Positions 1 through 44,428 of a DNA stretch of 44,428 nt are shown piece after piece (the first letter of the stretch is position 1; every line of letters begins with the position of its first letter). Under the pieces are notes generated by a model. That model searched no databases. It was given only the letters and a program-made list of their open reading frames with translations, and had not been told where the DNA came from. Source of the stretch: Clostridiales bacterium (GTDB lineage Bacteria > Bacillota > Clostridia > Lachnospirales > Lachnospiraceae); assembly GCA_012837865.1 (NCBI GenBank), contig DUQJ01000048.1:1-44428 (forward strand), given 5' to 3'. The position numbers and the translations under genes were made by a program.

Positions 1-75
1 TAATATTTCATAAAAAGTTACTATATATATATTCTATCATTTTACATTACTTATTTCAATCTTTTAGTTTTAGTT

Positions 76-927
76 TTAAATTATAATTACATTTTTATAA
101 CCTTTATCAATTGCCTGGTTTTTTAATTTTTCCATATATTCTTCTGAAGGGCTTGAATAATTACTAAGTCTGCCGCGCACACCAAATTTTCTAAATTTAA
201 TTAGTTTTAATTTTATCTTATATGCTTTTTCACCAATAGTCTTATCCAAATTATCTATTATATTTTCAGCATCGACTTCGTTTTCAAGACATACAATTCT
301 TATCTCTTCTATTTTATCTTTTTCAGCTAAGTATTTAAGGTTCTTAATAATATTAATATTACTTCCACCTGTTAATTCACGAAATAGTTCTTTATCCCAT
401 GATTTTACATCAATCATAACTCCATCACATATTGTAATTAATTCATCAAACAAAGTTAAATCTATTGTTCCATTAAAATCTATAAGGCAGGTTAATCTCT
501 CCTTCTTTGCTAATTCGAAAAGCTCTGTTAAGAATTTAGGATATAAAGTACATTCCCCACCAGATACAGTTATACCTCTTATAAAAGGTATATTCTTTTT
601 AACTTCATCAAACACTTCTTCTGCAGTCATGTTTTTTATTTTAGGAGATGCATTATAAGGACAAACTTTTATACACCTATCACATGATATGCATAAATCT
701 TCATTCCATAACACTTTATTTTCATCTGATATTGTTAATGCCGCAGTAGGACAACCTTCAACACATATACCACAATGATTACACATGTTTTGTGTTTCTG
801 GATTGTGACAGTAGGCGCATACTAGATTGCATTTTTGCAAAAATATTGCTGTTCTATTACCAGGCCCATCTACCATACTAAGTGGAATGATTTTATTTAT
901 CGGTGTTGTATTGTTTTTTTCTTTCAT
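76..927 (-). CDS. yjjW: YjjW-type glycyl radical enzyme activating protein (radical SAM, two extra 4Fe-4S clusters)
   Basis: Radical SAM C-x3-C-x2-C (KCNLVCAYCHNP) plus two ferredoxin-like motifs (CNHCGICVEGCP, CISCDRCIKVCP); GITVSGGE motif; beside a glycyl radical enzyme ORF. Confidence 0.9.
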   Translation of the reverse strand: MKEKNNTTPINKIIPLSMVDGPGNRTAIFLQKCNLVCAYCHNPETQNMCNHCGICVEGCPTAALTISDENKVLWNEDLCISCDRCIKVCPYNASPKIKNMTAEEVFDEVKKNIPFIRGITVSGGECTLYPKFLTELFELAKKERLTCLIDFNGTIDLTLFDELITICDGVMIDVKSWDKELFRELTGGSNINIIKNLKYLAEKDKIEEIRIVCLENEVDAENIIDNLDKTIGEKAYKIKLKLIKFRKFGVRGRLSNYSSPSEEYMEKLKNQAIDKGYKNVIII

Positions 928-961
928 TACTGACCTCTTGCTTTCTATATAATAGTTATGC

Positions 962-1684
962 TTAATCTTTTAAATGATTCACTTTTTCATCTATGTTTTT
1001 TGATATTTCATTATATTGTTTTTTATTAATTATTATCTTTTGACCTTCTATTGTTATTAAATTGTCTTGACTAAGTTTTTTAACTACACGGTTTATTGTT
1101 TTTAAAGAATAACCTGTTTCATCCGCTATAATTTGACGCGTCTTCCTAATAATACATACATTCTTTGAATTAGAACATTCAAATTGATGTATAAAATACA
1201 ATTTAATTCTATCTATTGCATTTAACATAAGATAGACCCTGTTTTCTCTTTCATTTTTTGTAATTCGCTTTAATATTGCTTGCATTCTTGTATATAGAAT
1301 GTCTGTATTATTTTTTAAATATTTAACATATGTTTCAGTTGGAATAGTTACAAATACACATTCTGTTTCTGTTATTAATGATGCACGAAATTCTTGTATT
1401 TCAGCAACAGCTTCCATCTCTCCAAAAATCTCTGGTGCATTAAAACTTTTAAAGATATATATATCGCCAGTTACATATTCCTCCAATGCTTTTACTCTTC
1501 CTGAAACAAGTATATTGATTTTATCTATTTGTTCTTTTACAGTTATAAATCTAATATCTTTTGCAATCTTTTTGATATTGCATAAGTTTATAAAAGAATC
1601 ATTTGCATGTTGAAAGAATATTTTAAAAAATTCAATGTCAGCACCTTCTATCTTGATTATTTCATCCATTATCTTGTTTTTCAT
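962..1684 (-). CDS. Crp/Fnr family transcriptional regulator
   Basis: cNMP-binding-like N-terminus and C-terminal HTH (RQIIADETGYSLKTINRVVKKL). Start moved from 1717 to 1684 because AGGAGG (minus, 1699-1694) lies 9 nt upstream of that ATG. Confidence 0.85.
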   Translation of the reverse strand: MKNKIMDEIIKIEGADIEFFKIFFQHANDSFINLCNIKKIAKDIRFITVKEQIDKINILVSGRVKALEEYVTGDIYIFKSFNAPEIFGEMEAVAEIQEFRASLITETECVFVTIPTETYVKYLKNNTDILYTRMQAILKRITKNERENRVYLMLNAIDRIKLYFIHQFECSNSKNVCIIRKTRQIIADETGYSLKTINRVVKKLSQDNLITIEGQKIIINKKQYNEISKNIDEKVNHLKD

Positions 1685-1749
1685 TTGTATGGTCCTCCTA
1701 TAATTAAAATTTAACATCTATATTATACACATATTTTTAATTTTAAATT

Positions 1750-1763
1750 AGGACATCTGTCCT
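1750..1763. promoter_or_regulatory. Candidate Crp/Fnr-type operator AGGACATCTGTCCT
   Basis: Perfect inverted repeat AGGACA-N2-TGTCCT (16 bp with flanking T/A) in the intergenic region between the divergent Crp/Fnr gene and GRE gene. Confidence 0.7.
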
Positions 1764-1869
1764 ATCACAAGATTCAATTATGATATAAAATTAAATTATA
1801 ACAGATATATTTTACTCCTTATTAGATAATAATAACAAGGTAGTAATAATACGTAAAGGAGAGATAATT

Positions 1870-3360
1870 ATGAATGAAGTTTTAAATATTATTAAAGCAA
1901 ATAATATTACTTATGAACAAAAGGTTTTTTCACTAGCAAAATTTGCAGAAGATAGTTTAGATGTTTTAAATTTACCTGAAAAATTTAAATATTATTTTGA
2001 AAAAGGTGCTCTTTGTGATATGGGTGAAGGACACGCTCCATATCGTCCAAGGTATGTTATGCCTTATTACGATAAGTTTGTAAAACAGGGAAGCAAGTTT
2101 TTGCAAATAGATCCTCCAAAGGATTTAGATGAACTGTTAAATGCATTACAAATTTTATATTATCACATTCCTTCAATCACTCATAAACCTGTCTATCTTG
2201 GTAATATCGATAAATTAATAGATCCTTTCCTTGAAGGTTTATCTGACGAAGAAGCATCTGCAAAATTATCTAGATTTTTAAATTATCTTGATAGAACAAT
2301 TGCTGATGGTTATTGTCATGCTAATCTTGGACCAGAGGCAACTCGTGCAGGACGTTTAATATTAGAACTTGAAATGAAACTTCAAAACGCAGTTCCAAAC
2401 TTTACTTTAAAATATGACCCTGATATTACACCTGATGATTTTGCTAATTTGGCTATACAATCTTCTTTAGTATGTGCCAATCCTGCAATATGCAACCATA
2501 AACTTAATAAAGACACTTATTCAGATTATGGAATTTCTTCTTGTTATAATATACTTCCTGTAGGTGGAGGTGGAGCAACTCTCTCTCGTGTAGTTCTCCC
2601 TAGATTAGCTAAGTTAGCAACTGACCCAGAGCATTTTCTTAACACCTTGCTTCCTGATAGTTTGCAAGCACTTGGCGAATACATGAACGAACGTATTAGA
2701 TTTTTATTTGATGAGTCTGGATATTTCGAATCATCATTTTTAGTTAAAGAAGGTTTAATAGAAAAAGATCGGTTTATTGGTATGTTTGGTCTTGCTGGAC
2801 TATGTGATTGTGTCAACAATTTATTAGCTGATAAAGGATATCGCTATGGCCATGATAAAGAAGCTGATGATCTTGCTGAAAATATTTTAAAAGTTGTTTC
2901 TAATTTTGTTAAAGATTTTCCAGCTCTTCATTCAGAGATTGCAAATAATCGTTTCTTACTTCATGCACAAGCAGGACTGTCCACTGATCACGGTGTAACA
3001 AGTGGTATACGTATTGTTGTTGGTGATGAACCTGATAGCATATATGACCATTTAAGGCATTCTTCCCGCTTCCATAAGTATTTCCCAACAGGTTGTTCTG
3101 ATATCTTTGCTTTTGATACTACTGCTAAAAACAATCCTGATGCACTCTTAGATATTGTTAAGGGAGCCTTTTCTATCGGTGACAGATATATGACTTTTTA
3201 TTCTGAGGATGGTGATATAGTTAGAATAACTGGTTACCTTGCTAAGCGAAGTGAAATAGAGAAGTTTGACCGTGGTGAAGTTGTACTTCATGATACTGTA
3301 GTAAATGCAAGTAATAATTATAAACTTAATAGATTAGACGAAAGAAAAGTCCGCAATTAA
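1870..3360 (+). CDS. yjjI: YjjI family glycyl radical enzyme
   Basis: C-terminal glycyl radical motif IVRITGYLAKRSE (Gly455 at 3232-3234); Cys-containing GISSCYNILPVGGGG segment; activase nearby; RBS aaggaga. Confidence 0.88.
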   Translation: MNEVLNIIKANNITYEQKVFSLAKFAEDSLDVLNLPEKFKYYFEKGALCDMGEGHAPYRPRYVMPYYDKFVKQGSKFLQIDPPKDLDELLNALQILYYHIPSITHKPVYLGNIDKLIDPFLEGLSDEEASAKLSRFLNYLDRTIADGYCHANLGPEATRAGRLILELEMKLQNAVPNFTLKYDPDITPDDFANLAIQSSLVCANPAICNHKLNKDTYSDYGISSCYNILPVGGGGATLSRVVLPRLAKLATDPEHFLNTLLPDSLQALGEYMNERIRFLFDESGYFESSFLVKEGLIEKDRFIGMFGLAGLCDCVNNLLADKGYRYGHDKEADDLAENILKVVSNFVKDFPALHSEIANNRFLLHAQAGLSTDHGVTSGIRIVVGDEPDSIYDHLRHSSRFHKYFPTGCSDIFAFDTTAKNNPDALLDIVKGAFSIGDRYMTFYSEDGDIVRITGYLAKRSEIEKFDRGEVVLHDTVVNASNNYKLNRLDERKVRN

Positions 3361-3376
3361 TTTGTTTAATATATAT

Positions 3377-3420
3377 AAAGATAGCGCCTCTAAGAATTAA
3401 CTTAGAAACGCTATCTTTTT
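3377..3420 (+). terminator. Rho-independent terminator between convergent GRE and GntR genes
   Basis: AAAGATAGCG...CGCTATCTTT stem with inner TCTAAG/CTTAGA stem, followed by T-run. Confidence 0.85.
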
Positions 3421-3422
3421 AA

Positions 3423-4082
3423 TTAATACATTTTCAAGATATTATCAATATGCATTCTAGAATAAATCGAAGCTAGTTCTGCATTGTTTGATTTAATACT
3501 TTTTAGAATAAGTTCATGTTGGTCTACTGCTTCTTCTGTTCCATAATCAGAATAAATTCTAGATTGTAAGTCAAGTAATACATCTACAAATACATTAGAA
3601 ATCTGAATTATAATTTCATTTTTTGTTCCTTTTGCAATAATATCATGAAATTCATTATCATAAAATCGAAAGTCTTTACTACTTCCTAATGCCTTTCTCA
3701 TGTTTTCAACATTCTCTTCTAATTTCTTCAAATCATCTTGATCAGAATTTTTTACAAATAATTCTGCATTGTATGAATCAAACATCCTTCTAAATTCTAA
3801 TATCATTGTAATGTTTTCATCGGTAATAGTGTTAAATGGCATTTCCATAAAGAAAAGTTTTTGATACTGCGTAACATAAGTTCCAGAGCCTTGTTTTTTT
3901 ATTAATACAGAGAGAGCTGCTAATTTTTCTATAGCTTGTCTTACAGCAATCCTACTAACATCAAGCTCTTCACATAATTGCTTTTCTGTTGAAATTTTAG
4001 CTCCAGGAACCCACTCTTTGTTTTTAATTTTAGTAATTATATGATTATAAACTAAATCTGATGCTTGAATATTGTAAGCGAT
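3423..4082 (-). CDS. GntR family regulator with FCD-like C-terminal domain, probable non-canonical start (ATC at 4082-4080)
   Basis: The listed ORF 3423-3848 covers only the C-terminal part. In-frame upstream translation gives IAYNIQASDLVYNHIITKIKNKEWVPGAKISTEKQLCEELDVSRIAVRQAIEKLAALSVLIKKQGSGTYVTQYQKLFF, a complete GntR wHTH, with no stop until 4109. Confidence 0.8.
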   Translation of the reverse strand: MAYNIQASDLVYNHIITKIKNKEWVPGAKISTEKQLCEELDVSRIAVRQAIEKLAALSVLIKKQGSGTYVTQYQKLFFMEMPFNTITDENITMILEFRRMFDSYNAELFVKNSDQDDLKKLEENVENMRKALGSSKDFRFYDNEFHDIIAKGTKNEIIIQISNVFVDVLLDLQSRIYSDYGTEEAVDQHELILKSIKSNNAELASIYSRMHIDNILKMY

Positions 4083-4106
4083 TTTTATCCCCCCATATCT
4101 TATATA

Positions 4107-5027
4107 TTACGATTTTTTGTTTATTTTATTTCTCTTCATTGATCCCGAGTAAGCAGCAAGTCCTATTAATGTTGCAACATATGGTATTACTTGTACAAAT
4201 TCTGCTGGTATATTAAGCGTCTGTAGAACATTGGATAAAGCATTAGCAAGTCCAAAGAACAAGGCTGCAATCATAGTTGAAAGTGGTTCTCCACCTAAAT
4301 TTTGAGCAGCAATACCCATAAATCCTCGTCCTGCTATCATATCTCTTGCAAACCATGACAAGTATCCCATTGACATATAAACTCCGCCAAGCGAAGCTAT
4401 TGCACCACTTATTAATAATGTTATAAATTTCACTCTAATTACTTTAACTCCTACTGATGAAGCCGCATCTTCATTTTCACCAACAGTTCTTATTCTAAGT
4501 CCGAAAGGTGTCTTATATAATACTACAAATACTAGAAAAACACAAATAAAACTAACATAAGTAAGAACATTGTGTCCAGATAATGCTGTCCCTAAAATAG
4601 GTATATTTTTTATAATCGGTATATTCACAATTGGAAATGTCAAGCTATTTAAAGAAGTAGATAATCCTTTATCATTTGTAAGAACATATAGCATAAATAC
4701 AGTTCCACCTGATGCAAAAGTATTTAATGCAATTCCTGTTAACGTTCTATCAGCTCTAAGAATCAAACTAAAATACCCGAGTAAAAATGATATTAATAAT
4801 CCACCTGCTAAACCTGATAACAATCCTACTAACAAGCTTTGTGAGTATGCACTTCCTACAACTCCACAAAAAGCTGCTGTTACCATTATTCCTTCATATG
4901 CTATATGAAGAACTCCTCCTTTATTAGCTATAAGTGCTGCAAGTCCTGCAAATAATAAAGGTGTAGTAACTCTAATTATAGAATAAACAAACTCTGCTGA
5001 GAAAATTGCTTTTAATAAATTATCCAT
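4107..5027 (-). CDS. Nucleoside/BMP-type ABC transporter permease
   Basis: Polytopic membrane protein of the BPD_transp_2 type, in operon with a second permease, a double-domain ATPase and a BMP lipoprotein. Confidence 0.88.
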   Translation of the reverse strand: MDNLLKAIFSAEFVYSIIRVTTPLLFAGLAALIANKGGVLHIAYEGIMVTAAFCGVVGSAYSQSLLVGLLSGLAGGLLISFLLGYFSLILRADRTLTGIALNTFASGGTVFMLYVLTNDKGLSTSLNSLTFPIVNIPIIKNIPILGTALSGHNVLTYVSFICVFLVFVVLYKTPFGLRIRTVGENEDAASSVGVKVIRVKFITLLISGAIASLGGVYMSMGYLSWFARDMIAGRGFMGIAAQNLGGEPLSTMIAALFFGLANALSNVLQTLNIPAEFVQVIPYVATLIGLAAYSGSMKRNKINKKS

Positions 5028-6126
5028 TAACTATCTCCTCCTTTTCATTAATTTCATTTCTAGAAAGAGATACAATCTTCTTATGCTTTAATTTGTATAA
5101 GAAACGCTCTGCTACAACAAACATAATAATAATTGCTTGAATAATTGAAACCAGTTCAATAGGTATATCGCTAACCCTAGACATTACATCCGCACCTACA
5201 CGTATATAGGCTAGGAAAAGCGCTGTAAGTGGAACAAGTTTTGGATTATTTTTAGCTATTATACCTACTAATATACCATCAAAGCCATGGCCTGTTAATT
5301 TCTGATATTGAAAGCGGTTATACATTCCAAGAACTTCAACAGCACCACCCATACCTGCTATAAATCCTCCTAAAAGTTGAGCACTCATTAATACACTATT
5401 TACATTTATACCAGAATATTTAGCAAAATCAACATTTTTACCAACCATTCTAATTTCATATCCCTTTTTGTATTTATACAAATATAAGTAACCCAGTATT
5501 ACAATTATAATTCCCAGAAAAATACCGAAATGAACATTAGTTCCTTTTATAATTTTTGGTAAAACAGCTGTTTTATTAAATTTAAAAGAAGCTAAGAATC
5601 CTGCTGCTGGATCACGAATAACATGGTTAATTACAGCAAGTCCTAAATACAAGCAAACATAGTTAACCATTAGTGAACTAACAACTGGTCTTGCATCAAA
5701 CTTTATATATAAAATTGCTGGAATCCCACAAGCCAAGGCACCAATTATTCCCGCAACAATTAAAGCTACAACAAGATGTATTCCTGGTGGAAGGTTTAAT
5801 TGAGTTGCCATAAAAGACGCTCCAACACCACCAATAAAAAACGCACCCTCAACTGCCAAGTTTGTCTGGTTTGCAGAAAATATTAAACTTACTGCTGTAC
5901 CAGTAAATAGCAATGGTATTAAGGCTTCAACAATATTACCCAATCGTCTAGTTGTAGTTAAAGGACCTATTACAAATGATGCTAATGCATTAATTGGATT
6001 ATCACTGATAAGCAATATAATTATAAAAGCTATTGATAGTGCAATAGCAATAGCAACTAATGTACGAAGAATTTCAAATTGTTTTTCAACATTGTTTTTA
6101 TTGGTCATTCTACTTAACATCTGCAA
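5020..6126 (-). CDS. Nucleoside/BMP-type ABC transporter permease
   Basis: Polytopic membrane protein; overlaps neighbours at both ends. Confidence 0.88.
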   Translation of the reverse strand: MQMLSRMTNKNNVEKQFEILRTLVAIAIALSIAFIIILLISDNPINALASFVIGPLTTTRRLGNIVEALIPLLFTGTAVSLIFSANQTNLAVEGAFFIGGVGASFMATQLNLPPGIHLVVALIVAGIIGALACGIPAILYIKFDARPVVSSLMVNYVCLYLGLAVINHVIRDPAAGFLASFKFNKTAVLPKIIKGTNVHFGIFLGIIIVILGYLYLYKYKKGYEIRMVGKNVDFAKYSGINVNSVLMSAQLLGGFIAGMGGAVEVLGMYNRFQYQKLTGHGFDGILVGIIAKNNPKLVPLTALFLAYIRVGADVMSRVSDIPIELVSIIQAIIIMFVVAERFLYKLKHKKIVSLSRNEINEKEEIVNG

Positions 6127-7666
6127 CCCTCCTTATTTCTTCATCAGTCATACGTTTTAAACCTAACATATATTCACCAAGTTCATCTTCATTTACCAAT
6201 TTAGCATCTTCAAAATATGCAGCAATTTCTCCATTATTCATTACAATTAAGCTATCACTCACTTCTAAAACTTCATTCAAATCTGCTGATATTAATAAAA
6301 TAGCATCACCTTGGTCTCTTAATTCTATAAGCTTATTTCTGATAAATGAACTTGCACCTACATCTATTCCTCTTGTAGGTTGATTTGCTATAACAAGAGT
6401 AGACCCTGATGTAAATTCTCTTGCTGCAACAACTTTTTGCATATTACCACCAGATAACATATTAATTGGTTGCTTATGCCCATCACATTTTACATTAAAC
6501 ATTTCTATTAGTTCTTTGGATTCTTTTTTTATTTTTTCAAAATTTAATAAGAATCCTTTTTGATATTTCTTTTTATAATAACGGTCGGATATCATGTTTT
6601 CTGCAATAGTTCCATCACCTACTATTCCATAAGTCATTCTATCTTCTGATATATGGGATACTCCCAATTCTCTTATATCTCTAATTGAAAGTTTTTTAAT
6701 ATTTGTATCGTTTATAGAGATTTCTCCATCGTAGCTTTCATCCATTCCTGTTATTATTTCTGAAAGTTCCTTTTGACCATTGCCTTCTACACCTGCTATG
6801 CCCAAAATTTCACCGCTTCTAACTATAAAACTTACATCATTTAATATCTTTTTTTCTGGTGTAGAATACTTTATTATGTTTTGTATGTTTAAAACAGGTT
6901 GTTTAGGCTTAGCTTTTTCTTTTATTACTTCAAGAATAATATCCCTGCCTACCATCATTCTTGATATGTCTTGTTCTGTTATCTTACCGACTTTTTCAAC
7001 TCCAACTATCTTTCCATCACGCATTATGGTTATTCGATCACATAGCTCTATAATTTCGTTTAATTTATGTGAAATAAATATAATGGTATATCCTTTTTCT
7101 TTAAGACCTTTTAATTCTTTAAACAATTCTGTTGTTTCTTGAGGGGTTAGAACTGCAGTTGGTTCATCAAGTATTAATATTTTTGCTCCTCTTACTAGGG
7201 CCTTTAAAATTTCTACTTTTTGCTTCATACCTACTGTAAGATCTTTGATTTTGGAACGAGGATCTACTTTAAAATTATATAATTCAGAAGCTTCTTTTGT
7301 GATTTTAATTGTTTTTTCCATGCTGAAAAATCCATTAGTTTTTGGTTCCATACCTACTACAACATTTTCAGCAACCGTAAGAGAAGGTACTAGCATAAAA
7401 TGTTGATGCACCATACCTATTCCATGCCCAATTGCTACATTAGGATTATCTATTTGAATTTCTTCTCCATTAAGAAGAATTTTTCCTTCATCAGCTTTTT
7501 CAACTCCAAAAAGAATTTTCATTAATGTACTTTTTCCTGCACCATTTTCTCCAATGAGTGCATGTATTTCACCTTCATTTACTGATAAGTTTACATTCTT
7601 ATTTGCTACAAATCCATTAGGATATACCTTTGTAATATCCTCCATAGATAGAATGTTTCTTGCCAT
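6110..7666 (-). CDS. Nucleoside-type ABC transporter ATP-binding protein (two ABC domains)
   Basis: Walker [10 protein letters not shown], Walker [13 protein letters not shown], second domain with LSGGNMQKVVAAREF. Confidence 0.92.
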   Translation of the reverse strand: MARNILSMEDITKVYPNGFVANKNVNLSVNEGEIHALIGENGAGKSTLMKILFGVEKADEGKILLNGEEIQIDNPNVAIGHGIGMVHQHFMLVPSLTVAENVVVGMEPKTNGFFSMEKTIKITKEASELYNFKVDPRSKIKDLTVGMKQKVEILKALVRGAKILILDEPTAVLTPQETTELFKELKGLKEKGYTIIFISHKLNEIIELCDRITIMRDGKIVGVEKVGKITEQDISRMMVGRDIILEVIKEKAKPKQPVLNIQNIIKYSTPEKKILNDVSFIVRSGEILGIAGVEGNGQKELSEIITGMDESYDGEISINDTNIKKLSIRDIRELGVSHISEDRMTYGIVGDGTIAENMISDRYYKKKYQKGFLLNFEKIKKESKELIEMFNVKCDGHKQPINMLSGGNMQKVVAAREFTSGSTLVIANQPTRGIDVGASSFIRNKLIELRDQGDAILLISADLNEVLEVSDSLIVMNNGEIAAYFEDAKLVNEDELGEYMLGLKRMTDEEIRRVADVK

Positions 7667-7702
7667 AACTTACCTCCATCCTTTAACTTTATTATGAAAT
7701 AA

Positions 7703-7734
7703 CCTTATGACTAGAAATAATTCTAGTCATAAGG
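7703..7734 (-). other. Strong intercistronic stem-loop between BMP lipoprotein and ABC ATPase genes
   Basis: Perfect 14-bp arms CCTTATGACTAGAA / TTCTAGTCATAAGG with a 4-nt loop. Confidence 0.85.
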
Positions 7735-7744
7735 ATTGTGTTAA

Positions 7745-8935
7745 CTATGGTCTAGCACTATCTTTAATTCTTTGAACATCTTCGTTGTTCATACCAATTG
7801 CAGATTCAACTTTCTTCTCACCACTTACTATAGAAGCTTTAACCTCTTCTAAATGTGCAAGTTGTTCTGCTGTAAATAATGCTTCTGTGTATTTGTTTAC
7901 TGCCATGCCTACTGTATCTTGAGCTATACCAACTTTTTCATATGTTCCGAATGGAAGTGTTCCTTCAACAGCTCTTTTTATTGCATTATATACTGTATTA
8001 TCTACTTTCTTTACCATTGAAGTTGATATTGATGCCGCTAGTATTGGATCACTTTCTTCTAATACCATAGCTTGATCACTGTCAACTCCTACTGAATATA
8101 CTTTTTTCTCTTTAGCCGCATCTAATACTCCAAGACCTGCACCACCTGCAACACCAAATACTACGTCAGCACCTTGATTAATTTGGCCCAATGCCATTTC
8201 TTTACCTTTTGCTGAATCAGTAAAGTCGCCAATATATGATATAAGTACTTTCATATCTTCATCTATTGATTTTGCACCTTGAATATATCCTACTAAAAAG
8301 TCATTAATAGATGTGTTTTCACCACCACCAACAAAACCGATTATTTTTTCAGCATTAGTGCCTTCTTGTCCTGATGTTGTTAAAAGTGCTGCTGCCGCAC
8401 CTACTAAAAATGAACCTTCATTTTGTAAATGTTCTACTGAGTATAAGTTAGGTATATCATATTCTTCATAATCTGCTTTTGCATCATATAAAACAAACAT
8501 TTTATCATGATAGTCTTGTGCAACAGTTTGAAGACTTTCTGCTACATTATAAGTTCCAGATATAATAATATCCCAGTCTGGATTTTCTGCAAATTCTATA
8601 AAAGTTGGAACTTGTTTAGTTGCATCTCCATTTAGTTCAACAACTTTAGTTCTTAAACCAAGTTCTTCTGCTGCCCTTAACATACCTTCATTTGACAAAT
8701 CACAAAATGATTTATCTCCAAGATTTGTGTTAACTATTAACACTACACCTAGATCTTTTTTTTCATCATCAACTACAACTTCATCATCATTTCCTTTGTC
8801 ATTGTTATTATTATCAACTTCATTGTTAACATTATTATCTAGATTATCATCTTTGTCCTTGTTTTTTGGTGTACATCCTACCAAACTTCCCATCACCATA
8901 ATTACAGTTAATAAAATTGCTAAATATTTTTTCAT
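7745..8935 (-). CDS. BMP family (nucleoside-type) substrate-binding lipoprotein
   Basis: Lipobox GSLVGC; Asn/Asp-rich linker; BMP-like body. Confidence 0.9.
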   Translation of the reverse strand: MKKYLAILLTVIMVMGSLVGCTPKNKDKDDNLDNNVNNEVDNNNNDKGNDDEVVVDDEKKDLGVVLIVNTNLGDKSFCDLSNEGMLRAAEELGLRTKVVELNGDATKQVPTFIEFAENPDWDIIISGTYNVAESLQTVAQDYHDKMFVLYDAKADYEEYDIPNLYSVEHLQNEGSFLVGAAAALLTTSGQEGTNAEKIIGFVGGGENTSINDFLVGYIQGAKSIDEDMKVLISYIGDFTDSAKGKEMALGQINQGADVVFGVAGGAGLGVLDAAKEKKVYSVGVDSDQAMVLEESDPILAASISTSMVKKVDNTVYNAIKRAVEGTLPFGTYEKVGIAQDTVGMAVNKYTEALFTAEQLAHLEEVKASIVSGEKKVESAIGMNNEDVQRIKDSARP

Positions 8936-8970
8936 TTTCTTCCTCCTTATAATTTAAAATCTTAATGTTT

Positions 8971-9618
8971 TTATTGTTTTTTTAATATTGGTGTAAAAAA
9001 TTGAATTGATTTTTGAAGAATAGGTCCTGTTAATATAACTGCAATTACTGTACCTATTCCTAATTTAGCTTGAAGTATCACACCTACTCCAACTAATAAA
9101 ACATCTTGTAAAATCTTTGCTTTGGCATACGATACGCCTTTTTCTTCACATAAGATTTTAACTATTGCTTCTAATGGACCATAACCTCTCTCTACTGCTA
9201 CATACAATCCAAGGCCAATACCCATCATTATTGTTCCAAATACTACAATTAATATTTTAAAAGACATTGGGAAGTTTTGTATCCCAAAGTTTTTTAAAAT
9301 TCTTTCTGATAAAGATACATAGGGGCCTATACTAAATACACATAATACAGTTCCTATATTAATATAACTTTTTTTGATAAAGAATAATAAAATTAATAAA
9401 GTTGTATTTGCAAGTGTATTTGCTGCGCCATAGGAGATACTTAAGATATTGTGTAATCCATCCCCAAAGGTTGCCATAGGAGACGAACCAAGATTGCTAG
9501 CATAAAATAAGGCTATACCAAATGATGATACAAATAATCCTAAAGATATTACAACTATATCAAGTATCAATTTATTGATTTTGCTTTTTCTATGTGCACT
9601 ATCTACACTTTCCAACAT
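8971..9618 (-). CDS. YczE/YyaS/YitT family membrane protein
   Basis: Polytopic protein with GSSPMATFGDGLHNI and YGPLEAIVKIL; 35-nt gap to the BMP gene. Confidence 0.75.
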   Translation of the reverse strand: MLESVDSAHRKSKINKLILDIVVISLGLFVSSFGIALFYASNLGSSPMATFGDGLHNILSISYGAANTLANTTLLILLFFIKKSYINIGTVLCVFSIGPYVSLSERILKNFGIQNFPMSFKILIVVFGTIMMGIGLGLYVAVERGYGPLEAIVKILCEEKGVSYAKAKILQDVLLVGVGVILQAKLGIGTVIAVILTGPILQKSIQFFTPILKKQ

Positions 9619-9649
9619 TTAATCACCCCTTTTTTCATCTATATTTCAT

Positions 9650-9678
9650 ATTATATTTTATAGAGTGTTAAATGTCAA
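9650..9678 (-). promoter_or_regulatory. Consensus sigma-A promoter for the YczE-BMP-ABC-GntR operon
   Basis: TTGACA (9678-9673), 17-nt spacer, TATAAT (9655-9650) on the minus strand. Confidence 0.85.
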
Positions 9679-9697
9679 CAGTTTATTCCTAGTATTC

Positions 9698-9716
9698 TTT
9701 GGTATATTGTGCCAAA
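9698..9716. promoter_or_regulatory. Candidate operator TTTGGTATATTGTGCCAAA
   Basis: Inverted repeat TTTGGYA-N5-TGCCAAA with one mismatch, in the divergent udp/ABC operon intergenic region. Confidence 0.45.
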
Positions 9717-9866
9717 TAAAAGACTAATGATATTATCTTTTATAAAAGTTTGTATTATCTATCTTGTAGTTTCCAAGAATTCTGTTATAATTTTTATACA
9801 AACTTCCACTTACCAACGTGGTGGAAGATTTATTATTTTTTTATCGTTGGAGAAATGAGGTCAATT

Positions 9867-10640
9867 ATGGACAATAATAAAAATGATGTAATGCATCATA
9901 TTAATTGCAAAAAAGGTGATGTAGGAAAATATGTTATACTTCCAGGTGATCCTGGTAGAGTAGAAAAAATAGCCGCATACCTTGATAATGCAAAACTTGT
10001 AACTTCATATCGAGAATATTTAACTTACACCGGTTATCTAGATGGCACTAAAGTTAGTGTTACCTCTACAGGTATTGGTGGACCGTCTGCATCTATTGCG
10101 ATGGAAGAACTCACAAAAATTGGCGCTGATACTTTTATTCGTATTGGTACTTGTGGCGGAATAGATGATTCGCTTATACCAGGTGATCTAATAATACCTA
10201 CCGGTGCTATTAGAAAAGATGGTACTGGACGCGAATACGTTCCTATTGAATATCCATCAGTTGCTAACTTTGAGCTTGTAAATGCGTTAAAAGATGCAGC
10301 ACAAAAACTTGGCAATAACCATCATCTAGGCGTTGTTGAATGTAAAGATAGTTACTACGGTCAACATGAACCTGATAGAATGCCTACTAGCTATGAACTT
10401 AAACAAAAGTGGAATGCATGGAAAGTTGCAGGCGCATTAGGTTCTGAAATGGAATCGGCGACTTTATTTATAGTAGCTTCAGTATTACGTGTTCGTTGTG
10501 CAACTGTTTTGTTACTATGTCGCAATCGTGAACGTGAAGCCTTACTAGGTTCCGAGTCTGTTGCCGTATGGGATACTGCTCCTGCTATAGAAACTGCTAT
10601 CGAAGCACTTCGTATGATAATTAAAAAAGATCAACAATAA
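9867..10640 (+). CDS. udp: Uridine phosphorylase
   Basis: [48 protein letters not shown] motifs. ATG at 9867 has a GAGG upstream; the 9750 start of the listed ORF is an extension. Confidence 0.9.
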
Positions 10641-10647
10641 TATTTTT

Positions 10648-10698
10648 AATGGGAACATATAGATCTAAATAAATAGATTTATATGTTTCCATTTTTTT
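10648..10698. terminator. Bidirectional terminator between udp and esterase
   Basis: AATGGGAACATATAGATCTA/TAGATTTATATGTTTCCATT stem plus T-run. Confidence 0.8.
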
Positions 10699-10702
10699 AA
10701 AA

Positions 10703-11494
10703 TTATAATATCCAATCTAAAAAGTTTTCGATACATTCATCCCAATACTTCCAATCATGTCCTCCATGTCCATCTCTAAAACAGACATCAAATCCCGATC
10801 TTTCAAGCTCTTCCTTTAAATTTACATTCATGTCATAATTAATAAGATCTTCAATTGCACATGCAATATAGGCTTTAGGTTTATTCTTGCTTTCTTTTAA
10901 ATTTTTCGCTAATAAATATAAATCATCTTTGCTTCCCGGTACTTTATCAGATCCAGCAAATATCAAATCATATCGAAAGAAATCAAATCCTTTTTCAACC
11001 ATTCTTGGTTCAAGTATATTTGGTGCTACAGCTCCAGATAGATTGCAAAATCCAGCATATTGTTCTGGTTTACTAAGTGCACATTTAGTTGCTCCATATC
11101 CACCCATAGATGGGCCTGCAATAAAGTTATCTTCTCTTTCTTTTGATAAATTAAATGTACTTTGTGCAAACCTTGGCAATTCTTCTGTTATAAAGTCAAA
11201 GTAATTCAAACCATATTTTGCATTTGAATAAAATCCATTTTGGCCAGAAGGCATAACAACAGCAAGGCCCTTCTCTTGTGCATACCTTTCGATTGAAGTA
11301 TGTCTAAGCCAGGATGAATAATCATCTAATGCACCATGAAGCAAATAAATTGTTTTGTGCTTTTTGTTATGAGGATAGATTTCATCATAACTTGCATGCA
11401 AACATTCATTATCAGGTAAAGATGGAATTAAAACATTCACATTTACATGATTTTGAAGTGTTTTTGAAAAAAAGTTACATTGATTTAAAATCAT
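10703..11494 (-). CDS. Esterase, EstA/esterase D-like alpha/beta hydrolase
   Basis: IYLLHGALDDYSSW and nucleophile elbow GPSMGGYGA; HDW near the C-terminus. Confidence 0.82.
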   Translation of the reverse strand: MILNQCNFFSKTLQNHVNVNVLIPSLPDNECLHASYDEIYPHNKKHKTIYLLHGALDDYSSWLRHTSIERYAQEKGLAVVMPSGQNGFYSNAKYGLNYFDFITEELPRFAQSTFNLSKEREDNFIAGPSMGGYGATKCALSKPEQYAGFCNLSGAVAPNILEPRMVEKGFDFFRYDLIFAGSDKVPGSKDDLYLLAKNLKESKNKPKAYIACAIEDLINYDMNVNLKEELERSGFDVCFRDGHGGHDWKYWDECIENFLDWIL

Positions 11495-11586
11495 TTCATC
11501 TCCTTTCTTGATCTTTTAATTAGATCATATCTTTTATTGTTTTTAATTCTGTAATTATATCTTATATAAATGTTCTTTATATATAT

Positions 11587-11600
11587 AGGACATTTGTCCT
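11587..11600. promoter_or_regulatory. Second AGGACA-N2-TGTCCT palindrome upstream of esterase
   Basis: AGGACATTTGTCCT, identical arms to 1750-1763, 93 nt upstream of the esterase ATG. Confidence 0.7.
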
Positions 11601-11759
11601 TTTTTATAAAAATTATTTTTGTATTTATTTGTTATTTAACTAATCATTTAGATTATTAACATTTACAATGAAATATATTACAGATTATATTTTTCAATTA
11701 AAAAAACGGCAAGATTTTACTCTCACCGTAGTTTGTTATAATTGTTTTTTATTCATTTG

Positions 11760-13208
11760 TTATACTACTCTTCTCCAGTTCTTTGGAGCTAGTAATGCAA
11801 TTATTGTAAACAATTCTAATCTTCCTAGAAGCATTAAAAGCGAAAAGAAGATTTTTGATATTTGACTATAATTATTAAAAGTATTTGTTGGCCCTACCAA
11901 ATTAAGTCCTGGTCCTATATTGCCGAGCGTTGCAGCGACCGAAGTAAATGCTGTTAATAAATCAACTCCCTCTAATGTTATAGCAACTGTGGATAGTGCG
12001 ATTATAATAAAATACAAAGATACAAAACTATTAATGCCTGCAACTGTTTCATTTTGCACAACCTTACCATTTACTTTAACAGGAATAACTGCTCTTGTAT
12101 GAAACATCTTTAAAATTTCTCTCTTTATAAGTTTTAACAAAACAAGTATTCTAATAACTTTTATACCGCCAGATGTTGATCCTGCACTTCCACCTACAAA
12201 CATTAGAAGTACTAAAATCGCTTTACTAAATGAGGGCCATGCATCAAAATTAGCTGTAGAGTATCCCGTTGTTGTAATAATAGAACTTACTTGGAAGAAG
12301 GCATCTCGAAAGGATAAAGTTAATTTACTATAATTAGTCATATAAAGGTTAGTACCTATTCCTAATACAGCTAAAAAGATTATTATAATATATAATTTAA
12401 GCTCTTGATCTTTAATTGCTTCTTTAAATTTACCTTTATAAATTAAATAATACAAGGAAAAGTTTACGCCTGAAATCACCATAAATATAGCGATAACCAT
12501 TTGTAGATAGCTACTTGAAAATGCACCAACACTATTATTATTAATTGCTAGTCCTCCAGTACCTACAGTTCCGAATGTATAAATAAATGATTCAAATATA
12601 GTCATTCCACCTATTTTCAACAATAAAACCTGAACCAAAGTTATTGTAAAATATATCAAATATAAAATCTTAGCAGTATCTCTAATTCTTGGAGCCATTT
12701 TCCCTGCCACAGGTCCCGGACTTTCTGCTTTAAATATCTGAAATCCTCCGATTCCTAATGCCGGCAATAAGGCTAATGTAAATACCAGTATCCCCATTCC
12801 ACCTATCCAATGAGTAAAAGACCTCCAGAATAATATACCCCTTGGCAATATCTCTACATTAGCAATAAGTGTTGCTCCTGTTGTTGTAAATCCTGATACC
12901 GTTTCAAATACTGCATCAATATAAGTTGGAATGCTAGCTGATAGATATAATGGAAGTGCTCCAAACAAGGACATCAAAGCCCAGCCTAACGCTACTATAG
13001 CAAGCCCATCTTTTGCATTAATATTGTCTTTATTCTTTTTGAAATTAGATAATATAATCCCTGTTAAAGCTGTTACTAATATTGTAATTATAAATGCTTT
13101 AGTATCATTTTCCTGCATAAAAAGGGATATTAGCAATGATGGCATCATAAATAACGATTCTACTACCAGTATATTACCTAGAATTCTTACTACGGTTCCA
13201 TTTTTCAC
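11760..13208 (-). CDS. trkH: TrkH family potassium uptake protein
   Basis: TrkH pore motifs (SGFTTTGATL, GTVGTGGLA, ITTTGYSTANF, AATLGNIGPGL). GTG start at 13208 favoured by GGGAGG 8 nt upstream. Confidence 0.9.
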   Translation of the reverse strand: MKNGTVVRILGNILVVESLFMMPSLLISLFMQENDTKAFIITILVTALTGIILSNFKKNKDNINAKDGLAIVALGWALMSLFGALPLYLSASIPTYIDAVFETVSGFTTTGATLIANVEILPRGILFWRSFTHWIGGMGILVFTLALLPALGIGGFQIFKAESPGPVAGKMAPRIRDTAKILYLIYFTITLVQVLLLKIGGMTIFESFIYTFGTVGTGGLAINNNSVGAFSSSYLQMVIAIFMVISGVNFSLYYLIYKGKFKEAIKDQELKLYIIIIFLAVLGIGTNLYMTNYSKLTLSFRDAFFQVSSIITTTGYSTANFDAWPSFSKAILVLLMFVGGSAGSTSGGIKVIRILVLLKLIKREILKMFHTRAVIPVKVNGKVVQNETVAGINSFVSLYFIIIALSTVAITLEGVDLLTAFTSVAATLGNIGPGLNLVGPTNTFNNYSQISKIFFSLLMLLGRLELFTIIALLAPKNWRRVV

Positions 13209-14565
13209 CGAATATTCCTCCCTTACTTGAGTCAAAGAACATCTTTAACATATGCAAGTTCTCTGTTAAGCAAAATACAACTATTCGATCATTTGCTTCT
13301 ATTGTAGATTCTCCATTTGGTATTATAACATTGCCAGCTCTAACTATTGCTCCTATTATAATTCCTTTTGCTAATTTAAGTTCCTTCAACTTCTTACCTA
13401 TGATTGCCAAATCATTTCCTATTATTATTTCAGTAACTTCACCGTCTCCACCTAATAATAAAGAAATCGAAACTATTTTACCTCCACGAATATATTTTAA
13501 TATATCGCTTGCAGTTATATAAATTGGATTAATAGCAACATCTATTCCTAATCGATCTATTATTTTAGTGTAATTTGGTCTACTTATTTTTGAAATAGTT
13601 TTAGATACTCCTGATTGTTTAGCCATTAAGCCCATCAGAAGATTTTCCTCATCAAAACCAGTAACTCCAATAAAGACATCCATTGAAGATAATCTTTCTT
13701 CTTCTAGCAAATGTATATCCGTTCCATCCCCATGTATAATAAGTACATTATTAAGTTTTTCGGATAATTCTCTGCATCTTTCTTTATCTTTTTCAATTAA
13801 AATTACTGATATATGGTCTTTTGATAAAATATCAGCTAGGTAGTAGCCTAGATTTCCGCCACCAAATATCATAGCTCTCTCTACTTCTTTCTTATCAATA
13901 TCTTTCTCAAATCTATTATTTAACTTCTGTATATCAGCCGCTTTCCCCATAATATGTACTACATCATTTTCTTCTAACTGAGTATTACCATCCGGAATTA
14001 TAATTGCTCCATTTCTTGAAATCGCAGTTATAAGCAGGCCGTTAAAATCTTCTAATGCCATTAACTTCTTACCAACAAACTCCACCATAGTTTCAATGTT
14101 AAAATCAATCATTTTAACTTTTCCACTTGCAAATCCGCCAGCATCAAAATTATGACTTTTTAACAAATATTTCTCAATCGAACGTGCAGTAGCTAAATCA
14201 GGATTTATTATAAAATCAATTCCCATCTCCACCTTAATAAAATCAAGTTGTTTCATATATTCTGGGTTTCTTATTCTAGCAATAGTCTTTTGACATCCTA
14301 ATTTCTTTGCTAAAGAACATATTAGAGTATTAGTTTCATCACTATCAGTTGATGCCACTAATAAATTATAAGATTTAATATTCAATTCCTTGAGAATACT
14401 AATATCTATTCCATTGCCAACTACTGTTAATACATCTAGACGTTCTTTAATAAGGTCTATAACATCTGAATTGTTGTCTATTATTGTTACGTCCATATTA
14501 TCCGATACCATAGATTCTGCTAACTTGCAACCAAGCTTACCAGCACCTACTATTATTACCTTCAT
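13174..14565 (-). CDS. trkA: Trk system potassium transporter TrkA
   Basis: Two Rossmann motifs (IIVGAGKLGCKLAE, MIFGGGNLGYYLAD) and TrkA-C-like regions; overlaps trkH. Confidence 0.92.
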   Translation of the reverse strand: MKVIIVGAGKLGCKLAESMVSDNMDVTIIDNNSDVIDLIKERLDVLTVVGNGIDISILKELNIKSYNLLVASTDSDETNTLICSLAKKLGCQKTIARIRNPEYMKQLDFIKVEMGIDFIINPDLATARSIEKYLLKSHNFDAGGFASGKVKMIDFNIETMVEFVGKKLMALEDFNGLLITAISRNGAIIIPDGNTQLEENDVVHIMGKAADIQKLNNRFEKDIDKKEVERAMIFGGGNLGYYLADILSKDHISVILIEKDKERCRELSEKLNNVLIIHGDGTDIHLLEEERLSSMDVFIGVTGFDEENLLMGLMAKQSGVSKTISKISRPNYTKIIDRLGIDVAINPIYITASDILKYIRGGKIVSISLLLGGDGEVTEIIIGNDLAIIGKKLKELKLAKGIIIGAIVRAGNVIIPNGESTIEANDRIVVFCLTENLHMLKMFFDSSKGGIFGEKWNRSKNSR

Positions 14566-14691
14566 TTAAATTCACCTCATATTTAATTTATCATTAATAT
14601 CTTTAATAAAATTGTATATTAGACTACTATAACACCTTTATATTATATTTCCACCCATATTCAAACATTTTATGATATATTATTTATTAAT

Positions 14692-15354
14692 TTAATTAAT
14701 AGTATATATTGTTATTGTTTTAGAATCATAGTCGATTAATCCATCCTTTTTCATTTTGTTTAACTCTCTACTTAATGATGTCCTTTGTATGCCCAATCTC
14801 TCTGCTAAATCTTTTTTTGTCATATTAAGATTTACCTTTTTATTGTTTTGAATACGATATTCATATTGTAAAAAGTCATTTATACGCATACGGATAGTCT
14901 TTAGAGATATAGAATCTATTTTATCCGTTAAGACTAGAGTTTTATCTGAAATTGTTCTTAACAAACCTGACATGAATTCTACATTCTTTTGACTTAAGTC
15001 AATAACTAATTGTTCATATATATGAAGTATCACCACTGCTGTATCTGCAACTACTGTCATAGGATATACATTCCTACTTGAAAACATTAAGTTTGCTCCC
15101 AATATATCTGTAATTGTAAAAACTGCTACTTTTAAAACATTGCCCTCTTCATCTATTTTTTGAATAGAGACATCTCCATTTAGAATTACATCCATAGAGT
15201 TACACACTTCGTTATTAAGGTAAATAACCTGGCCTTTGTTATATCTTTTGATTCGATAACTAGAATCATTAAATATATCTAATAACTCATTAGGTGAAAA
15301 TGTTTTAAAAAGTCCATTACCCATTATGATTTTAACAAATTTATCAATAGTCAT
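14692..15354 (-). CDS. Crp/Fnr family transcriptional regulator
   Basis: cNMP-binding-like domain and C-terminal HTH (MTKKDLAERLGIQRTSLSRELNKMKKDGLI). Confidence 0.88.
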   Translation of the reverse strand: MTIDKFVKIIMGNGLFKTFSPNELLDIFNDSSYRIKRYNKGQVIYLNNEVCNSMDVILNGDVSIQKIDEEGNVLKVAVFTITDILGANLMFSSRNVYPMTVVADTAVVILHIYEQLVIDLSQKNVEFMSGLLRTISDKTLVLTDKIDSISLKTIRMRINDFLQYEYRIQNNKKVNLNMTKKDLAERLGIQRTSLSRELNKMKKDGLIDYDSKTITIYTIN

Positions 15355-15394
15355 TTCAACCCTCGTTTTTAATTTTTATTGTTTATCTGAATTA

Positions 15395-15408
15395 GTTACC
15401 AAGGTAAC
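15395..15408. promoter_or_regulatory. Candidate Crp/Fnr-type operator GTTACCAAGGTAAC
   Basis: Perfect GTTACC-N2-GGTAAC palindrome in the divergent intergenic region; centre 41.5 nt upstream of the +1 predicted from TATACT (15431-15436). Confidence 0.7.
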
Positions 15409-15481
15409 ATATATTTCACTTTTTATATAGTATACTATAGAAAATTATAAAATAAAAGTTTATTAAAACGGAGGTAATTAA

Positions 15482-15964
15482 ATGGATCCATTTACTTTGG
15501 TATTTTGGCTAGTAACAGTTATTTGGTTTATTGTTTCTATTATTAAAGATAAGAAGAAAACATTAAGTTCTATTAAAATGTCAAGTGGCATGATGAAACA
15601 TATGGCGGGAGAAATTATAGGTATTTTGTTTTTGATAGGAATTATTTTAACCTTCCTTCCCCCTGAGACAATTAAAGAATATGCTGGCCAATCAAGTTCT
15701 TTAATAACAACACTTATATTTGCTTTGGTAGGGTGTATTACATTAATACCAGCTTTTGTAGCATTTCCACTTGCTGGTTCTTTAGTAAATGCTGGCGCAA
15801 GCATAGTGCCTGTTGTAGCTTTTCTAACAACTCTTACTATGGTAGGCATAGTTACATTCCCTCTTGAAAAAAAAGAGTTTGGTACAAAGTTTACTTTAAT
15901 TAGAAACTCTTTAAGCTTTGTATTTGCAATTGTAATTGCTTTAATTATGGGGGTGGCATTATGA
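15482..15964 (+). CDS. Permease half-subunit (DUF318/ArsP-like)
   Basis: Polytopic; PAFVAFPLAGSLVNAGAS motif; GGAGG RBS; overlaps next gene by 4 nt. Confidence 0.7.
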   Translation: MDPFTLVFWLVTVIWFIVSIIKDKKKTLSSIKMSSGMMKHMAGEIIGILFLIGIILTFLPPETIKEYAGQSSSLITTLIFALVGCITLIPAFVAFPLAGSLVNAGASIVPVVAFLTTLTMVGIVTFPLEKKEFGTKFTLIRNSLSFVFAIVIALIMGVAL

Positions 15965-16689
15965 GTAAAACATTAAAATTTATTAAAAATAACAAGCTTT
16001 TAGTTTTAGTTGTTTTTGCCTATTTGTTTTTAGGTGTATTTATGCCTGATAAGGCTTTAGGCTCTTTAAAGAACAGTTTGTACTATGTTAAGGAAATGAT
16101 AATGATTATGCCTGTTATACTGCTTCTTACCGCACTTATTAATGCCTGGGTTCCTACTAAGACTATTGAAAAAAACTTAGGTAAAGATTCCGGTTTAAAA
16201 GGCAATATCTTTTCTTTTTTACTTGGTAGTTTTTCAGCAGGTCCAATATATGCTGCATTTCCAATAAGTAAAACACTGTTTTCAAAAGGTGCAAGTGTTT
16301 CAAATATTGTAATACTTCTTAGTACATGGGCAGTTGTAAAAGTACCAATGCTTTTAAATGAAGCAAAATTCCTAGGACCAAAGTTTATGGCTTTTAGATG
16401 GGTTTTAACTTCAGTTTCAATTTTCCTTATGGCTTATATTACTTCTAAATTTGTTAAAAAAGAAGATATACCATCCAATGATATTTCAGTAGATTCAGAA
16501 AAAAACCTTCTACATATTTCAGATGATTATTGTATTGCTTGTAATCTATGTGTTAAAATCGCACCAAGCCATTTTGAAATGAATAATAAAAAGGCTAAAG
16601 TTATTAATCAGATAATAGATAAAGATAATGAAGACGTTGTAAATCAAGCAATTGAGAAATGTCCATCAAAGGCTATTAGTTTCAAATAG
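15961..16689 (+). CDS. Permease half-subunit (DUF318/ArsP-like) fused to C-terminal ferredoxin domain
   Basis: Polytopic N-terminus with GPIYAAFPISKTLFSKGAS; C-terminal CIACNLCVKIAP...EKCPSKAI (four Cys arranged as in mono-cluster ferredoxins). Confidence 0.78.
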   Translation: MSKTLKFIKNNKLLVLVVFAYLFLGVFMPDKALGSLKNSLYYVKEMIMIMPVILLLTALINAWVPTKTIEKNLGKDSGLKGNIFSFLLGSFSAGPIYAAFPISKTLFSKGASVSNIVILLSTWAVVKVPMLLNEAKFLGPKFMAFRWVLTSVSIFLMAYITSKFVKKEDIPSNDISVDSEKNLLHISDDYCIACNLCVKIAPSHFEMNNKKAKVINQIIDKDNEDVVNQAIEKCPSKAISFK

Positions 16690-16696
16690 AATTAAA

Positions 16697-16736
16697 AAAG
16701 ACGAAGTTTATCGATTGATATCGACACTTCGTCTTT
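16697..16736. terminator. Bidirectional terminator
   Basis: AAAGACGAAGT...ACTTCGTCTTT between convergent genes. Confidence 0.85.
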
Positions 16737-16749
16737 ATTGTTTTCTTGC

Positions 16750-17244
16750 TTATATTCCTGTTTTAGTAAGTTTACTTAACAATCCTTTAACTGCTTCAAG
16801 AGGGAAATCTTCTTGTGGATTATCTAACATTGATTCTAACAATCTTCTCGTCTCATCGCTTTGTGGAAGCATATAACCCGACTCTCTAAACAAATCTTCT
16901 ATCATTATCCTATTAGATTTAGATATAGCAGTTGCAAATTGTCGTCTAATTGGATCATCAGTTGTTTTTGCTATACTTTCTGCAATTCTTTCTTGCTCAA
17001 CTTTACTTTTAATTAATTTATTTAATGAATTAATTACATTGTCTTCTTTAGCTTGTTGATGAGGATATATAAGTGGGACAATAGAAATTGCACCTGATGG
17101 ACAAGCATCAACACATTTCCTACAACCTTCAATACATTTATCTACATCTATTATACTATTTTCAGTATTAGTTGCACCTGTTGGACATACATAAAGGCAA
17201 AGACAATCTTTTGTACATAATGCAATATTTCTTACAGCTGGCAT
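16750..17244 (-). CDS. 4Fe-4S binding protein
   Basis: CTKDCLCLYVCP and CIEGCRKCVDACP clusters plus helical C-terminal extension. Confidence 0.85.
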   Translation of the reverse strand: MPAVRNIALCTKDCLCLYVCPTGATNTENSIIDVDKCIEGCRKCVDACPSGAISIVPLIYPHQQAKEDNVINSLNKLIKSKVEQERIAESIAKTTDDPIRRQFATAISKSNRIMIEDLFRESGYMLPQSDETRRLLESMLDNPQEDFPLEAVKGLLSKLTKTGI

Positions 17245-17247
17245 ATT

Positions 17248-17760
17248 CTATCTCCTTCCTACTTCAGTGATTTTAAAACTAGGCACCTTACATACCGGAC
17301 AAATTGCAGGTGGTATGTCACCTATATATACAAAACCACATATATCACAAACATATATTTTAGTGTTTTCTAATAATTCATTCCCACTCTTAGCATATCT
17401 GCCTAATACTGATTTTAACATTCTGCTAACTTTTTCACCCCATACTAATGCACGCAAAGCACCACGATCTTCTTTTTCTGATGATACTATATTGGCTTTA
17501 GCAAAGTCTTGTGTTAAATCATTATGTAAAAGTTCAGAGACTGGTTCAAAGCTTTCTTCATCTGTTAATTCTATTTTGCTTTTATAATAATCCGATATTT
17601 GATTAAACAATTGCATTTCTTCTTTTAAATATTGCTTCTCACAACCTTTTGCAAGATTGGAACATAATGCACTTAATTCACCTGCCGTTAGTTCTCTTAA
17701 ATCATCAAAATGCTCTTTCATTTCACTATCTTCAATAGTTCCTTTTTCATGTTTTATCAT
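17248..17760 (-). CDS. Rubredoxin-like domain protein with rubrerythrin-like helical N-terminus
   Basis: C-terminal CDICGFVYIGDIPPAICPVCKVPSFKI. Confidence 0.8.
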   Translation of the reverse strand: MIKHEKGTIEDSEMKEHFDDLRELTAGELSALCSNLAKGCEKQYLKEEMQLFNQISDYYKSKIELTDEESFEPVSELLHNDLTQDFAKANIVSSEKEDRGALRALVWGEKVSRMLKSVLGRYAKSGNELLENTKIYVCDICGFVYIGDIPPAICPVCKVPSFKITEVGRR

Positions 17761-17790
17761 GCGTTACCCTTCTTTCATTATATAAATATC

Positions 17791-19317
17791 TTACATATCT
17801 GTTTTTAAAAAGCCATCAAATTCTTTCTCTATTTCTTCACCTGGTTTATTTGTTATTAAACTAACAAGGATTATCATAATTACAGATACAGCAAAAGCTG
17901 GAAGTATTTCATACAAATCAAAATATTTTTTAATGAATGTTCTCCATACAATAACCATTGTTCCACCAGATAAAATACCTGCCAGTGTTCCTTGCCAATT
18001 CATTCTCTTCCAGTATAGTGACATTAAAATTGCTGGTCCAAAAGCTGCACCAAATCCTGCCCATGCATATGCAACCAAATCAAAAACTGAACTGTCTGGA
18101 TTGCTGGCAATAAATACAGCAATAACTGCAACTGTTACAACACTTATTCTACTTATTAATATTAATTTTTTATCATCTAGATTTTTAAATATATTTTTAC
18201 AAATATCTTCTGAGATAGCTGATGAAGTTACAAGTAATTGTGAATCTGCAGTACTCATTATAGCTGCTAATATTGCAGTTAATAGTATACCTGCTATAAT
18301 TGCAAGGCCTGGCCCTTTTAATATGTTTTGTACCATATATATAAATACCTTTTCTCCGTCCAAAAGTCCTAATGCATCTGAGCTAACTAGAGTAGACATA
18401 TAGGCTTTACCAACTACACCTAAAATTACAGCTGCAGCAAGTGAAAAAGTTACCCACACCATAGCTATCCTTCTAGCAGGTTTTATATCATCTGAATGCC
18501 TTATACCCATAAATCTTGAAAGAATATGTGGTTGACCAAAATATCCAAGTCCCCATGCAGCTGTAGATATTATACCTAGAGCTCCCATACTTCCAATTCC
18601 AGTCCAATCTTTTATACCTAGTCCTTTTGACAGATTTGCTAAAGAACCAGCAAGTGCAAATGTTTCATTAGGTCCACCAAGTTTAATTACAACAATGATT
18701 GGCATAGCAATAATTGCAAAAAACATTAAAATTCCTTGAAACAAATCCGTCCAACATACCGCGAGGAAACCTCCTAGGAATGTGTATGATACTATAACTA
18801 CAGCACCTATTATTAGTGCAGGTAAATATTCTAATCCAAATACAGCATTAAAAAGCTTTGCTCCGGCTGAAAATTGTGCTGCTGTGTATATTAAAAAGAA
18901 TATAACAATAAATAAAGCTGATATGATTTTAATTAAATGTGTTTTATCTCTAAAACGGTTTTCAAGATATGTAGGTATCGTTATAGCATCATTTGAATGC
19001 TCTGAATACTTTCTCAACCTTTTAGCTAAGAATAACCAGTTGAGATATGTTCCTATTCCCAATCCTAATGCTGTCCAGAAAGCTTCTGCTATTCCATTTT
19101 TATAAGTTAATAAAAATGCTGTTCCTGGTAATCCCATAAGTAGCCAACCACTCATATCTGACGATTGTGCACTCATAGATGCTACCCAAGGGTTTAAATT
19201 TCTTCCCCCTAGAAAATAATCACTTTGGTTTTTACTTTTCTTAAAAAAATAAGCCCCTATGCCAAGCATAATTAATAAGTAAATCGTTAGTACAATAGCA
19301 TGAATAATCGTATCCAT
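17791..19317 (-). CDS. putP: Sodium/proline-type solute symporter
   Basis: SSS family; DYFLGGRNLNPWVASMSAQSSDMSGWLLMGLPG; GYFGQPHILSRFMGI. Confidence 0.88.
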   Translation of the reverse strand: MDTIIHAIVLTIYLLIMLGIGAYFFKKSKNQSDYFLGGRNLNPWVASMSAQSSDMSGWLLMGLPGTAFLLTYKNGIAEAFWTALGLGIGTYLNWLFLAKRLRKYSEHSNDAITIPTYLENRFRDKTHLIKIISALFIVIFFLIYTAAQFSAGAKLFNAVFGLEYLPALIIGAVVIVSYTFLGGFLAVCWTDLFQGILMFFAIIAMPIIVVIKLGGPNETFALAGSLANLSKGLGIKDWTGIGSMGALGIISTAAWGLGYFGQPHILSRFMGIRHSDDIKPARRIAMVWVTFSLAAAVILGVVGKAYMSTLVSSDALGLLDGEKVFIYMVQNILKGPGLAIIAGILLTAILAAIMSTADSQLLVTSSAISEDICKNIFKNLDDKKLILISRISVVTVAVIAVFIASNPDSSVFDLVAYAWAGFGAAFGPAILMSLYWKRMNWQGTLAGILSGGTMVIVWRTFIKKYFDLYEILPAFAVSVIMIILVSLITNKPGEEIEKEFDGFLKTDM

Positions 19318-19396
19318 ATTAGTTATCCCTTCCTATATAAGTTTTCATTAATTATAACCTCTGGCCAATACATTGTCAAAAAATATAGCTAGCATT

Positions 19397-21679
19397 TTAT
19401 ACGCTCATTATGAATTCAACAAATTCATCTATAAGCTCTGGATCATATCGTTTTCCTATATTATCATACATTTGTTTAACTGCCTCTTCTTTTGTAAGAG
19501 CTTTTCTGTATGTTCTATTAGATGTCATCGCACAATAATCTGTAACTAGCGCCAAAATTCTTGACTCATAAGGTATTTTATTAGCTTTTATTCCTCTTGG
19601 ATATCCTGAGCCATCAAAATTCTCATGATGATTTAGAATTATATTCGCTATTTCTTCATATTTATTAATGTTTTTCAATATATGATAGCCTATCGATGGA
19701 TGTGTCCTTATTTCATTCACTTCATCATTATTCAAGACCTTATCTTCAACAAAATAATCATAGCTAAGATTCTTATTACCAATGTCATATAATAAGGCTG
19801 ATTTTTTCAATTTAATTGTTACATCTTGGCTAAGTCCAAGTTTCTTAGAAAAATCTTTTATTAAATGAATTGCCCTTTGTGTTTCTACTTTCTTTTCAGG
19901 AAATAATTCGTAGTTATATCTTATTATGGATTTTAAAATTCTATTTTTGATTTTATCATTATCAAAAAGTTTATTTTCATACATTCTTTCATCTGCTAGA
20001 TTAAATGTCGTACTAAATGATTTTTTCTTTTCTGTATGAACGGCAACACCAAATGCTGCTGATACAGGAATATTCTTAACTTTTTTATTCAATAAAACAT
20101 TTTTAATTGTTTCTACTTTCTCTGTTACTATATCTATATCAACATTAGTTATTAAAACAGCAAATTCATCTCCGCCTATTCTTGCTACTAAACCAATATC
20201 AGAGAAATGTTTACTTAAGACTGAAGAAAATTCTTTTATCAATTTATCACCCATAAGATGTCCAAAAGCATCATTTGTAAGTTTTAATGCATTGATGTCA
20301 GCTATAATTAATGTTAATGGAAATCTCTTTTCTTTTAATATATTATATGTGGCTTTCTCAAAAAACCTTCGATTATATAAGCCAGTTAATTGATCATTAT
20401 AATTTAAGTATTCGATTTCCTTTTGTTTTTTTAATCTATCACTTATATTTCTAAAAACATATACAAAACCTTCTAAATCATCTAAGTTGTAGATAGGAAA
20501 TATGCTTTCTTCTATGTAGATCCTTTTATCAAAAGCTTCTAAATAACATTCCCGTCTTATCTCTGATTTACCAACAATGTAATCATTAAGATTATTTATT
20601 TCTTTTAACTCTATATTATTACGATCAAAAAACTTAAATTCTTCAATTAGTTTCTTGTGTATTATATCCTCATCTTTAATTTCTAATTCTACCAGTGTAG
20701 AATCATTAATCACTCTAACAATTCCATCTTTATCTATAACAATAATTCCATCGCCAATCGAAGAAAGTATTATTCTTAAAAATTCTTTTTCTTTACTAAG
20801 TATTTGATTTATTTCTTCTTTATCTGACATTATATTTAAAATAGATTTATGCATTTTCTTTAGTGAATTTAATAATTTACCCACTTCATCTTCTCTATTT
20901 AAATATTCTCTTGGCATCTTTATTTTATATTCTTCATTTGAAATTGACTCTGCATAAGATGATGCGTATAACAATGGATCAACTATATTTTTGGTCATAA
21001 AAGAATTTATTGATAGTATTATTAGATAAAACACAAGTAAAAATATTATATGTAAATCTATACGTTCATTAATTAATTCTGATTGCTCATTTGCTTTAAC
21101 TTTTATAATGTTATCAATATTGTCTGTATATATACCCGTTCCTATAACCCAATCAAATTCTTGGTAATATGAACTATATGCTCTTTTGGGTTGTGAAATG
21201 TTAGCACCTTCTCTTGGGAAGTAATAATCAAAAAAACCTCCACCCTGAACTGCCTTATTAATCGCTTCTTGAACTACATATTTCCCGCTTGTGTCCTGAT
21301 AATCAAATCTATTGCTTCCTTCAACATCACTTCCATATAAAACAACATTATCTCCATTGGATGTATCTATCCAAAAGTATCCATCATCACCATATCTTAT
21401 TTGTCTTATTACTTCAGCAATTAATACTTTTGCTTCTTCAGTAGAAAAGTTTTCTTCTTTATATTTTTTATGAAGTGAATCAATCATTGAAAGGGCAGTA
21501 TGGATTTCTGCTTTAATAAAATCATCATAGTTATCACGTATATTTTCTTCTAGTATTATCAAGGCATTTTGATTTGCTTTATGTTCACTTAAAAGGCTTA
21601 AGAAAACTGTAAACGCAACAATAATAAAGCTAATTCCAATAATTATAAATGTTTTGCTCTTTATTTTTAATTGCTTCAT
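19397..21679 (-). CDS. Cache-PAS-GGDEF-HD-GYP signalling protein
   Basis: GYFWIDTSNGDNVVLYGSDVEG (Cache), ARIGGDEFAVL (GGDEF), HHENFDGSGYP (GYP); HD dyad replaced by YD. Confidence 0.9.
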   Translation of the reverse strand: MKQLKIKSKTFIIIGISFIIVAFTVFLSLLSEHKANQNALIILEENIRDNYDDFIKAEIHTALSMIDSLHKKYKEENFSTEEAKVLIAEVIRQIRYGDDGYFWIDTSNGDNVVLYGSDVEGSNRFDYQDTSGKYVVQEAINKAVQGGGFFDYYFPREGANISQPKRAYSSYYQEFDWVIGTGIYTDNIDNIIKVKANEQSELINERIDLHIIFLLVFYLIILSINSFMTKNIVDPLLYASSYAESISNEEYKIKMPREYLNREDEVGKLLNSLKKMHKSILNIMSDKEEINQILSKEKEFLRIILSSIGDGIIVIDKDGIVRVINDSTLVELEIKDEDIIHKKLIEEFKFFDRNNIELKEINNLNDYIVGKSEIRRECYLEAFDKRIYIEESIFPIYNLDDLEGFVYVFRNISDRLKKQKEIEYLNYNDQLTGLYNRRFFEKATYNILKEKRFPLTLIIADINALKLTNDAFGHLMGDKLIKEFSSVLSKHFSDIGLVARIGGDEFAVLITNVDIDIVTEKVETIKNVLLNKKVKNIPVSAAFGVAVHTEKKKSFSTTFNLADERMYENKLFDNDKIKNRILKSIIRYNYELFPEKKVETQRAIHLIKDFSKKLGLSQDVTIKLKKSALLYDIGNKNLSYDYFVEDKVLNNDEVNEIRTHPSIGYHILKNINKYEEIANIILNHHENFDGSGYPRGIKANKIPYESRILALVTDYCAMTSNRTYRKALTKEEAVKQMYDNIGKRYDPELIDEFVEFIMSV

Positions 21680-21680
21680 C

Positions 21681-21720
21681 TATGTTCACCCCATTTTATA
21701 AAAAAAGTTAATGCTTAATC
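21681..21720 (-). repeat. Copy A of a 40-nt shared leader sequence
   Basis: GATTAAGCATTAACTTTTTTTATAAAATGGGGTGAACATA just upstream of the GGDEF-HD-GYP ATG. Confidence 0.7.
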
Positions 21721-21833
21721 ATTATTATAATGTAAACACCAACTTTAACCAGTTTTATATTATATATCTTCTATTATATTACAAAAGCACAAAGAAGCAA
21801 AGATAATTCTTAGTTAAAAATTTCACACCCTCT

Positions 21834-22448
21834 TTAATCTAAAATAGTTGCTTCCTCAACATAAAATATTTCACAAGCCCCATTCCCAGTATCACTTCTA
21901 CTTCTGCTTGTTTGCCACAATTCAACATTATTACTTTCTTTAAAATCCACATCAACTAAATAACCTTTTAATTTAATTAAATCACCTTTTTTAATCTTTT
22001 TAATTTTATTTAAAACATTTTCATTTTTATGTATTATATGTACATTTGCGGAATTATTAGAAATATACCCTATATCAACAGGTGAAGCTGCTGTATGCTG
22101 AAAGTAATACCACCTACCCCTTTGCGAGTAAGATATAAAATCATCTATTCCTTTTTTATTTAAATCACCCCATGCAATTGCTAAGTCATAGTATGAGATT
22201 TGTGATGGAAAGTCTGAGTATTTCCTTTTAGATTTAACGACTCCTTTTAATTCATAATTAGCTCTTAAGAAAAGTTTAACATCCCCTTTTCTCCCAAAAT
22301 GCTTAATTTCTTTCTTTTCTTCAATATCAATTTGAATTGGCGGTTCAATAGTGGCTTGATATAAAACCTTGTGTGAAAGTACTGATTTTGAAAATAATAA
22401 TAGCATTATTATTATTATTATAGTAAATACTTTTGATAATCTACTCAT
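21834..22448 (-). CDS. Conserved exported protein of unknown function
   Basis: N-terminal signal/TM segment; SYYDLAIAWGDL, ISYSQRGRWYYF, GDLIKLKGYLV, DTGNGACEIFYVEE segments; RBS GGAG within the leader. Confidence 0.7.
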   Translation of the reverse strand: MSRLSKVFTIIIIIMLLLFSKSVLSHKVLYQATIEPPIQIDIEEKKEIKHFGRKGDVKLFLRANYELKGVVKSKRKYSDFPSQISYYDLAIAWGDLNKKGIDDFISYSQRGRWYYFQHTAASPVDIGYISNNSANVHIIHKNENVLNKIKKIKKGDLIKLKGYLVDVDFKESNNVELWQTSRSRSDTGNGACEIFYVEEATILD

Positions 22449-22456
22449 AGCAAAAT

Positions 22457-22495
22457 TATGTTCACTCCTTTTTATAAAAAAGTTAATGTTTAATC
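22457..22495 (-). repeat. Copy B of the shared leader sequence
   Basis: GATTAAACATTAACTTTTTTATAAAAAGGAGTGAACATA upstream of the 21834-22448 CDS. Confidence 0.7.
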
Positions 22496-22511
22496 TTAAA
22501 ATCTTAGGTTT

Positions 22512-22550
22512 AAAAAAACCCCTAAATCCATCTTACTCTAGATTTAGGGG
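22512..22550 (-). terminator. Terminator of purine permease gene
   Basis: CCCCTAAATC...GATTTAGGGG followed by TTTTTTT on the minus strand. Confidence 0.88.
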
Positions 22551-22596
22551 GTCAGTAATTTTACTTATCTCATAATCCTTTTAATATATTATTATT

Positions 22597-23964
22597 TTAT
22601 ATTATTAATGTAGCAATACGAGCTGCAAATAAGGCAGCACAAACATACATTACAGGATGAATTTCACGGAATTTACCAGTGATAACTTTAATAATTACCC
22701 AAGCTAACATACCAAACATAATTCCATTAGCTATTGAATATGTAAATGGCATCATAATGATAGCAAGGAAGCCACCTATAACATCTGCCATATCACCTTC
22801 AAACTTCATTTTCAGTACTGATGACATCATTAGAAGTCCAACAAATATCAAAGCTGGTGCTGTAGCAAATCCTGGAATCGCTAGGAAAACAGGTGCGAAA
22901 AATAGTGCTAATATAAACATAACAGCTGTTGTTACAGCAGTTAGTCCTGTACGTCCACCTTCAGATACTCCAGCTGAACTTTCAACATAGCTTGTAACTG
23001 TAGATGTACCAAGACATGCGCCAAGCACTGTACCAGCTGCATCAGCTAATAAAGCATTTCCTACGCGTGGTAACTTACCATCTTTGTCTAACATATCTGC
23101 TTTACTTGCTACTCCAACAAGAGTACCAACTGTATCAAATAAGTCTACAAATAAGAATGCAAACACAATAACTACAAAATCCATAAAGTTCTTAGTTACA
23201 TAAGTAAAGTCAAACTTGAAAAATGTAGGTGCAAGTGATGGAGGAACAAGGTCTTTCAAACTACCAAATGAAGGAATAAGTGAGTAAACCTCTGCATCAA
23301 TATTAACTACATATAAACCTAGAAGTTGAGCTATTATTCCTAAAACCCAAGTAATTAATATTCCCCATAAAACAGATCCTTTAACTTTAAATTGATGCAT
23401 TACTGCAATTGATAAAAGACCAACAAATGCAAGTGCAAATTGTACACTACCAATATTACCCATAGTAATTAATGTAGCTGGATCAGCAACAACAATACCT
23501 GCTCCTTGCAAACCAATAATTGCAATAAACAAACCGATTCCAGTTGTAATACCAAGTTTTAGATTAGTAGGTATTGAGTTAACTAAAGTCTCACGGAATT
23601 TAAACAGTGACATAATAACAAATAAAATACCTTCTACTAAAACTGCTGTTAGTGCAATTTTCCATGGATCATTAATTCCTTGCTCTTGTAATGTTGAGCA
23701 TACTGAGAAAACAAAATATGCATTTAACCCCATTCCAGAAGCTAGTGCAACAGGATAATTCGCAAATAGACCCATTAAAAGAGTTGCAAATGCTGCTGCT
23801 AATGCTGTTGCAGTAAATACTGCACCTTTATCCATACCAGATATTGCTAGCATAGAGGGATTGACAGCCAATATGTAAGCCATCGCTAAAAAAGTAGTGA
23901 TACCTGCTAACACTTCGGTGCGAACATTGGTACCGTTTTCTTTTAGTTTAAAAAACTTTTCCAT
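22597..23964 (-). CDS. NCS2 family purine (guanine/hypoxanthine-type) permease
   Basis: MEKFFKLKENGTNVRTEVLAGITTFLAMAYILAVNPSML; SGMGLNAYF; DLFDTVGTLVGV. Confidence 0.92.
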   Translation of the reverse strand: MEKFFKLKENGTNVRTEVLAGITTFLAMAYILAVNPSMLAISGMDKGAVFTATALAAAFATLLMGLFANYPVALASGMGLNAYFVFSVCSTLQEQGINDPWKIALTAVLVEGILFVIMSLFKFRETLVNSIPTNLKLGITTGIGLFIAIIGLQGAGIVVADPATLITMGNIGSVQFALAFVGLLSIAVMHQFKVKGSVLWGILITWVLGIIAQLLGLYVVNIDAEVYSLIPSFGSLKDLVPPSLAPTFFKFDFTYVTKNFMDFVVIVFAFLFVDLFDTVGTLVGVASKADMLDKDGKLPRVGNALLADAAGTVLGACLGTSTVTSYVESSAGVSEGGRTGLTAVTTAVMFILALFFAPVFLAIPGFATAPALIFVGLLMMSSVLKMKFEGDMADVIGGFLAIIMMPFTYSIANGIMFGMLAWVIIKVITGKFREIHPVMYVCAALFAARIATLII

Positions 23965-24194
23965 AACTTTCCTCCCGTTTTTCTTTTTCTTTTGACTGAT
24001 TTTTCTCTTATATAATAAGAGATTTTACAAAGTTTATTATAGGTGATTTGTATTTAGATTTCAAGCTTATAGTCGATTTTAATAATATATTATTAGTTTT
24101 ATAGATAGAAGTTTTTCATAATCTATTTTATAATATAATTATCTATACACATATTAATTTAAACTTTGTACAAAATAAGAAAACGGGGAAAATT

Positions 24195-24995
24195 ATGTAT
24201 ACTAAACAAGCTTTAATTACAAATTTGAGAAACATGGGAATTCAAGAAAATGACACTTTATTAATCCACTCTTCAATGAAATCAATAGGTGATGTTGATG
24301 GTGGTGCAGAAACAGTTTTAGATTCATTTATGGAGTATTTATCTGATGGGCTTTTACTTCTTCCAACTCATACTTGGGCAAATATGAACGAAACACATAA
24401 TATATTTGATCCAGAAAAAGAGCCGTCATGTGTGGGCCTTCTTACAAATTTATTTATGAAGCGTGAAGGTGTTGTGCGTTCACTACATCCAACACATAGC
24501 ATGGCTGCTTATGGTAAAGATAATAAAGAATTTATAAAGGGTGAAGAAAATATTACCACCCCTTGTTCTCCAGGTGGTTGCTACGATCGTTTGAGAACGA
24601 GGAATGGTAAGATATTATTATTAGGTGTAAATCATATTCGAAACACTTATCTTCACTTTGTTGAAGAAGCATTAAACGTTCCAGACCGTCTTACAGAAAA
24701 ACCTACTTTATTTCATATTGTAATGCCAGACAAAACTATGAAAGAAAATCATATGTATCGTCATTTTAATAAAGCAAAAGGGCCTATTTCAGACAGATAC
24801 TCAAAACTTGAACAAGCTTTCTTTGATACTAATGTTGCAAAAGAGGTTTATTTTGGAGATGCTAGATGTATTCTATGTGATGCTAATGGATTATATGATG
24901 TCATGGAGCATATTCTATCCCAGCAAATTAATTGCATAATGGAATTAGATACAATTCCAGAAACATGGTGGGAAACAATGCCTAAGATATCATAA
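24195..24995 (+). CDS. AAC(3)-family (YokD-like) N-acetyltransferase
   Basis: DTLLIHSSMKSIG, LLLLPTHTW, RSLHPTHSMAAYG, ILLLGVNHIRNTYLHFVEE. Confidence 0.88.
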   Translation: MYTKQALITNLRNMGIQENDTLLIHSSMKSIGDVDGGAETVLDSFMEYLSDGLLLLPTHTWANMNETHNIFDPEKEPSCVGLLTNLFMKREGVVRSLHPTHSMAAYGKDNKEFIKGEENITTPCSPGGCYDRLRTRNGKILLLGVNHIRNTYLHFVEEALNVPDRLTEKPTLFHIVMPDKTMKENHMYRHFNKAKGPISDRYSKLEQAFFDTNVAKEVYFGDARCILCDANGLYDVMEHILSQQINCIMELDTIPETWWETMPKIS

Positions 24996-25000
24996 ACACC

Positions 25001-25993
25001 TTAACTATTATAACTAACTCCAATTTGTTTTAAAACTTCTTCCATAATCTTTAAAGTCTCATATGAAGATTCTATTGGATAATATTCAAAACTGTCTTTT
25101 CCAACTAATCGCCTAAAGGCATCAATTATATGTTCAAGTCCATTAGAAGCATGTTCGATATTAGAATATGCTTCTTTTTCATTATATATTTCTAGTTTAT
25201 ATCCTGTTGCACTCCAGAATTTATCAACGATTATTCTGCCCTTATCTCCGCTTACTACAAGTTTCTTCTCTGTTTCACAGTCTATTCCTGATACAAGTAC
25301 CGCTTGTTCCATATCATCATAATTCATAATTATTGATGTTCTATGGTCTACTCCAGTTGGTCCTTTTACTGCAGATGCTAGTATATTAGTTGGTAATTTC
25401 CCAAGTAAATGATTTGCAATTACAATAGTATATATCCCTACATCTAATGTTGCGCCACCACCTAGTTCTTTATTAAAAAGCCTATGTTTTTCGTTATATT
25501 CAGATTTAAAGCTAAAATCACATTGGATCATAGATACTTTACCAATTTCGCCATTTCGTATTATATTATGCACTTCTTTTATTGCTGGAAGATAAACCGT
25601 CCATAATGATTCCAAGAACAAAACATCTTTTTTTCTTGCAATCTCCATTGCAGTTTTTAATTCTTCAGGATTTATTGTAATTGGTTTCTCACACAATACA
25701 TTTTTCCCTGCTTCTAAAGATTTAATAATATATTCATAATGACTATTATTAGGTGTTGCAATATAGATACAATCTATTTCTTTATTATCTAACATTTCCT
25801 CAATTGTATTATATGCTTTACCCATTCCGATTTTTCTTGTAAAGTCCTTGGCTTTGTCAAAAGAAGTTCCAAAAGCACCAGTAATTTTACTTTTATTTAA
25901 TACTTTATGTGCTTGTGCAAATTGACTTGCAATATTACCCGTTCCTACAATACCCCATTGAATTTTCTTATTATTGTTTTCTTTTATAGTCAT
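25001..25993 (-). CDS. Gfo/Idh/MocA family oxidoreductase
   Basis: WGIVGTGNIASQFA; VLCEKPI; GGGATLDVGIY. Confidence 0.9.
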   Translation of the reverse strand: MTIKENNNKKIQWGIVGTGNIASQFAQAHKVLNKSKITGAFGTSFDKAKDFTRKIGMGKAYNTIEEMLDNKEIDCIYIATPNNSHYEYIIKSLEAGKNVLCEKPITINPEELKTAMEIARKKDVLFLESLWTVYLPAIKEVHNIIRNGEIGKVSMIQCDFSFKSEYNEKHRLFNKELGGGATLDVGIYTIVIANHLLGKLPTNILASAVKGPTGVDHRTSIIMNYDDMEQAVLVSGIDCETEKKLVVSGDKGRIIVDKFWSATGYKLEIYNEKEAYSNIEHASNGLEHIIDAFRRLVGKDSFEYYPIESSYETLKIMEEVLKQIGVSYNS

Positions 25994-26014
25994 ATTCCCT
26001 CCAATCTTATGTGG

Positions 26015-26530
26015 TTATTTTTCAATACCAAGTCTCGCTTCTACGCCTTTTGAATAATAATGTTTTACTTCTTTCATTTCTGTAACTAAGTCTGCAATTT
26101 CAATTATTGCCTGATTAGCGTTTCTTCCAGTTATAATTACTTCTACATTTTCTGCTCTTGATTCTATCATCTCTATTGCTTCTTTTACTGTAAATAATTT
26201 ATAAAATAATGCTATATTTAATTCATCTAATACAACTATATCATGTCTACCTTCTTGTAATATTTTTCTGCATTTTTCTAGTCCTATTCTAGCGGCATCT
26301 ATATCATCTTGTTTTGCTTCTTTATATATAAATGTATCTCTTCCAAACTGTTCCATTTCAAAATTTGGTAGATATTTGACTGCTTCTAATTCACTATACT
26401 TCATTCCTTTAACAAATTGTGCAAAATAAACTTTTTTACCAGCACAAACCGCTCTAACAGAGAGGCCTAATGCAGCTGTAGTTTTTCCTTTTCCATTACC
26501 AGTATATACTTGAATAAATCCTTTTCCCAT
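26015..26530 (-). CDS. cobO: Cob(I)yrinic acid a,c-diamide adenosyltransferase
   Basis: GFIQVYTGNGKGKTTAALGLSVRA; VVLDELNIAL; ITGRNA. Confidence 0.9.
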   Translation of the reverse strand: MGKGFIQVYTGNGKGKTTAALGLSVRAVCAGKKVYFAQFVKGMKYSELEAVKYLPNFEMEQFGRDTFIYKEAKQDDIDAARIGLEKCRKILQEGRHDIVVLDELNIALFYKLFTVKEAIEMIESRAENVEVIITGRNANQAIIEIADLVTEMKEVKHYYSKGVEARLGIEK

Positions 26531-26567
26531 ATAAAATCCTCATCTTTATTTTTTTATCTTCTATATA

Positions 26568-28064
26568 TTATTTTAACATATATTTCGAAGTTTTATAAGC
26601 TCTCCACCTGGAAATATTAAAATATCTAATTCTATTATTATGATTATTAATTATATCTTTAAGTTTCGACTCTAATGCCTTTTTGGATTTAGAATCTGAT
26701 GTGCTTGTACTTTCATTATCTTGGAAAATATATTGTTCCTCTGTAATATTTTCTAGAGCTGGAACTGCATCTAATGATAAATCCAAGATATAATTCATAT
26801 CTTCTATTTTTATAGTTTCCATATGACTTATATTATATTTAGCAATTATATAATCTGGTTTAATAAATCCAAAAATCAAATAACTAATTATACTTGTTAC
26901 AAATAGAAATCTATAAATATAAAATGATTTATTATGAATATAATAGACTATTCCAATCATGCAAATAGTTAATACTAATAAAAACCATAAGACTAAAACT
27001 CTAATAAATGTTAAATAATAAACATTTATATATAAAATCATTCTATATGTAGCAGAAGCTATCATAATAAAAGTACATCCAGATATAACCCTTAAGCTAA
27101 TATCTAGCCATCGATCTTCTTTTACCTTTTTTACGCAAAGTAATACTAGTGATAAATTAATAAATGCTACTGCCAATAATTGAAAGAAACCACTTCTTGC
27201 ATATTCTGCATATGTCAGATTATCAGGTAAGGTAAAGAAATTGCCACCAATTAAATATATAATCTGTATGCTAGAGTATAAAAGATATATAGCTGTAATA
27301 AACCATGTCATTGTTATCATTCTAATAGGTTGAGTTTTCACTAAATTATTCTCTAGGTTATAATCTTTCTTTTTAGCAAGAACACTAAACAAACTATAAA
27401 AAATGCAAGTTCCTGATATAAGTAAAAATAAATAAACAAAGCAATTATTAAAAATCTTTTTAAAATTGAATCCTATATTGTTAAATAAATTTGCGAATAT
27501 TAAATCCGAACTCATTAACAGTGGAATTACAACAATTAAGAATAATAGAGCAAAAATAACACCTTCAATAATCTGTTTTATTTTACTTGTATTAATGTTT
27601 TTATCTTTTGCTTCTATCTTTATATGTTTAAAAGGTAAATGAATGTTTCCTAAATTTAAAAAAATCATATTTATAAAAAAACCTATCATCTTAAATAAAT
27701 CAAGTTCCTTCTTAGGAAACAAACATTTAGTTATAAAAACACCATATAATATTATTATCAATATTGTGTTGAAAAATATTATAAATTCATTACTTGTTAA
27801 ATTCGAAGAAATACCTAATAATATTGCCATAATTATATATGACAGGCCTGATGATAGATATCTAGAACGATCTAGACCTATATCCAGTTTCCTTAATCCT
27901 AAAACTGATAAGATAAATAGTCCAGCAACAAAAACTGGATAGAATATACCATTAAAATTTAAAAACATATCATAAAATGCAAACATAAATAGGAATCCAA
28001 AACTTAATGATAATTTCATAAAAGATTTGTATTTAACCATATCTTCATTTATATCTTTATTCAT
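26568..28064 (-). CDS. DUF4173/DUF4153-like polytopic membrane protein
   Basis: Polytopic; position beside XRE and DUF2975-like genes. Confidence 0.65.
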   Translation of the reverse strand: MNKDINEDMVKYKSFMKLSLSFGFLFMFAFYDMFLNFNGIFYPVFVAGLFILSVLGLRKLDIGLDRSRYLSSGLSYIIMAILLGISSNLTSNEFIIFFNTILIIILYGVFITKCLFPKKELDLFKMIGFFINMIFLNLGNIHLPFKHIKIEAKDKNINTSKIKQIIEGVIFALLFLIVVIPLLMSSDLIFANLFNNIGFNFKKIFNNCFVYLFLLISGTCIFYSLFSVLAKKKDYNLENNLVKTQPIRMITMTWFITAIYLLYSSIQIIYLIGGNFFTLPDNLTYAEYARSGFFQLLAVAFINLSLVLLCVKKVKEDRWLDISLRVISGCTFIMIASATYRMILYINVYYLTFIRVLVLWFLLVLTICMIGIVYYIHNKSFYIYRFLFVTSIISYLIFGFIKPDYIIAKYNISHMETIKIEDMNYILDLSLDAVPALENITEEQYIFQDNESTSTSDSKSKKALESKLKDIINNHNNRIRYFNISRWRAYKTSKYMLK

Positions 28065-28086
28065 ACGCCTACTCCCTAATCTTCCA

Positions 28087-28290
28087 TTATTTAACGTATT
28101 CTAATACGTCTCCCGGTTGACAGTCTAAACTTTCACATATCTTATTTAATGTTTCTAATCTAATTGCCTTTGCCTTACCATTTTTTAGAATCGATATGTT
28201 GGCCATTGTTATACCTACCTTTTCAGACAACTCTGTAACACTCATCTTGCGTTTTGCAAGCATAACATCGATATTTATAATAATTGCCAT
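28087..28290 (-). CDS. Small XRE/YozG-like HTH regulator
   Basis: MLAKRKMSVTELSEKVGITMANISILKNGKAKAIRLETLNKICESLDCQPGDVLEY. Confidence 0.9.
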   Translation of the reverse strand: MAIIINIDVMLAKRKMSVTELSEKVGITMANISILKNGKAKAIRLETLNKICESLDCQPGDVLEYVK

Positions 28291-28299
28291 CCTAACCTC

Positions 28300-28779
28300 C
28301 TATACAGTTAATTCATTCTCTTTTTCAATAGTGTTTGCTTTTTTAGCTAAATGTGAAAGGGCGCCTGATACTATTGCGATAACGATTCCTATAAATATTA
28401 CAAATAGAAAAATAATCAAAATACCTGGATGTGACATATTAAGTATTAATAATATAAGATTTCCGATAAAACAGTAAATTGTATCAAAGAGAGTTAATCT
28501 ACTAATCCAAATAAGACTATTAATATTCTTATCTGAAAATGAATTGTTCTTGCCTATCTCATTAGAAATTCTCCAGAAGAAAACAACTACAAAATAACAT
28601 GGAATTCCCATAGTCCAAATAAAAGATAACCATATATAATACAAATTACTAAACTCTGGATTATATCTAACTATGTCCCTGCCCATTTGTGGAATTATTA
28701 TAAGTAAAGTCAAAGTTAGAATTATGGAAATTGCTACTGCAATAGCTTTTAGCCATTTAGATAAATTTGCTTGGTTCAT
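28300..28779 (-). CDS. DUF2975-like membrane protein
   Basis: Four predicted TM segments; upstream of small XRE regulator, a typical pairing. Confidence 0.7.
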   Translation of the reverse strand: MNQANLSKWLKAIAVAISIILTLTLLIIIPQMGRDIVRYNPEFSNLYYIWLSFIWTMGIPCYFVVVFFWRISNEIGKNNSFSDKNINSLIWISRLTLFDTIYCFIGNLILLILNMSHPGILIIFLFVIFIGIVIAIVSGALSHLAKKANTIEKENELTV

Positions 28780-28849
28780 ACAATCTTCTCCTTAATAATT
28801 ATATTCTTTTATTTTATATTATATTCCCTTTTTTAATGATTGTCAATAC

Positions 28850-30013
28850 TTATTTATCGTATATCAATAAATACTTATCATTAGTCAAACCAGTTCTCTT
28901 TGATATATTACGAATTAATGATGGAAGTCCATTAGTTAAAAATCCTATAAAATCATCCTTTGACATAAATGCTCTGTCTCCAGTTCCATATTTATATTTT
29001 CCACCGATTATATTTTGATAAGGTAATAAAGCTTCAAAAAAAGACATAACAGTTATTACAAGGTCATCTAAATCTTCACCTTCTAATTCCATCATGTCCT
29101 TTGATAATTCACTTGCGTATCTCCAAACTGGCCCAGACTCGCCAATAATAATATTCCCATCTTCATCTCTAATCCAGTTTAATTTTGCACCTTCTAACAT
29201 TTGTGAAATATTATGCCAGCTATTAATATTATTTGGAGTTTTTATAAAAAAATATTTATCCTTTTCAACAATGTTGTAACCAAGCGGACTTATAAAGTCA
29301 TTTTGTCCATTTATTGCATATATTTTATTGATTTGATTATAAAACGGTATATAATCAAGATTTATTTTAAAGTTTTCAACTGCTAGTTTTGAAAATCCCT
29401 GACCATCAAATGAATAAGTTTTATAAATTAAATCACTATATATTGATGACATAGTTATAAACTGGGCTAGATTTCCACCCTTTGAATGCCCAGTCACAAT
29501 TATTTCTTTTCCTTGATAATCATATAGATATTTTTTTTCAATAAAGATATTAAAAAACTCCATAGCTACTTTTTGCATAAATGAACTTTCTTTTGTCAAT
29601 CCATCTCCATTATCAATCCACTTACCATCACCTGTTCCCCTAAACACAATATATATTGCTTTATCTATATCTTCATATATTAAAGCATCAAGATGTTCTA
29701 TTGGAATTTCATAATCAATATTACTTTGTCCTATAAGTTTGATTTTAGCTAAATCTGGTTTCTCTTCAATTATTTTTATAAATGATTTGTATTCAGAAGA
29801 TTTGCTCTTAAGTGTATTAATTATTTCATCTAATGTATTATTTTCATATTTTTTATCTTGGGTATGTAAATATGAATATTTACTTAAAACTGCAGAAGTG
29901 TTTATCTGATTTTCCATTTGTTCTGAAATTCTTGTTACCAATTTTGTCAACTCCATATATATAACAAATAATTCTTTAGTAACATTATATTCAAATTTAT
30001 ATTTTAGTTTCAT
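28850..30013 (-). CDS. DUF2974/Mbeg1-like lipase-family protein
   Basis: IIVTGHSKGGNLAQF nucleophile elbow; AIYIVFRGTGDGKWIDN. Confidence 0.8.
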   Translation of the reverse strand: MKLKYKFEYNVTKELFVIYMELTKLVTRISEQMENQINTSAVLSKYSYLHTQDKKYENNTLDEIINTLKSKSSEYKSFIKIIEEKPDLAKIKLIGQSNIDYEIPIEHLDALIYEDIDKAIYIVFRGTGDGKWIDNGDGLTKESSFMQKVAMEFFNIFIEKKYLYDYQGKEIIVTGHSKGGNLAQFITMSSIYSDLIYKTYSFDGQGFSKLAVENFKINLDYIPFYNQINKIYAINGQNDFISPLGYNIVEKDKYFFIKTPNNINSWHNISQMLEGAKLNWIRDEDGNIIIGESGPVWRYASELSKDMMELEGEDLDDLVITVMSFFEALLPYQNIIGGKYKYGTGDRAFMSKDDFIGFLTNGLPSLIRNISKRTGLTNDKYLLIYDK

Positions 30014-30023
30014 TATGAAATTC

Positions 30024-30365
30024 TTATTCTTTTTTTACAAATTCAGACTTTAATTTCATTTCACCAATCCCATCAATTTTACAATCAATATCATGGTCAC
30101 CATTAACTAATTTTATATTCTTAACTTTAATTCCTTTTTTAACAACCAAGGAGCTACCCTTTACTTTAAGATCCTTTATAACAATAACATTATCTCCGTC
30201 ATTTAATACATTCCCATTAGCATCCTTTATTATTTTCTCATCAGCTATTTCTTGAAGTGTACTGTCTGCACTCCATTCATGAAAGCATTCTGGACAAACT
30301 AAAAGATTTCCATCCTCATAAGTATATTTTGAATTACATTTAATACAATTTGGTAAATTAGCCAT
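30024..30365 (-). CDS. PhnA/YjdM family zinc-ribbon protein
   Basis: [50 protein letters not shown]. Confidence 0.92.
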
Positions 30366-30366
30366 T

Positions 30367-32211
30367 TTATTTTCTCCTTTTGTTGTTTTTGTTTATTGTA
30401 TCTTTTCTATTTATCCTTGGTCTAATTAAACATTTTTTATCATATCCAATTAAATCTGTTCGTCCTGCTAATGTTAAGGCTTCATGAACCAACCAATAAT
30501 TCTTTGGATTTCTATATTGAATTAATGCCCGTTGCATTGCCTTTTCATTCCTACTCTTTGAAACATATACTTCCTTCATCGTTCTTGGATCTAAGCCTGT
30601 ATAATACATACAAGTAGACAAGGTAGATGGCGTAGGGTAAAAATCTTGAACTTGTTCAGGCACATATCCTAAGTCTCTTAAATATTCAGCAAGTTCTATA
30701 GCTTCTTTTAAAGTAGATCCCGGATGAGACGACATTAGGTAAGGCACTATAAATTGTTTTTTACCTAATTTTTGATTAATTTTTTTATATTTATCAATGA
30801 ATTTTTGATAGACTGAATTTTCTGGCTTGCCCATTAATTTTAATACCTTATTACTGATATGTTCTGGTGCAAGCTTAAGTTGTCCACTCACATGATGCTC
30901 ACATAATTCTTTTATAAATATATCATTGTCCTTATCATTGATTAAATAATCAAATCTAATTCCTGATCTAATAAACACTTTCTTTATATTAGGTAGTTTT
31001 CTTAACTTAGTTAATAAAGACAGATAATCTGAATGATCTATTCTTAAATTTTTACAAGGCTTTGGAAATAGGCATTGTTTATTTATACATGCTCCCTCTG
31101 TCTCTTGCTTTTCACAAGCTGGTTTTCTAAAGTTTGCAGTAGGTCCACCAACATCATTAATATAGCCCTTGAATTCAGGATCCAAAATCAAATTATTAGC
31201 TTCATCTAATATAGATTCATGACTTCTTGTCTGTATTATTCTTCCTTGGTGAAAAGTTAGGGCACAAAAACTACATCCGCCAAAACACCCTCTATTATTA
31301 ACAAGGCTGAATTTCAATTCTTCAATTGCAGGAATTCCTCCACCCTTTTTATAAATAGGATGATAATCTCTCATATAATTTAATGAGTACACCCTATCTA
31401 ATTCAGGTGTTGTAAGTGGTTTTGATGGAGGGTTTTGTATAATGTATTCATTGTCTTTATATGGTTCTACTAGTGGTCTACCCGAATATGGATCCGTATT
31501 AGTGTATTGAATATAAAAACTTTCTGCATAAAGTTTTTTACTTCCTACTATTTCCTTATATTTAGGCAGTATAACAGGCTCATATACAGATGATAAATCC
31601 TTCGCCTTATAGACTGTTCCTTCTATAAATGTAATATCCTTTACTCCTATTCCACTTTCTAAGGCTTCTGCAATCTCTACTATAGAACGTTCCCCCATCC
31701 CATAGGATAAAATGTCTGCCTGGGAATCCAATAGAATCGAACGTTTTACTCTATCACTCCAATAATCATAATGTGCCATTCTTCGCAGACTAGCTTCGAT
31801 TCCACCTATTATAATTGGTGAATCTTTATATGTCTGCCTTATTAGATTACAATATACAATTGTTGCTCGGTCAGGTCTTTTTCCAATGATTCCACCTTCA
31901 GAATAGGCATCTGTTTTTCTTAGTTTCTTTGATACTGTGTAATGATTTACCATAGTATCCATATTTCCACCACTAACAAGGAAAGCAAGTTTTGGCTTTC
32001 CAAGTATGGTTATGCTTTCACTTTCTTTCCAATTAGGTTGTGAAATAATACCTACCTTGTATCCAAAGCTTTCAAGAACACGACTAATAATTGCTGGTCC
32101 AAATGAATGATGATCCACATATGCATCACCTATCACATAAACAAAATCACACTGTTCCCATCCTCTGGCTTTCATATCTTTTCTACTTATTGGTAAAAAA
32201 TCTTTAATCAT
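30367..32211 (-). CDS. YgiQ family radical SAM protein
   Basis: [59 protein letters not shown]. Confidence 0.95.
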
Positions 32212-32339
32212 TTACATCTCCTATTTCTTTGTTTGCTTCAATAGTCCTTGAAGATATTATAGCATATTATTATTATATTTTTTAATATTAAACAATTCAA
32301 AGAAAGTATGAAAATAATGATGAAAAAGCGTGAATTTAA

Positions 32340-32368
32340 TTGACAGTTTTTTATGCCTAGAGTATGAT
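32340..32368 (+). promoter_or_regulatory. Sigma-A-type promoter of hppA
   Basis: TTGACA, 17-nt spacer, TATGAT. Confidence 0.8.
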
Positions 32369-32414
32369 AGAGTAATGAAATATTTTAACATACATTAAAG
32401 GAGGATATTATTAA

Positions 32415-34598
32415 ATGTCAAAATTAAGTTTAGTCATTTTAGCAATTATCTTGGCGCTAGTTTTTGCCGCTTTCAACTTTGTTTTAGTTAAGAAGCTGGA
32501 TGAAGGTACAGATAAAATGAAAGAAATCGCTGAGGCAATTCGCGTTGGCTCAAATGCATTTATAAGTTATGAATATAAGGTGCTTTACCTAGTTGTTATA
32601 GTTGTAACAATTATCATGGTATTAGTTACTAGTTGGACAGCGGCTATTGCCCTTGTTATAGGTTCTCTTATGAGTGGAGCTGCTGGTCTTGTTGGTATGA
32701 AAATCGCTACATATGCCAATGTACGTGTAACTAATGAAGCTCGTAATACAAAAGATATTGGTAAAACTGTTAAAGTAGCTTTTCGTGGTGGCTCTGTTAT
32801 GGGCTTATGTGTTGCTGGTTTTGCACTTTTAGGTTTATTTATTGTTTATCTTGTATTTGGAGTTGGTATGGGCCAACTTGATAATCTAGATTTGTTTACT
32901 AACTGGATTGGTGTTTCTTTTATACCATTTACTATGACTTTATCTGGTTATGCTCTTGGATGTTCAATGGTAGCTATGTTTAACCGTGTAGGCGGTGGAA
33001 TATATACTAAGGCTGCTGATATGGGTGCTGATTTAGTAGGTAAAACTGAAGCTCATATCCCTGAAGATGATCCACGTAATCCAGCAACTATAGCTGATAA
33101 TGTTGGTGATAATGTTGGTGACGTAGCTGGTTTAGGTTCTGATTTATTAGAAAGTTTTGTTGGATCTATTGCATCCGCTATTATATTAGCTTATCATTTA
33201 ATAATTTCCGCACAATTTCATGGTAGTATTATTCCTGAAGGAATGTTGTCCAAGCTTATTTTATTCCCATTAGTATTTGTTTCTGGTGGTTTAATCGCTT
33301 GTTGTCTTGGAATTGCAACTATATTATTCAAATCAAAGATGTCTAATAATCCTCATCACGATTTGAATCTTGCTACCTATATTTCATCTGGATTAACAAT
33401 TATTTCTGGTTTTGTATTATCAAAAATGATGTTTGGTGGTATTGATGATCTTAGCTTTTTAAACTTTACAGCTGGATGGGCTTCACCTTGGATTGCTGCA
33501 ACTATTGGTGTAGCAGCAGGAGTTATCATTGGTGCAATAGCTGAGCGTTATACATCTGCTGATTTTAAGCCTACTAGAACACTTGCACATACTGCATTAG
33601 AAGGCCCTGCTCTTACAATTACGCAAGGTTTGGCACTTGGTATGAAATCTACTATGGCTCCTAGTGTTGTACTGGCTGGTGGTATTATTCTTTCATATTA
33701 TGTTTCTGGAATTTATGGTGTTTCAATGGCAGCAGTTGGTATGCTATCATTTGTAGCTGCAACAGTATCTGTTGATACTTATGGACCTATATCTGATAAT
33801 GCTGGTGGTATTGCTGAAATGTCTGGATTAGATCCAGAAGTTCGAAAGATTACAGATACTCTTGATTCTGTTGGTAACACAACAGCTGCAATTGGTAAAG
33901 GATTTGCAATTGGCTCCGGAGCTCTTGCTGCTTTATCATTGATGATATCATATCTTTATTCTTATAATGAAATTGGTACTGAATTAGTTTTAAATATAAT
34001 TGATCCTATGATTTTAGCAGGAGCAATTGCCGGTGGTGCATTACCATTCTTATTCTCTGGTATTCTTATTGAAGCTGTTGCAAAAGCAGCACGTAAGATG
34101 GTAGAAGAAGTTCGCCGTCAATTTAGAGAAATTCCTGGTATTTTAGATGGTACTGGAAAACCTGATTATAAAACATGTATAGAAATCTCATCTAAAGGTG
34201 CTATAAGTGAAATGAAGGTTCCTTCATTAATGGCTATTGCAGTTCCTGTAATTTCTGGATTTATTTTCGGACCTCAGTTTGTTGGTGGCCTAATTATAGG
34301 TTGTACAATAACTGGTATTATGATTGCTATCTTTACTGGTAACGCAGGTGGTGCTTGGGATAATGGTAAGAAATACATCGAAACCGGCGCTATTGAAGGT
34401 GTTGGCAAGGGAAGTCCTGCACATGATGCTGCAGTTGTTGGTGATACTGTTGGTGATCCTTTAAAGGATACTGTTGGACCTTGTATAGATATATTTATAA
34501 AGATAATGTCAACTGTTTCATTGGTTGCAGTTTCAGTATTTAGTCAATATAATTTAGCAGATTATTTATCTAAATTATTTGAAATGATATTTAAATAG
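32415..34598 (+). CDS. hppA: Membrane-bound ion-translocating pyrophosphatase (K+-dependent type)
   Basis: DMGADLVGKTEAHIPEDDPRNPATIADNVGDNVGDVAG; GNTTAAIGKG (Ala at the K+-dependence position). Confidence 0.95.
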   Translation: MSKLSLVILAIILALVFAAFNFVLVKKLDEGTDKMKEIAEAIRVGSNAFISYEYKVLYLVVIVVTIIMVLVTSWTAAIALVIGSLMSGAAGLVGMKIATYANVRVTNEARNTKDIGKTVKVAFRGGSVMGLCVAGFALLGLFIVYLVFGVGMGQLDNLDLFTNWIGVSFIPFTMTLSGYALGCSMVAMFNRVGGGIYTKAADMGADLVGKTEAHIPEDDPRNPATIADNVGDNVGDVAGLGSDLLESFVGSIASAIILAYHLIISAQFHGSIIPEGMLSKLILFPLVFVSGGLIACCLGIATILFKSKMSNNPHHDLNLATYISSGLTIISGFVLSKMMFGGIDDLSFLNFTAGWASPWIAATIGVAAGVIIGAIAERYTSADFKPTRTLAHTALEGPALTITQGLALGMKSTMAPSVVLAGGIILSYYVSGIYGVSMAAVGMLSFVAATVSVDTYGPISDNAGGIAEMSGLDPEVRKITDTLDSVGNTTAAIGKGFAIGSGALAALSLMISYLYSYNEIGTELVLNIIDPMILAGAIAGGALPFLFSGILIEAVAKAARKMVEEVRRQFREIPGILDGTGKPDYKTCIEISSKGAISEMKVPSLMAIAVPVISGFIFGPQFVGGLIIGCTITGIMIAIFTGNAGGAWDNGKKYIETGAIEGVGKGSPAHDAAVVGDTVGDPLKDTVGPCIDIFIKIMSTVSLVAVSVFSQYNLADYLSKLFEMIFK

Positions 34599-34623
34599 AC
34601 TACTTATTATAAAATTAAAAAAT

Positions 34624-34659
34624 AACACCAGGATTATATTTTCATATAATTCTGGTGTT
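34624..34659 (+). terminator. hppA terminator
   Basis: AACACCAG...CTGGTGTT stem-loop plus T-run. Confidence 0.85.
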
Positions 34660-34692
34660 TTAAAATTGAAATATGTATAATTTATGACAGTA

Positions 34693-35832
34693 TCATTTTA
34701 TTGATTTCCTATTCTTCTTATCTTCATACATCAGAAAATCTAGACGCTCTAGGAACATAGAACTTTGTTTATCCTCTTGACTATAAATACTTGCACCGAT
34801 ACTGGCTCCTAACTCAAAAACCTCCTCTTTTTTCTTATTAAATAATTCAAATTCATTTCTTAGATATCCCACACGATTATGTAATTCTATTTCATTTTTA
34901 ATTTCAAATAAGATTATGAATTCATCTCCACCGTATCTTGCAACAAACTCATTTTTATGGAAACACTTTTCTATAATAGAGGTTGCTCTTCTGAGTGCGG
35001 TATCACCAACTATATGTCCATATTGATCATTAATAAACTTAAAATCATCTAAATCAATCATTATTCCTGCAAGTTTCCTTTTCGTTGGCAAATTCTTCAG
35101 CTTTCGTTCAAGATACAAATCAAGCTCTCTCCGGTTATATAGACCTGTTAAGTAGTCTGTTTTAATAAATTGGCTTTGATGTTGACACTTAGAATAGGCC
35201 ATTAAAATAGAAATAGTTGCAGCTGGTAATAACAAACTTGTTCCATAAAACATCATTTGTATTACAAATGCAATAACTGGAGGTAATGGAAATAACAACA
35301 TAGACATTCTATTTCTTTTATTTATATTACTCCAGTTATATAAAGTTACAAACATACTATATATTATTAAAAGCACATACAAAACAATACCTACTATAGC
35401 TAAATCTCCCCTATGATAAAGATTATGCTTATCAATATAGAAATATCTTTTATTAATAAGAGAAGATAAAGCAAAAAATATGTTTATAGTCATAATAATT
35501 CCCATAGGTATAAAACCTTTGATCAAATATTTATTACTTTTATTAAATGAACACATAATATAGAGTGTCCATATTGCTAATGGAAGCATATTCATCATTA
35601 GTATTAGTAAATTAGAACTTAAATTTAAATAATATGACCATTTACCAGAACGGCCATTCACATACCAATTTACAGATTCAAAAAAAAGCAAGTACATTGT
35701 TGACAAGGTAAGATATTTAAATAGTCTATCCTGTACATAATAAATCTGTTCATCTACTTTTAACTTGATATATATAATCAAAAGTATAGAAAATGATACT
35801 ATATACACTTGTAGTCTAAGCATTAATTCCAA
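34693..35832 (-). CDS. Membrane GGDEF diguanylate cyclase
   Basis: Multi-TM N-terminus; ARYGGDEFIILFEI. TTG start at 35832 favoured (GGAGGG 6 nt upstream) over the ATG at 35862. Confidence 0.85.
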   Translation of the reverse strand: MELMLRLQVYIVSFSILLIIYIKLKVDEQIYYVQDRLFKYLTLSTMYLLFFESVNWYVNGRSGKWSYYLNLSSNLLILMMNMLPLAIWTLYIMCSFNKSNKYLIKGFIPMGIIMTINIFFALSSLINKRYFYIDKHNLYHRGDLAIVGIVLYVLLIIYSMFVTLYNWSNINKRNRMSMLLFPLPPVIAFVIQMMFYGTSLLLPAATISILMAYSKCQHQSQFIKTDYLTGLYNRRELDLYLERKLKNLPTKRKLAGIMIDLDDFKFINDQYGHIVGDTALRRATSIIEKCFHKNEFVARYGGDEFIILFEIKNEIELHNRVGYLRNEFELFNKKKEEVFELGASIGASIYSQEDKQSSMFLERLDFLMYEDKKNRKSIK

Positions 35833-35865
35833 AGCAATCCCTCCAAAGTATAAACTACACAATTT

Positions 35866-37326
35866 TTAAAAAACAACATTTATAGCCATAGCTTTATCTT
35901 TTATCTTTGTTCTTTTCATTGCATTTAATACAATTTGTCCCTTACCATTTAGTATTTCTATAAAACTTAAGGTATCCATTATTGTAATAATACCAATATC
36001 TTCAGCAGTTACACCTTCAATATTAGAGATTATTCCGACAAATGTCGTAGCTCTTATACCCTTCTTTTTTCCTATGTTAATTCGTAGTTTCATTATTTGT
36101 TTATTTAATTTAAAAGCTTTTGATTGTTTTGGTGTTGGCTTTTCTTTCATCTTTATATCAAATGCTTCTCTAGATTTTAATACTTCATCCTTAGTAGGTA
36201 CTTCAATGTTTAAAATCTTAAAGCCTATATAGTCTTCAATAAAGGATAAATATCTTTCATCATATGGTGTAATTAATGATATTACTTTTCCTGAAAGTCC
36301 TGCTCTTGCAGTTCTTCCTGTTCTATGAATATATACTTCCTTATCTGGAAAAATATCATAATTAATAATAAGAGGCACACCTTCTACATCAATACCTCTT
36401 GCAACTAAGTTAGTAGCAATTAAATAACGGAATTTTCCTTTTTTGAATTTATCAATTGCTAGCATCCGATCTCTTTGCTCGAGTCCTCCATGCATTTTAT
36501 CACAACTATATTTTTCTAACTTAAGGCAATCATAAACTTTATCTACTTGCTCTTTTGTATTACAAAATATTATACAAGTGTCAGGGTTTTCTACTACTGT
36601 TAAATCCAACAAAAGCGATAATTTATCTATTTCTTCTGTTTTATATTGAATATGTTCTATATTGTTTTGAACATTGTTTGTGATATCATTATTTACATCT
36701 TCCAAAACATCAATATTAATCGGTTCAAACATATATTTTAGAGATAGTTTTCTTACCTGTTCAGGCATAGTTGCAGAAAACAACATTGTAACTCTATCGG
36801 TTTTAATTTTGTTAATAATGGATTCAACCTGATCTATAAACCCCATGTTTAACATTTCATCTGCTTCGTCTATAACAAGGTAATTAATGAAGTCTATGCT
36901 TAAAGTACCTTTCTTAATATGGTCTAACACTCGCCCTGGAGTCCCAACGACTATATGTGTTTTTTGTTTTAATTCTATTTGCTGTCCTTGAAATGATTGT
37001 CCACCTAAAAGTGCCGTAGCCTTAACACGTTTATATCTTCCTATATTGGTAAAGTCTTCTTTAACCTGTATAGCCAGTTCTCTTGTTGGTGTAAGGACTA
37101 AAACTTGAGCTTTGTTAATCATCCAATCTATTTGGTGACAAATAGGTATTCCATAGGCTGCAGTCTTGCCACTTCCTGTATTAGATCTTACTATTAAATC
37201 TATTCTTTGCAATGCTAGAGGGATTACCTCCTTTTGTACTTTGGTTGGACTTATATAGCCCATATCTTTTAATGCATCTTTTATTTCATCATTTAAATTA
37301 TAATTTTCGAAATCATCTTTATCCAT
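35866..37326 (-). CDS. DEAD-box RNA helicase with DbpA-like C-terminal RNA-binding domain
   Basis: RSNTGSGKTAA, PTRELAIQV, VIDEADEMLNMGF, SAT, HRTGRTARAG; C-terminal RINIGKKKGIRATTFVGIISNIEGV. Confidence 0.93.
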   Translation of the reverse strand: MDKDDFENYNLNDEIKDALKDMGYISPTKVQKEVIPLALQRIDLIVRSNTGSGKTAAYGIPICHQIDWMINKAQVLVLTPTRELAIQVKEDFTNIGRYKRVKATALLGGQSFQGQQIELKQKTHIVVGTPGRVLDHIKKGTLSIDFINYLVIDEADEMLNMGFIDQVESIINKIKTDRVTMLFSATMPEQVRKLSLKYMFEPINIDVLEDVNNDITNNVQNNIEHIQYKTEEIDKLSLLLDLTVVENPDTCIIFCNTKEQVDKVYDCLKLEKYSCDKMHGGLEQRDRMLAIDKFKKGKFRYLIATNLVARGIDVEGVPLIINYDIFPDKEVYIHRTGRTARAGLSGKVISLITPYDERYLSFIEDYIGFKILNIEVPTKDEVLKSREAFDIKMKEKPTPKQSKAFKLNKQIMKLRINIGKKKGIRATTFVGIISNIEGVTAEDIGIITIMDTLSFIEILNGKGQIVLNAMKRTKIKDKAMAINVVF

Positions 37327-37341
37327 ATAACCCCTTTGTTA

Positions 37342-38142
37342 TTAATTAGAGTCAGTAATCCATTTTAAAACTGACTTGATTTTTTCATCCCAATATTCCC
37401 AATTATGGTCACCTAGAGATTCCTCATAGGTAAAATCATAATCTATTTTTTCTAAATGTTTTTTCATAATGGTATTTGTTTCATATAGAAAATCTTCAGT
37501 CCCACAACAAAAATATAACTTTGTCAAAGGTTTCCCCGAATCCTTTAATTTACTTGCTAAGTATAATAAATCATTTTCACTATTTTTTATTTGATTTACA
37601 TCTCCAAAAATATTTTTCCAAAATTGTTCCGGAATATAAGAATCTTCATTTTTACTATTAGCATTGATTATTCCATTAATATCTAATGCCCCTGATAAAG
37701 ATGCCGCCATTCCAAAAGTTTCTGAAGTTGCAAGGCCAATTTTAAAGGCACCATAACCACCCATAGATAAACCAGCTACAAATGTTTCTTCTCTTTTGTC
37801 AGATAAATTATTAAATAACCTTCTACATATTTGCGGTAATTCCTCGGAAATAAAGGTAAAATATTTGTTTCCATATGCCATGTCTGTGTACCATCCAAGA
37901 TGTGTAGATGGCATAACAACTGCCATGTTTAGGTTGCTAACATACCTTTCTATAGAAGTTCTTCTTTGCCAAATAGTATGGTCATCACTCATACCATGTA
38001 GCAAATATAATGTTGGGATCTTACCAGATTGACTACTAGCTTCCATCCCAATTTGCCCTTTTGTTTGTTCTGGTAAAATCACATCCATTTGCATATTCAT
38101 ACCTAAAACTTTTGAAAAAAAGTTTACATGTAATAATGCCAT
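37342..38142 (-). CDS. Esterase, paralog of 10703-11494
   Basis: LYLLHGMSDDHTIWQRRTSIERYV; GLSMGGYGAFK; GDHNWEYWDE. Confidence 0.85.
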   Translation of the reverse strand: MALLHVNFFSKVLGMNMQMDVILPEQTKGQIGMEASSQSGKIPTLYLLHGMSDDHTIWQRRTSIERYVSNLNMAVVMPSTHLGWYTDMAYGNKYFTFISEELPQICRRLFNNLSDKREETFVAGLSMGGYGAFKIGLATSETFGMAASLSGALDINGIINANSKNEDSYIPEQFWKNIFGDVNQIKNSENDLLYLASKLKDSGKPLTKLYFCCGTEDFLYETNTIMKKHLEKIDYDFTYEESLGDHNWEYWDEKIKSVLKWITDSN

Positions 38143-38153
38143 ATTTTTTCTCC

Positions 38154-39167
38154 TTAATTAAACATATCTAATGCTTTTTTTCTTACTTCTATAAGTTTAT
38201 CGCACCATTTGTCAAATTCTAAATCTTCTTTTTGACATTCAGGATGAGCTAGAATATACTTTACTGTCTCTTTGATACCTTGGTCCATTCTTATCTTAGC
38301 TACAAATTCTGGTACTAATCTTTTAAGTTTTGTGTTATCAAATGCTACAGAAGAAGCTTTATCACCTATTAATCCACCTTTTAAATCGTAATCACTACAG
38401 CTTGCTAAAAATTCTGATGAAAAATGCACTGCATTTAATTCAACTCCTAAGCCATCTGCAATAGTTTGATAAATTTGATTCCAAGTTACAGTTTCATCAC
38501 TAGTAATTTGAACTGCTTCACCGATAGCATGAATATTTCCAAGTAATCCTATGAATCCTTTAGCAAAGTCGCTACTATGAGTCAGTGTCCAAAGTGAAGT
38601 TCCATCTCCATGAATAATCGCAGGCTTTCCTTCTAACATTCGTTTAAGAACTGACCAACTTCCATTTGGTCCATGTACACCTAATGGTACTGAACGCTCA
38701 TCATAAGTATGACTTGGCCTTACAATTGTTATTGGAAATCCTTCATCACGATATAATTTCATTAAATAGTCTTCACAAGCAATTTTATCTCTCGAATATT
38801 GCCAATAAGGGTTTGCAAGTGGCGTTCCTTCATTAACTCTATAATCAGCTAATGGCTTTTGATAAGCTGAAGCAGAAGAAATAAAAACGAACTGTTTTGT
38901 TTTGTTTTTAAATAATCTATAATCTCTTTCTAGTTGTTCTGGTACAAATGCAATAAAATCTGCAACCACATCAAAATCTAAATCTTTAATTTTCTCTGCT
39001 ACTACTTCTTCATCATTAACATCACAACGAATTTCAATATAACCTTCTGGTAAACTAATATTTCTATTTCCTCTATTTAGCAGATATAATTCATGTCCCT
39101 GGTCAATTAATTGTTTTGATATAGCTGTACTAATAGTACCAGTGCCACCAATAAATAATATTTTCAT
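38154..39167 (-). CDS. NAD-dependent epimerase/dehydratase (extended SDR)
   Basis: ILFIGGTGTISTAISKQL nucleotide-binding motif. Confidence 0.88.
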   Translation of the reverse strand: MKILFIGGTGTISTAISKQLIDQGHELYLLNRGNRNISLPEGYIEIRCDVNDEEVVAEKIKDLDFDVVADFIAFVPEQLERDYRLFKNKTKQFVFISSASAYQKPLADYRVNEGTPLANPYWQYSRDKIACEDYLMKLYRDEGFPITIVRPSHTYDERSVPLGVHGPNGSWSVLKRMLEGKPAIIHGDGTSLWTLTHSSDFAKGFIGLLGNIHAIGEAVQITSDETVTWNQIYQTIADGLGVELNAVHFSSEFLASCSDYDLKGGLIGDKASSVAFDNTKLKRLVPEFVAKIRMDQGIKETVKYILAHPECQKEDLEFDKWCDKLIEVRKKALDMFN

Positions 39168-39268
39168 ATTTCCTCCTTTTGAATCCCTAACTTTGTTAAT
39201 TTGGAACTGTTTTATTCTATTATATCAATAATCCAAGAACTTATCATTACTTTTATAAATAATTAAAA

Positions 39269-39308
39269 AAAAGATATGCTTACGTCTTTTAAACGTTTCA
39301 TATCTTTT
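39269..39308 (-). terminator. Terminator of sugar ABC operon
   Basis: AAAAGATATG...CATATCTTTT stem-loop downstream of mmsB. Confidence 0.75.
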
Positions 39309-39370
39309 ATCATATAATTTAATTATTCTCTTCTTTGGTTTAATTATTTCATTTAAAACTTTTAATTTTT

Positions 39371-40531
39371 TTATGCATTTTTAGCTCTATATTTTGAAAT
39401 TACATCAAATGCTATAGCTGCTAGCAATACTAAACCTTTGATTGCTTTTTGAACATTTGAATCGATTCCTCTTATTGACATACCATTGTTAAGGATACCC
39501 ATGAAAACAGCTCCTATTACTACTCCTGGTACTGAACCTGCTCCACCATATGCTGATGCACCACCTATGTAACATGAGCCTATAGCATCCATTTCATAAT
39601 TAGTACCAGCTGTAGGTGCCGCAGAGTTAAAGCGAGCTACACACATAAGTGCTGCAATTGCACTTAAGAATGCCATATTAACATATGACATAAATAATAC
39701 TTTATTAGTATTAATACCACTTAATTTTGCTGCTTTTTCATTACCACCAACTGCATATAAATGTCGTCCTGCTACTGTTTTGGATGTAATATATGCATAC
39801 ACGATAACTATTACACCAATTATAACTAAAGTCATTGGGATTCCTTTATGTCTTGCAAGTGTAATGGAAAGCGTTATAATTATTGAACATATTAAAACTG
39901 CTTTTAATATAATTATATATAATTTCTCAGTTTGATATCCTTTTTTTGTTTTATTAATATAACTCATTGATTGAATAATAATATATATAAGACTAATAAC
40001 AACTCCTATTAATATACATGTTATATTTAAACTTGTACCATTAAAGACATCGGGTATATAGCTGTTAAAAAGATTTAGATAATTTTCAGGAAATGGCGAG
40101 ATTGTTAGTCCATCTAATATAATTAGTGCTACACCTCTCCATAATAACATACCAGCAAGTGTAACTATAAACGCTGGAATCCTTATATATGCAATCCAGA
40201 ATCCTTGCCAAACACCTATTAATATTCCTGCAATAAGGCATAAAGCTATTGATAACCATATATTTAAACCTTTAGTTACAATCAATTTACCTGCTAATGC
40301 TCCTACAAGTGCAACAACTGATCCTACTGACAAATCAATATTACCTCCTGTTAATATACACATTAACATACCAACAGCAAGAACTACTACATAACCATTT
40401 TGAGATATTAGATTTGTTACATTTCCAGGAACCAATAGTATTCCATTAGTTGATATTGCGAATATAATTGTTACTACAACTAATGCAATCAACATTGTGT
40501 TTTTCTTTAATACTTCTTTTACCTTTATCAT
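39371..40531 (-). CDS. mmsB: Monosaccharide ABC transporter permease
   Basis: GGNIDLSVGSVVALVGA; AAPTAGTNYEMDAIGSCYIGGASAYGG. Confidence 0.88.
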   Translation of the reverse strand: MIKVKEVLKKNTMLIALVVVTIIFAISTNGILLVPGNVTNLISQNGYVVVLAVGMLMCILTGGNIDLSVGSVVALVGALAGKLIVTKGLNIWLSIALCLIAGILIGVWQGFWIAYIRIPAFIVTLAGMLLWRGVALIILDGLTISPFPENYLNLFNSYIPDVFNGTSLNITCILIGVVISLIYIIIQSMSYINKTKKGYQTEKLYIIILKAVLICSIIITLSITLARHKGIPMTLVIIGVIVIVYAYITSKTVAGRHLYAVGGNEKAAKLSGINTNKVLFMSYVNMAFLSAIAALMCVARFNSAAPTAGTNYEMDAIGSCYIGGASAYGGAGSVPGVVIGAVFMGILNNGMSIRGIDSNVQKAIKGLVLLAAIAFDVISKYRAKNA

Positions 40532-40534
40532 TTC

Positions 40535-42073
40535 CTACACTCCTTTACCTGATTTTAAAATTTGGCCCATAATATATTCTTGTGTTGCATCTTTTTTCAT
40601 CACTTCACCAACCATTTGACCTTCATTCATTATATATATACGATCACACATACCGATAACCTCAGGTAGTTCAGAAGATAATAAAATAATAGATTTGCCT
40701 TGAGCAACTAAATCATTTATTATACAGTAAATTTCATATTTAGCACCAACATCAATACCCCTTGTTGGTTCATCAAGTATCATAATATCAGGATCTGTAA
40801 ACATCCACTTACTTAGTAAAACTTTTTGTTGATTACCACCACTTAAATTATCGACATCTTGTTCTACAGAAGTAGCTTTAATATTCAGTTTATTTTTATA
40901 TTCTTTAGCTGCTAAAACTTCTTGATCCATATCTATTACACCACGTTCACTTACTTTATCCATTTTGGCTAAAGTAGTATTTATTCTAATAGGATTAGAT
41001 AAAATTAATCCATCACCTTTTCTGTCCTCAGTTATATATGCTATTTTCTTATCTATTGCTTGTTTTACATTATTTAATTTTATTTCTTCACCATGAATCA
41101 GTAATTTCCCTTTGATATTAGTACCATAGCTTTTACCAAAAATACTAAGAGCTAGTTCAGTTCTTCCTGCACCCATTAATCCAGCTACACCAATAACCTC
41201 GCCTTTTTTAATATGTAACGATACATTCTTTACTACTTTTCTTCCACTATATAATGGATGATCTACATTCCAATCTATAATTTCTAAGCTTGTCTCTCCT
41301 ATTTTAACGCCTTCTCTTTTTGGAAAACGATCTGTTAATGCACGGCCAACCATACCATTAATTATTCGTTCTTCACTTACCTCATCCGTTTTATTGTCTA
41401 ATGTTTCTATTGTCGCGCCATCGCGCAATATAGTTATTTTGTCTGCAACATAAGATATTTCATTTAATTTATGAGATATAATAATTGAAGTCATGCCTTC
41501 TTTTTTAAATTGTAACAATAAATCTAATAGTTTTTTTGAATCCGTTTCATTTAATGATGCTGTTGGTTCATCAAGAATTAGTAGTTTTACATTTTTAGCT
41601 AAGGCTTTTGCAACCTCTACTAATTGTTGTTTACCAACACCAATATCTTTTATTAATGTTCTTGATGATTCATTAAGTCCTACTGTTTTAAGTATTTTAC
41701 TAGCTTGATTATAGGTTTCTTCCCAGCTAATACTTAACTTAGAACCTCTTTCATTACCAAGAAACATATTTTCTCCTATAGACATATATGGCACTAAAGC
41801 CAATTCCTGATGTATAATTACAATGCCTTTTGATTCACTATCACGAATCTCATTAAATTTACATTCTTCTTCTTCATACAATATCTTTCCTTCATAGCTA
41901 CCGTAAGGATGTACTCCACTTAACACTTTCATAAGAGTTGATTTACCAGCACCATTTTCACCTACTATGGCATGGATTTCACCCTCTTCTACTTGAAGAT
42001 TAACATTGTCAAGTGCTTTAACTCCCGGAAAAGTTTTTGTTATTTTTTTCATTTCCAATAACAACTTAGCCAA
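40535..42073 (-). CDS. mmsA: Monosaccharide ABC transporter ATP-binding protein
   Basis: Two ABC domains; [39 protein letters not shown]. Confidence 0.9.
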
Positions 42074-42100
42074 TTAAGTCCCTCCTAATCTTTAATAAAT

Positions 42101-42128
42101 AGGCGAGTAATATGCATACTACTCGCCT
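42101..42128 (-). other. Intercistronic stem-loop between sugar-binding protein and ATPase genes
   Basis: AGGCGAGTA/TACTCGCCT arms, with further inner pairing after one mismatch. Confidence 0.8.
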
Positions 42129-42189
42129 GTTCATTAATTAAAACTTTTCTTAGTTATTAATTATAACAGATGATATAGTTATAATTTTA

Positions 42190-43266
42190 TTATTTTAATT
42201 GATCTGCTGTATAATATCCTGAATCAATAAGTAATTTTTCATAATTTGACGCATCAGCAAATACTGGTTCACATAGGAAAGTAGGAATAATTCCTGTTCC
42301 ATTATCATAAGTTTTGTTGTCATTTACTGGAACTGTTTCACCTTTAATAATTGCAGAAACCATTGTAACAACTTGAGCTGCAAGTGTACGAGTGTCTTTA
42401 AATATTGACATGGATTGTGTACCTGCTAAGATGTTTTTAACTGATGTAATATCACAGTCTTGGCCTGTTAGAACTGGGAAATCATTTCCTGAGAATCCAG
42501 CGCCTACTAAAGCATTTGTTATACCAATTGCACAAGAGTCATTAGAAGATAATACTACATCTAATTTTGTTCCATCTGCATAATTAGCAGTTATTAAGTT
42601 TTCCATACGTTTTTGTGCTTCTTCTGTAGACCAGTTTAATGTAGCAACTTCTTCAAAAGCTTTTTGGCCTGATAATACTACTAATTTACCAGAGTCGATA
42701 TATGGGTTTAAGATATCCATTGCACCACCATAGAAGAATCGTGCATTATTATCATCAGGAGATCCTGTGAAAATTTCAAGATTAAAAGGTCCAGCTGCAT
42801 TTTTAAGATCTAGTTTGTCTACTATGTATTGGCCTTGAATAGTTCCAACCATATAGTTATCAAATGTAGCATAATATGAAACTGCATCTGTATCCATGAT
42901 TAATCGATCATAAGCGATTACAGGTATTTTTTTAGTTTTTGCTTCTTTTAAAACTGTACCTAATGATCCACCATCGATTGAAGCGATAACGATTGCCTCA
43001 CAACCACTTGTTATCATGTTTTCAATTTGAGAAACTTGAGTTGCAATATCATTGTTAGCATATTGAAGGTCTACTACGTAGCCAGCAGCCTCTAGTTCTT
43101 TTTTCATGTTTTCACCATCTTGGTTCCAACGTTGTAAATCTTTTGTAGGCATAGCTACACCAACTTTTTTACCGCCTTTTGATGAATTCTCTTTTTTCTT
43201 ACATCCTACTAATAAAGTAGAAACCATTAAAACAGCAATAAGTAAAGCAAATAATTTTTTCTTCAT
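42190..43266 (-). CDS. chvE: ChvE-like sugar-binding lipoprotein
   Basis: Lipobox STLLVGC; KVGVAMPTKDLQRWNQDG; TGQDCD. Confidence 0.88.
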   Translation of the reverse strand: MKKKLFALLIAVLMVSTLLVGCKKKENSSKGGKKVGVAMPTKDLQRWNQDGENMKKELEAAGYVVDLQYANNDIATQVSQIENMITSGCEAIVIASIDGGSLGTVLKEAKTKKIPVIAYDRLIMDTDAVSYYATFDNYMVGTIQGQYIVDKLDLKNAAGPFNLEIFTGSPDDNNARFFYGGAMDILNPYIDSGKLVVLSGQKAFEEVATLNWSTEEAQKRMENLITANYADGTKLDVVLSSNDSCAIGITNALVGAGFSGNDFPVLTGQDCDITSVKNILAGTQSMSIFKDTRTLAAQVVTMVSAIIKGETVPVNDNKTYDNGTGIIPTFLCEPVFADASNYEKLLIDSGYYTADQLK

Positions 43267-43309
43267 AATATATCCTCCCTAAAATTTTACTTTGTTACAA
43301 TTAAATAAT

Positions 43310-43338
43310 AGCATATATTGGGTAGGATTAGATTGCAA
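43310..43338 (-). promoter_or_regulatory. Candidate promoter of chvE-mmsA-mmsB
   Basis: TTGCAA, 17-nt spacer, TATGCT on the minus strand. Confidence 0.5.
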
Positions 43339-43472
43339 TGTGCTATACAATATTGTTTATCTATTAAACTCTTTTGTAACTTTATTCTTATATTTAATAG
43401 GATAACAATTTAATGCTATGTATTTAGCAATATCTTATAGTTTCTTTATCAATTAACTGTTCATATAAAATT

Positions 43473-44428
43473 TTAAGATTCTGGAACATATAAGTACACA
43501 TCTTCTTTTTGTTGAAAGCCGCCACCAATAATTACATCATCTATATTATCTATATTAACAGCTACAGGTTCTAATCTTACATAGGGAACATCAAATTTAC
43601 CGTCATTTATTAATTCATACACTTTAATATCTTCATGTTTCCCAAGCTTTACAGCATATTCAGCGGCTTTTTTTGCCAGTTCATCAACTGGTTTATAGAC
43701 TGTCATAGTTTGTGTACCTTCAACAATTCTTTGACAAGCTGCAAGGTCTGCATCCTGACCTGTTACCACAACTTTACCTGCTAATCTATTTTCCGAAAGA
43801 GCCCTCACTGCTTGACTAGCTAGATTATCATTACCACATAGAACTCCATTAATATCTTCATTTATAAGAAGTGCCTCATTAATAGCTCTAAATGCTTCTT
43901 CTGCCAACCAATTTTCTGCGTATAAAGAATAAACTATATTAAACCCTTTATCTACTATGGCATCAGAAAAACCTTCCTCTACTAATTTAACATTATTATC
44001 AGATGGGGATCCAAAAATAGTAACAATGTTACCACCATTGGGAATGTTTTCGGCTAGTGACTCGCCCATAATTTTTCCTACTTCTTCATTATCAAATGAT
44101 ATGTATAGATCAACATTTGTATTAATAAGCAATCTATCATATGCTATTACCTTAATACCTTCATTTTTTGCTCTTAATAATACATCTTTACAATTCTCTG
44201 AATCTACAGCAATAATAACGATTACATCCATGTTTTCCTGTATGAAGTATTCAATTTGTGCTTTTTGTTCTTCTGGATTACCATTAGCATTTTGAACATT
44301 TACATCTGCTCCTAGTTCAATTGCAGTAGAAACGAATACATCTCTATCACGTTGCCATCTTTCAATTACAAAGGAATCAAAGGATAGCCCTATCTTTATC
44401 TTTTGATCTTCAACATTGACTACATCAA
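43473..44428 (-). CDS. XylF-like sugar-binding protein, 5' end outside window
   Basis: Frame stays open past the ATG at 44231 to the window edge (KIGLSFDSFVIERWQRDRDVFVSTAIELGADVNVQNANGNPEEQKAQIEYFIQENMD...); C-terminus DVPYVRLEPVAVNIDNIDDVIIGGGF. Confidence 0.85.
   Translation of the reverse strand, partial: DVVNVEDQKIKIGLSFDSFVIERWQRDRDVFVSTAIELGADVNVQNANGNPEEQKAQIEYFIQENMDVIVIIAVDSENCKDVLLRAKNEGIKVIAYDRLLINTNVDLYISFDNEEVGKIMGESLAENIPNGGNIVTIFGSPSDNNVKLVEEGFSDAIVDKGFNIVYSLYAENWLAEEAFRAINEALLINEDINGVLCGNDNLASQAVRALSENRLAGKVVVTGQDADLAACQRIVEGTQTMTVYKPVDELAKKAAEYAVKLGKHEDIKVYELINDGKFDVPYVRLEPVAVNIDNIDDVIIGGGFQQKEDVYLYVPES

Follow-up and report, generated by a model that had tools for sequence, protein, structure and literature searches.

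Permeases of the ArsP_1/DUF318 family (PF03773, TCDB 2.A.119) are described in a family review as 4+4 transmembrane segments in one chain, with single 4-segment members also mentioned (PMC7176098). Rodionov et al. (2005) predicted a 'permease and ferredoxin-like protein' operon of C. tetani, CTC0897–CTC0898, to be controlled by the HcpR2 paralogue CTC0896, and gave GTAACnnnnGTTAC as the HcpR2 motif (PMC1274295). The HcpR of P. gingivalis is a heme regulator activated by NO (PMC12750200). Similar to the C. tetani operon, the locus studied here, which lies in a window (the whole analyzed stretch of DNA) of 44,428 nucleotides from a Clostridiales bacterium, carries a divergent Crp/Fnr regulator followed on the other side by a permease and then a 'ferredoxin-like protein'; judged by the published description, CTC0897–CTC0898 is very probably of the same locus type. 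However, the C. tetani operon was reported as a regulon entry only, in a text without the half-permease fusion, its distribution, the domain swap, the operator or the promoter geometry (PMC1274295).

No report on a PF03773–ferredoxin fusion was found in a literature search that covered few subscription journals, and the fusion and its conservation are new here, as are the domain swap, the predicted antiparallel topology and the promoter geometry. To our knowledge, hardly any transporter is known to contain an iron-sulfur cluster as a built-in part. The features of the locus are as follows.

14692–15354, minus strand: divergent Crp/Fnr-family regulator, HcpR-like (Pfam cNMP_binding and HTH_Crp_2)
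15395–15408, no strand assigned: palindrome GTTACCAAGGTAAC, predicted operator of the regulator (GTTACnnnnGTAAC conserved in orthologous intergenic regions)
15431–15436, plus strand: TATACT as the predicted −10 box of the permease operon, at 36 bases from the operator start, with the operator centre near −41.5
15482–15964, plus strand: half-permease 1 (ArsP_1/PF03773, 160 aa), N-terminus predicted outside from the loop charge bias
15961–16494, plus strand: membrane part of half-permease 2, residues 1–178 (Pfam ArsP_1 and AlphaFold2), predicted antiparallel to half 1
16468–16509, plus strand: flexible charged linker, about residues 170–183 of half 2 (dip in pLDDT, variable length in the alignment)
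16510–16686, plus strand: mono-cluster ferredoxin domain (Fer4_13), predicted cytoplasmic
16531–16551, plus strand: ligands Cys191, Cys194 and Cys197
16660–16662, plus strand: ligand Cys234

The half-permease 2 gene (15961–16689, plus strand, 242 aa) is joined to the half-permease 1 gene by a 4-base overlap, ATGA. A preliminary description of this DNA had noticed a related motif in each of the two overlapping membrane genes and read them as a split ArsP_1-type permease; both quoted motifs are present, and both halves pass the Pfam cut-off of 32.3 bits for ArsP_1 (43.2 bits for half 1, 49.6 bits for half 2). Half 1 matches positions 20–132 and half 2 positions 11–152 of the 294-position PF03773 profile, that is, the same profile region, indicating that they are two homologous halves. 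Consistently, PF03773 was recognised in all 65 half 2 orthologues. In AlphaFold2 models of the singly folded halves (mean pLDDT 85.7 for half 1 and 90.3 for half 2), each half spans the membrane with about five helices; those around GCITLIPAFVAFP in half 1 are broken, and a broken-helix repeat around a P-x-x-A-F-P-type motif is shared with the ArsP_1/DUF318 permeases. No solved relative of the permease fold was found in the PDB by profile or Foldseek. Unlike those permeases, the one in the window is encoded by two genes, bears an Fe-S tail, lacks conserved thiols and is under Crp/Fnr instead of ArsR control; the last two points also argue against an ArsP organoarsenical exporter. A chance or frameshift artefact was ruled out by the same arrangement in about 85 other loci, where the halves are separate adjacent genes, mostly with the 4-base overlap; apparent one-chain fusions in two loci (L040 and L085) proved to be frames merely extended upstream.

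Based on the loop charge bias, the positive loops of half 1 are L1 and L4, while the positive regions of half 2 are its N-terminus, L2 and the C-terminal side, although L3 and L4 of half 2 are also positively charged and the topology is not clean. An antiparallel pair is therefore predicted, with the N-terminus of half 1 outside and both the N-terminus and the C-terminal tail of half 2 inside, and the loop charges of half 2 would place the ferredoxin domain in the cytoplasm. No conserved Cys or His was found in the membrane part of either half. The single cysteine of half 1, Cys85, is Cys in only 8 of 118 homologues, so that an arsenic or thiol-metal site at this residue was ruled out.

The C-terminus of half 2 matches Fer4_13, a single-cluster 4Fe-4S family, with 50.0 bits (Pfam cut-off 24.5), and its confident AlphaFold2 fold superposes on the mono-cluster ferredoxins 1siz, 2z8q, 1fxd and 1vjw at 0.9–1.4 Å, bearing out the earlier claim that a mono-cluster ferredoxin domain is fused to the second subunit. 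The fold and the four cysteines in the spacing C-x2-C-x2-C...C-P are those of the mono-cluster bacterial ferredoxins (D. gigas FdII, D. africanus FdI, and the Pyrococcus and Thermotoga ferredoxins), but the domain of the window is tethered to a membrane half-permease via the flexible linker, in which the pLDDT falls to 56 for residues 171–180 and below 50 at 176–179. Ala does occupy the place of an additional Cys, as had been pointed out; a Cys at this site would ligate a second cluster only, and its absence is usual in mono-cluster ferredoxins. Ligand conservation, on which the preliminary description had made its reading depend beforehand, was found throughout the 65 aligned full-length ferredoxin-type orthologues (42–68% identity to the half 2 of the window): Cys191, Cys194, Cys197, Cys234 and the proline after the last Cys are invariant, and Fer4_13 was recognised in 65/65. 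In a wider set of 81 proteins, C194 and C197 are kept in 79, C191 in 75 and C234 in 74, the exceptions being mostly truncated or tail-less proteins and proteins with a different Fe-S domain, PF04060.

The domain-architecture search that had been proposed for this permease recovered the same fusion in those roughly 85 other loci of species-level genomes. One scan of the genome collection returned 90 relatives, mostly from Clostridia, with some from Spirochaetes and other MAGs, the taxonomy of single MAG contigs being read with caution. When the membrane part alone was used as query, so as not to bias towards tailed proteins, 120 genomes out of a sample of 399 from the phylum proved to have homologues. 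Their half 2 proteins fall into three classes by C-terminus, i.e., with the ferredoxin tail, with an RnfB-type FeS domain (PF04060) or with no Fe-S domain. In a midpoint-rooted tree built on the membrane part of half 2 alone, the members of the ferredoxin class group together in one clade (local support 0.78), two losses being nested among them; the PF04060 class is monophyletic and sister to this clade (support 0.87), and the tail-less halves branch outside both. A sporadic fusion was thereby ruled out. Three tail losses were seen in all (L062, L064 and L131), the third in Acetoanaerobium noterae, whose half 2 ends at a stop immediately after the linker; A. pronyense has retained the tail. 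These losses indicate that the tail is dispensable. In the Tepidanaerobacter half 2 (L064, 1040–1594), the ferredoxin domain is absent through what seems a clean deletion in frame, with the final residues (..DLDKIIGFK) retained; this may be either real or an assembly effect.

The PF04060 domain occupies the position of the ferredoxin tail in all 8 members of the sister clade, at the same point of half 2, and it is unrelated to Fer4_13 in family and ligand pattern and absent from the protein of the window. That this half has received two unrelated Fe-S domains at one and the same point is the strongest sign that selection acts on the cluster itself. Since the sister clade carries an unrelated Fe-S domain there and the more distant halves carry none, the Fe-S tail is best read as an accessory of a functional split permease.

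The divergent regulator belongs to a group that is encoded within 4 kb of the pair in 67 of 80 loci. The best of its 41 solved matches is 9DAY, the P. gingivalis HcpR (E 7.6e-23), followed by 1o5l (7.2e-17), so it is closer to HcpR than to the other solved Crp/Fnr members. With HcpR it shares the absence of the FNR cysteine set and a 5-4-5 operator. It differs in lacking the heme ligand Met68, which is aligned with Lys66 in an HMMER alignment, in having its own Cys51, and in the operator, which is GTTACnnnnGTAAC rather than GTAACnnnnGTTAC, one base different per half-site. Cys51 is near-invariant in the regulator group (64/65). Position 45 is mostly His (56/65) and is Tyr in the window. Cys51 and the His at position 45 could possibly form a heme or thiol sensor site of the group's own, distinct from Met68 of HcpR. 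Given the absent Met68 and an operator unlike the HcpR2 motif, the signal may be another one, such as O2, redox state, another gas or a metabolite.

The sequence GTTACnnnnGTAAC was present in 46 of 58 regulator/permease intergenic regions. When 61 non-identical promoters were scored for matches to TATAAT at each offset past the operator, a peak of 4.87 out of 6 appeared at +36 on the permease side, against a mean over offsets of 2.15 (sd 0.60), and at least five matches at +36 were found in 43 of the 61; the same promoters gave no peak in the regulator direction. A −10 box at +36, with a start about 7 bases past it, would centre the operator at −41.5, where Crp/Fnr proteins bind as class II activators. 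Because this distance occurs on the permease side only, the regulator is very probably an activator of the permease operon. No other target of the regulator was found in the same genome, where only the permease copy among three operator matches is a plausible promoter copy; of the other two, one lies at a sugar-transport locus, and the other precedes unrelated genes at the end of a contig.

In Peptoclostridium acidaminophilum, a tail-less pair is accompanied by a regulator 49% identical to that of the window, by the same palindrome and by a TATTAT at +36. A tail-less pair with the same control indicates that the module consists of the regulator and the split permease, and that the Fe-S tail is an add-on.

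Within 4 kb of the pair, 41 of the 80 loci encode a small cupin, 16 a NapH-like Fer4_5 membrane Fe-S protein, 10 an Hcp and 4 a flavodiiron protein. A rough calculation (8 kb out of a 3 Mb genome with 1–2 hcp genes) gives fewer than one Hcp neighbour expected by chance in 80 loci; the 10 observed are not fully independent, as L011, L012 and L028 are close. A hemerythrin HHE gene adjoins hcp in L011 and L012, and in the genome of the window hcp sits on another contig. In the 10 loci that encode Hcp, the region upstream of its gene showed neither GTTACnnnnGTAAC nor GTAACnnnnGTTAC. As Hcp occurs in only 10 of 80 loci and its gene has no such operator before it, the link to an NO response is one of association. 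ArsR-type neighbours occur in only 5 loci, and the locus context points to redox or nitrosative stress, not to arsenic.

Lying under a regulator related to known NO sensors, and carrying a conserved Fe-S tail that is swapped in a sister group, the pair is probably a redox- or nitrosative-stress transporter of anaerobic bacteria. The mechanism that we favour, by a modest preference, is that of an inducible redox/nitrosative-stress permease under the control of an HcpR-like activator, in which a tethered cytoplasmic cluster tunes transport. The products of the two genes would pair in antiparallel orientation as a heterodimeric permease of the ArsP_1 (PF03773) superfamily, and the neighbouring activator would have the operon made on demand under redox or nitrosative stress. 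The [4Fe-4S] mono-cluster domain on half 2 would be a tethered cytoplasmic accessory linking transport to the redox state; most likely it would sense or report redox or NO damage and gate the permease, and feeding electrons to a substrate or partner would be a less likely role. Here we infer the heterodimer, its topology, the activation by NO or redox stress, the cluster assembly and the gating. More tentatively, the pair could be a redox- or NO-gated transporter in which a cytoplasmic [4Fe-4S] cluster on its own subunit controls or couples transport, two unrelated Fe-S domains having been recruited for the same job, as part of the nitrosative-stress response of anaerobes. Such a permease would add a transporter to the poorly understood nitrosative-stress regulon of anaerobes. 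The same permease with a ferredoxin tail, an RnfB-type tail or none, in some cases under the same operator, makes a natural comparison set, and these three tail states render it directly testable whether an Fe-S cluster gates or drives a permease.

Electron-coupled transport, in which the tail would be a working redox centre rather than a switch and would take electrons from cellular ferredoxins or from the NapH-like protein and hand them to a substrate or partner, is the best of the alternatives, though we consider it unlikely. Mono-cluster ferredoxins and RnfB FeS domains, the two kinds of tail, are classical electron carriers, the flexible linker suits a mobile carrier, and the NapH-like protein is found in the 16 neighbourhoods noted above. 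But the tail-less pair with the same regulator and operator and the three tail losses indicate that the basic transport step has no need of the tail, and the membrane part has no conserved redox-active residue or second cofactor site. A switch is thus favoured over obligatory electron coupling. Of the redox-gated or electron-coupled transport originally suggested, the redox link is supported by the promoter and the neighbours, while obligatory coupling is opposed by the tail-less outgroup halves, the P. acidaminophilum pair among them, and by the losses.

An efflux pump for metals or metalloids, of the ArsP, SO_0444 or SaoE kind and with an incidental tail, appears less probable still. It would agree with the PF03773 membership, with NCBIfam matches to the SO_0444 Cu/Zn efflux and SaoE families that are weak and far below cut-off, with the five ArsR-type loci, and with a Thermococcus tail-less pair adjoining an ArsR gene and a P-type metal ATPase. 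We do not favour metalloid transport, however, because the membrane halves have no conserved Cys or His and ArsR-type neighbours are so few, the dominant regulator being of the Crp/Fnr type.

Weakest is a role as a structural or assembly module, or as a soluble ferredoxin fused for expression only with no part in transport, which would fit a tail that can be lost and an outgroup without one but is very improbable, since four ligands invariant at 42–68% identity and an unrelated domain in the second clade with only Fe-S binding in common argue for selection on the cluster and not on shape.

The surroundings of the pair contain further redox proteins. Right downstream in the window and convergent to it (16750–17760, minus strand), a protein with Fer4_10/Fer4_6 Fe-S motifs and a 170-aa protein ending in a rubrerythrin-type rubredoxin domain (RUBY_RBDX) form another redox pair beside the permease. 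In five loci (L004, L026, L047, L049 and L059), a gene cluster near the pair encodes small NifX-like proteins and MinD-type ATPases into which ferredoxin motifs are inserted. The tail-less split permeases of other lineages (L102, L103, L106, L109, L110, L126 and L133) stand beside a cupin, PadR, a thioredoxin-reductase-like protein, or ArsR with a P-type ATPase, and such varied neighbours suggest that, across the whole family, split permeases probably handle several different substrates. Elsewhere in the window, a YjjI-like glycyl radical enzyme is encoded at 1870–3357 (plus strand).
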